A DNA stretch of 53,973 nucleotides from the NCBI GenBank assembly GCA_026417735.1, contig JAOACR010000016.1, positions 1 through 53,973 on the forward strand. The letters run 5' to 3'. The notes under the pieces were generated by a model that did not search any database, was not told where the DNA came from, and worked only from the letters and a program-made list of their open reading frames with translations. Positions 1-53,973 of the stretch are shown here, one piece after another. Origin of the DNA: Kiritimatiellia bacterium (lineage in GTDB: Bacteria > Verrucomicrobiota > Kiritimatiellia > PWTM01). The position numbers and the translations under genes were made by a program. How positions within the stretch are numbered: the first letter of the stretch is position 1; each line of letters starts with the position of its first letter.

Positions 1-1148
1 AGCAGTTCGCGCTCGCGATCGAGAACGCGCGGCTCTACACGGAGGTGGATGACGCGCGCCGCTACAATGAAACGCTGCTCCAAAATGTCGCCGACGGCGT
101 CATCGCCTGCGACGCGACTGGCCGGATCACCGCGGTAAACCGCGAGGCGACACGACTGCTGAACATCCGCGAAGATGGACCTCCCACGTCGCTCCGCGAA
201 CTGCCGCCTCCGGTCCGCGAAGCGCTGGACCATGCGCTCGCCGGAAGTCCTCCGCCGCCAGACCTCGAGGCGCGACTCCCCGCAGAGCCGGCACCCCACA
301 TCGTGCGCGTCAGCGCCCGCGCCTTGCGCCGCAGCGATGGCACCCCACTGGGCGCGCTCGTCACCCTGCACGACGTCACCGCGGAACGACGCTTCGAAGA
401 GCGCGCACGCCGCGCGGACCGTCTGGCCAGCGTCGGCACGCTCGCCGCCAGCATGGCGCACGAGATCAAAAACCCCCTTGTCACGATCAAAACGTTCATT
501 CAACTGCTGCCCCGCGCGTTCGACGACCCCGACCTGCGCGCCTCGATATGTCCCCTGATCGGCACGGAGGTCGAACGCATCGACATGGTCGTCAACCGAC
601 TGCTCGACTTCGCCCGGCCCGTGCAACCCACACTCACCCCTCTGCACCTGCATGAGGTCCTCGCCCAGACGCTCCGCCTGATCGATCCCCGCCGACGTGC
701 CCGCAACATTCGCACCATCGCAGACCTGCAGGCCGACGACGACCGTATTTTGGGCGACCGCGCCCTGCTCGAGCAGGTATTTGTCAATCTCTGCTTCAAC
801 GCCATCGAGGCGATGCCGCACGGCGGTACCCTCACGCTCTCCAGCGCGCTGGTGCAGGTCGACTCAGGCCAGCGCGACCTCTGGGGTCAGCAGATCTTTC
901 TGCGCCGACTGCGCGTCTCGGTCCGAGACACCGGCATCGGCATCCCCCCAGACGTGCTGCCTCGCATCTTTGACCCGTTCTTCACGACGAAGGCGGACGG
1001 CTCCGGCCTCGGGCTCACCATCGCGCATGGCATCTTGCAGGAACATCATGCTACGATCGATATCGAAAGTCGGCCGGGTGCCGGGACGGTCGTGCACGTC
1101 TTCTTCCAGCCGCTGGAAACAGCCGCACAGGAGGGCAACTCCGCGTGA
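1..1148 (+). CDS. Sensor histidine kinase (GAF-PAS-HisKA-HATPase), 5' end cut off by window
   Basis: Membrane-independent two-component sensor kinase, partial at the window start. The reading frame is open from base 3, and its first residues (QFALAIENARLYTEV) are the typical last helix of a GAF domain, so the GTG at 45 is not the true start. A PAS-like segment follows (about 60-400), then a HisKA domain with phospho-accepting His in AHEIKNP (near 457-480), and a HATPase domain with N box NLCFNAIEAM, G1 DTGIGIP, F box FFTTK and G2 GSGLGLTIA. All catalytic boxes are intact, so it should autophosphorylate. Its stop overlaps the GTG of the next kinase gene by 4 bases (GTGA), so the two are co-translated. 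The two kinases share an unusual H-box continuation (IKTF, then QLLP) and look like paralogs. The cognate response regulator is not in the window. Signal unknown. Confidence 0.9.
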   Translation, partial: QFALAIENARLYTEVDDARRYNETLLQNVADGVIACDATGRITAVNREATRLLNIREDGPPTSLRELPPPVREALDHALAGSPPPPDLEARLPAEPAPHIVRVSARALRRSDGTPLGALVTLHDVTAERRFEERARRADRLASVGTLAASMAHEIKNPLVTIKTFIQLLPRAFDDPDLRASICPLIGTEVERIDMVVNRLLDFARPVQPTLTPLHLHEVLAQTLRLIDPRRRARNIRTIADLQADDDRILGDRALLEQVFVNLCFNAIEAMPHGGTLTLSSALVQVDSGQRDLWGQQIFLRRLRVSVRDTGIGIPPDVLPRIFDPFFTTKADGSGLGLTIAHGILQEHHATIDIESRPGAGTVVHVFFQPLETAAQEGNSA

Positions 1149-3217
1149 GTCTGCTCCCCTCCCTTTTGTTGTTCACCCGCACGCCCGACTTAGTGGAACG
1201 CGTGCGCGGTGCTCTCGTCATGGTCGCCCGCGTTCTGCCCGCCAGCAGCGAGGAGGAACTCGAACGGCTGCTGGCACGCCACGATCCAACACTCGTGCTC
1301 GCCGATCTCCGAGACGGCGAGGGCGGACGAGTGGTGATGGAGACCCTCCGCCGGTGGCCCAACACGCTTTGCATCGCCATGGGCGATCACCGTTCCGAAC
1401 CGGTCCGTCTCGCCCGCGACGCCGGCTGCTACGCCGTTGCGCCGCTCGATCCGGACCCCTGGCAGCTGCAGAGCCTGGTTGAGCGAGGCCTGGAAAGCTT
1501 GCAGTTGCGGCGCGAAATCGAACGGCTTCGTCGGCAGGCTCCCACCGAGCGGGTTCCGCTGCCGTTCGCCGCGGCGGAGACCGGCGGGTCGGGACTGCGT
1601 TCCGCCGCCCCGCTGTGGCACCTCTCGCTGGCGATGCGCAACATCGAAAATCTCGATGCGCTGTTCACCCGAACCGTCGACGGCATCGCGGCGGCCATGC
1701 TGCTGTCTCGCGTCGGCGTGTTCGCACGTTCGCGCGCGGACGGCGTCTATCGGCTCGTCGCCGGCGCGGGATGTCTCGACGAGACGCGCGCCACTACCTA
1801 TGAGCCCGATGACTGGCTCGTCCGCTGGATGTCGCGCCACGCCCACCTGATCTCCCGGCCCCTCCTCGCCCATTTGAGCGACCCCGACGAGGTCCGCCGT
1901 CTCTCCCGCGCACTGGACGCGATGGGCGCGGAGGCGATCGCACCGTTCTTTGCGAGGGGGCGCCTCTATGGATGGCTCTTCGTTGGCCGGCGAGCAACGG
2001 GCGCCCCGTTCACCTACGCCGACCTTGAAGAGCTCTCAGTGCTCGCCGGCCACGTCGCGATCATCATCGATAACGCTCACCTCTATGACGAGGCCGCACG
2101 GGAACGAGCGCTCGCCGAAACACTGCTGCGAAGCCTGCCCACCGGCATTATCGCGGCTGGCCCCGACGGCACCATCCAATGGTGCAACACGGACGGGGCC
2201 CGAATCGCGGGGCGAAAAGTGGAAGAGCTCATCGGTCAGCCCGTCGAGGCCGCCGGCATATGGCTGGCGGATGCGTTGCGCCGTGCGCTCGCCGGCGAAG
2301 AAATCGCTGGCCAAAATCTCGCCGACCCGGCCACGGGACGCCATCTGTTCCTCACCACGCGGCGTCTCGCCGCGGACAGCGGCACCGGTCATGGCGCGGT
2401 CGCGCTGATCGAGGACCGAACCGAGGCGCTCAAAATGGCCCAGCGGGTCGAAGAAGCCGAGCGAGCGGCGTTCTGGTCCGACCTCGCCGCAGCGATGTCC
2501 CACGAAATCCGGAATCCCTTGACCGCGATCAAAACCTTCGCCCAGCTGCTGCCGGAGCGCCACGCCGATGCTGAGTTCCGTGAGCAGTTCCGGCGGGTGG
2601 TGGAGGAGGAGGTCGGACGGCTCGAGGACATCGTCGCGGCCATTCATGCGTACGCTCACCCGCCAGAGCGCCGCCGCGAACCAGTGGAGCCGGCGAAGCT
2701 ACTCGCCGCCGCGCTCGACCGGGCACGCCGGCGATTCGAAGCGCCCGGCGCGCGAGTGGAACTGTGCGCCGCCCCGGACGCGCCGACAATTGAGGGTGAT
2801 GCCAACGCGCTCGCGGACGCGTTGGCGCACCTCATGGTCAACGCGCTCGAAAGCTCGCCCGAGACCGCTCGGCTTCACGTGGTGGCCGCCGCCAATCGTG
2901 TGACCATCCGGGGCACCGATCACCTGCTGCTCATGGTCCGTGACAACGGGCCGGGCATTGCGGACAGCGTGCGCGATCGTCTTTTCTCGCCGTTCGGCAC
3001 CACAAAGCCCAAAGGCCTCGGACTCGGCCTGCCGATCGTACGCCGCATCGTGCTGGATCACGGCGGACGCCTGCAGGTGGACTCCTGCGAGCATGGAACG
3101 CGAGTGACCATTGTGCTGCCTCTCGTTCCCCCGCCCACACCGGACGCCACCACACCCGCTAGTCCGGCGAACGAGCCGACGGTGCAAATCCCGGAGGCGG
3201 CAGATCCGCAAGGGTGA
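1145..3217 (+). CDS. Hybrid-like sensor histidine kinase with degenerate receiver, GAF, PAS, HisKA and HATPase domains
   Basis: A 690-residue cytosolic kinase starting at a GTG that overlaps the upstream kinase stop. Residues 1-130 have a receiver fold (VLADL after beta-3), but the N-terminal acidic pair is missing and the conserved Lys before the final Pro is replaced, so it is probably a pseudo-receiver. A GAF domain (about 160-310), a PAS domain (about 325-430), HisKA with SHEIRNPLTAIKTFAQLLP (about 450-480) and HATPase with DNGPGI, the F-box-like SPFGTTK and GLGLGLPIV follow. The extreme C-terminus is Pro/Thr rich. Its last 59 bases overlap the 3' end of the convergent nucleotidase gene. 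The family is AtoS/NtrB-like. Partner and signal cannot be told from the sequence. Confidence 0.9.
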   Translation: MSLLPSLLLFTRTPDLVERVRGALVMVARVLPASSEEELERLLARHDPTLVLADLRDGEGGRVVMETLRRWPNTLCIAMGDHRSEPVRLARDAGCYAVAPLDPDPWQLQSLVERGLESLQLRREIERLRRQAPTERVPLPFAAAETGGSGLRSAAPLWHLSLAMRNIENLDALFTRTVDGIAAAMLLSRVGVFARSRADGVYRLVAGAGCLDETRATTYEPDDWLVRWMSRHAHLISRPLLAHLSDPDEVRRLSRALDAMGAEAIAPFFARGRLYGWLFVGRRATGAPFTYADLEELSVLAGHVAIIIDNAHLYDEAARERALAETLLRSLPTGIIAAGPDGTIQWCNTDGARIAGRKVEELIGQPVEAAGIWLADALRRALAGEEIAGQNLADPATGRHLFLTTRRLAADSGTGHGAVALIEDRTEALKMAQRVEEAERAAFWSDLAAAMSHEIRNPLTAIKTFAQLLPERHADAEFREQFRRVVEEEVGRLEDIVAAIHAYAHPPERRREPVEPAKLLAAALDRARRRFEAPGARVELCAAPDAPTIEGDANALADALAHLMVNALESSPETARLHVVAAANRVTIRGTDHLLLMVRDNGPGIADSVRDRLFSPFGTTKPKGLGLGLPIVRRIVLDHGGRLQVDSCEHGTRVTIVLPLVPPPTPDATTPASPANEPTVQIPEAADPQG

Positions 3218-4724
3218 TCCGGCGCTTCGCCGCCAGCCACTTTAGCAGCGCGGAACGCGTATCTACTGCCGTGATCTCCAGCGCGGCTTCCGGCGCACTC
3301 GCCATTCGACGCACCCCCGGCCATCGTCCCCCTGCGGAAGCGATCGCGTGACTGTTCATTGCAACTCGAAATCGTCGCCGCGGATGCGGCAGGCTCCCGT
3401 CCGGAAGCTCGATCCGGACCACCCGGCGGCCCGCTTCCGCTGCCGGGTCGAGCCGCACCCGCAGACCGCTGATCCCGCTCACCGTACGGCCGGTCGTGCT
3501 TAACATCTCTTCCAGCGCCGCGCGGATCTCCGTCACCGTCCAACGGCAAATGCCGATCCGATTCTCGTACGGCACCACCCGCCACACGTCGCGCACGCGC
3601 ACGTCCCCTTCCGTCAGCTCTGCCTCCGACAAACGGCCGTGGATCACGACATCCGCGCCGACAGTCTCCATGATGACCTTCCGTAGTAGCCGCGCGATGT
3701 TTTCATCGCCGGGCGCCGTGGCTTCCGCCGACCATGGCGCCACCACCTGAGCGACGACGCGCTCCAGCCGATTCGATGCCCGCTGCACCACCGATCCGGT
3801 CAGAGCCACAAGGTCGGCATCCGGCTCCACCGTGGCGTCCACCGGCAGCAGCACGCCGCTCTTGCGCACCACACGCCGCTGCAGCGTGTCGTAGACGATG
3901 TCCACCCTCCCCACCCACTGGCCATGACAGCCAGCCTGGGCGTACAGCACCCCCCCCGCCAGCATCTGCTCCGCAATCGCCTCATGGGTATGCGCACCCA
4001 GAACCACATCGAAGTCAGGGTATCGGCCTGCCAGCGCGACCGCGCCCGGTGCCGGATCCTCCCGACCCGGCCGGAGACCTTCGTGAACCACCAGCACCAG
4101 CACTTCCGCGCCCGCCGATCTCAGCGCGGGCAGCGCATCTCCGATCGCATCCTGCGGCGCCCGAATCGCCAGCCCTTCCAGCCAGCCGGGCGGCTGCCAA
4201 CGCGGTGTGGTGGGATGCGTCGTTCCCACCACACCGACGCGCACGCCGCCGAGTTCACGGACGATCCACGACCTGATGCCCGGCAACGGCGGCGGCGCCC
4301 CGGGCGCCGGCCCGATGTTGGCCCCCAGCACCGCAATCGGCGACGCCTCAACCAGCGCGCGCAACGCCGGCAGCCCCCAATCGAACTCGTGGTTGCCGAG
4401 GACCCATGCGTCGCAGCCCGCGCGCGCCAGCGCATCCAGCATCAAGCGGCCACCCGTTTCCAGGCTCTCCAACGTGCCCTGGATGGTGTCACCGCAGTCC
4501 ACCCACAGCACGTTCGGTTCCCGCGCGCGAACCCGTCGGATCAGCGTCGCACAGCGCCACAGCCCCGCCTCGGACGCAACGCCGCCCTCCGGCACCAGGT
4601 TGACCAGCCGACCGTGGAGATCAGTAGTGTGCAGCAGCACAATCGGTACTTCGCGTGCGGCGCACGCGAAGGCCACTAGCAGTGCGACCGCCGTCGCCCA
4701 CCGGGGGACGCGTTCGCCCCTCAT
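3159..4724 (-). CDS. Secreted 5'-nucleotidase / 2',3'-cyclic phosphodiesterase family protein (UshA-like)
   Basis: Predicted periplasmic metallophosphoesterase that would strip phosphate from nucleotides. A signal peptide covers about residues 1-24. The metallophos domain shows [25 protein letters not shown] and GAHTHEA, which carry the dimetal ligands. A C-terminal 5'-nucleotidase domain (about 330-480) includes [11 protein letters not shown] and VVPYENRI. I chose the ATG at 4724 because it forms an ATGA overlap with the clpX stop; a GTG two codons earlier is in frame. It is the last gene of tig-clpP-clpX, an unusual partner for protein quality control, so the linkage may be only transcriptional. 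The 3' end overlaps the convergent kinase by 59 bases. Family is certain; substrate is not. Confidence 0.9.
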
Positions 4725-5983
4725 GCGCACCGGCTCATCGCGTTCGGCCGCTCGTCAGCATCTAGCCGCCGCGCGACCATTGCACGATCCACCCTCACCA
4801 CTCGCGGATGTGCGGCCGAGCCCGGATGGTCGGGCGCGTGATACATCACGTCCAGCATCACCGTCTCGAGCATCGCCCGCAGCCCCCGCGCGCCGGTCCC
4901 CCGAGAAACCGCACGCCGCGCCAGCTCCCGCAACGCCGGCTCGGTAAACTCCAGCCGAATCCCTTCGCGCGCCAGCATCTTCTGATACTGCCGCACAATC
5001 GCGTTCCGCGGCTCCGTTAGAATCCGAAAGAGCTCCTGCTCCGTCAGAGGGTCCAGCACCGTCACCACCGGCAGCCGACCGATGAACTCCGGAATCAACC
5101 CGAATTGGCGAAGATCCTCCGGCTCGACGCTCGCGGCCGCACGACCGGTTTCCGGCCCCGCATGAAAGCCGAGCCGGCTGGTCCCGATCCGCCGGCGAAC
5201 GATGTCCTCCAGACCCACAAACGCCCCGCCACAAATGAACAGAATGTTCCGCGTCTGAATCTGAATGTACTCCTGCAGCGGATGTTTCCGACCGCCCTGC
5301 GGCGGAACGTTCGCGACGGTCCCCTCGAGAATCTTCAGCAACGCTTGCTGCACCCCTTCACCCGAAACGTCCCGGGTGATTGAAACGTTCTCCATCTTCC
5401 GCGCGATCTTGTCGATCTCGTCAATGTAGCCGATGCCGACCTCCGCGCGCGCCACGTCGCCATCCGCCGCGCGGATCAAACGCAACAAAATATTCTCCAC
5501 GTCCTCGCCAACATAGCCGGCCTCCGTCAGCGTCGTCGCGTCGGAAATGCTGAACGGAACCTTCAACATCCGCGCCAGCGACTGCGCCAGCAGCGTCTTG
5601 CCCGAACCGGTGGGGCCGATCAGCAGCACATTGCTTTTGTCCAGCTCAACGTCCGCGAACTCGGGGGGCTCCGCGCCTTCCCGCGCCCGTATCCGCTGAT
5701 AGTGGTTATAGACCGCGACCGACAGCACGCGCTTCGCCGTCTCCTGCCCCACCACGTACTGGTCCAGAAACGCGTGGATCTCGCGCGGCGTCGGCACCTC
5801 GATCTCCGGCGCCGATCGCCGACGGCCGACGCCACGGGCGCCGACCTCCGGCATCTCGAGCATCGCCGCACACGTGCGCACACACTCCTCGCAAATCGTC
5901 GCGCGCGGCGCCGCGAACATGCGCAGTCCCTCGTCGTCCGGCCGACCGCAAAACGAACATCGCCGGGATGGCCTGTCTGCCAT
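4721..5983 (-). CDS. clpX: ATP-dependent Clp protease ATP-binding subunit ClpX
   Basis: AAA+ unfoldase that delivers tagged substrates to ClpP. 420 residues, the usual length. The N-terminal C4 zinc-binding domain has Cys9, Cys12, Cys31 and Cys34. Walker A is GPTGSGKT at 123-130, Walker B is in GYIDEIDKI, and the sequence also has [15 protein letters not shown] and the sensor-2 region RGLRAMLE. The ClpP-docking IGF loop appears as LGF. The frame stays open upstream through clpP, but the ATG at 5983 fits the family N-terminus ([13 protein letters not shown]) and lies 5 bases after the clpP stop. Minor differences from typical ClpX (GIGYIDE where GIVYIDE is usual) do not affect catalytic residues. 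Confidence 0.98.
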
Positions 5984-5988
5984 CGGGC

Positions 5989-6609
5989 TCAGCCCTCCCG
6001 TCCACCCGCCTTCTCCCGCGGTCGGAGCACCTCGTCCACCAGACCGTACTGGCGGGCCTCCTCGGCGGACATGAAGAAGTCTCGATCCGTATCCTTCGCC
6101 ACCGCCTCCACGCTGCGGCCCGTGTGAAACGCCAGAATCTCGTTCAGCCGATCCCGCAGCCGGAGAATCTCCTTCGCCTGTATGCTGATGTCCGCCGCCT
6201 GTCCCTCCACACCACCCCACGGCTGATGAATCATGATGCGAGCGTTCGGCAACGCGTAGCGACGGCCCTTCGTGCCGGCCGCCACCAGCACCGCCGCCAT
6301 GCTCGACGCCTGACCGACGCAGTACGTCTCCACCGGGCAGCTCAGATACCGCATCGTGTCGTACAGCGCCAAACCGGCAGTGACGGATCCGCCCGGCGAA
6401 TTGATATACAGCCGTACCGGCTTCTCGGTGTCCTCGCTCTGCAGAAACAGCAACTGCGCGATCGCCAGATTGCTTACTTCATCGGTCACTGCAGTGCCAA
6501 GAAACACGATCCGGTCTTTCAGCAGACGGGAGTAAATGTCGTACGCGCGCTCGCCGCGCCCGGTCTGCTCGATCACCATCGGAATCAAAATCTGTGCAGA
6601 CTCGTTCAC
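5989..6609 (-). CDS. clpP: ATP-dependent Clp protease proteolytic subunit ClpP
   Basis: Serine protease that forms the degradation chamber with ClpX. 206 residues. The catalytic triad is visible: Ser103 in GQASSM, His128 in MIHQP and Asp177 in DTDRD, with spacings matching E. coli ClpP (25 and 49 residues). The VPMVIEQ-like N-terminus ([26 protein letters not shown]) is conserved. The start is GTG, overlapping the tig stop as GTGA, so translation is coupled to trigger factor. The C-terminus is a short charged tail. Confidence 0.98.
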
Positions 6610-7919
6610 GTTTGCGCTCCTTCCTCGACGCGGGCCAGCCCGGCAAGATGCTCCAACACCTTCTCCGGCCGCAACATCGCCCGCAACTGCTCGATCCGTC
6701 CGCGTTCCCGAACCTCCCGCAACCAGGTCGCCGCATCCGAGCCCGAGCGCCCGGCAATCGCCGTCGCGTGACGTTCGAGGTCCTCGTCGCTGACGACGAT
6801 ATGTTCGGCCTCCGCAATGCGGTCGAGAATGAACCGCACGCGCAGCCGCTGTTCCGCGCTCGCCCGCGCCGCGGCCTCAATCTGCTCGCGGTTGCGCCGG
6901 ATCGCCTCTTCGTCAGCGCCGCGCCCCATCGCCTGCCGCACCATCTCCACGACAAGGTCGCGCGTTTCCTCCTCCACCGCCGCAGGGGGCAGGGTCATCG
7001 GTGTCCGCGCCAGCAGATACTGCAAAATCTGCCCCCGAACATCCTCGCGAATTCGGCGGCGACGCGCCTCCTCAAGCTCCGAGCGGACCTTTGCCCTGAG
7101 CTCGTCCACGCTGTGCACACCGAGAGCCGAACAGAACGCGTCATCCAGTTCGGGAAGGACCGGCTCGCGAATCGCCAACACTGTGGCCCGGTACACAACG
7201 CTGCGGCCGGCGAGCTCCGCGACGCCAAAGCGGTCGGGAAACTTCACCGTCACCGTGCGCGACTCGCCCACCGCCGACCCCACCAGCGACGCTCCCAGCC
7301 CCGGCGGAAACGCCTCGGGCTCAGTGGAAAGCCACTGCCCCGCAATCCTCGCCAGCCGCTTCGCGGCACCGTCCATTTCCGCGAGCGGCCGGCCATCCAT
7401 CTCCCCCACCGCGTCGACCTTCACCCAGTCGCCCACCGCCACCGGCCGATCGGCAACCTTGCGGTACCCCATTCGCTCCTCCCGCAGCGCCCGCACCGCC
7501 CGGTCCACCTCCTCCTCGCTCACCGTCGCGGGAGGCACGCGCACCGGAATGCCACGGTACTCCGGCAGTTCGAAGTCCGGCATCGTCTCGACCAGTACCC
7601 AGCACTCATGCGGCCCCGCCGCATCCGTCAGTGCCTCCGCGCCACGGTCCACCACCATCAGCGCCCGCTCCGGAACTGCGTCAAACGCGGAAAGCGTCGC
7701 CCGGTTCAGCAGGGCTTCATGGGTCCGGCGAGTCACCTCGTTCCGATAGCGCAGCTCGGTTACCTCCGGCGGTACGCGCCCCGGCCGGAACCCCGGCACA
7801 GTCACCGTCTTCGACATCTGCTCGACGATCGCCCGCCGCACCTCCGCCACGTCCGGCGGGTCAAACGCCACCCGCACCCGCACCCGACAGGGCCCCACTG
7901 TCTCAAGGAACGTCTTCAT
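6606..7919 (-). CDS. tig: Trigger factor, ribosome-associated chaperone and prolyl isomerase
   Basis: 437 residues, the standard three-domain length. The N-terminal ribosome-binding domain carries the signature PGFRPGRVP (about 43-51; GFRxGK-type). The central PPIase-like segment (about 155-245) includes [15 protein letters not shown] and FPDRFG. The C-terminal helical chaperone domain has the FCSALG and DELRAKV region. It heads the operon tig-clpP-clpX-nucleotidase, the conserved order for the first three genes. It folds nascent chains at the ribosome exit. The start ATG has no clear Shine-Dalgarno sequence; a weak promoter is proposed just upstream. Confidence 0.96.
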
Positions 7920-7939
7920 TCTGTTGCGTAAAACATGTT

Positions 7940-7968
7940 ATCTTCCGTCCCGACAGTCGGCCGGTCAA
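7940..7968 (-). promoter_or_regulatory. Candidate sigma-70-type promoter for tig-clpPX
   Basis: On the minus strand a TTGACC -35 (7963-7968) is followed after 17 bases by GAAGAT (7940-7945), matching 3 of 6 consensus -10 positions. The start site would fall about 14 bases before the tig ATG. The -35 is good and the -10 weak, so this is tentative. Confidence 0.3.
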
Positions 7969-8012
7969 GCAGCGATTCGGCCGTCAACCGCGCAGAACGC
8001 GGCACCGACCAC

Positions 8013-9032
8013 TCAGGGAACCACCTCCTCGATTTGCGGCCACCGCGCGCGCACCGTCGCACCGATTCGCTGCTCGTACAGCAGCTTCAAGTTCGGTCCT
8101 GCGTCCATCGTGAACCATACCGGCACACCCTCCCGTCGCGCGGCCTCCACCTCGCGCACCGCCTCCAGCGTCGCCGCTGTCCAGTAGCGCACCGGCGGGC
8201 GAGCTGCCCACATCACCGCGTGCATCGCCAGCGCATTACCTTCCGCCGCGCGCCCCAACCGCTCGATATCCCGCGACGCGATCGCCGCCTCAACCTCCCG
8301 CAGATCCGCCACCACCACTTCCGGCCAGGCTCGATACAACGGCGACGTCGCGCGACAGTGGGCCATCGCCTCACCGGATCCCCGCCCCTTCGGACCCTCA
8401 TCCACCCGCCACAACCCGACGCGCAGCTCCGGCCACTCCGCGCCCAGTGGCTCGCCGTGGCTGTCCAGACCGTCCGCCCGCTCGCCCCGACGCCATCGCA
8501 CAAATCCCCGCCAGAGCGACCGACACGCGCTGCCACTTCCCAGCCGCGCCAGCACCGACAGTTCGCGCTCAGACAATCCCCAGCCGTACACCGCGTCCAG
8601 CGCCCGCACCAGCGCCGCAAACGCGGAAGCGGACGACGCCACCCCCGCCGCCGTCGGCACCGTATTGCGCGTCACGATGCGGAACCCCCCTGCCGGCCGT
8701 GTCGGCAATAACCCCAGAAACTCAAACAGTCGCCGGGCCGCCGGATCCTCACGCACCACCGGCTGGCCGTTCAAAATCAGCTCGTCGCTGCCCGCAACCT
8801 CAATCCGCGTGTCCGTACCCAGTCGGCCGAGCGAGATCGATAGACTATCGGTCTCCGGCAGATGGAGCGCCTCGTCCCGCTTACCCCAGTACTTCACCAG
8901 CGCCACGTTCGCCGGTGCATAGGCCGCGGCCGCCCCCACCGGCGGACGATCCGCACGCTCGCCCAGAACGGCGCGGACCGCCGCCCGTCGCCGTGCCTCC
9001 ACTTCTCCCGCCGTTTCCACCAAGCTGTTCAC
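8013..9032 (-). CDS. mvaD: Diphosphomevalonate decarboxylase
   Basis: GHMP-superfamily enzyme that converts mevalonate 5-diphosphate to isopentenyl diphosphate with ATP. 339 residues. Family motifs are clear: YAPANVALVKYWGKRD and the LPETDSLSISL stretch at about 40-70, GVASSASAFAAL (phosphate loop), GSGSACRSLWRGFVRW, and the catalytic-Asp motif FTMDAGPN near the C-terminus. GTG start overlapping the mevalonate kinase stop (GTGA). With the kinase it supplies two of the three late mevalonate steps; phosphomevalonate kinase is not in this window. A phosphomevalonate decarboxylase role is a less likely alternative. Confidence 0.93.
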   Translation of the reverse strand: MNSLVETAGEVEARRRAAVRAVLGERADRPPVGAAAAYAPANVALVKYWGKRDEALHLPETDSLSISLGRLGTDTRIEVAGSDELILNGQPVVREDPAARRLFEFLGLLPTRPAGGFRIVTRNTVPTAAGVASSASAFAALVRALDAVYGWGLSERELSVLARLGSGSACRSLWRGFVRWRRGERADGLDSHGEPLGAEWPELRVGLWRVDEGPKGRGSGEAMAHCRATSPLYRAWPEVVVADLREVEAAIASRDIERLGRAAEGNALAMHAVMWAARPPVRYWTAATLEAVREVEAARREGVPVWFTMDAGPNLKLLYEQRIGATVRARWPQIEEVVP

Positions 9033-9955
9033 CCTCCCTCCTCCTCAAACCGCACTCCGTCGGCCGAAACCGCCACCTCGATGTCCCGCTCATCCGAGAC
9101 GGTGCGCTCCCGACGTCCCACCGCCACCACGCAGTCGCCAAGGCCCGACCCGGAGATCTTCGCGCCGTACACACCGGGATCGGAGCGCAGCACGTTCGCA
9201 ATCGCGCGCAGCTCGGGCGTATCCACCCCCAGCGCCGCCATCAGGTCATGTCCAATGTTCATCGCAGCGCCAAGCCGCCGCCAGTCACCGGCCTCGATTG
9301 CCGCCGCACCTTCGAGCGACAGCGCGCCGATCGCCGAAAATATCCCACCCACCACCGCGGGTAGACGCCGCCGAAGGGCTTCGACCCGTTCGATCACCAC
9401 CGGCGTCGGGGTTTTTCGACCCGAATAGACCAGTAACAACGGCGGCGCTCCCCGCAGCGGCCGGTCCGTCTCACCGTCGCGCGCAAACACCCTCAGCCCC
9501 CCCAGTGCGCTCGCCCACGCGTCGGCACCGGAACCCGCTCCTTGCACCGCTCGGATCACCGCCACCGCCTCCCGCGCCAACTCGGCCGGCGTCCCCCCGC
9601 GGCCCGCCAACCTTCGCAACGCCGCGAGCGCCGCCACAGTGACGGCCGCGGAGGACCCCAGCCCCACGGTCGGCGGAAAATCCGATTCGATCACCATCTC
9701 CATCCCCGTCGGCAACTCCGGTCGGCACGCGAGGATCGCGCGCTCCACGAACGCCAGCGGCGCCGAAGGCTCGATCTCGTCCAGCGAGCGCTCGCGCGTG
9801 GCCAGCGCCGAGACAATCCGCACCCGCCGGTCCGCACGCGGCGTCACGCTCACATGCACCCGCCGCGCAACCGCCATCACCACCGCCGGATAGCCATGCA
9901 ACACCGCATGTTCGCCGAACAGCATCACACTGCCTGGCGCCGAGGTCCGGATCAT
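9029..9955 (-). CDS. mvk: Mevalonate kinase (GHMP kinase family)
   Basis: 308 residues. It phosphorylates mevalonate to 5-phosphomevalonate in the isoprenoid pathway. Motif 1 is PGSVMLFGEHAVLHGYPAV (GEHAVxxG is characteristic of mevalonate kinases), motif 2 is VGLGSSAAVTVA and motif 3 is GAKISGSGLGDCVV. The frame is open far upstream, but that stretch is antisense to the divergent GT2 gene; the family N-terminus begins at the ATG at 9955. A TATGAT -10-like box lies exactly 6 bases before this ATG and the purine-rich GGAGGA abuts the start codon, which suggests leaderless translation. A phosphomevalonate kinase role is possible but the first motif argues against it. Confidence 0.9.
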   Translation of the reverse strand: MIRTSAPGSVMLFGEHAVLHGYPAVVMAVARRVHVSVTPRADRRVRIVSALATRERSLDEIEPSAPLAFVERAILACRPELPTGMEMVIESDFPPTVGLGSSAAVTVAALAALRRLAGRGGTPAELAREAVAVIRAVQGAGSGADAWASALGGLRVFARDGETDRPLRGAPPLLLVYSGRKTPTPVVIERVEALRRRLPAVVGGIFSAIGALSLEGAAAIEAGDWRRLGAAMNIGHDLMAALGVDTPELRAIANVLRSDPGVYGAKISGSGLGDCVVAVGRRERTVSDERDIEVAVSADGVRFEEEGG

Positions 9956-9961
9956 TCCTCC

Positions 9962-9967
9962 ATCATA
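9962..9967 (-). promoter_or_regulatory. -10 box placed for a leaderless mvk transcript
   Basis: TATGAT on the minus strand (5 of 6 match to TATAAT), ending 6 bases before the mvk ATG. No convincing -35 is seen 16-18 bases upstream. If used, transcription would start at or next to the ATG. Confidence 0.4.
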
Positions 9968-10020
9968 CAACGTCGCCCTCCGGCCCGCGCCCTCGGACCA
10001 GCCCGTTAGGCCGCCGCCGC

Positions 10021-10048
10021 TTGTTCGGCCCGCCGTCACGGCTATACT
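10021..10048 (+). promoter_or_regulatory. Promoter of the GT2-GT4 operon, probably leaderless
   Basis: TTGTTC (10021-10026), a 16-base spacer, then TATACT (10043-10048, 5 of 6 consensus). The gene's ATG is at 10055, 6 bases after the -10, so the transcript would begin at about the start codon. It is divergent from the mvk promoter. Confidence 0.5.
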
Positions 10049-10054
10049 CCGCCC

Positions 10055-10816
10055 ATGGCCGAGTCGCTGGTCATCACGCCCACCTACAACGAGCGGGAAA
10101 ACGTCGAGGCCATCGCGCGCGCCACCCTCGCCGCACTGCCCTCCGCGGAACATCTCTTCGTCGACGACAACTCGCCCGACGGCACCGGTGACCTCCTCGA
10201 TCGGATGGCGGCCGCGGACCCTCGCATTCACGTGATCCACCGCCCCGGCAAACAGGGACTCGGCCGCGCATACGTGGCCGGCTTTCTCTGGGCTCTCGAG
10301 CGAGACTACCGCTTCATTTTCGAAATGGACGCGGACTTCTCGCACAACCCGGCGGACCTCCCCCGCCTGCGATCGCTCGCGGATGAGGCCGACCTCGTGC
10401 TCGGCTCGCGGTTTGTCGGCGGTATCCGCATCACCAACTGGCCGCTCTCGCGCCTGATGCTGAGCGTCTGTGCGGCCGCCTACGTCCGCCTGGTCACTGG
10501 CATGCCGTTTGCGGACCCCACCGGCGGCTTCAAGTGCTACCGGCGCGAGGTGATCGAGGAGCTCGACGTTCCCACGCTGCGGTCCAACGGCTACTCGTTC
10601 CAAATCGAAACGCTGCACCGCGCCTGGATTCGCGGGTTCCGCATCGTCGAAGCGCCGATCATCTTCGAGGATCGCCGCAGCGGCGTCTCCAAAATGAACC
10701 GCTCGATCATCAGCGAAGCGATGTTCCTCGTCGGCCGGCTGTGGCTGCGCAGCGGTCTGCGGCGACGGCCCGTCGGCGTGCATCCGCGCAGCGTCGCGGC
10801 GCGCCGGCCGTCGTGA
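10055..10816 (+). CDS. GT2 glycosyltransferase, polyprenol-monophosphomannose (dolichol-phosphate mannose) synthase-like
   Basis: 253-residue soluble GT-A enzyme. LVITPTYNERENV at the N-terminus, VDDNSPDGTGDLLD (nucleotide binding), the DxD-like EMDADFSHNP, and DPTGGFKCYRR with SNGYSFQIE are all hallmarks of the DPM1/Ppm1 family, which moves mannose from GDP-mannose to a polyprenyl phosphate. No transmembrane segment follows, as in short-form enzymes. Its TGA overlaps the GTG of the following GT4 gene. Likely role: building lipid-linked sugar donor for a surface glycan. Donor sugar is inferred from the family. Confidence 0.9.
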   Translation: MAESLVITPTYNERENVEAIARATLAALPSAEHLFVDDNSPDGTGDLLDRMAAADPRIHVIHRPGKQGLGRAYVAGFLWALERDYRFIFEMDADFSHNPADLPRLRSLADEADLVLGSRFVGGIRITNWPLSRLMLSVCAAAYVRLVTGMPFADPTGGFKCYRREVIEELDVPTLRSNGYSFQIETLHRAWIRGFRIVEAPIIFEDRRSGVSKMNRSIISEAMFLVGRLWLRSGLRRRPVGVHPRSVAARRPS

Positions 10817-11967
10817 GAATCCTGCTGGTCGAGTTCCGCGATCCGCTTCACCCGCAAGCGGGCGGCGCCGAGACCCTCCTACTCGAGGTGGCCGCGCGGC
10901 TCGTCGCCGCAGGGCACGGGGTGGACTACCTCTGCTGCCGCCCCGCCGGCGCGGCGCCCCAGTGCGAGCTGCGCGGCGTCCGCGTGATCCGTCGCGGGCC
11001 GCAACCGCTGTTCAACTACGTCGCACCGGCCGCCGCATTGCGACTGCGGCGAGAGCACCATCACGATGTGATCGTCGAGGGACTCGACAAGGTGCCCTTT
11101 TTTCTGCCCCTCCTGCGGCCGGGTTGTGCCGTCGTCGCGCATGTGCCCCACCTCTTTGGCGAGACGATCTTCCGGGAGGCCCCCTGGCCGCTGGCCGCCT
11201 ACGTCTGGGCGATGGAACGCCCGATTCCGTGGGTGTATCGCCGCTGCCGCTTCTCCGCGCTGTCGGAGACCACTCGCGACGACCTGATCCGGCGCGGTGT
11301 CCGGCCGGACCGGATCCGCGTGATTCCGCCCGGCATCGACCACGCGCGGTACCGCCCTGACGCGTCCGTGCCGCGCGCGGCCGTGCCCACCCTGCTCTAC
11401 GTCGGCCGCCTCAAGCGCTACAAAAGCATCGAGACCGCGCTCGCCGCGCTCGCGCAACTGCGGCGCGACATGCCGGAAGCGCGGCTGGAAATCGTCGGCG
11501 CCGGCGACCATGAGCCCGCGCTGCGTCGGACCGCAGCCGAACTGGGTCTGGGCGATGCGGTCGACTTCGCGGGCCGCGTGAGCGAGGAAGAGAAAATCCG
11601 GCGAATGCGCCGCGCCTGCGCGCTGGTGTACCCCTCTCCGAAGGAAGGCTGGGGGCTCTCCGTGATTGAAGCAAACGCCTGCGGAACACCCGCGATTGCC
11701 AGCGACTCGCCCGGCCTCCGCGACGCGGTCCTCGACGGTGTCAGCGGCATGCTGGTGAGGCACGGCGACCCGCGGGCGCTGGCCACCGCGGCCCGCCGCC
11801 TCCTCACCGATCCGGCCCTCGCCGCCCGTCTCCGGGAAGGCGCGCTGCGCTGGGCCGCGAGGTTCAGCTGGGAACGAGCAGCAGCCGACATGGCCGATCT
11901 GCTGCGGGCCGCGATCGCGGACCACGCGGCTAGGCGCGCGGGTGGTACCGCTCGTGAACCTGCTTGA
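10813..11967 (+). CDS. GT4 family glycosyltransferase
   Basis: 384 residues from the GTG at 10813, which overlaps the GT2 stop (GTGA); the longer in-frame extension upstream is antisense-like sequence inside the GT2 gene. GT-B fold: the N-terminal domain begins [20 protein letters not shown] (acceptor-side glycine loop), and the C-terminal domain has [30 protein letters not shown], and the EX7E motif in [17 protein letters not shown]. Retaining transfer from a nucleotide sugar is expected; donor and acceptor are unknown. It probably acts with the preceding GT2. The last 38 bases overlap the convergent xerD gene. Confidence 0.9.
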
Positions 11968-12817
11968 GCCGTCCCGCGTCCACGTGGGTGTAAATCTGCG
12001 TCGTCGCGATGTCCGCGTGGCCGAGCAGCTCCTGGATCACACGCAGCGGCGCGCCGTTCGCAAGCAAATGCGTCGCAAACGTGTGCCGCAGCGTGTGCGG
12101 ATGAACGCGCTTCGCCAGCCCCGCCCGCGCGGCCGATCGCCGCACGATCGCCCAGATCGTACGCCGGTTCAGCGCCCCACCCCGTGCGGAAAGGAACAGC
12201 GCCGACGAGGCGCGGCGGCCCGCCAACCGCGGTCGCTCTTCCTCGAGATACCGCAGCAACCACGCGCGCGCGGTCTCGCCAAACGGCACCAACCGCTCGC
12301 GTCCCCCCTTGCCAAGACACCGCAGCACGCGTTCCTCCAGCCGCACGCGATCGAGCGTCAACCCCGCCACTTCCGACACCCTCAGCCCCGTCGCGTACAT
12401 CAGCTCCAGAAGCGCACGGTCGCGCACACCGTGCGCCCGGTCCAGATCCGGCGCCGCCAGCAGCCGATCCGCCTCCCGCTGCGTGAGCGCGTCCGGCAGC
12501 GCGCGCCAAAGTTTCGGCGCATCCATCGTCTCCGCGACGTCCGCCGCCAGTAGCCCCTCACCGTGCAGGTACCGGAACCAGGACCGGATCGCCGCCAGCC
12601 GGCGCGCAATCGTCGGACTGCGCAGCCCCGCATCCCGCCCCTCCATCAAAAAGGCGACGATCTCCGCCCGCCCGATTTCCGCCGGTGAAGCGACCCGTCG
12701 CGCGGCAAGAAACCGCTCGAACTCGCGAAGGTCCGTCCGATACGCCGCCAGCGTGTGGGGACTCAGTCCCCGCTCGAGCTCGAGAAACTCGATGAACTGG
12801 TCAATGAACGGCCGCAC
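11930..12817 (-). CDS. xerD: Tyrosine recombinase XerD (XerC/D family)
   Basis: 295 residues, the normal length. It resolves chromosome dimers at dif with a partner recombinase. The SAM-like N-terminal core-binding domain (about 1-90) is followed by a catalytic domain with all active-site residues: Arg146 (GLRVSE), Lys170 (GKGGRER), His241 and Arg244 (HTLRH), His267 (GHADI) and Tyr276 (IYTHV). No integrase-type arm-binding domain and no phage genes nearby, so this is the housekeeping enzyme. It lies 12 bases after purC and overlaps the convergent GT4 gene. GTG start. XerC versus XerD cannot be separated with certainty. Confidence 0.92.
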
Positions 12818-12829
12818 GGCTTCGGGCCG

Positions 12830-13738
12830 TCAGGCGTCCGCAATCGCCGCGGAGAGCGCCCGCCCAGTGATTCGCTGAAAGGCCTCGATGTACTTCACCC
12901 GTGTGCGCTCGACCACCTCCGCGGGCAGCTCGGGCGCCGGCGGTGTCTTGTTCCACGGTAGCGACTCGAGGTAATCGCGAACGTACTGCTTGTCGAACGA
13001 GGGCGGATTCCGACCGGGCTCGTACCGGTCCGCGGGCCAGAAGCGCGAGCTGTCCGGCGTCAACACCTCGTCGACCAGATGGAGCTGTCCGTCAATCAGG
13101 CCAAACTCGAATTTCGTATCGGCGATGATGATGCCCCGTTCGGCAGCCCACGCGGCGGCGCGCCGGTACAGTTCCAGGCTGATGTCCCGCACGCGCGCGG
13201 CGAGCTCCGCGCCGATCAGCTTCGCCGTCTCCTCCAACGTGATGTTCACATCGTGGCCCGCCGCCGCCTTGGTGGACGGCGTGAACAGCGGCTCGTCCAG
13301 GCGGTCGGCCAGCCGGTACCCCGCCCGCAGTGGCATGCCACCGATCGCACCCGTCGCCTGGTATTCCTTCCATCCCGACCCGGCAAGGTAACCGCGGACG
13401 ATGCACTCCACCGGCAGGACATCGGCCTTCCTCACGATCATCGTCCGACCCCGCAGCAGCCCCCGGTATTCCTGCAGCACCGACGGCAGATCGCCAAACC
13501 GCACCGACACACAGTGGTTCGGCACCACGTCGGCAAGGTGGCGAAACCAAAACGCCGACATCAGATTCAAAACGTGTCCTTTCGCCGGAATTCCGGTCGG
13601 CAGAACGCAATCGAACGCGGAGATGCGGTCGGTCGCGACCAGCAGCCAGCATTCCCCGAGGTCAAACATTTCGCGCACCTTGCCGCTTTTGACCCTCCGT
13701 AGCTCGGGGATGTCAATGATGGTGTAGGCGCGATCCAT
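12830..13738 (-). CDS. purC: Phosphoribosylaminoimidazole-succinocarboxamide (SAICAR) synthase, long Ade1-type
   Basis: Purine biosynthesis enzyme that joins CAIR and aspartate with ATP. 302 residues from the ATG at 13738, longer than the ~240-residue E. coli type and close to yeast Ade1. Signature motifs: RVKSGKVREMFDLG (about 12-25), VATDRISAFDCVLP, ECIVRGYLAGSGWKEY, and GIIIADTKFEFGLI with the LVDEVLTPDSSRFWP stretch. Upstream in-frame codons back to 13783 overlap pepA and lack homology, so I chose the ATG 5 bases after the pepA stop. Part of the run lipoprotein-pepA-purC-xerD on the minus strand. Confidence 0.95.
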   Translation of the reverse strand: MDRAYTIIDIPELRRVKSGKVREMFDLGECWLLVATDRISAFDCVLPTGIPAKGHVLNLMSAFWFRHLADVVPNHCVSVRFGDLPSVLQEYRGLLRGRTMIVRKADVLPVECIVRGYLAGSGWKEYQATGAIGGMPLRAGYRLADRLDEPLFTPSTKAAAGHDVNITLEETAKLIGAELAARVRDISLELYRRAAAWAAERGIIIADTKFEFGLIDGQLHLVDEVLTPDSSRFWPADRYEPGRNPPSFDKQYVRDYLESLPWNKTPPAPELPAEVVERTRVKYIEAFQRITGRALSAAIADA

Positions 13739-13743
13739 TCTGC

Positions 13744-15255
13744 TCAGCTCCGCGTGGATGCGTCGTGATGCCGTGTGAGCCACTCCGCGAGCAGCCGCGC
13801 GCCAAACAGCGTTGCACCGGCTCGACGGTGGGCAGCACCCGCCGAGTCGCGTGCGGTGCCCGCCACATCGAGATGCGCCCAGCGCACGCCCTCCGGAACA
13901 AACCGCTTCAGAAACACCGCACCGAGGATCGTCCCTGCCCCGTGCTCACCGGCGTCCGAATTCGCGAGATCTGCAAACTCGCTCGCCAGCGCGCCGTCGT
14001 ACTCGGGCCACAGCGGCAGCGGCCACAACCGTTCGCCACACTCCTCGCCGGCCGCCCGCAGCGCCGCGATCAGTCCATCGTCGTTCCCCAGCACCGCCGC
14101 CGCGTGATGGCCCAGCGCGACCACCACCGCGCCGGTCAGCGTCGCAATGTCCACGATCACCTCGGGGCGCCGGTCCGCCGCCATCGCGATCGCATCCGCC
14201 AGAATCAACCGGCCCTCCGCATCCGTTGAGACCACTTCAACGGTCAGCCCCGCGCGCGTTCGCAGCACATCGCCGGGCCGCACCGCGGCGCCGTCCGGCA
14301 TGTTTTCCGCCACCGGCAGCCAGCCGGTCACCCACAACGGCAGTCGCCGCACCGCGGCCAGCACCATCGCGCCGAGCACCGCCATCCCGCCGCTCTTGTC
14401 GTAGCGCATCATCTGCATGCCCTTCCACGGCTTGAGCGACAGGCCGCCGGAATCAAATGTGATGGTTTTGCCCACCAGCGCCAGCGGCCGCCGGCCGGCG
14501 CCGCGGCCGCGATACTCGATCTCGATCAAACACGGCGGATGCGCACTACCGCGACCCACGGCCAGCAGCGCGCCACAGCCGGCCCGCTGCAGCGCCCGAT
14601 GGTCGTGCACCCGGCACCGCAGCCCATGCCGCCGACAGATGCGGGAGGTTTCCCGCGCAATCACCGACGGTGGCGCCTCGTTGCCCGGCCGATTCGCCAG
14701 TTCCACAACCTCGAGCAGCGCTTCCGCTTCGCCCGCACCGGCCGCGGCCGACCGCGACACCTCCCGGCCCTCTGCACCGACCAACTCCAACCGTAGCGTC
14801 CCACGACGAGGAACCTTCTGTTGGGGTTTGTCCGGCCACCCCCCCGCCAACACCGCCGCAAACGCAAGCCGCCGCGCCACCGAGGCCGGCTCACCCTCCC
14901 CCATCCCCAACGAGGCCTCCAGAACCTGGATCTGACGCGAATCGCACGCCCGCACCGCCGCGCCCAGCGAGTGCTCAACCCGCCACAGCGGCGGCCGCGG
15001 TGTCTCTCCGGCGCCGCTCAGCACCCACCACCCCGCGCCGTCCGCTCCATCGCCGGGCAGCAACGTGACCGTACCCGGCTTCGCCGCGTCCCGCGTCCGC
15101 CGCAGCCAATCCTCGATCCGCCGCCGCGCCGCGGCACCAACAACCGGCATCAAGGGCATCGGCCGGTCTCCCCGCCGCACAACCGGCACCCACACTGCCC
15201 GGTCTCGTCGCGCGACGGGTCTCTGCGAGCCGGTTGCCACCACCACCCGGCTCAC
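13744..15255 (-). CDS. pepA: Leucyl aminopeptidase family M17 (PepA-like)
   Basis: 503 residues. Dimetal cytosolic aminopeptidase that removes N-terminal residues from peptides. The C-terminal M17 domain carries the metal and catalytic residues: VGKTITFDSGGLSLKP (Lys, Asp, Lys), YDKSGGMAVLG (Asp; DKSGG where DMxGA is common) and STDAEGRLILADAI (Asp, Glu, Arg). The N-terminal domain (1-160) is divergent. GTG start overlapping the upstream lipoprotein stop (GTGA). Some PepA proteins also assist Xer recombination at ColE1 cer sites; xerD lies two genes downstream here, but that link is speculative. Confidence 0.93.
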   Translation of the reverse strand: MSRVVVATGSQRPVARRDRAVWVPVVRRGDRPMPLMPVVGAAARRRIEDWLRRTRDAAKPGTVTLLPGDGADGAGWWVLSGAGETPRPPLWRVEHSLGAAVRACDSRQIQVLEASLGMGEGEPASVARRLAFAAVLAGGWPDKPQQKVPRRGTLRLELVGAEGREVSRSAAAGAGEAEALLEVVELANRPGNEAPPSVIARETSRICRRHGLRCRVHDHRALQRAGCGALLAVGRGSAHPPCLIEIEYRGRGAGRRPLALVGKTITFDSGGLSLKPWKGMQMMRYDKSGGMAVLGAMVLAAVRRLPLWVTGWLPVAENMPDGAAVRPGDVLRTRAGLTVEVVSTDAEGRLILADAIAMAADRRPEVIVDIATLTGAVVVALGHHAAAVLGNDDGLIAALRAAGEECGERLWPLPLWPEYDGALASEFADLANSDAGEHGAGTILGAVFLKRFVPEGVRWAHLDVAGTARDSAGAAHRRAGATLFGARLLAEWLTRHHDASTRS

Positions 15256-15575
15256 CTCAACTCCTCCGGTAATTGTGACTTGCGGCCCGGGTCGCCCGGC
15301 AAATCATTGGCATCAAAACCCAGAACAACGATCGCTCGCTCGAAGTTTCGACGCGCCGCGCGTTCGCTGTTGTAGGTTACCCGCACCACCCGATTCGAGA
15401 GATCCGTCTCCACCCGGATCAGGATGTTCGTATCGAACACTCGCAGCGCCTGCTCGATCATTTGCGCCGCCTGGGGTGTGCGCATCTGCGGCACCCGGAT
15501 CTCAAACGTGCGGATCACCTCGCGGAAACAGCCCGCTGCGACCACCGCCGCGACAACACCGGTCCACCATCGCAT
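15252..15575 (-). CDS. Small lipoprotein with a degenerate heavy-metal-associated (HMA)-like domain
   Basis: 107 residues from the ATG at 15575. A lipobox (VVAAGC, Cys at about 16) predicts membrane anchoring. The rest follows the beta-alpha-beta-beta-alpha-beta pattern of HMA domains: EIRVPQMRTPQAAQMIEQAL, then VRVTYNSERAARRNFERAIVVLGFDA. The metal-binding GMxCxxC is replaced by QMRTPQA, so metal transfer in the usual way is not expected. The start is fixed by a strong promoter at 15616-15645 whose transcript begins near 15609, ruling out the longer frame to 15617; GGTGGAG lies 9 bases before the ATG. First gene of the pepA-purC-xerD run. Function unknown. Confidence 0.7.
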   Translation of the reverse strand: MRWWTGVVAAVVAAGCFREVIRTFEIRVPQMRTPQAAQMIEQALRVFDTNILIRVETDLSNRVVRVTYNSERAARRNFERAIVVLGFDANDLPGDPGRKSQLPEELR

Positions 15576-15615
15576 CGTCGGATTCTCCACCGGGCCGCCC
15601 TGACCCGGCCCCCGC

Positions 15616-15645
15616 ACGATAGGCCGGCCCCGCGCAAGGTGTCAA
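15616..15645 (-). promoter_or_regulatory. Strong sigma-70-type promoter for lipoprotein-pepA-purC-xerD
   Basis: Minus-strand TTGACA (15640-15645, perfect), an 18-base spacer, then TATCGT (15616-15621, 4 of 6). The start would be about 15609, giving a leader of about 34 bases with a Shine-Dalgarno-like GGTGGAG before the ATG at 15575. Confidence 0.6.
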
Positions 15646-15684
15646 TAATGCGCCATCGCCTCGCCGCAGCGCGGTGTCGCGCCG

Positions 15685-16356
15685 TTACGCCAATCTTTCC
15701 CCACCGCGAGAGGCGACGAGCTGCGCCATCCGCTGCCCCAATTTTCGGCAGGTGTCCAGGCCAAGTTCATCCCCGGCGATGTCATCGTCCTTCGACAACA
15801 CCGTCGCGCCCTGAAACGCCGGCGCATCCCCGCCCACCGCCACCATCCCAAAACACAGCATCGAGGTCAGAATTTCAGCGATCACCAGCTCCTGTCCGCC
15901 ATTGCGGAAGGCGCCCACCGCCACCACCCCCACCGGCTTGCCCTGCAGCCGCATCGTCGGCTCGCGCAATGGCGCCAGCCGCTCGATGAACGCACGACAG
16001 AGCGCACTGGGCGCGCGGAAATAGCAGGGCGATCCGATGATCAGCCCCGCGACGGCCGGATCCCCAAACCGGGCCAGCAGCGGCGTGAAATCGTCCTCCG
16101 GCGGCGGCTTCGAATAGCCCCCAACCCGCAGCCCCCCCAGGTCCAACAGCTCCACCGCCACACCTGCCGCCGCCGCCGCGTCCAGCGCCGCCTGCACTGC
16201 CTTCGCGGTGGTCATGCCGCGGCGGGGACTGCACGCCACCCCAATGATCTTCGCCGGCCCCGCACCACCAGCCGGCCCCGCCGCCACGAACGGACCGACC
16301 GCCGCAAGTGCCCCGACTCTTGCAAATGAGCGCCGACTCATCCTCTCCGCATTCAT
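15685..16356 (-). CDS. Tat-exported flavodoxin-fold / NADPH-dependent FMN reductase family protein
   Basis: 223 residues. The N-terminus (MNAERMSRRSFARVGALAAVG) has a twin-arginine SRRSF signal, so the protein is exported folded, consistent with a bound flavin. The mature part fits the FMN_red/flavodoxin-like fold: IIGVACSPRRGMTTAKAV (phosphate loop), IIGSPCYFRAPSALCRAFIERL, LQGKPVGVVAVGAFRNGGQE. The start at 16356 has a good GAGGAGGT Shine-Dalgarno; the open frame upstream to 16785 is rejected. Transcribed alone, divergent from the zinc cluster. Electron donor and substrate are unknown; oxidoreductases of this type are often iron-sulfur flavoproteins, but no Cys cluster is seen here. Confidence 0.85.
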   Translation of the reverse strand: MNAERMSRRSFARVGALAAVGPFVAAGPAGGAGPAKIIGVACSPRRGMTTAKAVQAALDAAAAAGVAVELLDLGGLRVGGYSKPPPEDDFTPLLARFGDPAVAGLIIGSPCYFRAPSALCRAFIERLAPLREPTMRLQGKPVGVVAVGAFRNGGQELVIAEILTSMLCFGMVAVGGDAPAFQGATVLSKDDDIAGDELGLDTCRKLGQRMAQLVASRGGERLA

Positions 16357-16480
16357 TGGGACCTCCTCAATCGCATCCAGCAGTAGCACAGCATGGCGCT
16401 CCTCCGCAAATCCAACCTTTTGCCGACCGCGCTTGCCGCTGAAGCGTTCCCCCGCTCCCAACACTGCCTCAACTCCCCGT

Positions 16481-16509
16481 TTGACACCGCAGCATCTTAA
16501 GAGAATGCT
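16481..16509 (+). promoter_or_regulatory. Candidate promoter of the zinc/manganese uptake cluster
   Basis: TTGACA (16481-16486), a 17-base spacer, then AATGCT (16504-16509; 3 of 6). A small inverted repeat GAGA-ATGC-TCTC (16501-16512) covers the -10, a plausible place for a metalloregulator, but it does not resemble a known Zur or Mur box. Confidence 0.4.
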
Positions 16510-16538
16510 CTCGCTGGTGTTGAATCGGTAAGAGAACC

Positions 16539-16883
16539 GTGATGCAACGTTCCCGCTTGGGGTTGGTGTGGCTGTGGGCGGCCGCCGCGGGGTGGCTCGT
16601 GGGCACGCTGCCGCACCGCCACCCATCGAGCTGCACGGCTCACACCCATGCCGCGCGGCCCGGCCACTCAACCCCGGCCCATCCTCTCGTTCCCGGCACC
16701 CAGGATCCCAGCCACTGTGACCGCTGTGGCTTGGCCTCTTCGTCCCCCGAAGTTCCGATCGCGCCATCGCTGCCCACCGCGGCATTTCCGCTCCTCCGGC
16801 GGACCGAGCCAGAGTCTCTCGTTCTCCCCGCGCCGCCGGGCGATCTGGACTGGCCCCCCTCCTGCGGGCCGCCCTCCGCCTAA
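16539..16883 (+). CDS. Small exported HxH/CxxC protein at the head of the metal-uptake cluster
   Basis: About 114 residues; an ATG one codon after the GTG is an equal start. A hydrophobic N-terminus (LGLVWLWAAAAGWLVGTL) looks like a signal or anchor. The next part is rich in His and Cys: LPHRHPSSCTAHTHAARPGH, and SHCDRCGLA with a CxxC at about residue 60, resembling the short His/Cys proteins (DUF2946-like) often found beside ZnuABC systems. It precedes the outer-membrane protein and ABC genes and may bind metal in the periplasm. The C-terminal third is Pro-rich. The call rests mainly on context; there is no strong Shine-Dalgarno. Confidence 0.55.
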   Translation: MMQRSRLGLVWLWAAAAGWLVGTLPHRHPSSCTAHTHAARPGHSTPAHPLVPGTQDPSHCDRCGLASSSPEVPIAPSLPTAAFPLLRRTEPESLVLPAPPGDLDWPPSCGPPSA

Positions 16884-16987
16884 TCCTCGTCTACGTCGTT
16901 GACCGCCCCGCCGGCGCACGATGGAACGCGCGCCGCGCGAAGCGGCAATGCCGGCGAACAGGATCATCAACAGCGGAGGACTCCTGC

Positions 16988-18274
16988 ATGAAATCTGCTC
17001 TCGAGACAACTACTGTACCGATCGCTCTCGCGATCATTGCCCTCACATTGGCCGCGGCGGGCCAAACCGATCGCGACGCGGCGGCCTCTGGCCGGCGAAT
17101 GCAACCGACGTTCAACCCCGACATTTCGGCAATCCTCGATGTGTTCTACCACGACGATGACAGTGCGGAGGGTATCCGACATGTGCTCAGAGAGCTTCCC
17201 GGCTTCCGCGCCCACCATTCTCGTTCGCACAACGGCGATCACTCACACCCGGAGACACCGCGCCAGGGGTTCAACCTGCGGCACGTGGAGCTGGTTCTCT
17301 CCGCCGCAGTCGATCCGTACGCGCGAGGCATGGTGAACGTCGTCGTCACGCGCGCCGGCGCTGAGCTCGAGGAAGCGTGGTTCGAGACGCTCTCCCTGCC
17401 GCTGGGCTTGAAACTAAAGGGCGGCAAGTTCTACAGCGACTTCGGCTACATCAATCCTCGACACCCCCACGAGTGGGACTTCGCGGACCAACCGCTCGTC
17501 TACCGGCTGATGCTCGGCGAACACGGGCTGAATGATACCGGTCTGCAGCTGAGCTGGCTGGCGCCCACGCCGTGGTACCTGCTCGTCGGCGCGGAGCTCT
17601 TCCAAGGCGAATCGGAGGCGTTCTCGCATGCTGGCGACGCGCCGCTGCCGCCGCACGACGCGCCGCGACTCTGCGTCGGTTGGTTGAAGTTCGGCCCTCC
17701 CGTGCCGGGTCCCCACGGCCTCCAGATCGGTACCTTCGGCATCCTCGGCCGCCACCAGGAGGAACACGACGAGGATCAGGACGGCGAACCCGATCACTGG
17801 CTGGATGGTGAAGCGATCATCTGGGGAGCCGACGCCGTCTACAAGTACGACGCCGCTCGCCCGTACGGCGAGGGCGATCTCACCATCCAGGGCGAATACG
17901 CCCGCCGGGATCGCAGCCTCGGTCTGGTCGCTCACAAGCTTCGCCCTGAACTGATCGGCCGAGCTCTCGAAACGGCGCAGGACGGGTACTACCTGCAGGC
18001 GGTGTATGGTGTTCTGCCCCGCTGGCGCCTGGGAGTGCGCTGGGAGCAGGCGGGGCTGATCAACCGCGACGAGCTGCCCGATGGCTCGGTGGACGAGTCG
18101 GACCCCTCTTGGAAAGCCTCCGCGATGCTGGAGTTCGCGCCTTCCGAATTCTCGCGATTCCGCGCGCAGGTAAGCCGCGGCCGATACGAACTGGCGGACG
18201 GTGCCGACACGGTCACAGAGCTTTACCTCCAGGCGATCTTCTCACTCGGCGCACACGGTGCGCACAAGTTCTGA
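16988..18274 (+). CDS. Outer-membrane beta-barrel protein of the zinc-uptake locus, His-rich
   Basis: 428 residues with a signal peptide (about 1-25). The sequence is a series of alternating amphipathic strands and ends in the aromatic SLGAHGAHKF, typical of barrel proteins next to ZnuA-type binding proteins in diderms. Two His/Asp-rich stretches could capture metal: residues 75-88 (HH, SH, DHSH) and about 255-271 (HQEEH, DHW). GGAGGA lies 7 bases before the ATG. A TonB plug domain is not visible, so passive zinc porin is an alternative to active receptor. The substrate-binding protein gene starts 8 bases after its stop. Confidence 0.75.
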   Translation: MKSALETTTVPIALAIIALTLAAAGQTDRDAAASGRRMQPTFNPDISAILDVFYHDDDSAEGIRHVLRELPGFRAHHSRSHNGDHSHPETPRQGFNLRHVELVLSAAVDPYARGMVNVVVTRAGAELEEAWFETLSLPLGLKLKGGKFYSDFGYINPRHPHEWDFADQPLVYRLMLGEHGLNDTGLQLSWLAPTPWYLLVGAELFQGESEAFSHAGDAPLPPHDAPRLCVGWLKFGPPVPGPHGLQIGTFGILGRHQEEHDEDQDGEPDHWLDGEAIIWGADAVYKYDAARPYGEGDLTIQGEYARRDRSLGLVAHKLRPELIGRALETAQDGYYLQAVYGVLPRWRLGVRWEQAGLINRDELPDGSVDESDPSWKASAMLEFAPSEFSRFRAQVSRGRYELADGADTVTELYLQAIFSLGAHGAHKF

Positions 18275-18282
18275 GGCGCGCA

Positions 18283-19299
18283 ATGAACTTTCAACATCGC
18301 GTCGCCACCGTCCTTACCCCCGCCGCGCTGCTGGTCGGCGTCACGGCCGCCGGCTCCCTTCGGCTGGTGACCACCACCGAGGACCTCGCCGCAATCGCAC
18401 GCGAGATTGGGGGGGACCGCGTTGCCGTGCGCTCGATCTGCCGCGGGTGGGAGGACCCTCATTCGGTGCAGGGCCGTCCATCCTTTGTGCTGGCAGCACG
18501 CGATGCGGACCTCTGGATCCGCGTCGGACTGGACCTCGAAGCCGGATGGGAGCCGGCGGTGCTCGAAAACGCCCGCAACCCGCGCATCCTGCCCGGCCGC
18601 CCCGGCCATCTGGACGCTGCCACGCTCATCGAGCCGCTCGACGTTGCGACCGGGCGGCTGAGTCGCTCCGCCGGCCACGTGCACCCCGCCGGCAATCCCC
18701 ACTACTGGACGGATCCTTGGAACGGCCGGCTGCTCGCCCGCGGGATCGCAGAACGTCTGACGAGGCTCGATCCGACGGGCGCCACCAACTACACGGCCCG
18801 CCTCGCCGACTTTGAACGCCGGCTGGACACCGCCATGTTTGGCTCGCAGCTGCTCACCCGCCTCACCGGCGACGAAGCGTGGGCGGCACAACGGGCGGGC
18901 GAGCTGGACAGTCGGGCCGCATCGCTCGGCCTCAGCCCCGGCGGCTGGTACGCCGCGATGCGACCGTTCCGAGGCACCCGGCTCCTCACCTACCACCGGA
19001 GCTGGACCTATTTCGCACACCGGTTTGGCCTCCACATCGCCGGCGAGATCGAGCCCCAACCCGGCGTGCCCCCCTCGGGCGCGTGGCTCGACTCGCTCGC
19101 CGAACGCGCGCGTGCCGCAGGCGTGCGCTTCATCCTTCAAGAACCGCATTACTCCGACCGGGCCGCGCGTCGGCTCGCGCGAGACACCGGCGCGCGGGTT
19201 GTGATCGCGCCGATCAGCGTCGGCGGAGCGCCAGAGGTCTCCGGCTACATCGCGCTGCTCGACGAAATTGTACGGCGCATATGCGAGGCACGGCGATGA
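18283..19299 (+). CDS. znuA: Zinc/manganese ABC transporter substrate-binding protein (ZnuA-like)
   Basis: 338 residues with a signal peptide (about 1-24). Cluster A-1 (cluster 9) solute-binding protein. Candidate metal ligands are His in DPHSVQGRP (about residue 60), His in NPHYWTDPW (about 139), His in TYHRSWTYFAHRFGL (about 240) and an acidic residue in QEPHYSDRAAR. The His-rich loop common to ZnuA is missing; the upstream barrel protein carries such stretches instead. The ATG at 18283 is the only start that gives a signal peptide. Its stop overlaps the ATPase gene ATG. Zinc is likely, manganese possible. Confidence 0.88.
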   Translation: MNFQHRVATVLTPAALLVGVTAAGSLRLVTTTEDLAAIAREIGGDRVAVRSICRGWEDPHSVQGRPSFVLAARDADLWIRVGLDLEAGWEPAVLENARNPRILPGRPGHLDAATLIEPLDVATGRLSRSAGHVHPAGNPHYWTDPWNGRLLARGIAERLTRLDPTGATNYTARLADFERRLDTAMFGSQLLTRLTGDEAWAAQRAGELDSRAASLGLSPGGWYAAMRPFRGTRLLTYHRSWTYFAHRFGLHIAGEIEPQPGVPPSGAWLDSLAERARAAGVRFILQEPHYSDRAARRLARDTGARVVIAPISVGGAPEVSGYIALLDEIVRRICEARR

Positions 19300-20021
19300 C
19301 ACCTGCCCCGACATCGCCTGCCCCCCGCCTCGACCGCGTGCCGACGGCGGCGGTCCCGTTGGTGGTCGTCGAGAACGCCTCCCTCGGCTACGGCCCGCAC
19401 ACGGTACTTGAGAACGTGAACCTCGCAATCAAACCTGGCCAATGGCTCTGGCTCATCGGACCGAATGGGGCGGGCAAAACCACGCTGCTACGCGCGATGG
19501 TTGGCTTGTGCGCGCCGCTGGAGGGCGTGGTCCGCCGTGCCGTTCACGCGCATCCGATCGGCTACGTCCCGCAGCAAGCCTGGTTCGATCACCGCTTTCC
19601 GATGTCCGCCCGCGAGATCGCCGAGATGGGCCTGCTGGCCAGATCCGGCCCGTGGCGACACCCCCGACCAGCGGACCGCGCTCTGGTCGACCAGTGGCTG
19701 AGACGGTTCGATCTGCTGGACCACGCGACGAAGCGATACGCGGAACTGTCCGGCGGAATGCGCCAGAAGCTCCTGCTGGCGCGGGCGCTCATTTCCGGCG
19801 CGCGCCTGTTTGCGCTGGACGAGGCGACCTCCGAGCTAGACGCAGTGTCCGAGGCGACCGTCTGGAGCGAACTGCAGCACCTCACCGCCGAACGGCACGG
19901 TGCGGTGATTGCGGCTCGCCACGGCGAGCTGCCGCCACGTTCGCCCGCCCTGGACGAATGGATCGCCACCGTCAAAGACCGAACGGTGAAAATTCGCCGG
20001 CGCACGGAGGCGCACCGATGA
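19296..20021 (+). CDS. znuC: Metal ABC transporter ATP-binding protein (ZnuC-like)
   Basis: 241 residues from the ATG overlapping the znuA stop (ATGA). Powers metal import. Walker A GPNGAGKT (about 55-62), Q-loop in YVPQQAWFDHRFPM, signature LSGGM, Walker B RLFALDEATSELD and H-loop AARHGE are all present. Cytoplasmic, paired with the permease that follows with another ATGA overlap. An N-terminal 24-residue Pro-rich extension precedes the first strand. Confidence 0.92.
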   Translation: MTPAPTSPAPRLDRVPTAAVPLVVVENASLGYGPHTVLENVNLAIKPGQWLWLIGPNGAGKTTLLRAMVGLCAPLEGVVRRAVHAHPIGYVPQQAWFDHRFPMSAREIAEMGLLARSGPWRHPRPADRALVDQWLRRFDLLDHATKRYAELSGGMRQKLLLARALISGARLFALDEATSELDAVSEATVWSELQHLTAERHGAVIAARHGELPPRSPALDEWIATVKDRTVKIRRRTEAHR

Positions 20022-20875
20022 AGGACACGCTCGCCGCGCTCCTGCATTCATTTCCGGAGGCAATCCTCACCGGAGCGATCGCCGCTCTCGCGCTCGGCTG
20101 GCTCGGACTGTTTGTCGTGCTGCGCGGCGCGGTCTTTATGGCCCTGGCCATGGCCGAAGCCTCGGTATTCGGTGCGGCCGTCGCGGAGCACTGGCATGCG
20201 CCCGTGCTGCCGAGTTCCACCGCGGCCGGACTGCTGGCAGCGGCGCTCGGCGCCGGCCCCGGCACGCGCCGACGTCTGCCCCGCGAAGCCATCGTTGCAG
20301 TGGTCTTCCTCGGTGCCGCCGCCCTCACGCTGCTGGCGGGCGCCCGCGCGGGCCCCGGTCTACGCGAACTCCGCGCCGCGCTCGAGGGCGAGCTGATCCT
20401 CGCCACGCCGGCGGACCTGCGCGTCGCGCTTCTCATTCTGCTACCCACGGCCGCACTGGCCCGGCTCGCCGCACGCCCGTTGCTCTACGTGATGTTCGAC
20501 CGAGAGTGCGCACGCATCCTCGCGATGCGGCCCACCCTCTGGGAAACCGCACTCTTCGCTGTCCTCGCTGTCGCCGTGGCCACAGCGACCCGCATCGTCG
20601 GACCGCTGCTGGTGCTTTGTCACCTCGTCGTGCCGCCCGCCGCCGGGCTGATGCTATGTCGCCAGTGGTCCGCGGTGATGCGCACTTCCGCAGTGGTCGG
20701 CGTCGGCTCGACGATCCTTGGGCTCGCGGTTTCATACCGCAACGACCTGCCCACCTCCGCAACGATCGTGGCGACATCGGTCGCGATGCTGCTGGGCGTC
20801 ACAGCGGCCGGCTCACTCCTGCGCACGATCGGCCGGCGGCTTGCGACGGTCTCCGCGGCTCCCCCACCGCGATGA
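20018..20875 (+). CDS. znuB: Metal ABC transporter permease (ZnuB-like, ABC-3 family)
   Basis: 285 residues with about eight hydrophobic segments. ABC-3 family features: LGWLGLFVVLRGAVFMALAMAEASVFG near the N-terminus (the conserved RGxxFxxxAxAxAS-like stretch), and ATRIVGPLLVLCHLVVPPAAGLML (VGPLLVxxLLxxPAA-type). It forms the inner-membrane channel for the ZnuA/ZnuC partners. The start ATG overlaps the ATPase stop. It ends 3 bases before the convergent AmrS gene, with no terminator hairpin visible between them. Confidence 0.9.
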   Translation: MKDTLAALLHSFPEAILTGAIAALALGWLGLFVVLRGAVFMALAMAEASVFGAAVAEHWHAPVLPSSTAAGLLAAALGAGPGTRRRLPREAIVAVVFLGAAALTLLAGARAGPGLRELRAALEGELILATPADLRVALLILLPTAALARLAARPLLYVMFDRECARILAMRPTLWETALFAVLAVAVATATRIVGPLLVLCHLVVPPAAGLMLCRQWSAVMRTSAVVGVGSTILGLAVSYRNDLPTSATIVATSVAMLLGVTAAGSLLRTIGRRLATVSAAPPPR

Positions 20876-20878
20876 CGC

Positions 20879-21901
20879 TCAGGCCCATACCCCCGGACAT
20901 CGCTCCCCGCAATCTGGGCAGGCACCCTGCGCCAGCCGCATCTCCACCACCGCAAAGCCGCGTCGCCGGATTAGCGCCGCACCGCACCGCGCACACCAGG
21001 TGGTCGCGCCCTCTTCGTCCCAGACATTGCCCGTGTACACGTGCCGCACCCCCACCGCTTTCGCGATCCTACGGGCCTCGCGCAGCGTCGCGAGCGGCGT
21101 CGCCGGCCGGTCCTGCATCCGGTAGTTCGGATGGAATGCGGAAAAGTGTAACGGCACGTCCGGTCCCAACCGCTCGACAATCCACTCGGCGAGTTCCCGG
21201 ATTTCGCCCGGCGAATCGTTCTCTCCTGGAATGATCAGCGTGGTCAGTTCCAGCCAGCACGAGCCGAGCCGCCCCACATACTCGATCGTCTCCAACACCG
21301 GCGCCAGATGGACGCCGCACAGACGCCGGTAGAACGACTCGCGAAAGGATTTGAGATCAATATTCGCCGCATCCATCCACCGGAAGAACGTCGCACGAGG
21401 CTCTGGCTCGATGTAGCCGGCAGTCACCGCGACGTTTCGCGCGCCCGCTTCGCGGACCGCCGCCGCGCAATCGAGCGTGAACTCGTAGCTGACGATCGGC
21501 TCGTTGTACGTGTAGGACACGCTCGCGCACCCCGCCCGGCGGGCGGTCTGCGCGATCTGCTCCGGTGCGACCGGTTCGGGATCCAGCGCGGACTCGTCGC
21601 TCGGCTTGCTGATGTGCCAGTTCTGGCAGAAGCGGCACAACAGATTGCAGCCGATCGTGCCGAAGGACAGCGAGCGACTGCCGGGCAGGAAGTGATACAG
21701 CGGTTTCTTCTCGATCGGATCCACTGCCACGCCGCTGATCCGCCCGTACGCCGCCAGCTCGACCTGCCCCGCCCGCGCACGGCGAGCGAAACAAATCCCT
21801 CGCGCGCCCTCGGCAAGCTTGCAGCGATGCGGGCAGAGGCCGCATTCCACGCGGCCATCCTCTAGAGGCCGGCTGGGAGCGGGAAATCGGGTGTTCAACA
21901 T
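20879..21901 (-). CDS. amrS: AmmeMemoRadiSam system radical SAM enzyme (AmrS)
   Basis: About 340 residues. The AmrS N-terminus LEDGRVECGLCPHRCKLAEGARGICFARR is followed by GTIGCNLLCRFCQNWHIS, in which CxxxCxxC binds the 4Fe-4S cluster. SYTYNEPIV and LTTLIIPGENDSP also match the family. The C-terminus adds a second Cys set (CARCG and CPDCG), a likely zinc ribbon. The usual partners, Memo and AMMECR1 proteins, are not in the window. Starts: GTG at 21916 or ATG at 21901; the latter follows the cdd stop as TGAGATG and is preferred weakly. Biochemical role unknown in general. It sits last in a nucleoside-salvage operon. Confidence 0.9.
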   Translation of the reverse strand: MLNTRFPAPSRPLEDGRVECGLCPHRCKLAEGARGICFARRARAGQVELAAYGRISGVAVDPIEKKPLYHFLPGSRSLSFGTIGCNLLCRFCQNWHISKPSDESALDPEPVAPEQIAQTARRAGCASVSYTYNEPIVSYEFTLDCAAAVREAGARNVAVTAGYIEPEPRATFFRWMDAANIDLKSFRESFYRRLCGVHLAPVLETIEYVGRLGSCWLELTTLIIPGENDSPGEIRELAEWIVERLGPDVPLHFSAFHPNYRMQDRPATPLATLREARRIAKAVGVRHVYTGNVWDEEGATTWCARCGAALIRRRGFAVVEMRLAQGACPDCGERCPGVWA

Positions 21902-21902
21902 C

Positions 21903-22310
21903 TCATCGGCGCTCACGAAATCGAAACGCGTAAGGGAGCAGCGCGCCGACCGTCGTCCGGCGCACCCGCCCGGCCGCAGCGGCCACCCACACGGGGGTGG
22001 ATTCGTCCGCGAACTCCGTCAGTACCTGACGGCACGCCCCGCACGGCCAGGGCGTCGCCCGGCCGGACGCGGTCACCGCCACCGCGACGATCCGCCGTGC
22101 GCCCGCCGCCACCGCCGAGCCGACCGCGACACGCTCCGCGCAGAGCGTCAGCCCGTACGAGGCGTTTTCGACGTTCACGCCGACGAACACACGGCCGCGC
22201 TCGTCCTGCACCGCCGCCCCCACCCGGTAGCCCGAGTACGGCGCGTGCGCGGCGGCGACCGCTTGCCTCGCCGCAGCCATGAGGTCCCTCCCCTTCCCCG
22301 AAGAGTTCAT
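21903..22310 (-). CDS. cdd: Cytidine deaminase
   Basis: 135 residues, the homotetrameric short form. Deaminates cytidine and deoxycytidine to uridine forms for salvage. Zinc ligands and catalytic Glu are visible: Cys57 and Glu59 in LCAERVA, and Cys90 and Cys93 in PCGACRQ; NVENASYG binds the ribose. The ATG at 22310 overlaps the pnp stop (ATGA). The long open frame upstream is antisense-like and rejected; an internal ATG at 22280 is possible. Confidence 0.95.
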   Translation of the reverse strand: MNSSGKGRDLMAAARQAVAAAHAPYSGYRVGAAVQDERGRVFVGVNVENASYGLTLCAERVAVGSAVAAGARRIVAVAVTASGRATPWPCGACRQVLTEFADESTPVWVAAAAGRVRRTTVGALLPYAFRFRERR

Positions 22311-23161
22311 GCGAGCTCCGCCTCCCAAAATGCGCGCAACCAGCGCGCAGCGGCCGGCGCGGCGGCCCGAAGCGTCGCGGTGACCTCCTCGTGCGAAGGC
22401 GCCCCAGCCCCCGCGCCCGCCGCAAGGTTCGAAATGCAGCTGACGCCGGCCACCTCGATCCCCGCCGCCCGTGCCACAATCACTTCCGGCGTCGTCGACA
22501 TGCCCACCGCGTCGGCGCCGATGCGGCGCAGCCACTCCACTTCCGCGGGCGTCTCGTACATCGGCCCGCTCAGCGCAGCGTACACCCCCGGCGCCGCGCG
22601 CACACCCGCCGCACGCGACAGCGACAGCAGCGTCTCGCGCAACCGCGGCGAATACGCATCGGTCATCGCGGGAAAGCGCACGCCGCCCCACGCGCCGAGC
22701 GGCGGCCCCATCAGCGGATTCGAGCCCATCAAATGCAGATGGTCGCGGATCACCATCATGTCCCCCGGGCGCCAGTGCGGGGCGATCCCGCCCGCCGCGT
22801 TCGTCAGCAGCAACCGCGACGCGCCCAACGCCAGCAGGATGTGCACCGGCGCGACCACCGGCGTCCATCCCTCTCCCTCGTAGAAGTGGCGCCGTCCAGC
22901 GAAAATCAAAAGATCCCCCCCCCGCACCGTCGCTCGAATCAGCCGGCCACCATGCCCCTCCACAGTCGGCGCGCCCAACGCCGGGATGTCGTCGTAGCGC
23001 ATCGCGTCCCGCGCCTCGAACGACTCCGCGACGGAGCTCCAGCCTGACCCCAGCACCATCCCGCCCGCCGGCCGTACGTCGGGCCAGCGACGCCGAACCG
23101 CCTCGACCGCGGCGGCCAGTCGCTCCGCATCCACTCCGCCCCAGGGCCCACCGATGCTCAT
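22307..23161 (-). CDS. punA: Purine nucleoside phosphorylase (trimeric, PNP/MTAP family)
   Basis: 284 residues. Splits inosine/guanosine and deoxy forms into base plus (deoxy)ribose 1-phosphate. Motifs: GSGWSSVAE (phosphate loop), HGGRLIRA, FAGRRHFYEG, LTNAAGGI, YAALSGPMYETPAE, DAVGMSTTPEV and GVSCISNLAAG, whose Asn marks 6-oxopurine specificity. Coupled by ATGA overlaps on both sides (pdp upstream, cdd downstream). Product sugar phosphates feed deoB and deoC of the same operon. Confidence 0.94.
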   Translation of the reverse strand: MSIGGPWGGVDAERLAAAVEAVRRRWPDVRPAGGMVLGSGWSSVAESFEARDAMRYDDIPALGAPTVEGHGGRLIRATVRGGDLLIFAGRRHFYEGEGWTPVVAPVHILLALGASRLLLTNAAGGIAPHWRPGDMMVIRDHLHLMGSNPLMGPPLGAWGGVRFPAMTDAYSPRLRETLLSLSRAAGVRAAPGVYAALSGPMYETPAEVEWLRRIGADAVGMSTTPEVIVARAAGIEVAGVSCISNLAAGAGAGAPSHEEVTATLRAAAPAAARWLRAFWEAELA

Positions 23162-24465
23162 GCCCGACGCTCCAACACCAAGGGAGGCGGCGCCGGCGGT
23201 TCGTCCACAAAGGTGAACGCGCCCGCGAGCAATCGCCGCGCCTCTTCCGCGCCGGCGTCATCGGCCGCATGGATTACACCGAGCACCTCGCCCTTGCACA
23301 CCCTCGCGCCGATTTTCGCGAGGTCGGCCACACCCACGCGCGGATCCACCGCGTCCTCCGTGCGCCGGCGCCCCGCGCCGAGCAACACGCACGCGCGCCC
23401 CACCCGTTCCGCATCCACACCCGCAACCCACGCGGTGGTCGGCGAGACCAGCGGCAACCGCACCGGCGCCGACGGCAGCCGCTCGGGATGTTCCACCACT
23501 GCAGCGTCCCCCCCCTGCGCCCGGATCATCCGGGTGAACCGCTCTAACGCTGAGCCATCGGCGAGCGCCGCGCGAAGCCGGCCACGCGCCTCCTCCAGGC
23601 TGCGGGCGAGCCGCGCCATCTCGAGCAGCTCCGCCCCCAACTCCACCGTCAGCGCCGCCACGTCCGGCGGGCCGCCACCACGAAGAAGCTCGATCGCCTC
23701 CCGCACCTCCAGCGCATTGCCCACCGCGCGCCCCAACGGCTGGTTCATGTCCGTGATCAGCGCCCGGCAGGAGAGCCCCATCCGCCGGGCCGTCGCGACG
23801 AGCATCGCTGCCAGATCGCGCGCACGGACTAGGTCGCGCATGAACGCGCCCTGCCCGCACTTCACATCCAGCACCAAATGCTCCACCCCCTCCGCAAGCT
23901 TTTTCGACAGAATGCTCGCCGTAATCAACGGCACGGACGGCACCGTCCCGGTGACGTCGCGCAGCGCATACAACTTGCGATCCGCCGGCGCCACCCGCGC
24001 GGTCGGCCCGATCATCACACAGCCGACATCCGCAAGTACCGCGACCGCCTGTTCCTCGTTCAGCCGGGTCTGAAAACCGGGGATCGCCTCGAGCTTGTCG
24101 AGCGTCCCGCCGGTGATGCCCAGCCCGCGGCCGGACATCATCGGCACACGCGCGCCGCAGGCCGCCAGCAGCGGCGCCAGCACCAGCGAGACCTTGTCGC
24201 CGATCCCGCCGGTTGAGTGCTTGTCCACCTTCGGCCCCGGCACCGCACTCAGATCCAACACGTCCCCCGAGCGCAGCATCGCGTCGGTCAGCGCCGCGGT
24301 CTCGTCCGCTGTCATGCCCACAAAATAGACGGCCATCGCGAACGCCGCCGCCTGGTAGTCCGCGATCTCACCGCGGGTGAACCCCTCGATGAAGCCGCGG
24401 ATCTCATCCCCGCTGAGCGTCTGGCCGTCGCGCTTCTTCTCGATCACCCACTGCGGCACAATCAT
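23158..24465 (-). CDS. pdp: Pyrimidine-nucleoside / thymidine phosphorylase
   Basis: 435 residues from the ATG at 24465 (MIVPQWVIEKKRDGQ), which overlaps the deoB stop; the 23 upstream in-frame residues lie in deoB. Phosphorolysis of thymidine/uridine to base and (deoxy)ribose 1-phosphate. Family signature KVDKHSTGGIGDKVSLVLAP at about 84-103, plus SGRGLGITGGTLDKLEAIPG and LVLDVKCGQGAFM. The C-terminal alpha/beta domain ends with the usual GDxVxKGEVL-like stretch (IGARVCKGEVLG). Whether it prefers thymidine (DeoA) or takes both pyrimidines (Pdp) cannot be decided. Confidence 0.93.
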   Translation of the reverse strand: MIVPQWVIEKKRDGQTLSGDEIRGFIEGFTRGEIADYQAAAFAMAVYFVGMTADETAALTDAMLRSGDVLDLSAVPGPKVDKHSTGGIGDKVSLVLAPLLAACGARVPMMSGRGLGITGGTLDKLEAIPGFQTRLNEEQAVAVLADVGCVMIGPTARVAPADRKLYALRDVTGTVPSVPLITASILSKKLAEGVEHLVLDVKCGQGAFMRDLVRARDLAAMLVATARRMGLSCRALITDMNQPLGRAVGNALEVREAIELLRGGGPPDVAALTVELGAELLEMARLARSLEEARGRLRAALADGSALERFTRMIRAQGGDAAVVEHPERLPSAPVRLPLVSPTTAWVAGVDAERVGRACVLLGAGRRRTEDAVDPRVGVADLAKIGARVCKGEVLGVIHAADDAGAEEARRLLAGAFTFVDEPPAPPPLVLERRA

Positions 24466-25661
24466 TCCAGCGGCCCTCCGGACTCGGACCAGCCAAACGG
24501 CCGGCCGCGGGGCAGCGGCGGCAACCCGAACCACGCCGCGATCGAGGCCGCCACGTCCGCAAAACCCTCCCGCACGCCAAGCTGCCCGCCCGGCCGGCCC
24601 GGACGAAGCGCGAGCACCGGCACGTATTCCCGGGTGTGGTCACTGCCCCGATACGTCGGATCGTTACCGTGATCAGCGGTGATCACCAGCACGTCCTCCG
24701 ACCCCAACCGCTCCACCAAACCGCCCAGCCAACGGTCGACCTCTTCCAACGCCCACGCATACCCTCCCGGATCCCGCCGATGACCGTAGAGCATGTCGAA
24801 GTCAATCAGGTTCGCGAAAATCAGCCCCGCCGGCATCTCGTCGAGGAACAGCTCGACCGCCCGCTGTGAATCGGCGTTGTTGCCGGTGTGGCGCGAACGC
24901 GCAATGCCACGCCCCGCGAAGATGTCCTCGATCTTGCCGACCGCAGCGACGGGGATGCCCGCCGCCGTGAGCCGCTCAAGCACGGTCGGCTCCTCCGGTC
25001 GGAACGCGAAATCGCGGCGATGCTCGGTGCGCCGGAACTCGCCCGGCCGGCCCACAAACGGCCGCGCGATCACCCGCCCGACCCGCAGCGGATCGCACAG
25101 CTCGCGCGCAATCTCACAGGCGCGATAGAGCTCGTCCAGCGGCACGACCTCCTCGTGCGCCGCAATCTGGAACACCGAATCCGCACTCGTGTACACAATC
25201 CATGCACCGGTGCGCAGGTGCTCGGCGCCCAGCTCGTTCATGATCGCCACGCCGTCCGCCGCCCGGTTCCCAATCACCCGCCGGCCGGTGCGGCGTTCAA
25301 ACTCGGCGACCAGCGCGGGCGGGAAGGACGGCGGCCCCGGCGGAAAGCGCGCAAACCCCGGCCGCAAACACAGCCCCGCGATCTCCCAGTGCCCCGTAAT
25401 CGTGTCCTTCCCCTCGGAAAGCTCACGCATCGCGCCCACCAGCGCCTCGGGCGAGCGCACCTCCGCCACGCCTTCGATCGGCAGCCCGCCGAATGCCGAG
25501 GGCACACATCCAAGCCCCAGCCGTTCGAGCACGGGCACGCGAAGTCCCCCCACCGCCGCGGCGACGTGCTGCAGCGTCGCGCTGCCCTCGTCGCCATACT
25601 CCGCCGCGTCCGGCGCCGCCCCCACACCGCAGGAGTCCAGCACGATCAGGACTACCCGCAT
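24462..25661 (-). CDS. deoB: Phosphopentomutase
   Basis: 399 residues from the ATG at 25661. Converts (deoxy)ribose 1-phosphate to the 5-phosphate, using two manganese ions. Alkaline-phosphatase-superfamily motifs: VLIVLDSCGVGAAPDA (metal Asp), GKDTITGHWEIAG (phosphorylated Thr), FANLIDFDMLYGHRRD, and ITADHGNDPTYRGSDHTRE. Its first 10 bases overlap the deoC 3' end, so it is coupled to deoC. It bridges the phosphorylases and the aldolase of the operon. Confidence 0.96.
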   Translation of the reverse strand: MRVVLIVLDSCGVGAAPDAAEYGDEGSATLQHVAAAVGGLRVPVLERLGLGCVPSAFGGLPIEGVAEVRSPEALVGAMRELSEGKDTITGHWEIAGLCLRPGFARFPPGPPSFPPALVAEFERRTGRRVIGNRAADGVAIMNELGAEHLRTGAWIVYTSADSVFQIAAHEEVVPLDELYRACEIARELCDPLRVGRVIARPFVGRPGEFRRTEHRRDFAFRPEEPTVLERLTAAGIPVAAVGKIEDIFAGRGIARSRHTGNNADSQRAVELFLDEMPAGLIFANLIDFDMLYGHRRDPGGYAWALEEVDRWLGGLVERLGSEDVLVITADHGNDPTYRGSDHTREYVPVLALRPGRPGGQLGVREGFADVAASIAAWFGLPPLPRGRPFGWSESGGPLE

Positions 25662-26377
25662 TTCTCGCCCCGCTCCGACCACCCCCGGAGAATCTCGACC
25701 GTACGGCTGGTCCCCAGCCGCGTCGCGCCCGCACGGATCATGCGCAGTGCATCCTCCAGCGTCCGGATACCTCCCGACGCCTTGACCCCCAACCCCGCCG
25801 GCCGCACGATCGCCGCCAGCCGAGCGACGTCCTCCACCGTCGCGCCCCCCGTCGAAAATCCGGTGGAGGTCTTCACAAAGTGCGCGCCGGCCTCCACGCA
25901 CAGCCGCGCCGCGCAGTCTTTTTCGGTCTCGCTCAGCAGACAGGTCTCGAGAATGACCTTACACACCGCCCCCGCCGCCCGGCACACCGCGACAACACCG
26001 GCAATGTCGTCACGCACCCACCCCTCCTCCCCCGCCTTCAGCCCACCAATGAACATCACCATGTCAATTTCGGACGCGCCGCGCTCGATCGCCTCCCGCG
26101 CCTCTGCCGCCTTCACCGCCGCCGTCGCCGCCCCCAGCGGAAACCCCACCACCGTGCAAACGCGTACTCCCGTTCCGTCAAGACGGCGACGGGCCTCGGC
26201 CACATACACGGGGTTCACGCACACCGCATGACAACGATGCAAGGCCGCCTCCTCCGCCAGCCGGGCAATATCGCGCGGCGTCGCCTGCGGCTGCAGCAGC
26301 GTGTGATCCATCATCGCCGCCAACTGCCGGGCGCTGGCGGGCATCTCGAAAGACTCCATGCTCCGCCCCTTGCTCAT
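25652..26377 (-). CDS. deoC: Deoxyribose-phosphate aldolase
   Basis: Cleaves deoxyribose 5-phosphate into glyceraldehyde 3-phosphate and acetaldehyde. About 241 residues from the ATG at 26377, which has GGGAGG 8 bases upstream; an ATG at 26392 is also in frame. TIM-barrel motifs: DHTLLQPQAT, VGFPLGAA, EIDMVMFIGGLK, the Schiff-base Lys in HFVKTSTGFS, and the second Lys in GVKASGGIRT. It completes the catabolic route started by the phosphorylases. Located between a HAD phosphatase and deoB. Confidence 0.95.
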   Translation of the reverse strand: MSKGRSMESFEMPASARQLAAMMDHTLLQPQATPRDIARLAEEAALHRCHAVCVNPVYVAEARRRLDGTGVRVCTVVGFPLGAATAAVKAAEAREAIERGASEIDMVMFIGGLKAGEEGWVRDDIAGVVAVCRAAGAVCKVILETCLLSETEKDCAARLCVEAGAHFVKTSTGFSTGGATVEDVARLAAIVRPAGLGVKASGGIRTLEDALRMIRAGATRLGTSRTVEILRGWSERGEKCG

Positions 26378-26402
26378 CCACCCGCCTCCCATGGTTGCCG
26401 AT

Positions 26403-27074
26403 TCAGCGAAGAAAGGCGAGATCGCTGACCTCGGTCAGACGCCGTACCGCCAGCGTCGCCCCCGCCCGCCGCAACTCGTTGACCGTGTAATGCCCCGTCG
26501 CCACCGCCAGCGAGCGTGCACCGATCGCCAGCGCCGCGCGGATGTCCGCCGGCGTGTCGCCGACAACCCACACCGCCCTCCATGCGCCCGCCTCTCCCAC
26601 GCGCCGCAACGCCGCTCGCGCGAGGCGTCGCCGATCGCCCATCTCATCACCAAACGCACCGCGCAGCGGCCCCACGTCCAGCCCAGCCCGCTCCAGCTTG
26701 ATGCGCGCGCCGCCGCGACTGTTCCCCGTCAACAGCGCCAGCGAAACATCGGCCCGCCGCCGCAGCCGCACCACCAGCCGTCGCGCGCCCGGCAGCACCC
26801 GCACCCGTTCGCGCGTCAGCCGCCTCGCCAACTCCTCCTCCATCCGACGGAAAAACCTCCCGGCCTCCGCCCGGGTCGGCCGCCGACCGTGTCGCCGACA
26901 GATCGTTCGCAACAACCCCAGGTCTGTCGCGCCCGCGAACGATACCCACCCCAGATCATCCTCCCAGCCAAATACCGCCCGGATCGCCGCCGCAAACGCC
27001 TCGCGCCCCGCCCCATCAGTGGTCAGCAGCGTCCCGTCAATGTCCAGCAGCACCAGCGCCGAGGACATCGCCAA
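26403..27074 (-). CDS. HAD-superfamily hydrolase (phosphoglycolate-phosphatase-like)
   Basis: 223 residues. HAD motif I is DIDGTLLTT (nucleophile and acid/base Asp), motif II Thr is in ALLTGNSR, and motif IV is VVGDTPADIRAA; a four-helix cap of about 70 residues lies between I and II. The Gph/beta-PGM-like architecture suggests a small sugar-phosphate or nucleotide substrate. It sits in the nucleoside-salvage operon, so a nucleotidase-like role is plausible. The start is uncertain between two ATGs two codons apart. Substrate is not predictable from sequence. Confidence 0.85.
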   Translation of the reverse strand: MAMSSALVLLDIDGTLLTTDGAGREAFAAAIRAVFGWEDDLGWVSFAGATDLGLLRTICRRHGRRPTRAEAGRFFRRMEEELARRLTRERVRVLPGARRLVVRLRRRADVSLALLTGNSRGGARIKLERAGLDVGPLRGAFGDEMGDRRRLARAALRRVGEAGAWRAVWVVGDTPADIRAALAIGARSLAVATGHYTVNELRRAGATLAVRRLTEVSDLAFLR

Positions 27075-27084
27075 CCCTCCCCCC

Positions 27085-27864
27085 TCACATGCCCCGACGC
27101 GCCCGGCACACCAATGTCGGGCTCCAAAGGTCCCGATCGGTGATCCCGATCCGCCGCATCAGATACTCCGCCTGCCCCAGCACACCCACCGCACCCGGCC
27201 GGTGAGCGTCACTGCCGGTCGAGAACCGAACCCCCAGCTGCCGCGCCTGCCGGTAGGCGTTCTCGATGAACGACTCCAACCCCAGATGCACACACAGCCG
27301 TGGGCCGATCTCCAGCGCCATCCCCGCCTCGGCCACCGACTCCAACCACCGGTGCAGCCTCGGCAGCCGAATCTCCGCCAAAACATCGTCCATCGGAGCG
27401 ACGTGGACGCCCGCCGGCGGATGCAACAGCGCATACGCATAAAACGGATGCGCGATCACGTGAGCACCCGATCCCACCGCATTCTCCAGATCCGTCATCA
27501 AACGGTCCGCCCACTCCACCGGGTCCTCCAAATGCGGCACCGGCGGCGCATGCAACACGTCATAGTGCGACGCCGCCGCCAGTATGTAGTCGGCATCCGG
27601 CAGTTCCGCGGGCGGCAACGCCAGCTGGCGAAACCCCACCACTTCGATCTCCGCCCCGATCCACACATGCACCGGCCCCCGCTGCACCTCCCGAGCCCGG
27701 TCCAGCATCCGATGATGACGCGCCAACCCCGGCCGGTGCGGGTGATCCGCCAGTCCGACCTCCGCCACTCCCGCCGCCGCCGCCGCCTCAAGGATCGCCG
27801 GCAGACTCATCGCCGGCTCGGCGCACGGCGAAAAAAACGTATGCACGTGCAGATCGCGCTCCAT
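27085..27864 (-). CDS. PHP-domain phosphoesterase / histidinol-phosphatase-like
   Basis: 259 residues from the ATG at 27864. PHP metal-binding motifs in order: DLHVHTFFSPCAE, GLADHPHRPG, GAEIEV, ASHYDVLH, VIAHPFYAY, ALEIGPR and FSTGSDAHRPGAVG, which give the expected trinuclear site. Short PHP proteins act on histidinol phosphate or on nucleoside phosphates; no histidine genes are nearby. First gene of the long salvage operon that runs to AmrS. A promoter with TATCTT lies 13 bases before the ATG, giving a very short leader. Earlier in-frame codons are rejected for that reason. Confidence 0.85.
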   Translation of the reverse strand: MERDLHVHTFFSPCAEPAMSLPAILEAAAAAGVAEVGLADHPHRPGLARHHRMLDRAREVQRGPVHVWIGAEIEVVGFRQLALPPAELPDADYILAAASHYDVLHAPPVPHLEDPVEWADRLMTDLENAVGSGAHVIAHPFYAYALLHPPAGVHVAPMDDVLAEIRLPRLHRWLESVAEAGMALEIGPRLCVHLGLESFIENAYRQARQLGVRFSTGSDAHRPGAVGVLGQAEYLMRRIGITDRDLWSPTLVCRARRGM

Positions 27865-27877
27865 GAACGCCCCGCTC

Positions 27878-27906
27878 AAGATACGGGCCCCATTTGCCCG
27901 CTGCAA
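27878..27906 (-). promoter_or_regulatory. Promoter of the PHP-deoCB-pdp-pnp-cdd-amrS operon
   Basis: Minus-strand TTGCAG (27901-27906), a 17-base spacer, then TATCTT (27878-27883, 4 of 6). The predicted start is only about 6 bases upstream of the ATG at 27864, so the leader is nearly absent. Confidence 0.5.
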
Positions 27907-27929
27907 CAACCCCGATACCGCTCCCCTCT

Positions 27930-27972
27930 CCAACCGTTGAACGACACCCCCGCAACGCCCTCCAACCGTTGG
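27930..27972. promoter_or_regulatory. Pair of palindromic operator-like sites between divergent promoters
   Basis: CCAAC-C-GTTGA (27930-27940) and CCAAC-C-GTTGG (27962-27972) are near-identical inverted repeats whose starts are 32 bp apart, about three helical turns, so a dimeric regulator could bind both on the same face. They lie between the PHP operon promoter and the GH172 promoter. The flanking bases CT are also shared. The regulator is unknown. Confidence 0.4.
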
Positions 27973-27994
27973 ACGCCCCCCGCCCCCCGTACGG

Positions 27995-28023
27995 TTGACA
28001 TGCCCTCCGCCCTTTGCGCTAAT
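27995..28023 (+). promoter_or_regulatory. Promoter of the GH172 gene
   Basis: TTGACA (27995-28000, perfect), a 17-base spacer, then GCTAAT (28018-28023, 4 of 6). The ATG is at 28044 with a GGAG 8-9 bases upstream, so this gene has a short leader with a ribosome site. Confidence 0.55.
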
Positions 28024-28043
28024 CGCCGCACGGAGATTCACGC

Positions 28044-30077
28044 ATGAGCACCCGCAGCTTCGCGTGGACCGCACTCGCAGTGCTGCCGCCCTCGCTCTCA
28101 CTCGCATCCGCCGCCCTCAGCTACCCGGACCTCGTCCGCCGTCTCATCGACCTCGATCTGCTCACGAAACCTCCGCCGCCCGGCGAACGCTGCGCCCAGT
28201 GGTCCAGCTGGGACCGCGCCAGCCGCTACGACCCCGCGACCGACCGCTACCTCGAATGGAACGCCAACGCAGACGGCACCGGCGTCCTTCGCCGGGAGGG
28301 CGACGACCTCGTGCTCGCGGAAATGACTGGGCCGGGCTGCATCTGGCGGGTCTGGTCCGCGATGCCGGGCCCCGGCCACGTCCGCCTGGTGCTGGACGGC
28401 AAGCTCGTTCTCGACATGCCCTTCACCAACTGGTTCACCGGCCGCCACGCTCCGTTCGATTTTCCGCAGCTCGCCTACACCGCCGCGCGCGGCCACAACC
28501 TCTACGTCCCGATTCCCTACCAGCGATCGTGCAAAATCGTCGCCGCCACGAACTGGGGACGCTACTACCACTTCACCTACTCGACGTTTCCCCCGGGCAC
28601 CGATCTCCCCACCTTCAGCGCCGCTCCGGACGCGTCGTGGCGCCGCGCGCTGGAGGAATGCAACCAGCTACTCGGCGACGCGCTCCGGCACGACCCACCG
28701 CTTCCCGCGGGCACCACTCTGGCCGCAACGCAAGTGGTCGTCGCCGCAGGCACCCGCCTCACCGCACTCCACATCGCCGGCCCGCGCAAAATCGTCGAGC
28801 TGCGCGCACACGCGGAGGCTACGGGACCGGACGACGAAACCGCTGCCCTCCGCCAGCTGGTCCTGCGCATCCGATGGGACGGCGACCCAACGCCCGCGGT
28901 GGAATGCCCCCTCGGTGACTTCTTCGGCTCTGCGCCCGGCCGGCACCCGTTCCGAACGTGGGTCACCGCGATGACGCCGCAGTGGATGATCGCCCGTTGG
29001 CCGATGCCGTTCGACTCCTCCGCCGAGATCGAAATCGCGAACGACGGCCCCTCGCCGCGCACCGTGCGGCTCCACGCGGCCCATCGCCCAGACCCGGCGG
29101 CAGCTCAACACCTCCGCTTCCATGCGGCCTGGCACCGCGGGCTGTCCCCGCCACGGGCCGACCGCCGCCCCGACTGGCCGTTTCTCGTCACGGAGGGACG
29201 CGGTCGCTTCTGCGGGCTCATGCTGCACGTGTGGAACCCCATCGGCGGCCCCTATGAGCCGGCCAAACCGGGACACTGGTGGTGGGGCGAAGGCGACGAA
29301 AAGTTCTTTGTGGACGGCGAACTGTTCCCTTCCACCTTCGGTACCGGCACCGAAGACTACTTCGGCTACGCGTGGGGATGCGCCGAGCGGTTCGAGCGAC
29401 CATTCCACGCACAAACCGTCACCGAGCACAACGAAGGCCACCAGTCCCTGCTGCGCTGGCACATCGCGGACAATGTGCCGTTTCAGACGCGGTTCGAAGG
29501 CTGCCTCGAAAAATACTTCCCCGACGACCGGCCCACCCTTTACGCGGCCACCGTGTTCTGGTACCTCGCACCCGGCGGTCGCCATTCAATCCGACTGCCG
29601 CCGGTTGAACAGCGCCACGGCTACGCGGTGCGCCCGCCCGCCGCCACCGGCGGCCACGTGCTCGGCGCCCCTCCGCCCCGCGGGACCGTCCGCACCCAGC
29701 GCATGACACAGTTTGCCGGCGGCCACTGGGCCGGCGATGACCAACTCTGGTGGACCGGCGGCCAGCCCGGCGATCGGATCGTAATCCTCGTTGGCGCGCC
29801 ACGGCCCGGCCGATACCGCCTCGCAGTCACGCTGACCAAAGCCAACGACTACGCGATCGTTCGCTTCGATCTGGACGGCACACCCTGTTCGACGCCGGTG
29901 GATCTGTATCATCCCGTCGTCGTGCGCACCGCGCCGTTCGATCTCGGTGAACATCTGTGGGGGAGTGCGCCGCGCCGTCTGGGCGTGACCATCGTCGGCG
30001 CCAACCCCGCCGCGAAACCCGCGTACATGTTTGGCCTCGACGAGGTGCTGCTCACGCCGGTGCCCGACGAACGCTGA
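28044..30077 (+). CDS. Secreted GH172 (DUF2961) glycoside hydrolase
   Basis: 677 residues with a signal peptide (about 1-24). The DUF2961 double jelly-roll region spans about 40-440, with GPGCIWRVWSAMPGPG, FFGSAPG-type LGDFFGSAPGRHPF, and the conserved acidic motif FGTGTEDYFGYAWG (about 432-445). Members of this family, now GH172, act on difructose dianhydrides and on alpha-D-arabinofuranosides. A C-terminal beta domain (about 540-670) may bind carbohydrate. Exported, probably periplasmic or surface. Single gene with its own TTGACA promoter. The substrate here is inferred only from family precedent. Confidence 0.85.
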   Translation: MSTRSFAWTALAVLPPSLSLASAALSYPDLVRRLIDLDLLTKPPPPGERCAQWSSWDRASRYDPATDRYLEWNANADGTGVLRREGDDLVLAEMTGPGCIWRVWSAMPGPGHVRLVLDGKLVLDMPFTNWFTGRHAPFDFPQLAYTAARGHNLYVPIPYQRSCKIVAATNWGRYYHFTYSTFPPGTDLPTFSAAPDASWRRALEECNQLLGDALRHDPPLPAGTTLAATQVVVAAGTRLTALHIAGPRKIVELRAHAEATGPDDETAALRQLVLRIRWDGDPTPAVECPLGDFFGSAPGRHPFRTWVTAMTPQWMIARWPMPFDSSAEIEIANDGPSPRTVRLHAAHRPDPAAAQHLRFHAAWHRGLSPPRADRRPDWPFLVTEGRGRFCGLMLHVWNPIGGPYEPAKPGHWWWGEGDEKFFVDGELFPSTFGTGTEDYFGYAWGCAERFERPFHAQTVTEHNEGHQSLLRWHIADNVPFQTRFEGCLEKYFPDDRPTLYAATVFWYLAPGGRHSIRLPPVEQRHGYAVRPPAATGGHVLGAPPPRGTVRTQRMTQFAGGHWAGDDQLWWTGGQPGDRIVILVGAPRPGRYRLAVTLTKANDYAIVRFDLDGTPCSTPVDLYHPVVVRTAPFDLGEHLWGSAPRRLGVTIVGANPAAKPAYMFGLDEVLLTPVPDER

Positions 30078-30102
30078 CACCGCCGACTCGAGCCACGGCG
30101 CA

Positions 30103-30131
30103 TTGCGGCGTCCCCGCATGGCGGGCATACT
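30103..30131 (+). promoter_or_regulatory. Promoter of trpA-ruvX-truA with an inverted repeat in the spacer
   Basis: TTGCGG (30103-30108), a 17-base spacer, then CATACT (30126-30131, 4 of 6). An inverted repeat CCCGC-ATG-GCGGG (30113-30125) fills the spacer. The trpA ATG is at 30138, 6 bases after the -10, which suggests a leaderless message. Confidence 0.45.
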
Positions 30132-30137
30132 GCGCGC

Positions 30138-30959
30138 ATGAGCGCCCGGCTGCGCTGCCTCTTCGAAGATTTCCGCCGCGAGAACCGCGCGGCCTTCGTC
30201 GCCTACCTCGCTGCGGGCGACCCGAACCCGCCGCAGACCGTCGCGCGCGTCCGCGCGCTCGTCGAGCACGGCGCCGACATCATCGAACTGGGGCTGCCCT
30301 TCTCGGATCCGCTCGCCGACGGCCCCGTCAACGCCGCCGCCGCGGAACGCGCGCTGCGGGCCGGCGCGACGCTGCCCGTCGTGCTCCACATCGTGCGCGA
30401 GATCCGCCGGGCCCTGCCCGCGCCGATCGTCCTTTACTCCTACCTCAACCCGCTGCTCGCGCCGGGCTTCGAACGTGCGGTCCGCCGCATCGCCGACGCC
30501 GGCGCGGATGGAGTGCTCATCCTCGACCTGCCGGCGGACGAAGCCGGTCCCTACCTCCCCGCACTGCGCGCCGCCGGGCTCGCACCCATTTTTCTCGTCA
30601 CCCCCACCAGCACCGAGGCACGAATGCGCCGCATCGCCCGCGTCGCGGACGGGTTCATCTACTGCGTTTCCCGCACCGGCGTGACCGGCGCCCGCCGCAC
30701 ACTCTCGCCCGACGCGCGCGCTGTGCTGCGACGCATGCGGCGGCTCACCCGCCTTCCCCTCGCACTCGGCTTTGGTATCTCAACCCCCGCGCAGGCGGCC
30801 GCCGCCGCCCGCTGGGCCGATGCGGTCGTCGTCGGCAGCGCGCTCGTCGAGCGCCTGCACGCGAGCGAACACACCCCCGCCGCGCGCGCCGGCCTGTGGC
30901 GCTGGGTCGATGCGATGAGCGAGGCGGTGCATAACGCGCGCCGAGTCGACCGGCCATGA
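30138..30959 (+). CDS. trpA: Tryptophan synthase alpha chain
   Basis: 273 residues. Cleaves indole-3-glycerol phosphate to indole and glyceraldehyde 3-phosphate. Both catalytic residues are present: Glu50 in DIIELGLPFSDP and Asp61 in LADGP. The LADGPVNAAAAERAL stretch lacks the usual Gln-containing sequence after DGP. YSYLNPL, DGVLILDLPADE and GFGISTPAQA complete the barrel, and VVGSALVE is the phosphate loop. It is separated from trpB and other trp genes, at least within this window, and is coupled by ATGA overlap to ruvX. No Shine-Dalgarno is seen; see the promoter entry. Confidence 0.95.
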   Translation: MSARLRCLFEDFRRENRAAFVAYLAAGDPNPPQTVARVRALVEHGADIIELGLPFSDPLADGPVNAAAAERALRAGATLPVVLHIVREIRRALPAPIVLYSYLNPLLAPGFERAVRRIADAGADGVLILDLPADEAGPYLPALRAAGLAPIFLVTPTSTEARMRRIARVADGFIYCVSRTGVTGARRTLSPDARAVLRRMRRLTRLPLALGFGISTPAQAAAAARWADAVVVGSALVERLHASEHTPAARAGLWRWVDAMSEAVHNARRVDRP

Positions 30960-31414
30960 CGCGCATTCTCGGTCTCGATCCCGGCGAGCGGCGCGTCGGT
31001 GTGGCAATCTCCGACCCGACCGCCACCATCGCGTTCCCACTGGTGGTGCTGGACGCCGCACCGCGCGACGCGCTCGCCGCCGAACTGCGACGCATCTGCG
31101 AGCAGAAGACCGTCCGCCGCATCGTCGTGGGTCTGCCGGTGCGCACCTGTGGTGCGGAAGGTGACGCCGCCGCGCGCGCGCGGGCGTTCGCACAGTGGGT
31201 CGCCGAGGCGACGGGCCAACCCGTGGAGCTATGGGACGAACGCTTCACCACCCGCACCGCGGAACAGGCGCTTGTCGAGGCCGGTCTGCGGCAACGCGAA
31301 CGGCGCGGTGCCGTAGACAAGCTCGCTGCGCAAATTCTGCTTCAGCACTATCTCGACTCGAAAGCCGGCCGGCGCGCCGGCTCCCCCCTCGACGACGAGG
31401 GCTCCCCGCCATGA
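30956..31414 (+). CDS. ruvX: Putative pre-16S rRNA nuclease / Holliday-junction-resolvase-like protein YqgF
   Basis: 152 residues with an RNase H fold. Motifs: ILGLDPGERRVGVAISD (first catalytic Asp), VVGLPVRTCG, WDERFTTRTAE (catalytic Glu), and RGAVDKLAAQILLQHYLD (catalytic Asp). YqgF acts in 16S rRNA 5'-end maturation and possibly recombination. ATGA overlap with trpA and with truA downstream; the pairing with an RNA-modification gene fits an rRNA/tRNA role. Confidence 0.94.
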   Translation: MTRILGLDPGERRVGVAISDPTATIAFPLVVLDAAPRDALAAELRRICEQKTVRRIVVGLPVRTCGAEGDAAARARAFAQWVAEATGQPVELWDERFTTRTAEQALVEAGLRQRERRGAVDKLAAQILLQHYLDSKAGRRAGSPLDDEGSPP

Positions 31415-32265
31415 GCGCCGGTTCCCCGGCCGCCCCGCCGTCGTTTCGACTCTCCGCCGCACCGTCGCATCGGCCGCTGCGCCACCTCGCGGTGCTCCGC
31501 TACGACGGCACCGACTTCTGCGGCTGGCAGATTCAGGCGCACGGCCGTTCGGTCCAGGGCGAACTCGAGCGGGCGATCGAACAGCTCACCGGCCACCGCG
31601 TCCGCGCGCACGCCAGCGGTCGCACCGACGCCGGCGTTCATGCCCGGCAGCAGCCCGTCCATTTCGATCTGCCCCTCCGCCCCGACCTCCCAAGGTTTCA
31701 GCTCGGACTCAACGCGCTGCTGCCGCCGGACGTGCGCGTGCTCTCGGTCCGTCGGGTCGGGCCAGGGTTCCACGCCCGGTACTCCTGCGTCGAAAAAGAG
31801 TATCGCTACTTCATTGACAACTCACCGGTCCCCGACCCCATTCTGCGCCACCATCGGGCCTGGGAGCGGCGCCGCCTCGACGTGACTGCGATGCGGGCGG
31901 CCGCCACCCGGTTGGTCGGCCGACACGATTTCGCCGCGTTTGCGGCCAATCCGAACCGCGAGATCGCCGGCACCGTCCGCGATCTGCGCCGGCTCGACGT
32001 GCGCCGGCAGGGCTCCACCGTCATCATTGTTGCGGTCGCCGACGGCTTCTTATACCGGATGGTTCGCAGCCTCGCTGGATTTCTGATCCGCGTCGGCCGA
32101 GGAGAGCTGGAACCCCACGCGGCTGACGCAATCCTCGCCGGCCGTGTCCGCACCGCCCGCGTGCCGACCGCGCCGCCGCAAGGACTCTTTCTCTGGCGCG
32201 TCCGTTACCCGCCGGGCGCGATGCGCGCGCTCCATTGCCCAACACGCCTCGTCTCCGACGGCTGA
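31411..32265 (+). CDS. truA: tRNA pseudouridine(38-40) synthase
   Basis: 284 residues from the ATG at 31411, overlapping the ruvX stop. Converts U38-U40 in tRNA anticodon arms to pseudouridine. LRYDGTDFCGWQIQ near the N-terminus, catalytic Asp73 in GRTDAGVHA, and VEKEYRYFI with the FLYRMVRSLAGFL stretch are conserved. About 20 residues precede the usual start, so the true initiation codon could be slightly later. The last 61 bases overlap the convergent PAP2 gene. Confidence 0.95.
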   Translation: MSAGSPAAPPSFRLSAAPSHRPLRHLAVLRYDGTDFCGWQIQAHGRSVQGELERAIEQLTGHRVRAHASGRTDAGVHARQQPVHFDLPLRPDLPRFQLGLNALLPPDVRVLSVRRVGPGFHARYSCVEKEYRYFIDNSPVPDPILRHHRAWERRRLDVTAMRAAATRLVGRHDFAAFAANPNREIAGTVRDLRRLDVRRQGSTVIIVAVADGFLYRMVRSLAGFLIRVGRGELEPHAADAILAGRVRTARVPTAPPQGLFLWRVRYPPGAMRALHCPTRLVSDG

Positions 32266-33545
32266 GCGTTCACCGGCGCCGGTGCGCTGTCGCCCGACCG
32301 TCGGGCACCCACCCCTCCGAGCTCCACCCGCCAGGGCGCCACCGCGGGCCGGTCCACCGCCAGTTCCCCTCGCGGCATCTCCACCGCCACCTCGCTGACC
32401 ACACCGGCCGGCAACACCGCCTCCATCGTGATCGCCAGATCCGTAAACCACCCCGAGATCCCCATCGTGAACTCGCACCGCTCGCCAGTACCAGTCCAGC
32501 CGCGCAGCAGCCGGCTGTGGAACATCCCAAACCCCTCCGCGACACCCCGCACCTCCAGCGCCGCTCCCTCGCGCAACGTGAGCGCCACTTCCGCCGGCGG
32601 CAACCGCAGACACACCCGCGCGCCGTTCGAAAGCGACTGCCCCGGCGCATGGCGAAACTCCGCATAGTACGGCGTCGCCAGCAGCGAGGCCCCTGCCACG
32701 CCCGCCCCCAGCAGCCCCCACCCCGCCGCCGCACCCCGGCTGATGCGCAGCGGGAGCTCCGGACCCGGGCAGGTGTCCTCCCGCCCGGGCACATTCATCA
32801 CGAAGTAGTACAGCACCACGTTGGCCAGATGTACGACCAACCCGGACGCCAGCACATCCGACGCAAAGTGCGAACCGGTCACCATCCGGCCGATGCCCAG
32901 CGCTGTCCCCAGCGCCAGTGCCACTCCGAGCGCCACCACCGCTCGCCGCGGACGATGTCGCTTCCACACCAGCCAGAACGCGGTCAGCGCATACCCCGCC
33001 GAACTATGACCGCAGGGGAAGGACTTGCCCCGCCCAGGTGTGCCCCGGCGCGCCACATCCTGGTATGCCCATTGGCCGCCAAACTCGCGTACCTGCACTG
33101 GCCGCGGGCGCCCCCAGAAGTTCTTGAAGCCGACATTCACAATCAGCCCGGGCCCCACCGCATAGGCCAGCAGCACAAACGCCGCGGCCCGGCTCGCCGA
33201 CCTCCAGCGGCGATTCCGTGCCCCGGCCAGCAACACCGCCGCGCATCCCACCGCAATCGCGGCCACCAGCACCGGCGCACCGCGATAGAGCCAAACCCAC
33301 AACGGCGCGAGCTCCAACGGTCGTTGAAACGATCCGCCGCCGTGAAACAGCGCGGCAATGCGCAGATCCAGGTCAGTGCCCGCAAACAACATCGCGCACA
33401 CCGCGGCCACCAGCGCGACCGCGACCAGCTCCGGCACCCATTGGGTCCGGTACGCCCATGGAGCCGGGATCGGCCGCAATGCGCCCACCGCCTCCGACGG
33501 CACCGGCGCGCCGACGGTGGATCCCGCCATCTCAGTGCCACTCAT
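32205..33545 (-). CDS. Membrane PAP2-family phosphatase with an extra C-terminal domain
   Basis: 446 residues from the ATG at 33545 (GGAG 7 bases upstream; ATG at 33530 is an alternative). Six membrane segments in the first about 260 residues. The three PAP2 motifs are present: KNFWGRPRP (KxxxxxxRP type), PCGHSS (PSGH with Ser changed to Cys) and GRMVTGSHFASD (SRxxxxxHxxxD type with a Gly start). Lipid-phosphate phosphatase, likely on undecaprenyl pyrophosphate or lipid A. Residues about 290-440 form an extra beta-rich soluble part not seen in ordinary PAP2 proteins. Overlaps nadB by 14 bases and the convergent truA by 61. Confidence 0.85.
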   Translation of the reverse strand: MSGTEMAGSTVGAPVPSEAVGALRPIPAPWAYRTQWVPELVAVALVAAVCAMLFAGTDLDLRIAALFHGGGSFQRPLELAPLWVWLYRGAPVLVAAIAVGCAAVLLAGARNRRWRSASRAAAFVLLAYAVGPGLIVNVGFKNFWGRPRPVQVREFGGQWAYQDVARRGTPGRGKSFPCGHSSAGYALTAFWLVWKRHRPRRAVVALGVALALGTALGIGRMVTGSHFASDVLASGLVVHLANVVLYYFVMNVPGREDTCPGPELPLRISRGAAAGWGLLGAGVAGASLLATPYYAEFRHAPGQSLSNGARVCLRLPPAEVALTLREGAALEVRGVAEGFGMFHSRLLRGWTGTGERCEFTMGISGWFTDLAITMEAVLPAGVVSEVAVEMPRGELAVDRPAVAPWRVELGGVGARRSGDSAPAPVNAQPSETRRVGQWSARIAPGG

Positions 33546-35172
33546 CCGGCGGCTCCGCGATCGGACCGCCCGGCGGATCACGCAGCACCGTGTCCACACC
33601 GGGTGTCCCCGGATCGGCCCACGGATAGTCCAGCGAGTAGTGCAGCCCCCGGCTCTCCCGACGCAAGCGGGCGGAACGGATGATCAGCTCCGCCACCGCG
33701 GCAAGGTTCCGCAGTTCCAACACGTCGCTCGTCACCAGATACTGCTTGTAATACTGCCGAATCTCGAGCCGCAGATTCCGGATGCGACGCGCCGCCCGTT
33801 CCAGCCGTTTGTTCGTGCGCACAATGCCCACATAGTCCCACATGCAGGTGCGCACCTCGTTCCAGTTGTGCTCGACCACCACCGCCTCGTCGCTCGGCAC
33901 CGCATCGCCGGTCTTCCAGTCCGGGATCCGTACCGGCGGCGGGCGTCCCCGCTCGCGAAGCTCCGCCCGGATCGCGTTCGCGCAGTTGTACGCACACACC
34001 ACCGCCTCCAACAGCGAGTTGCTTGCCAGCCGATTCGCGCCATGCAACCCCGTGCACGCCACCTCGCCGACCGCAAACAGACCCGGCAGCGCGGTCCGCC
34101 CCGATGTGTCCGTCTCAATGCCGCCGCAACAGTAGTGCGCAGCCGGCACCACGGGCAGACGATCGCGCGCCATGTCGAGCCCCAGTTTCAAGCACCGCGC
34201 GTAAATGTTCGGAAAACGATTGATGAGAAATTCCGCCGGCCGGTGCGTGATGTCCAGCCACACGCACGGGTCGCCCCGCGTCTTCATTTCGTGGTCAATC
34301 GCGCGGGCGACGATGTCGCGCGGCGCCAGCTCCGCGCGCGGGTCGTAGCGCGGCATGAACCGTTCGCCGGCACTGTTCAGCAGTACCGCCCCCTCCCCCC
34401 GCACCGCCTCGCTGATCAAAAACGACTTCGCTTCCGGATGATACAGGCAGGTCGGATGGAACTGAATGAACTCCATGTTCCGGATCGGCAGGCCGACGCG
34501 CCATCCCAGCGCGATCCCATCGCCGGTCGCCACATCCGGATTCGTCGTGTACAAGTACACCTTCCCCGCCCCACCGGTCGCCAGCACCGTCCAGCCCGCG
34601 CGCACCGCACGGATCTCGCCGGTCGTCCGATCCAGGAAATACGCGCCCACGCAGCGGTCGGGCCCCGGCGCGCCGAGCCAACCGGTCGGCACCAGATCAA
34701 TCGCCATCCAGTACGGACACATCCGCACGTTCGCCCGGGAACTCACCGCCGCCAGCAGCGCCTCAATCAGTTCCCGACCCGTAATGTCGCCCGCGTGCAG
34801 CACCCGCCGGCGCGAGTGTCCCCCCTCACGGCCGAGGTCGTACTCCTCCTCGCTGCCCTCCCGCCGCTCGAACCGGATCCCCAACCGCTCGAGCTCCCGG
34901 ATCCGCGCCGGCCCGGCCGCAACGATTTCCCGCACCGCCGCCTCGTTGCACAAACCCGCACCGGCCTCGATGGTATCCCGCACATGGGCCTCAATGCTGT
35001 CGTCCGGCGCCACTGCCGCCGCAATGCCGCCCTGCGCGTAATTGGTGTTGCTCTCCCACGGCTCGCGCTTCGTCGCGACCAACACGCGGGCGTCGTCGGA
35101 GAGGTGATACGCGGTCAGCAGCCCCGCCAGTCCACTGCCGATCACCAGCACATCGCAATCCACCGTCTCCAT
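33532..35172 (-). CDS. nadB: L-aspartate oxidase
   Basis: 546 residues from the ATG at 35172. Flavoenzyme that makes iminoaspartate for NAD synthesis. FAD-binding VLVIGSGLAGLLTAYHL at 8-24, TNYAQGGIAA, HAGDITGREL, ATGGAGKVYLYTTNPDVATGDG, and GLFAVGEVACTGLHGANRLASNSLLE. HYCCGGI resembles the substrate-loop His motif. The helical C-terminal domain is normal. No nadA or nadC in the window. It lies 7 bases after the methyltransferase gene and overlaps the PAP2 gene, forming one minus-strand operon. Confidence 0.95.
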   Translation of the reverse strand: METVDCDVLVIGSGLAGLLTAYHLSDDARVLVATKREPWESNTNYAQGGIAAAVAPDDSIEAHVRDTIEAGAGLCNEAAVREIVAAGPARIRELERLGIRFERREGSEEEYDLGREGGHSRRRVLHAGDITGRELIEALLAAVSSRANVRMCPYWMAIDLVPTGWLGAPGPDRCVGAYFLDRTTGEIRAVRAGWTVLATGGAGKVYLYTTNPDVATGDGIALGWRVGLPIRNMEFIQFHPTCLYHPEAKSFLISEAVRGEGAVLLNSAGERFMPRYDPRAELAPRDIVARAIDHEMKTRGDPCVWLDITHRPAEFLINRFPNIYARCLKLGLDMARDRLPVVPAAHYCCGGIETDTSGRTALPGLFAVGEVACTGLHGANRLASNSLLEAVVCAYNCANAIRAELRERGRPPPVRIPDWKTGDAVPSDEAVVVEHNWNEVRTCMWDYVGIVRTNKRLERAARRIRNLRLEIRQYYKQYLVTSDVLELRNLAAVAELIIRSARLRRESRGLHYSLDYPWADPGTPGVDTVLRDPPGGPIAEPPDEWH

Positions 35173-35179
35173 GTGCCCA

Positions 35180-36364
35180 CTATACGGGCGGAGACGGCGC
35201 GAGGCCACCGCGCGCCCCACCACGCCCCACCGGTCCCCGCAGATCAAACTCCAGTACCCGGCACTCGATCGGACCGTTGAAGACCGTCCATCGCCGAGCA
35301 AGCCGCAAGCCGATGCGGCGGGCCATCCGCAGATTGCCGGTGATCACCACCGCCCGGCCGCCGTCCGCGCGCTGCCGCAGAAATCGCCCGATCGCCACAT
35401 GATCCGCCGCCACCTCCTCCGCGTCGCCGAGGCGCACACCATAGGCGGGATTCAGCGCATACCACGCCCCCGCACCCACCGCCGGCGTCTCCTCCAGTGC
35501 CGCCACCACCAGCCGAACCACCCCCTCCAGGCCCGCCGCGCGCAAGTTCTCCCGCGCCGCTTCAATGGCCGCCGGATCCCGGTCCGCCGCGACAATCGGC
35601 ACCTCAACCGGGCGCTCTTCCGCCGCCGCACGCCGCCGACGGGACGCCCACACCTCCGCATCAAAACCACGCAGGCTCATGAACGCGAACCGCCGGCGCA
35701 GCAGCCCCGGCGCCCGCCGCGCCGCAATCCACGCCGCTTCGATCGCAATCGTGCCGCCGCCACACATGGGATTCACCAGCGGAGCCTGTCCGCGCCAGCC
35801 GGCCCCCAACAGCACCCCGGCGGCCAGCGTCTCGCGCAGCGGCGCAGCCACCGCGCGGCGCCGGTAACCGCGAAACGACAGCGGCACACCCGTGGTGTCC
35901 ACGAACACCCGGCACACCGGCGGCGCCCAGTGCACAAACACACATGCACCCAGCGGCTGCGGTCCGCTGTCCGGCCGCCGCCCCAACCGCGCCCGCATCC
36001 GGTCCGCCAGCGCGTCCTTCGTCCGCAACACCACCGCGCGCTCGCCCGGGCCTCCACCCGCGACCGCCGCCCGCACGCTCACCGGCTGATCCGCGCGAAG
36101 CACCTCCTCCCACGACAGTGCCACCGCGCCGCGATAAAGGTCGGCCTCGGACGCCGCCTCAAACACCTGCCACAGCCACAGCACCCGGTGAGCCGTGCGC
36201 AGCCGCACATTGAGCTCCTCGCAGTCCGCCAACGTGCCCCGCGTCTCCACACAGGTGTCCTCCACCACCACCGCGGCACGGCCAAGCTCCTCCAGCTCCT
36301 CCACCAGCACCGGCGCCAACCCGCGCGCACACGTCACCGCAATCGTCGAGGCGTGCCCGCGCAC
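35180..36364 (-). CDS. THUMP-domain RNA N2-guanine methyltransferase (RlmL/Trm14-like)
   Basis: 394 residues from a GTG at 36364 with GGAGG just upstream. An N-terminal THUMP domain (about 1-160; VTCARGLAPVLVEELEELG) is followed by a Rossmann-fold methyltransferase with DTTGVPLSFRGYRRRA, NPMCGGGTIAIEAAWIA (SAM loop) and ADRDPAAIEAARENLRAAG. The catalytic NPPYG motif reads NPAYGVR here. Expected target: guanine in 23S rRNA or tRNA. An ATG at 36424 is in frame but lies beyond the start of the divergent TPR gene and adds an unconserved stretch, so I prefer the GTG. First gene of the operon with nadB and PAP2. Confidence 0.85.
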   Translation of the reverse strand: MRGHASTIAVTCARGLAPVLVEELEELGRAAVVVEDTCVETRGTLADCEELNVRLRTAHRVLWLWQVFEAASEADLYRGAVALSWEEVLRADQPVSVRAAVAGGGPGERAVVLRTKDALADRMRARLGRRPDSGPQPLGACVFVHWAPPVCRVFVDTTGVPLSFRGYRRRAVAAPLRETLAAGVLLGAGWRGQAPLVNPMCGGGTIAIEAAWIAARRAPGLLRRRFAFMSLRGFDAEVWASRRRRAAAEERPVEVPIVAADRDPAAIEAARENLRAAGLEGVVRLVVAALEETPAVGAGAWYALNPAYGVRLGDAEEVAADHVAIGRFLRQRADGGRAVVITGNLRMARRIGLRLARRWTVFNGPIECRVLEFDLRGPVGRGGARGGLAPSPPV

Positions 36365-36375
36365 CTGCCCTCCGC

Positions 36376-36405
36376 TTGACCCCTCCGCGGGCTCTTCCGT
36401 ATTGT
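36376..36405 (+). promoter_or_regulatory. Promoter of the TPR-lptE operon, probably leaderless
   Basis: TTGACC (36376-36381), an 18-base spacer, then TATTGT (36400-36405, 4 of 6). The ATG at 36413 begins 7 bases after the -10, so the message should start at or one base from the start codon. The box also excludes the GTG at 36404. Confidence 0.55.
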
Positions 36406-36412
36406 GCGCACG

Positions 36413-37474
36413 ATGTTCTTTCATCACCTCATCCTGCTGGCGCTCGGCACCGCGGGGCCGATCGCGGCCGCCACGCCGCTCGCCGCGCCCCCGGCAGTCT
36501 ACGCGACGAACCTCGCACACCCAACGCCCGAGACGGAGCTCCTGCCTCTGGCCCAGCCAGCGCCGCGGGCCCGGCCTTACCGCGAGGACCAGCGCCGCGA
36601 CAGCTGGTTCGCCTCCCTGTTTCTCCGCCCGGCCCACGCCGATGCCTCCAACCAGCTCGCACACGCCCGCGCCCTGCGTGACGCCGGCCGCCCGCGCGGC
36701 GCCGCGCGTGCCTATCGCGCACTCGTCAACACCTGGCCCGCCGCTCCGGAGGCCGTCACCGCACTCCTCGAACGTGCCCGCCTCTTGGAGGAGCGCGGCC
36801 AGTGGGAGGACGCGTTTGCGGACTACCAGCAGCTCGTCTCCCGCTACGCGGGCCGCTTCGACTTCAACGAAGTCATCGCCCGCCAAATCCGGATCGCCGA
36901 CCGCATCGCGGACCGCCGCTCGATGCGGTGGCTGCTGGGCGGTTTCTCCACCCCAGAACGCGCGCTGCCACTCTACGCGCAGATCCTCACCAACGCGCCG
37001 ACCTCGCCCGGCGCCCCCGCCGTCGCGCTCCGCATCGCACGCATCCACGAGCAAAACGGTGACCTCGCCGAGGCGGTCGCCGCTTACGCGGACGTCCGCA
37101 TCCGCTACCCCGACGCGCCTGAGGCCGAAGAGGCCGCCGCACGCCGGATCGGCTGCCTCATGCGAATGGCGCGACGCGCCCCTAACCACACCGCGGTGCT
37201 CGACGAAGCATGGAGCTCGATTTTGGATTTTCTCCGACGATACCCCCGGTCCGCCCAGACCCCCCTCATCGAGACGTACCGTTCCGAGGTCGCCCAGCGC
37301 CGCGCCCGAATCGCGTTTGAGTCCGCCCGGATGTACGATCGCGCACGGTACTCCAACAACGTGATCCGCACCGCCTACGAACGATTCCTCGCGCAGTTCC
37401 CCGACTCGCCCTGGTCGCCAACCGCGCGCCGCCGCATCGCCGAGCTCGAGGGCCATCCGGAGGCCGACCGATGA
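36413..37474 (+). CDS. Exported TPR-repeat protein (BamD/YbgF-like)
   Basis: 353 residues with a signal peptide (about 1-21, ending AAA) and no lipobox Cys. Residues 80-350 are tetratricopeptide-like helix pairs with Tyr/Pro spacing: ARAYRALVNTWPAAPEA, AFADYQQLVSRYAG, AVAAYADVRIRYPDAPEA, and AYERFLAQFPDSPW. The last two resemble the BamD repeat pattern. A periplasmic scaffold, possibly in outer-membrane assembly, fits with the coupled LptE-like gene (ATGA overlap). No stronger assignment is possible, because BamD proper is a lipoprotein. Confidence 0.75.
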   Translation: MFFHHLILLALGTAGPIAAATPLAAPPAVYATNLAHPTPETELLPLAQPAPRARPYREDQRRDSWFASLFLRPAHADASNQLAHARALRDAGRPRGAARAYRALVNTWPAAPEAVTALLERARLLEERGQWEDAFADYQQLVSRYAGRFDFNEVIARQIRIADRIADRRSMRWLLGGFSTPERALPLYAQILTNAPTSPGAPAVALRIARIHEQNGDLAEAVAAYADVRIRYPDAPEAEEAAARRIGCLMRMARRAPNHTAVLDEAWSSILDFLRRYPRSAQTPLIETYRSEVAQRRARIAFESARMYDRARYSNNVIRTAYERFLAQFPDSPWSPTARRRIAELEGHPEADR

Positions 37475-38007
37475 GCCGCCCGCTCGCGCTGCGCCCCCGC
37501 CATCCGGCGTCCGCGCTGATCGCGCTGGCGCTCGCGCTGGTGGCCGCCGGCTGCGCCGGCTACCGGCTCGGTTCCGCGCTGCCCGCCAACGTGCGGCGGA
37601 TCCACGTGCCCATGTTCGAAAACCGCAGCCCGGAACCCCTCATCGAAGCCGACCTCACCCGGGAGGTCGTCAACGCGATCCAGCGCGACGCCACCTTCAC
37701 CGTGGTCCGGCCCGACCAGCCGGCAGACGCGGTGCTGAAAGTCGTCATCCAGCAGTTCGTGCTGGCCCCCGTCGGCTACGTCAGCGGGCGTCACGGCCGC
37801 GCGGACACCTACCGGCTTTCGATCATCGCCTCATTCACGCTCGTCGAGGCCGCCAGCGGGCGGGTGCTCGCGCAGCACGCCCGCGTGCACGGCCAGACGA
37901 TCGCCCCCCTGGTCGGCGACCTGACCTCCAGCAAGCTCGCCGCGCTGCCCGCCGCCGCGCAGGAATTGGCGCGGGACATCGTGGACAAAATCACCGAGTC
38001 GTGGTGA
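37471..38007 (+). CDS. lptE: LptE-family LPS-assembly lipoprotein
   Basis: 178 residues. Long N-region then a lipobox VAAGC (Cys at about 28). The mature part starts CAGYRLGSALPANVRRIHVPMFENRSPEPLIEADLTREVVNAI, the classical LptE/DUF4136-like pattern (GYxxG, then I.VP.F.N, L...V...I). LptE plugs the LptD barrel that inserts lipopolysaccharide, supporting a diderm LPS-type envelope. Overlaps the TPR gene by 4 bases. Confidence 0.85.
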   Translation: MSRPLALRPRHPASALIALALALVAAGCAGYRLGSALPANVRRIHVPMFENRSPEPLIEADLTREVVNAIQRDATFTVVRPDQPADAVLKVVIQQFVLAPVGYVSGRHGRADTYRLSIIASFTLVEAASGRVLAQHARVHGQTIAPLVGDLTSSKLAALPAAAQELARDIVDKITESW

Positions 38008-38048
38008 GCGCGACGCCGCCGTGCGGGGGCTCCACGCCGCGGACGTTC

Positions 38049-38372
38049 TCAGCCGGCCGCAGGCTGCGCGGGAACGGTGTCGGCCGCCGGCGCCGGCTGC
38101 ACGGTCGGCGACGGAGCCGCAGCGAGCCGGCGCGCCATTCGCGACTTGCGGCGGTTCGCGTTGTTGCGGGCCAGCACGCCCTTCTTCACCGCCTTGTCGA
38201 GCGCGGACATATAGCGGCGGTAGGCTTCGCGCGCGTCGTCGGTGCGGCCGGCGTTCATCGCCGCGATCACCGACTTCGCCAAGTGCTTCAAATGCGTGCG
38301 CACCGCGCGATTGCGCTGCCGCGCCTTCTCGGCCTGCCGCGCCCGCTTCGCGGCGCTCTTGATGTTCGGCAT
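38049..38372 (-). CDS. rpsT: 30S ribosomal protein S20
   Basis: 107 residues. The N-terminus MPNIKSAAKRARQAEKARQRN and the later DKAVKKGVLARNNANRRKSRMARRL are standard S20. About 20 extra residues at the C-terminus are Pro/Ala-rich (APSPTVQPAPAADTVPAQPAAG-like), not part of the ordinary family length (about 87). A strong promoter sits about 90 bases upstream, so the gene has an 83-base GC-rich leader and no Shine-Dalgarno; S20 genes are autoregulated at translation in E. coli, and the leader could serve that purpose. Confidence 0.96.
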   Translation of the reverse strand: MPNIKSAAKRARQAEKARQRNRAVRTHLKHLAKSVIAAMNAGRTDDAREAYRRYMSALDKAVKKGVLARNNANRRKSRMARRLAAAPSPTVQPAPAADTVPAQPAAG

Positions 38373-38462
38373 AGGTGTGCGATCCCCGCGATCACGTTCC
38401 GCCGCCGCGCGGGCCGACCCGCCCCCGGGCCAGACCGCCGCGCCGCGCCGAAACCGCGCGAC

Positions 38463-38490
38463 ATGATAGACCGCGGCCCGCCCCTGTCAA
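38463..38490 (-). promoter_or_regulatory. Strong promoter of rpsT
   Basis: Minus-strand TTGACA (38485-38490, perfect), a 16-base spacer, then TATCAT (38463-38468, 5 of 6). The start would be near 38456, giving a leader of about 83 bases rich in G and C. Confidence 0.65.
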
Positions 38491-38520
38491 CGCGCGCGCC
38501 CGCCGAACCGGCGTGACCCC

Positions 38521-39192
38521 ATGTGGCGCCGCGTAGCACGGTTCGTGGCCGCTCTCGCATTGGTCCCGCTCGCAGCGACCACGCTCCAGTCGCTGGTGGA
38601 ACTGGTGGCGGACATCGTGCGCATGCCCGGTGGCCGCCTCTCCGCCGCTGCGCTCGCAGCCGGCGCGCTCGCAGGCTCCGCCGCGCGCGCGCAACTGAGC
38701 ACGCCACTACGCATCGAAATCCTCGCGCACGAACTCACCCACGTTCTGTGGACCTGGCTCTTCGGCGGCCGCGCCTCACACCTGCGCGTCGGGCGCGGCG
38801 GTGGAAGCGTGCGCGTGAGCCGCGACAACATCTGGGTCTCCCTGTCGCCCTATGTTTTCCCAATCGGCGCGATGATCGTGCTACTCACCTGGGCGCTCGC
38901 GGCGCTCGTGCTGCGCATCACCCCGCCACGGAACGCGGGACTCGCCCTGCTGGGAGCGGCGTGGGGCGCACACCTGGTGTTCTCTGTCTCTCTGCTCCGC
39001 GTCCGGCAGCCCGATCTGGAGGCGCACGGGCACCTCCTCTCCCTGCTGTTGATCGTCGTCGCGAACCTATTTGGCGCGGGACTCGCCCTCGCGGTCGTGT
39101 CCGACCTTGGCGCGCGCGCATGGTGTCTCCGATGGGCACGCGACCTCGCCCTTGCGGTGCGCGCCCTGATCACATTTGTCTCCGGCGAGTAA
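38521..39192 (+). CDS. Membrane-embedded M50-like zinc metalloprotease
   Basis: 223 residues with about five hydrophobic segments. EILAHELTHVLWTWLFGGRASHLRV carries the zinc motif HExxH (HELTH, about residue 70-74), as in M50B site-2-type proteases. The second metal-ligand motif (NxxPxxxxDG) of classical S2P is not clear; later charged residues in RQPDLEAHGHLLSLLL may replace it. A short family of HELTH-type integral membrane proteins is known, without a defined substrate. Start ATG fits the first membrane segment. Monocistronic, between rpsT (divergent) and GH109 (convergent, 19 bases). Confidence 0.7.
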   Translation: MWRRVARFVAALALVPLAATTLQSLVELVADIVRMPGGRLSAAALAAGALAGSAARAQLSTPLRIEILAHELTHVLWTWLFGGRASHLRVGRGGGSVRVSRDNIWVSLSPYVFPIGAMIVLLTWALAALVLRITPPRNAGLALLGAAWGAHLVFSVSLLRVRQPDLEAHGHLLSLLLIVVANLFGAGLALAVVSDLGARAWCLRWARDLALAVRALITFVSGE

Positions 39193-39211
39193 ACCGATTC
39201 GCCCCCGCCGC

Positions 39212-40567
39212 TCAACCGCTGACCACCGGCAGTGGCGGCGTGCTCTGCCAAACCCCCCGCGTGAAATCCGGCACTTCGACCGGCTCCCCGCCCCGCGCAA
39301 CCGACCACTCGCTCAGCGGTGCAATCGCGCTCCACGCAGCCGCATCGTACACACTCTGGTCCAGCGGCTCGCCGTGGCGCAAACACCAGATCGTCCGCCA
39401 GTCCATCACAAAGTCCATCCCGCCATGACCGCCGACCCGCTTCGCCTCCTCGCCCACGCGAGCCCACAACGGATGTTCGTACTTTTTCTCGTATTCCTTC
39501 AGCGCCTCTCCCTCGATCCACTTGTGCGCATCGGGCTCCAGCGCCAGCCGGGGCGGATAGTCGGCAAAACAGCCTTTCGTGCCCGAAATCAGATTGATGC
39601 GGCTGTAGGGCCGGGGACTTGTCGTGTCGTGCTGCACCATGATGGTGCGGCCCCGCGCCGTGCGGATGATCGTCGTGTTCATGTCGCCCAGCCGATACCG
39701 CTGACGCCGCCGAAAATCCTCCGGCGGATAGTGCGTCTCCGCCCAGAGCGTGAGCCCCCGCTCCATCGAACTCATCGACACCAGCCGCTCGAACCGGTCG
39801 CCGCGGTTGATTCCCATGTACTGCGCGATCGGCCCCAGCCCGTGCGTCGGGTACAGGTTGCCGTTGCGACGCACCGACTCCTCCAACCGCCAGAAGCGGT
39901 GATAACCGCCCTCGCTCATCTTCGCCGCTCGAAGATCGTGAATGTACGCCCCCTCGCCGTGGACCAGTTCGCCGAGCAGCCCTTCGCGACACATTCGCAG
40001 CACCATCAGCTCGGTCGGACCGTAACAGCAGTTCTCCAACATCATGCAGTGCCGCCGCGTCGCCTCCGCAGTCTCCACCAGCTCCCAGCACTCCTCCATC
40101 GTCACCGCGGCCGGCACCTCCACCAGCGCGTGCTTCCCTTCCCGCATCGCGCGAACCGCAATCGGCGTGTGCAACCGCCAGGGCGTGCAGTTGTAAACCA
40201 CGTCCACGTTCGCATCCGCACACAGCCCGTGCCACGCGTCCTCCGCGCCGGTGTACTCCCGTGCCTTTGGCCGTTTCGCCTTCTCGAGCGCCACCTGCGC
40301 CGCGGCGACCCGCTCCGGCCGCACGTCACACAGCGCGGTGATCTCCACCCCCTCGATCGCCAGAAGGCGGCCAATCGCCCCGCTGCCCCGCGCGCCAATC
40401 CCCACCAACCCGATCCGCACCCGCTCCATCGGCGGCGTCTTCAGATCCATCACCGTCCCCGCAGCCCGCCGGCTCGCCGCCGCCTCCGCGCTCGCCGCCG
40501 CCAATACGGCCGCCCCCATCGCACCCTGCAAGAACTCCCGTCGCCCGATCGGATCCGATGCATTCAT
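39212..40567 (-). CDS. Tat-exported Gfo/Idh/MocA oxidoreductase-fold protein, GH109-like alpha-N-acetylgalactosaminidase
   Basis: 451 residues from the ATG at 40567, preceded by GAGGAG at a good distance (a GTG two codons earlier is weaker). The twin-arginine signal IGRREFLQGAMGAAVLA (about 7-24) marks Tat export with bound NAD. The Rossmann part has RIGLVGIGARGSGAIGRLL, and EVPAAVTMEECWELV, MLENCCYG, GEGAYIHDLR and GNLYPTHGLGPIAQYMGINRGDR follow the GH109 pattern. GH109 enzymes use NAD-dependent elimination to hydrolyse terminal alpha-GalNAc, for example on blood-group A or mucin glycans. It adjoins the fucose unit. A related sugar dehydrogenase without hydrolase activity remains possible. 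Confidence 0.82.
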   Translation of the reverse strand: MNASDPIGRREFLQGAMGAAVLAAASAEAAASRRAAGTVMDLKTPPMERVRIGLVGIGARGSGAIGRLLAIEGVEITALCDVRPERVAAAQVALEKAKRPKAREYTGAEDAWHGLCADANVDVVYNCTPWRLHTPIAVRAMREGKHALVEVPAAVTMEECWELVETAEATRRHCMMLENCCYGPTELMVLRMCREGLLGELVHGEGAYIHDLRAAKMSEGGYHRFWRLEESVRRNGNLYPTHGLGPIAQYMGINRGDRFERLVSMSSMERGLTLWAETHYPPEDFRRRQRYRLGDMNTTIIRTARGRTIMVQHDTTSPRPYSRINLISGTKGCFADYPPRLALEPDAHKWIEGEALKEYEKKYEHPLWARVGEEAKRVGGHGGMDFVMDWRTIWCLRHGEPLDQSVYDAAAWSAIAPLSEWSVARGGEPVEVPDFTRGVWQSTPPLPVVSG

Positions 40568-40871
40568 GGTCACTCCTCGCTCAGTGCCCGCGGAACCACC
40601 GACGCCCGCCGCACTCTACCGAAGAGTTTCTGACGTCGTCAAATACCAGCCGGCCCGGTTCTCCACCGCGCTGAACTTGCGCTCCGGCGCTCCTCGCTCG
40701 CGATATTCGGCCTCCCGACCGGTGGCCGTGCTCGAAGACCTTGCCCACTCGCCGCCGTGGCGGCCCGATTGCGCCGCCTGCCGCGGCGAGGCGCTCCCGC
40801 TCTACCGCCTCAAACCGACTCCCTCACCCGCGTCGCGCGCCCGCCACCGCCCCCTCCACAGCATGCGCCGG
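40568..40871. other. 304-base gap between fucI and the GH109 gene
   Basis: No confident gene. It holds the GH109 promoter (40613-40642). On the minus strand a frame of about 60 codons (about 40624-40803) has no ATG, ends TTSETLR, and has coding-like codon use (GC third positions), so it may be the remnant of a lost gene. The other strand is also open here, which weakens the case. Confidence 0.4.
40613..40642 (-). promoter_or_regulatory. Promoter of the GH109 gene
   Basis: Minus-strand TTGACG (40637-40642), an 18-base spacer, then TAGAGT (40613-40618, 4 of 6). The leader would be about 39 bases, ending with the GAGGAG ribosome site. Confidence 0.5.
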
Positions 40872-42731
<1,860 letters not shown>

Positions 42732-42759
42732 GACCGATGCTCCTTCCGTTCCGCGCCGC

Positions 42760-44487
42760 TCACCGCGCCGCGGTAAACTTCAGCGTCCGCACGTTCACCG
42801 GCCGCCAGCCCTCGGCCACCGCCCGTAGCTCCACCCGCGAACGCCCCGCCGGCAGCCGCACGTTCTCCACCTTCACCGTCGTGTACCGTCGATAGTCCCG
42901 GGTGTCCGGAACCGCGATCTCGTGGCGGTCCTCCCCCGCCACCAGCACCACCTTCGAAGCACCCACCGCGGCCGCTTCGAACTCCACCCGCCCTCGAAAC
43001 TCCGCCGGCAACTCCACCAGCCAGATTGCATGGTCGGCAGGGTCGGTCCAAAACCCGAGATTGCGCTGGAGACCCCTCCCTTCCGTCGCCAGCTTGCCAG
43101 TGGTCTCCGCCGCCTCCGGCGGTAGCATCAGCGTCCCATCCGCGGCCGGACGCCCCACCCACGGCACCGTCGCCACCTCACCACGCACCCGCAGCGCCAC
43201 CACCGACGCGATCGGGTTCGGCGCCGCCGCCGGCACCGCCAGCACCACGGTCGAGCCGTTTCGCTCCGCGGCCACCGCCCCGCCCCCGACCAGACGTGCG
43301 TCGATCACCTCGTTGGGCAGATCCTCGATCACCAGCCGACCGTCCGCCGGCCAGTCGAACACATGCAGATACAGCGTCGTCACCCCCTCCTTCACCTTTC
43401 GTGTGCATCGTCCCCACCGCAGGTTCCGGAATGGGCTCGCGATGGTGCCGTAGATCGCCTCGCCGTACTGGTCCATCCACGCGCCGACTTGTTCGAGACG
43501 CTCAACGCTCGGCGCCGGGATCTCTCCTTCCGCGGTCGGACCGACGTTCAGCAGGTAGTTGCCCCCCTTGCTCACAATGTCAATGAGGTTCCGTACCAGC
43601 GTCTCGGTGCTTTTCCAATTGTGATCGTAGCTCTTGTACCCCCACGTGTCGTTCATCGTCATGCAGACCTCCCAGTCGCGCCCCTTGAATCCGGTCGCGG
43701 GGATGTACTGCTCCGGCGTCTCGGTGTCCCCCTCGTACCCTCCGCCGAGCCGATCGTTCGTGATCAGGCCTGGCCGTAGTGCGATCAGCGCGTGCAGCGG
43801 TGCCGCCCGCTCGGCCGTCATCAAGTGCGGCGTGTCCCACCAGAGGATGTCCGGCTGAAACTTCGTCAGCACTTCGCGGGTCTGCGGCACCGCAATCTCC
43901 GCGAGGTAACGGTCGAAGCTCCCCTTGTGCGCCTCATCCCAACCGCCGCCGTCCGGATAGCCGGACTTCGCCCCGCCGGGATGAGTCCAGTCCTGCGCTT
44001 GCGAATAGTAGCAACCGAACTTCAGTCCGTGCCGGCGTGCCGCGGCGGCCAGCGGCGCCAACAAGTCCCGACCGTACGGCGTCGCGTCCACCACGTCCCA
44101 GTCCGTCACCGCGGAGTCGAACAGCGCGAAACCGTCGTGGTGCTTCGAGGTGATCACGATGTATCGCATCCCCGCCCGTTTCGCGAGGCGCACCCACGCC
44201 TCCGGATCATACTTCACCGGGTTGAACTGGCGGGCGAACGCCCGGTACTCCGCGACCGGAATCTTCGCGCGCAGCATGATCCACTCGCCGATGCCGGCAA
44301 TCTGCTGCCCGTTGTAGATGCCCGCCGGCACCGCGTACACCCCCCAGTGGATGAACATGCCACACTTCGCCTCGCGCCACCACGCCATCCGGGCGTCCCG
44401 CTGCTCCGGCGTCTCCGCCGCCCCACCCGCAATCCCCACCGCCGCCGCCAGCGCGGCCGCCGCCCATCCTTGAGTGCGCGTTCGCAT
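42760..44487 (-). CDS. Secreted alpha-L-fucosidase, GH29
   Basis: 575 residues from the ATG at 44487 with a strong GGAGGT 5 bases upstream. Signal peptide about 1-24. Catalytic GH29 domain about 25-370: [42 protein letters not shown], and the nucleophile Asp218 in [25 protein letters not shown] closes it. Beta-sandwich extensions (about 440-575) may bind sugar. It releases terminal L-fucose. The acid/base residue varies in GH29 and is not assigned. First gene of the fucosidase-fucI pair, divergent from the AraC gene across a shared operator. Confidence 0.95.
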
Positions 44488-44516
44488 CGGCCACCTCCGT
44501 TCGTTGAAACCCGCTG

Positions 44517-44583
44517 TTGACGATGCCACGCGCACCGCCCATTCACCATCGCCGGGGTTGACACGATGGTGTCATTTTTTGAC
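44517..44583. promoter_or_regulatory. AraC-type operator region between GH29 and the araC-like gene
   Basis: Three TTGAC boxes read in the same direction on the plus strand: 44517-44521, 44558-44562 and 44579-44583. The gaps are 41 and 21 bp, close to four and two helical turns, which is the spacing AraC-family proteins use. TGACAC-GATG-GTGTCA (44559-44574) is also a perfect 6+6 inverted repeat around the middle box. It lies between the divergent fucosidase and regulator starts. Confidence 0.5.
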
Positions 44584-44592
44584 CATCCCCCC

Positions 44593-45555
44593 ATGCGCGT
44601 GCGCGCGCCAGCCGCAGTCAGCGAGCCGCCCTACTTCAGCCACCAGGTCAGCGCCGCCCGGCGCTTCTACCTGCGCCTCGCCCCCCGCCACGGCGGGCCC
44701 CTCACCGTGATCAGCGGCGGCTGGGAGCTCTGCCGGCCAGACTACCGCGTCCGCCGCGCGGGCTTCCCGCATCCAACGCTCGAGTTCGTCGCGCGCGGGC
44801 GCGGTGAACTCTGGCTCGGCGGACGGCGCACCCCGTTGACGCCGGGGTCGGTCTTCGTCTACGGCCGCCGCACCCCCCACGACATCCGCTGCGATCCCGC
44901 CTCGCCAATGTTGAAATACTTCGTGGTGTTCGCCGGCGCCGCCGCGCGCGATCTGTTGCGCACCGGCCGCCTCACTCCCGGAACGGCGACCCGCGTCACC
45001 GAGCCCGACCGCATCCGCGAGCTCTTCGACGATCTCATCGCCCGCGCGCTCGACGACCGCCCCGGCCGCGAACGGCTCTGCGCCATCGCGCTGGCCTACC
45101 TCCTGACCCGCATCGCCACGCGGACCGCACCACAGACCCCGGACGCCGGCGCGCTGGCAGCCTACCACCGCTGTCGCGCGCTCATCGAAAGCCGACCCGC
45201 GGAGTTCCGGCGGCTGGCCGAACTGGCCGCCGCCGGCCATGTCAGCGTCGGACACCTCTGCCGCCTCTTCCGAAAGTTTGGTCGCCAGAGCCCGATGGCC
45301 TACCTCCGCCACCTGCGGATGAATCTCGCCGCACAGCGAATTCTCACCGGCCACGTGCCGATCAAGACCGTCGCCGTGGAATTCGGCTACGCCGACCCGC
45401 ACAACTTCACCCGCGCGTTCCGTCGCGCGTTCGGCGTCGCCCCAACCGACCTGCTGCGCGGCCCGGTTGCCCACACCCGGCCGGCTGGCCCTCTGCGCAG
45501 CTCCGCGGCCCACGCATTGACCCCGGCCCTGCCTGCTTCTACGTTTCGCACATGA
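44593..45555 (+). CDS. AraC-family transcriptional regulator
   Basis: 320 residues from the ATG at 44593 (44566 is an in-frame alternative that lies inside the operator). N-terminal cupin-like sensor (about 25-130; FVARGRGELWLGGRRTPLTPGSVFVYGRRTPHDI), C-terminal double helix-turn-helix (about 195-300) with AAGHVSVGHLCRLFRKFGRQSPMAYL and VAVEFGYADPHNFTRAFRRAFGVAP, the second AraC signature. It probably senses a sugar such as fucose and activates the divergent fucosidase-fucI genes. Its TGA overlaps the ATG of the following HAD gene. Confidence 0.92.
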   Translation: MRVRAPAAVSEPPYFSHQVSAARRFYLRLAPRHGGPLTVISGGWELCRPDYRVRRAGFPHPTLEFVARGRGELWLGGRRTPLTPGSVFVYGRRTPHDIRCDPASPMLKYFVVFAGAAARDLLRTGRLTPGTATRVTEPDRIRELFDDLIARALDDRPGRERLCAIALAYLLTRIATRTAPQTPDAGALAAYHRCRALIESRPAEFRRLAELAAAGHVSVGHLCRLFRKFGRQSPMAYLRHLRMNLAAQRILTGHVPIKTVAVEFGYADPHNFTRAFRRAFGVAPTDLLRGPVAHTRPAGPLRSSAAHALTPALPASTFRT

Positions 45556-46244
45556 CCCTCTCCGATCCTGTTCAGCGCCGCGTCGACGCGGTGCTCTTCG
45601 ACATGGACGGCGTGCTGTGCGATTCTGAGCCGTTCATCTGCGAAGCGGCCCGCCTCATGTTCCGCGAACGGTACGGCCTGGAGTTCTCCCCCGATGAGTT
45701 CCGTCCTTTTGTCGGCGCCGGCGAAGACCGCTATCTCGGCGGCCCGGCGGAACGCCGCGGTCTTCGCCTCAACCTGCCGGCCGACAAGGCCCGTACCTAC
45801 GAGATCTACCTCCAAATCATCCGCGGCCGCCTCGCCCCGCTGCCCGGCGCCGTCGAGTTCGTCCGCGCCGCCCGCACGCTCGGCCTGCGCACCGCGGTGG
45901 CCACCAGTGCCGACCGCATCAAGCTGGAAGGCAACCTCCGCGAAATCGGTCTCGCAGAGGGCGAGTTCGATGCGCGCATCACCGGCGACGACATTCGCAG
46001 GAAGAAACCGGACCCCGAAATATTTCTCGCCGCCGCCGCCGCGCTCCGTGTCGCCCCATCGCGTTGTCTTGTCGTGGAGGACGCGCCCAACGGTCTGCGC
46101 GCCGGTGTCGCGGCGGGCGCACGCTGTCTGGGCATCCTCTCCAGCTTTCCCGAGGCGGAGCTGCGCGCGGCCGGCGCCCGCTGGCTCGCGCGCGATCTCG
46201 CCGAGGCACTACCTCGCTTGCCACAGATGATTCGCGAGGACTGA
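45552..46244 (+). CDS. HAD-superfamily sugar phosphatase / beta-phosphoglucomutase-like
   Basis: 230 residues, ATGA overlap with the AraC gene. Motif I DMDGVLCDSEPF (both Asp), helical cap with FVGAGEDRYLGG, motif II Ser/Thr in VATSADRIKLEG, motif III Lys in RRKKPDPEIFL, and motif IV VVEDAPNGLRAG. This pattern (DGVxxDS, KPxPDxF and EDxxxGxxAG-like) is typical of subfamily IA mutases and phosphatases on hexose phosphates. Position next to the fucose regulator suggests sugar-phosphate metabolism, without proof of substrate. Confidence 0.87.
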   Translation: MTLSDPVQRRVDAVLFDMDGVLCDSEPFICEAARLMFRERYGLEFSPDEFRPFVGAGEDRYLGGPAERRGLRLNLPADKARTYEIYLQIIRGRLAPLPGAVEFVRAARTLGLRTAVATSADRIKLEGNLREIGLAEGEFDARITGDDIRRKKPDPEIFLAAAAALRVAPSRCLVVEDAPNGLRAGVAAGARCLGILSSFPEAELRAAGARWLARDLAEALPRLPQMIRED

Positions 46245-46283
46245 CTGTCCCTGCCCTCTCCTCGCACGCGCGACGGCATCACA

Positions 46284-46919
46284 TCAGCCGAAGGGAAACA
46301 ACACGAACACCGCCACATCCCACGCCGCGTGGCTGACCATGTTCGCCGCCAGCGACCGCCAGCGGTGATACATCCACCCCCACGCCAGACCCGCCACCGC
46401 CGCGGCTAGCAGCAACACGGGATTGCCGGTCGCCACATGGATACCCGTGTACAGCGCCACCGCCGCCGCGATACCGCGTCCCGCCCCCAGACGAGCCGTC
46501 AGCCCGCGCTGGACGACGCCCCGCCAGACGATTTCCTCCGCCGGACCAATCACCAATGCCAGCAACAACGCGATCCGCCACTTCGAGGCTCCCTCACCTA
46601 GCGCGTACACCCGCCCGATCATCCCCCCCGCCTCCGGCCATACCCGCCTCAGCAGTGCATTGCCGACCGCAAACACCGCGCCCAACACCAGCGCCGCCGC
46701 CAGCCCTCCCGCCAGCTTCAGGCCCATACGCGCCCGCAAATCCCGCCCCATCTCCCCACGAAGCTCCCTGTCGAGCAGCAGGCCCGCTACGGAAAGCAAC
46801 AAGCCGTTCGCGGCCATCCACCACCAGAAATCCAACGCGCCCACGCGGCGCCATGCGAACAGTGGCATCATCAGCACATAGGCGCCCGCGACGTACCCCC
46901 ACAGCCCGCGCGTGCTCAT
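46284..46919 (-). CDS. CPBP-family intramembrane metalloprotease (CAAX/bacteriocin-processing type)
   Basis: 211 residues with about six membrane segments. The conserved motifs are EEIVWRGVVQRGL (motif 1, EExxxR), YTGIHVATGNP (motif 2 His) and NMVSHAAWD (motif 3, HxxxN/D type). It may process lipid-modified peptides or membrane proteins; no substrate is visible nearby. It follows GH78 by 45 bases on the same strand; no clear promoter is seen in that gap, although a TTGACC lies there. Confidence 0.88.
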   Translation of the reverse strand: MSTRGLWGYVAGAYVLMMPLFAWRRVGALDFWWWMAANGLLLSVAGLLLDRELRGEMGRDLRARMGLKLAGGLAAALVLGAVFAVGNALLRRVWPEAGGMIGRVYALGEGASKWRIALLLALVIGPAEEIVWRGVVQRGLTARLGAGRGIAAAVALYTGIHVATGNPVLLLAAAVAGLAWGWMYHRWRSLAANMVSHAAWDVAVFVLFPFG

Positions 46920-46964
46920 CGCCCGTACTCTCGCTGAACGTGGTTCCCGCCGGTCAACTCCCGC

Positions 46965-49900
46965 TCAGCGGCGAACCGTAAACCGATACCGGCCGGACTC
47001 GACCTCCAGCACCACGCGATCGCCCACCTGCCGCGCAGCGCGCACACCCTCGGCTGCGGCCGCCGGCCCGCCGCCCTCCTCTCGAACCGACTCCACCGAC
47101 GCAGCCGGCACCCACAGTTCCGCGGTGACACCCGGCGGGATGCATACCTCCCAGACCAGCTCCCGACCACGGCTCGCCCATTCGCTCTCGATGCGCCCCG
47201 ATACCGCCCGATACACGGCCCGAACCCGCTCGCAGCCGGGCACCACCTCGGGACGCATCCGCAACCGCCGGAAACCCGACCGATCTGGCGCGTTCGCGAT
47301 GCCGGCGAGATTCTCAAACATCCAGATCACGAGATCGCCCAGCAACATCACGTGATTGTGCGAATTCATTGCCGGATCCGCGGTATCGCCATTCCACAGC
47401 TCCCAGATCGTCGTCGCCCCCCGCCGCACCATATACCCCCAGCTCGGATAGCTTTCGCGCGTCGCCAGCGTCCACGCGAGGTCGGCGCGGCCGAGATCGG
47501 TGAGCGTCCGCATCAGCCACTGCCCGCCGATCAGGCCGGTCATCACATGACCCCCTGCTTCGCGCTCGAGCTTGTCCACCAGCCGCCCAGCCACACGTCC
47601 TCGCTCCGCCTCGGGCACCAGCCCAAACCGTAACGGCAAAATGCAGGCGGTCGCCGTGCCATTGTCGTACCAGCCGTCCGCCGGCCGGAAAAACTCCCGG
47701 TGAAACGCCGCCGCCGTCTCGCGCGCCAGCCGCTCATACCGTGCCGCCTCTCCTCCGCGGCCGAGCAGCCGCGCAAACTCCGCGAGCATCTCGGCGCACT
47801 TCGCGAAGTATGCGGTTCCGATGAGCGGCCCGGCGGTCTTCCGCGCCAGATCTTTCGAGTGAATCAGCTTCGGGTCCTCCGGCGGAACGCACCAGTCGCC
47901 ATACGTGTCCCGCGGCTGAATGCCGTTGGTCACGAACGTCTGCATGTGCTCCATCCAGCGCACCATCGCCGGCCACGCCTCCGCGACCGTCACTCGGTCG
48001 TCGTAGTGGTCCAACAGCGCCCGCGGCACAAACAAAAGACTCGACGGCCACGTCATGTTGTCGGTGTAGATCGGCCAGTATGGCGGCGCGACGTTCGGCA
48101 CGCTGCCGTTGTCCCGCTGCGCGTCCACAATGTCTCGCGTCCACTTCGCGTAAAATGCGGCGAGGTCAAATAGGAACATCTCGCCGTGACACTCCGCGGA
48201 GCGGTCGCCCAGCCAGCCTTGGCGCTCATCGCGCTGGGGACAGTCCGTCGGAATGCTCCGGTAGTTGCCCCGAATGCCCCACACCGCGTTCGAGAAAATC
48301 TGGTTCAGCAGCGGATCGGAGCACGACCATTCGCCCACTCGCTCGACGTCGTCATGCACGACGCGCCCATCAATCATTTCCGCAGTCAGCTCGCCCGGCC
48401 ACCCCTCCACCTCAACGAACCGGAAACCGTGATACGTGAACCGCGGCTCCCACTCCTCGACCCCTTCCCCCCGCAGCACATAGCGATCGGTCACCTTCGC
48501 GCCGCGAATGTTGTCGAGGTACAGCTCGCCCTCCGCGTTCAGCGTCTCCGCGTGGCGCAGCGTCACCACCGTCCCGCGTGGCCCCCGGACCCGGATCCGA
48601 CACCAGCCGACCATGTTCTGCCCCATGTCCACGATCCAGCGTCCATCGGGCCGGCGCCGAATCTCGCGCGGCCGCAGCGTCTCCGTCACGCGGATCGGCG
48701 GCATCACCGCCCCCCACATCCGGCCCGCCGGTGCCCCGACCCGTTGCGCCGGCCACCAGCCGCTCTCATCGAAGCCGGCTGACGCCCAGCCCCGCATCTC
48801 GCGCCGGGCGTCGTAGTCCTCACCATCGTACTCGTTGTTCGCGAGAACTGGTCCGTTCGTCGTCATGCGCCACGAGGCGTCGCTCACAAGACGCTCGCGC
48901 CGTCCGTCCGTGAACTCCACCGCGAGGCAGAGTCGCAGCTTCGGCCAACCATAGGTCAGCGTCTCGGTCGGCTCGACCAGCCGCGGCGCATAGTAGCGTC
49001 CGTTGCCCAGGATCACCCCGATCGCATTTGATCCGGTCTGTAACGCCTCCGTCACATCACGGGTCACATACGGAACCCGCGCATCGTAGTGCGTGAGCGG
49101 CGGCCACAACACCTCGTCCCCGATCCGCCGCCCATTGATCCACAACTCACCGAGCCCCAGCGCCGAATAGTGGACCACCGCCCGCCGAATCTCGCCGGTG
49201 AGCGCAAACTCGCGCCGTAACCAGCGCGCCGGCTGTCGCCGGTCCGCCGGCAACGCGACCGCCCCCCACGGCGGGTCGCCCGGTCGGCCCACCGCTCGCA
49301 CCGGCATCCACCCCTCGACCAGCTCGAGCCGCTCCGGCCAACCCGGCGGCTCGTTGGTCGCACACCGCCACTCTGCGTCCGTCTCCATCGACCACGCCCG
49401 CCCCGACTCGTGCTCCACCTCGATCACCGCCAGCCACCCCGCCGGGTTCGGCCCCCCGCCCAGGTTCTCCACCCGCACCGCCAACACGTTCGTCCCGCCG
49501 TGCAGATGGCGCATCAAGTCAAATTCCCCCGACGCCTTGAACGAAGACACCCGCCCCACCCGCTCACCGTTGCAATAGATGTCGGCAAGGTTGTCTGCGG
49601 CCGCAAGCAGTCTCGCCCGCCGAACCGGATCGCCACCGTCCGGCACCACGACCACCCGGCGGAAATACCGCGCACCCGGCGGCTCCGGCCGCTCCGGCGT
49701 CCATATCCAGGAGCCACGCATCAGGAGCCCCGTCTCCGTCACACCGTCCAAGCCGATCCACTCCGCCCCCGCCCACTCGGAGGGATCCGTGATACCCATC
49801 GTCCACGAGGCGATCCCGCTCCATCCGGACGGCTGACCCTCACGGTCCCACACTCGCACCTTCCAGAACGCCGTTTCGCCGCTGCGCAGGGGCGTGCCCC

Positions 49901-50195
49901 CATAACGGATCTCCGTCCCCTCCTCCCATCGCTGCTGGCCGCTGTCCCACAGCTCACCGCGGTCTTCCGCCAATGCCGCCGCCGACCGCGCCACGAGTAC
50001 CTGCCACGCGGTGGGCCGGTCGCCGCGTCGCTCCGAACTCAGCCGCCAGCGCAATCGCGGCGCGGCTGTTTCCACGGCCGTCGGATTGACCAGGTGCTCG
50101 CAGCGCAAATCCTCTACACGAAGCGCCGCGCGAACAGACGGTGGAAACCACAACGAAGACGCCGCAAGAAACAGAATCCACATTTCTGGTCTCAT
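46965..50195 (-). CDS. Secreted alpha-L-rhamnosidase, GH78
   Basis: 1076 residues from the ATG at 50195 with GGAGG 5 bases upstream. Signal peptide about 1-22. Modular GH78: Bac_rhamnosid_N-type beta domain with RVEDLRCEHLVNP at the start (about 22-130), a carbohydrate-binding region (about 170-320), the catalytic (alpha/alpha)6 domain with the signature TDCPQRDERQGWLGD near 650 (acidic catalytic residues), and a C-terminal beta domain with GATTIWELWNGD and MNSHNHVMLLGD before it. It removes terminal L-rhamnose from plant or algal glycans. The in-frame extension to 50255 is rejected because the SD and signal peptide fit the 50195 start. Confidence 0.94.
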   Translation of the reverse strand: MRPEMWILFLAASSLWFPPSVRAALRVEDLRCEHLVNPTAVETAAPRLRWRLSSERRGDRPTAWQVLVARSAAALAEDRGELWDSGQQRWEEGTEIRYGGTPLRSGETAFWKVRVWDREGQPSGWSGIASWTMGITDPSEWAGAEWIGLDGVTETGLLMRGSWIWTPERPEPPGARYFRRVVVVPDGGDPVRRARLLAAADNLADIYCNGERVGRVSSFKASGEFDLMRHLHGGTNVLAVRVENLGGGPNPAGWLAVIEVEHESGRAWSMETDAEWRCATNEPPGWPERLELVEGWMPVRAVGRPGDPPWGAVALPADRRQPARWLRREFALTGEIRRAVVHYSALGLGELWINGRRIGDEVLWPPLTHYDARVPYVTRDVTEALQTGSNAIGVILGNGRYYAPRLVEPTETLTYGWPKLRLCLAVEFTDGRRERLVSDASWRMTTNGPVLANNEYDGEDYDARREMRGWASAGFDESGWWPAQRVGAPAGRMWGAVMPPIRVTETLRPREIRRRPDGRWIVDMGQNMVGWCRIRVRGPRGTVVTLRHAETLNAEGELYLDNIRGAKVTDRYVLRGEGVEEWEPRFTYHGFRFVEVEGWPGELTAEMIDGRVVHDDVERVGEWSCSDPLLNQIFSNAVWGIRGNYRSIPTDCPQRDERQGWLGDRSAECHGEMFLFDLAAFYAKWTRDIVDAQRDNGSVPNVAPPYWPIYTDNMTWPSSLLFVPRALLDHYDDRVTVAEAWPAMVRWMEHMQTFVTNGIQPRDTYGDWCVPPEDPKLIHSKDLARKTAGPLIGTAYFAKCAEMLAEFARLLGRGGEAARYERLARETAAAFHREFFRPADGWYDNGTATACILPLRFGLVPEAERGRVAGRLVDKLEREAGGHVMTGLIGGQWLMRTLTDLGRADLAWTLATRESYPSWGYMVRRGATTIWELWNGDTADPAMNSHNHVMLLGDLVIWMFENLAGIANAPDRSGFRRLRMRPEVVPGCERVRAVYRAVSGRIESEWASRGRELVWEVCIPPGVTAELWVPAASVESVREEGGGPAAAAEGVRAARQVGDRVVLEVESGRYRFTVRR

Positions 50196-50229
50196 CCGAG
50201 CCTCCCATTCGAGCCAGAGCCCATCCCTG

Positions 50230-50259
50230 AGGCTAGCCGTCCTCCGCCCCCGCATTCAA
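50230..50259 (-). promoter_or_regulatory. Candidate promoter of the GH78 gene
   Basis: Minus-strand TTGAAT (50254-50259), an 18-base spacer, then TAGCCT (50230-50235, 3 of 6). The predicted leader is about 28 bases and carries the GGAGG site. Modest match. Confidence 0.35.
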
Positions 50260-50279
50260 GACCGACCAAGGCCCCTCCA

Positions 50280-50641
50280 CCCGGCGTTGGAAGGGCCGGC
50301 TCCATGCGGACCGCCTCCCTGGAGGGCGCCGTTCCACCGGCGCCAATGGAGGGCCCGGTTCCACCCGGGCCATCGAGGATTCGATTTACGGACACCGTGG
50401 AAGGCGCCCCTCCAACGTGCATGGAGGGCGCGGTTCCACCCGCGCCGGCCCTGGAGGGCGCCGTTCCACCGGCGCCAATGGAGGGCCCGCTTCCACGCGG
50501 GCCGTGGGGGATTCGATTTGCGGACGCCGTGGAACGCGTCCCTCCAACGTGCATGGAGGGCGCCGTTCCACCGGCGCCGCTGGAGGGCCCGGTTCCACCC
50601 GGGCCTTTTGGGGATAGGTCGGCGCAGAACTCGACCCTCCA
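50280..50641. repeat. Hairpin repeat array A (about 10-11 units of 25 bp, both orientations)
   Basis: Each unit is TGGAG, a 7-base arm, TTCCAC as loop, and the arm's complement. Plus-strand units: 50320-50344, 50347-50371, 50422-50446, 50452-50476, 50479-50503, 50554-50578, 50581-50605. Minus-strand units: 50390-50414, 50522-50546, 50617-50641 (degenerate), and a decayed one at 50280-50304. Arms seen: GGCGCCG, GGCCCGG, GGCGCGG, GGCCCGC and (minus) GGACGCG, nearly all paired with their complement; in 50390-50414 the arms GGGCGCC and GGTGTCC pair with G-U wobble. The spacer GATTCGATTT precedes each internal minus unit, and ACGTGCA joins minus to plus units. Non-coding: the proline-rich frames that read through it are artefacts of the repeats. 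Confidence 0.9.
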
Positions 50642-50766
50642 GAGGCGGCTACGATGGCGGCACCAACCTTCACCTGCGCCGCAACACGACCTACTCGCGC
50701 GCTCAGCGCAACGCGTGCACAATATCATCCGCAGGCCGCGTGGGCCGCAAACCTGAAGGAGGAAGT

Positions 50767-53103
50767 ATGAACAGCCTCTCCGACCTTAGATCTGTTCTAC
50801 GTCGGATCCCTGTCCTCGCCCTCGCGCTCATGCCGGACCTCGCCAACGCCCAAACAATCCTCTGGCAGACCAGCGCAGTGCCAGACCGCGTCTGGTCACG
50901 CGAACACGCCGCCGCCACCCTTCATCGCGAAGCCGACGCGGTCCGCATCACCCACCGCGGCGAAAAAGACTGGGCACTCCGGCCGGAGATCGCCATCCCT
51001 CCCATGAACGGCATCGCCGAAGTCGCAGTTCCGATCCGTGGAGACGGCCGGGGCGAGATCACCGTTGCATTCGCCCGAAAAACAGAGGATGACCGTGTGC
51101 TCGAATGGACCCACCGCGCACGTACCCTTCGCCCCCCCACCACGACCATCGTGCTTCGGACCCGCGCCCGACTGCCCGTCGCCGGCGAGCGCCTTCACGC
51201 TCGGGTGCTCGGCACCGGCCCTGGGGAATTTGTCGTTGGCCCAATCACCGCCACCGTCGTCGCCCCGCCACCAATGGCCAGCGGGCAGCCCCTTACGATC
51301 AGCAACCGCGTGATCGCGGCCCGACTCGATCCCCGCGATGCAACCCTCGCTCTCACCGACCTGCGTACCGCCCGCTCCTGGCTGCCCGCCCGTCCCTCCT
51401 CGCCATGGCAGGCGCTCAGAGTGCGCGCGGCTCGCGACCGCCTGGAGTGGACGCTTTCCGACGAATTTGGCGAGGCCAGTTGGGATGCCCGCCTCACGCT
51501 CGAACCTGACCTCGCCGAAGCGGTGCTGCTGCTCACGCCCCGCCACGGTACCAATGCGCCAATGCGAGAGCCCCTGGCCTATCCGCCGCCCCTCGCCGCA
51601 GACCCGCCCGAATCCGCCGAACTCATCCTTCCCCTGAACGAGGGCATCGGCTTCCCCGTCGGCGATGCCGCCGTGCCGACCATGCGCCTCATCGCGTATG
51701 GCGGCCACGGCATCTGCATGGCGTTCGCCGGACTCGTCGCCGGCGACACCGCCTTCATGATGCTCATCGAAACGCCCGACGACGCCGCGATACGGCTCGA
51801 CCGCCGCGAGGGCCGGCTCGTGCTGGCGCCCGAGTGGGACCCCCAGCGCGAGACGGCCGGCTACGCCCGAAGGCTCCGGTTCGTCCTGTTCGACCGGGGC
51901 GGCTACGTCGCAATGTGCCGGCGCTATCGCGAGCACGCCCGCGTCGAGGGTCGGCTCGTCACCTTCCGCGAAAAGCTCGCGCGCAATCCCGACGTCGAGC
52001 GCCTCGCGGGCGCCGCGAACGTCTGGTTCATGGACCGGGGCGGCGGGCTGGACCTCGCCCGTGAGATGGCCGCCGCCGGCATGGACCGCGTGCTGTGGAG
52101 CGCCGGCCGAACCTCAAACGAAGTCGCCGCACTCCGCCAGATGGGCTGGCTGATCAGCCGCTACGACATCTACCAGGACCTGATGAATCCTGCGGAGTTC
52201 CACCGACTTCATCACGTGCCGCGCGACTGGCCCAACGACGCCTGGCCCACCGGCGTGATCCGGCGCGCCGATGGCGACTGGGTCCGCGGCTGGCAGGTGC
52301 GCACCAAGGACGGCAGCATGATCCCCTGCGCGGTGCTCTGCGATCGCCTCGCCCCCGACCGCGCCCGACAGCGAATTCGTGAAGAGCTCGCCGCCCGCCC
52401 CTACAACACGCGCTTCATTGACACCACCACGGCGACACCCTGGCGGGAGTGTTACGACCCCGCCCATCCAATGAGTCGGACGGAAAGCCGGATGTACAAG
52501 ATGGAACTGCTGAAGGTCGTTTCCCATGAATTCAATCTCATCTGCGGCTCCGAAACCGGACACGACGCGGCAGTTCCGTTTGTGCACTACTTCGAGGGCA
52601 TGTTGAGCCTCGGTCCGTTCCGAGTTCCCGACGCCGGGCGGGACATGGAACGCAAGTGGGACGAGGTACCCGAGCGGGTCGCGCGTTTCCAGACCGGTCA
52701 CCGCTACCGGCTGCCGCTGTGGGAACTGGTCTACCACGACTGCGTCGTCGCGCAGTGGTACTGGGGCGATTACAACAACAAGCTGCCCGCGCTCTGGCGG
52801 CGGCGCGACCTGTGGAACGCGCTCTACGGCACTCCACCCATGTACATGTTCAACCGCGCAGAGTGGGCACGCGACCGCGAACGGTTCGTGGAAAGCTACC
52901 GGATCGCGACGCCGGTTCACCGCCGGACGATGTTTCATCCGATGATCTCGCACCGGCGGCTGACGCCGGACGGCTCGGTGCAACAGAGTGAGTTCGGCGA
53001 TGGGACGGTGGTGACGGTGAATTTCGGCGAAACACCGTATCGTCTGCCCGGCGGCCGGGAACTGGCGCCCGAAACCGCCATCTGGACCGCTCAGGCCCCC
53101 TGA
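50767..53103 (+). CDS. Secreted glycoside-hydrolase-like protein of unassigned family
   Basis: 778 residues from the ATG at 50767, which has GGAGGA 3 bases upstream; the frame is open before that through the repeats, which is rejected. Signal peptide about 1-28. An N-terminal beta domain (about 30-380) is followed by a TIM-barrel-like part (about 420-700) with FIDTTTATPWRECYDP, LICGSETGHDAAVPFVHYFEG, LPLWELVYHDCVVAQWYWGDYNN and ALYGTPPMYMFNRAEW. The layout and the Asp/Glu-rich strand ends recall GH101/GH129-type alpha-N-acetylgalactosaminidases, but I cannot confirm this. Flanked on both sides by the hairpin arrays, with no other gene between. Confidence 0.75.
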   Translation: MNSLSDLRSVLRRIPVLALALMPDLANAQTILWQTSAVPDRVWSREHAAATLHREADAVRITHRGEKDWALRPEIAIPPMNGIAEVAVPIRGDGRGEITVAFARKTEDDRVLEWTHRARTLRPPTTTIVLRTRARLPVAGERLHARVLGTGPGEFVVGPITATVVAPPPMASGQPLTISNRVIAARLDPRDATLALTDLRTARSWLPARPSSPWQALRVRAARDRLEWTLSDEFGEASWDARLTLEPDLAEAVLLLTPRHGTNAPMREPLAYPPPLAADPPESAELILPLNEGIGFPVGDAAVPTMRLIAYGGHGICMAFAGLVAGDTAFMMLIETPDDAAIRLDRREGRLVLAPEWDPQRETAGYARRLRFVLFDRGGYVAMCRRYREHARVEGRLVTFREKLARNPDVERLAGAANVWFMDRGGGLDLAREMAAAGMDRVLWSAGRTSNEVAALRQMGWLISRYDIYQDLMNPAEFHRLHHVPRDWPNDAWPTGVIRRADGDWVRGWQVRTKDGSMIPCAVLCDRLAPDRARQRIREELAARPYNTRFIDTTTATPWRECYDPAHPMSRTESRMYKMELLKVVSHEFNLICGSETGHDAAVPFVHYFEGMLSLGPFRVPDAGRDMERKWDEVPERVARFQTGHRYRLPLWELVYHDCVVAQWYWGDYNNKLPALWRRRDLWNALYGTPPMYMFNRAEWARDRERFVESYRIATPVHRRTMFHPMISHRRLTPDGSVQQSEFGDGTVVTVNFGETPYRLPGGRELAPETAIWTAQAP

Positions 53104-53115
53104 TGCCCCCCTCCC

Positions 53116-53779
53116 TGGAGGGCGCCGTTCCACCGGCGCCACGGATTTGGGTCGGGGTGGAACCCGACCCTCCAGATGCGCGGGACCTGGAGGGCCCGGT
53201 TCCACCCGGGCCATTGGGGATTCGATTCGCGGACGCCGTGGAAGGCGTCCCTCCAACCTGCATGGAGGGCCCGGTTCCACCCGCGCCGTCGCCGATTCGA
53301 TTCCCAACCGCCCTGGAGGGCGCCGTTCCACCGGCGCCAATGGAGGGCCGGTTCCACCCGCGCCGTCGTGAATTTGATTCGCGGACGCCGTGGAAGGCGT
53401 CCCTCCAACGTGCATGGAGGGCGCGGTTCCACCCGCGCCGTCGCCGATTCGATTGCCAACCGCCCTGGACGGCGCCGTTCCACCGGCGCCGATTTCAATT
53501 CCCGTGGAGGGCCCGGTTCCACCCGGGCCGTCGGGGATTCGATTTGCGGACGCCGTGGAAGGCGTCCCTCCAACCTGCATGGAGGGCGCCGTTCCACCGG
53601 CGCCAATGGAGGGCCCGGTTCCACCCGGGCCGTCGGGGATTCGATTCCCAACCGCCCTGGAGGGCGCCGTTCCACCGGCGCCAATGGAGGGCCCGGTTCC
53701 ACCCGGGCCGATGTGGATTTGATTTTCGGCCGACGTGGAAGTCGGCCCTCCAATGGTCGGGGTGGAACCCGACCCTCCA
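53116..53779. repeat. Hairpin repeat array B (18 units of 24-25 bp, both orientations)
   Basis: Same unit as array A. Plus units: 53116-53140, 53188-53212, 53263-53287, 53314-53338, 53341-53364 (24 bp), 53415-53439, 53466-53490 (TGGAC), 53505-53529, 53580-53604, 53607-53631, 53658-53682, 53685-53709. Minus units: 53150-53174, 53231-53255, 53383-53407, 53548-53572, 53728-53752, 53755-53779. New arms are GGTCGGG with CCCGACC and GGCCGAC with GTCGGCC. In 53263-53287 the arms are GGCCCGG and CCGCGCC, one mismatch, as if two unit types had recombined. Spacers of the form GATTCGATT plus TTGC or CCCAACCGCCC recur. The array begins 13 bases after the hydrolase stop. Confidence 0.9.
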
Positions 53780-53795
53780 GGAATTTGATCATTCA

Positions 53796-53933
53796 TCACA
53801 CGCTGCGGGCTTTTTCGAGGCGGGCGCGGACAAGGGTGATGACCGCCTCATGGACCGCCTCCCGCTCGCCCTGGGTCAACCCCAACACCTCAAACACGAC
53901 ATCGTCCAACGCCCGACGGTCGGGCTGGATCAT
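53796..53933 (-). CDS. C-terminal segment of a DNA methyltransferase, or a short separate ORF
   Basis: 45 codons: MIQPDRRALDDVVFEVLGL, then TQGEREAVHEAVITLVRARLEKARSV. From memory this matches the end of N-6 adenine DNA methylase/Eco57I-type proteins (PDRRxLDxxVFxxLGLTxxERxxVYxAVxxLVxxRLxKAxSV). Here it starts with an ATG that overlaps by 4 bases the TGA of an upstream frame. Either a frameshift has split one methyltransferase gene, or a coupled short ORF has evolved. The rest of the gene lies to the right of the window. Confidence 0.5.
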   Translation of the reverse strand: MIQPDRRALDDVVFEVLGLTQGEREAVHEAVITLVRARLEKARSV

Positions 53934-53973
53934 TTTGTGCCCTCCGAGACCAGCTTGATTTCCTCCGCTGTCA
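53930..53973 (-). CDS. 3' end of an upstream reading frame, cut off by window edge
   Basis: The last 14 codons of a frame that enters from the right: T-A-E-E-I-K-L-V-S-E-G-T-K then TGA. EEIK shortly before the PDRR segment is what a methyltransferase of this kind would show, which makes a frame break between this and the next ORF likely. Too short for a firm identity. Confidence 0.35.
   Translation of the reverse strand, partial: TAEEIKLVSEGTK

Follow-up and report, generated by a model that had tools for sequence, protein, structure and literature searches.

Hairpin arrays of a Kiritimatiellia genome are very probably REP elements of a RAYT system with the foot tag GGAG

The 25-bp hairpins that form two arrays in the window (the whole 53,973-nucleotide stretch of Kiritimatiellia DNA that was analysed) are very probably REP elements, in BIME/REPIN-like arrays, of a RAYT system whose foot tag is GGAG rather than GTAG or GTGG. 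This reading follows from the finding that the units flank RAYT genes in related genomes, and that GGAG- and GTAG-flanked RAYTs split on the RAYT tree. Few tiny mobile DNAs of bacteria are as widespread as REP/RAYT systems, whose hairpins are usually found through searches for GTAG or GTGG tags. The GGAG-tagged REP is a previously unlisted kind and accounts for repeats that such searches miss in a large portion of the PVC bacteria that has received little study.

The window holds 28 units of the form TGGAG-[7]-TTCCAC-[7] on both strands, nine in array 1 (good units spanning 50320-50605) and 19 in array 2 (53116-53779). The original prediction, made from the letters of the DNA, had counted about 28 units with seven arm forms and a second arm that mostly was the exact complement of the first. 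This was confirmed, with exactly the same seven arm types and a perfect 7-bp Watson-Crick stem in 24 of the 28 units, the others being those at 50390-50414, 50522-50546, 53263-53287 and 53341-53364. The features are as follows.

50277..50641, unstranded: array 1, BIME-like cluster of nine good units and one decayed, between the divergent genes for an alpha-L-rhamnosidase (minus) and a GH129-like protein (plus)
50320..50344, plus: unit, arm GGCGCCG
50347..50371, plus: unit, arm GGCCCGG
50390..50414, minus: unit, arms GGGCGCC/GGTGTCC (one G-T)
50422..50446, plus: unit, arm GGCGCGG
50452..50476, plus: unit, arm GGCGCCG
50479..50503, plus: unit, arm GGCCCGC
50522..50546, minus: unit, arms GGACGCG/GGCGTCC (one mismatch)
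50554..50578, plus: unit, arm GGCGCCG
50581..50605, plus: unit, arm GGCCCGG
50617..50641, minus: decayed unit TGGAGGGTCGAGTTCTGCGCCGACC
53107..53781, unstranded: array 2, BIME-like cluster of 19 units, flanked by the 3' ends of the GH129-like gene and of a small minus-strand ORF
53116..53140, plus: unit, arm GGCGCCG
53150..53174, minus: unit, arm GGTCGGG
53188..53212, plus: unit, arm GGCCCGG
53231..53255, minus: unit, arm GGACGCC
53263..53287, plus: unit, arms GGCCCGG/CCGCGCC, one mismatch, a hybrid of two types
53314..53338, plus: unit, arm GGCGCCG
53341..53364, plus: unit, 1-nt deletion in the first arm
53383..53407, minus: unit, arm GGACGCC
53415..53439, plus: unit, arm GGCGCGG
53466..53490, plus: unit, tag TGGAC, arm GGCGCCG
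53505..53529, plus: unit, arm GGCCCGG
53548..53572, minus: unit, arm GGACGCC
53580..53604, plus: unit, arm GGCGCCG
53607..53631, plus: unit, arm GGCCCGG
53658..53682, plus: unit, arm GGCGCCG
53685..53709, plus: unit, arm GGCCCGG
53728..53752, minus: unit, arm GGCCGAC
53755..53779, minus: unit, arm GGTCGGG
53794..53931 (approximate ends), minus: small ORF MIQPDRRALDDVVFEVLGLTQGEREAVHEAVITLVRARLEKARSV

An associated RAYT, which the original prediction had suggested looking for, was found in relatives, including one of the same genus. The protein of locus L206 matches the REP-associated tyrosine transposase model NF047646 (5.6e-24) and TnpA-REP in PDB 4er8 (2.3e-7). The RAYT passes NF047646 (84.7 bits, cut-off 80) and stays below the IS200 model NF033573 (27.6 bits, cut-off 55). 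Units flank this gene, interrupt it in frame, or both, in L206, G003, G023, G051 and G012; in G003, which belongs to the genus of the window genome, the RAYT with its units is a read-through ORF of 1396 aa. Units also flank the RAYT in G046, G060, G019, G014, G064, G068 and G086. Strict units adjoin 12 of 24 RAYTs of the WDTQ-motif clade versus none of 27 other Y1 loci (Fisher p = 1.7e-5, from counts that ignore the relatedness of the genomes). GGAG- and GTAG-flanked RAYTs separate on the RAYT tree such that the label needs one change. The exceptions are L151 and L270, Y1 loci outside the clade that also have GGAG-tagged hairpins; L327 carries both GTAG and GGAG hairpins. RAYTs of the GGAG clade have the Y motif YVxxNP and, in the guide-contact segment, D100-T/R101-Q102 versus E100-H101-A102 in E. 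coli TnpA-REP.

The window genome itself gave no RAYT match. It is 96.8% complete and five of its contigs end near units, so both loss of the RAYT and an assembly gap are possible; presumably it had or still has such a gene. G001, G032 and G066 likewise contain units without a match to this RAYT query, and their units would be orphans or have their RAYT gene in assembly gaps. A Pfam Y1_Tnp search and 19 Y1 loci had pointed to the absence of any transposase link. This was mistaken, because the RAYT receives a weak Pfam score (26.4 bits for its joined halves) and most of the sampled Y1 genes belonged to other groups.

Confinement of the element to the two arrays, which would have refuted the original prediction, does not hold: copies occur elsewhere in the genome and in other genomes. 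The exact unit pattern had 41 matches in the 3.09-Mb window genome, and the reversed-pattern control had none. Units were present in 21/97 genomes of the same class and in several other phyla (phylum as labelled in the records). The covariance-model search that had been proposed was run on the 97 genomes with strict filters and the best 80 candidates, which makes its counts lower bounds; pattern counts were therefore preferred. Units occur singly, in pairs and in arrays, in either orientation and in divergent as well as convergent gene contexts. Unit clusters were intergenic in 97/139 cases versus 33/139 random points, and 85 of 115 neighbouring unit pairs were in opposite orientation. Among protein clusters near units, the largest spanned 7/199 loci, which yielded no common partner gene by that route. 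Comparison of orthologous loci gave no clean empty site, only paralogues or orthologues in different neighbourhoods.

Copies in the arrays have linkers in common and repeat with higher-order periods of 75, 132 and 152 bp, as would be expected of passive tandem repeats that arose by simple duplication without a transposase, their hairpin being a by-product of base composition. However, single and paired copies are dispersed at many sites, across families and phyla, and the pairing is bimodal. Dispersal and covariation already contradict this origin, which we regard as extremely unlikely.

When hairpins were scanned with tag and loop left free, GGAG lay directly at the foot (TGGAG 184, GGGAG 16, CGGAG 14). 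In a search that fixed the tag and loop but not the stem, all seven positions paired in 127 of 219 sites and six of seven in 40, the number of paired positions being bimodal with a separate chance peak at 2-3. The five variable stem pairs all ranked top in an unsupervised mutual-information list. Furthermore, loop base 1 pairs with base 5 or base 6 in 161/166 distinct units, versus 84 ± 6 (maximum 108) in shuffles. Pairing with base 5 leaves a TCC triloop plus a bulge and pairing with base 6 a tetraloop, giving a stem of 7 bp and an apical pair with bulge and triloop, or of 8 bp with a tetraloop. The unit consists of the 5' tag NGGAG, a stem of 7 bp that can vary except for the basal GG:CC, and an eighth, apical pair, with an apex that is a TCC triloop with one 3'-side bulged base or a TCCY-type tetraloop. 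The loop that had been called invariant is so in the window (TTCCAC), but it varies across the family.

It had also been proposed that the tag UGGA pairs with UCCA in the loop. Loop base 5 is complementary to tag base 1 in 94 cases versus 77 ± 4 in shuffles, relatedness being ignored, and T:A, C:G and G:C tag-loop classes exist. However, this is a weak association compared with that of the apical pair within the loop, units that combine a CTCCTG/CTCCCG loop with a C or T tag do not conform, and the GGAG-tagged hairpins of sister RAYTs have GCC, CCC or GTC apices, which are not complementary to GGA. The pseudoknot is thus not supported as a general feature and was dropped; it is very unlikely that the functional core of the unit is a pseudoknot of NGGA with TCCN' or the kissing of neighbours.

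The changes in the arms are paired and keep the hairpin, as predicted, both in the mutual-information ranking and between recent, otherwise similar 132-bp duplicates of array 1, which carry paired changes on both arms. Stem mismatches comprised 22 G-T, 19 A-C and 35 others. G-U is not in excess over A-C, which gives no hint of selection at the RNA level, and a folded DNA hairpin fits the base-pair compensation better than RNA. Of the suggested selection on a folded RNA or a DNA cruciform, the keeping of the fold stands, with DNA as the better fit, and the RNA part does not. Structured RNAs (attenuators, mRNA 3'-end stabilisers or small RNAs) under selection on the folded transcript would suit the stable predicted RNA hairpins (-10 to -14 kcal/mol) and the many units between genes. 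We consider them very unlikely, given the mismatch spectrum, the absence of Rfam matches in the window at gathering thresholds, the occurrence of units in both orientations and in divergent and convergent contexts, and the linkage of the units with a transposase of single-stranded DNA. As proposed for other REPs, mRNA stability may be a secondary role of the units. For covariation methods, strong compensatory covariation without wobble bias can signal a DNA hairpin rather than RNA.

Part of the compensation could come from template switching in place of selection. This mutational mechanism, which is documented (PMC8794818), copies a change in one arm of a quasi-palindrome into the other as the DNA replicates, and hairpins would thereby stay perfect without a function of the fold. 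It accommodates compensation at the DNA level without a bias for G-U intermediates, the common single-mismatch units (76/189 distinct 25-mers) and the paired changes that separate the 132-bp duplicates. However, it leaves the dispersal, the conserved tag and apex and the RAYT link unexplained, and inversion of the loop relative to the tag, one of its possible outcomes, was seen in none of about 340 units. We consider this account possible rather than probable; it is compatible with the units being REPs, and the likelihood of one does not subtract from that of the other.

As in REP/BIME/REPIN elements with RAYTs (subclasses 2.2-2.8, PMC6006769; GTAG families, PMC3733652), which are 20-40-bp palindromes with an unpaired 5' foot tag, the units are short palindromes in many dispersed, mainly intergenic copies, with a tetranucleotide tag at the 5' foot, a stem of at least 7 bp, a bulged or short apex, inverted dimers and clusters, and a dedicated RAYT that they flank. 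The original prediction held that REP stems are fixed and that these hairpins therefore differ. This is not supported, since REP families with alternative complementary stems are known (PMC3733652) and a cognate RAYT exists. In-frame REP insertions are also known, between the HuH and Y motifs of RAYT subclass 2.4 (PMC6006769). Unlike canonical REPs, the units carry GGAG instead of the published GT[AG]G tag and conserve a TCC apex with an adjoining bulge, although subclass 2.6 and class 3 REP-like elements have also been described without GT[AG]G (PMC6006769). CGTC-tagged REPs (PMC3733652) are similar tagged palindromes in inverted dimers, with heterogeneous 8-9-bp stems and 4-5-nt loops; however, their first two stem pairs are AT, no transposase is known for them, and the hairpin scan gave GGAG, not CGTC. 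Class 3 TnpA-Y1 elements of Planctomycetes and Acidobacteria (PMC6006769) likewise have atypical hairpins close to a Y1 enzyme, with a foot tetranucleotide other than GTAG, but that foot is CnGA and their Y motif Y----Q. IS200/IS605 ends are also hairpins, and a Y1 HUH enzyme reads their 5' guide tetranucleotide, whereas our units are dispersed without an insertion sequence, or a TnpA-IS200 gene, between them, and their enzyme is a RAYT by NF047646.

By analogy with E. coli TnpA-REP, a unit would fold in single-stranded DNA, such as the template of the lagging strand, and the RAYT of the WDTQ-motif clade would recognise the hairpin shape and the GGAG tag at its foot. The RAYT would then cut and join the strand, spreading the units in pairs, and local arrays would enlarge through tandem duplication and unequal exchange. 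As recognition would read shape, tag and apex and not the arm sequence, the arms would be free to change if both sides match. We lean towards a broader scenario in which a deep RAYT clade switched its guide from GTAG to GGAG with a change of segment 100-102 from E-H-A to D-T/R-Q, and took its hairpins across Kiritimatiellota, Verrucomicrobiota, Lentisphaerota, Sumerlaeota and beyond, with REP arrays inside its own reading frame; single-strand DNA transposases would then have a second, natural guide code. Two guide tags paired with two enzyme motifs make such a guide-recognition code testable through residue swaps.

As an association only, a sequence similar to the small ORF beside array 2 adjoins the RAYT in L206 and, on visual inspection, also in G003 (L337).

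The pattern TGGAG-[7 nt]-TTCCAC-[7 nt] occurred in 28 copies in the window, on both strands, with nine units within 50320-50605 (array 1) and 19 within 53116-53779 (array 2). Perfect Watson-Crick arms were present in 24 of the 28, and the arm types were the seven named in the original prediction. Both arrays showed a mosaic layout, in which a plus unit, a linker of ~17-18 nt with GATTCGATT, a minus unit, a ~7-nt linker and a plus unit were reiterated, with higher-order periods of 75, 132 and 152 bp.

Features of the window
40872-53103: carbohydrate cluster (L-fucose isomerase, alpha-L-fucosidase, alpha-L-rhamnosidase and GH129-like protein; Pfam)
50277-50641: array 1, flanked by divergent genes (alpha-L-rhamnosidase and GH129-like)
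50617-50641: decayed unit, extra to the 28
53107-53781: array 2, past the GH129-like gene and opposite a small minus-strand ORF
53794-53931 (-): small ORF LDDVVFEVLGLTQGEREAVHEAVITLVRARLEKARSV, adjoining array 2

The predicted compensation between arms was borne out. With only the tag and loop fixed, 127 of 219 sites had seven of seven Watson-Crick pairs and 40 had six, separate from a chance peak at two to three, and the perfect arms took 31 distinct forms. All five variable stem pairs topped the mutual-information ranking of 166 distinct units, which was computed without structure, although these units had been gathered by requiring the stem. Pairing extended into the apex: loop base 1 pairs with base 5 (T:A, C:G or G:C) in the TCC triloop form, leaving base 6 bulged, and with base 6 in the TCCY-type tetraloop form. 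Such an apical Watson-Crick pair was found in 161 of 166 units, compared with 84 ± 6 (maximum 108) in shuffles, which ignore kinship, and few loop classes lie behind the count; the agreement involves three different pairs and two topologies. Hairpins with TGGAG and a bare TCC triloop at a sister RAYT (REP-associated tyrosine transposase) locus, L346, support this reading. Thermodynamic folding confirmed the 7-bp stem, and an 8-bp stem for tetraloop types; the triloop pair was not predicted by folding alone.

Where just one pair of a unit's stem was not Watson-Crick, it was G-T in 22 units, A-C in 19 and of transversion type in 35. Selection on a folded RNA, one of the causes originally proposed, should favour G-U, so the near equality of G-T and A-C speaks against one-strand RNA selection. 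No loop inverted relative to the tag was seen among the units examined. In array 1, two adjacent 132-bp duplicates are distinguished by paired changes that affect both arms, which may reflect unit exchange, template switching (for the mechanism, see PMC8794818) or selection.

Confinement to the two arrays, which the original prediction named as a refuting outcome, was not observed. The exact pattern had 41 matches on nine contigs of the 3.09-Mb window genome (backwards-read control, 0), and allowing ≤2 mismatches brought in roughly six more, decayed yet still recognisable. Units lie no more than about 200 bp from an end of five of the 24 contigs (C7, C8, C16, C23 and C24); the assembly is thus probably broken at the repeats and the copy count too low. 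Of 97 genomes of the class, 21 carried units, with copy numbers outside the window genome being lower bounds. A scan of named genome contigs found true hairpins in Kiritimatiellae, Verrucomicrobia including Pelagicoccus, Lentisphaerae, Sumerlaeia, one deltaproteobacterial bin, one Anaerolineales bin, Thermogutta and Halopseudomonas pertucinogena, taxa being those of record titles and some MAGs possibly misbinned. In the last, a gammaproteobacterial isolate, a 78-bp-period array (L161:2423-2733) has the same tag and a TTCCAC/TTCCAT apex, with a different basal pair (TGTCGAG stem).

With Pfam Y1_Tnp, neither a match in the window genome nor a link with units elsewhere was obtained. On L206, a unit-rich contig, one unit precedes a RAYT reading frame with HuH (MPDHIH) and Y motifs, and four more are inserted in frame within it. 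Without the inserted units this RAYT scored above the NCBIfam NF047646 cut-off for REP-associated tyrosine transposase and matched the E. coli TnpA-REP structure 4er8; as a query, it had Y1/RAYT matches in 71 of the 97 genomes. Units occur both outside the RAYT and within it, at an almost constant site (query residues about 84-101), in G003 (of the window's genus), G023, G051 and G012 as well, and flank it in G046, G060, G019, G014, G064, G068 and G086. Strict units stood beside 12 of 24 RAYTs of the WDTQ clade vs none of the 27 remaining Y1 loci (p = 1.7e-5, counts ignoring kinship), and most of the clade was covered once the definition was relaxed to a GGAG foot, a 7-12-bp stem and a 3-6-nt loop. 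The suggested search for an associated RAYT thus succeeded in relatives, but none was detected in the window genome, where, because five contigs end near a unit, the gene could be buried in units and unassembled, or lost. Sequence related to the small ORF LDDVVFEVLGLTQGEREAVHEAVITLVRARLEKARSV lies beside the RAYT in L206 (about 3900-3940 and 4645) and, judged by eye, in G003 (L337, about 2258-2340); the ORF is possibly a recurrent partner or an insertion hot spot.

The units have the features of REP elements that belong to a RAYT system, since they are tagged palindromes with alternative complementary stems, occur as inverted dimers and clusters with an intergenic bias, and have a dedicated RAYT with in-frame insertions; we infer that they are mobile. 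REPs of RAYT systems are likewise bulged or short-looped tagged palindromes, and in-frame REP insertions are known in RAYT subclass 2.4. The original contrast with fixed-stem REP/BIME elements is therefore not supported, alternative complementary stems and a dedicated RAYT being REP features. The GGAG tag is not the canonical GT[AG]G, to which class 3 (CnGA) and subclass 2.6 are other exceptions (PMC6006769). No description of a GGAG REP class was found in the open-access main texts searched; the O. terrae GTAG-20 elements, with tag GTGG (PMC3733652), are a comparison candidate.

In a maximum-likelihood tree, the labelled members of a 23-RAYT clade (support 95/88) were all GGAG-flanked, a mixed case (L327) being left without label. 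GTAG-flanked RAYTs, four rows only, with L347 and L356 labelled by hand, formed a second clade, and the label needs one change on the tree. Guide contacts in E. coli TnpA-REP are W94, Q95, E100, H101 and R104 (PMC6006769). The guide segment reads D100-T/R101-Q102 in the GGAG clade, mostly D100-H101 in the GTAG RAYTs here and E100-H101-A102 in E. coli; judging from these sequences, residues 100-102 may set tag preference.

Related hairpins were also observed. A sister 25-mer, GGGAGGGCGAGCGTCC[TC]CGCGAGCC, found in G066, G013, G014 and the L328 flanks, has an imperfect stem in which a tandem G-A mismatch is constant (GGCGAGC/GCGAGCC), and is probably one more REP type with a GGAG tag. Outside the WDTQ clade, Y1 genes in L151 (G089) and L270 (G071) have GGAG-tagged hairpins nearby, with TCC or TTCC apices, and these hairpins may represent additional REP families. 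Near some RAYTs or units, GTAG-tagged hairpins (L156:3144, L156:3212 and L351:486-811) carry apices as in GGAG units (CTCCGT, CTCTGT), which suggests that tags or apices have been swapped between REP families.
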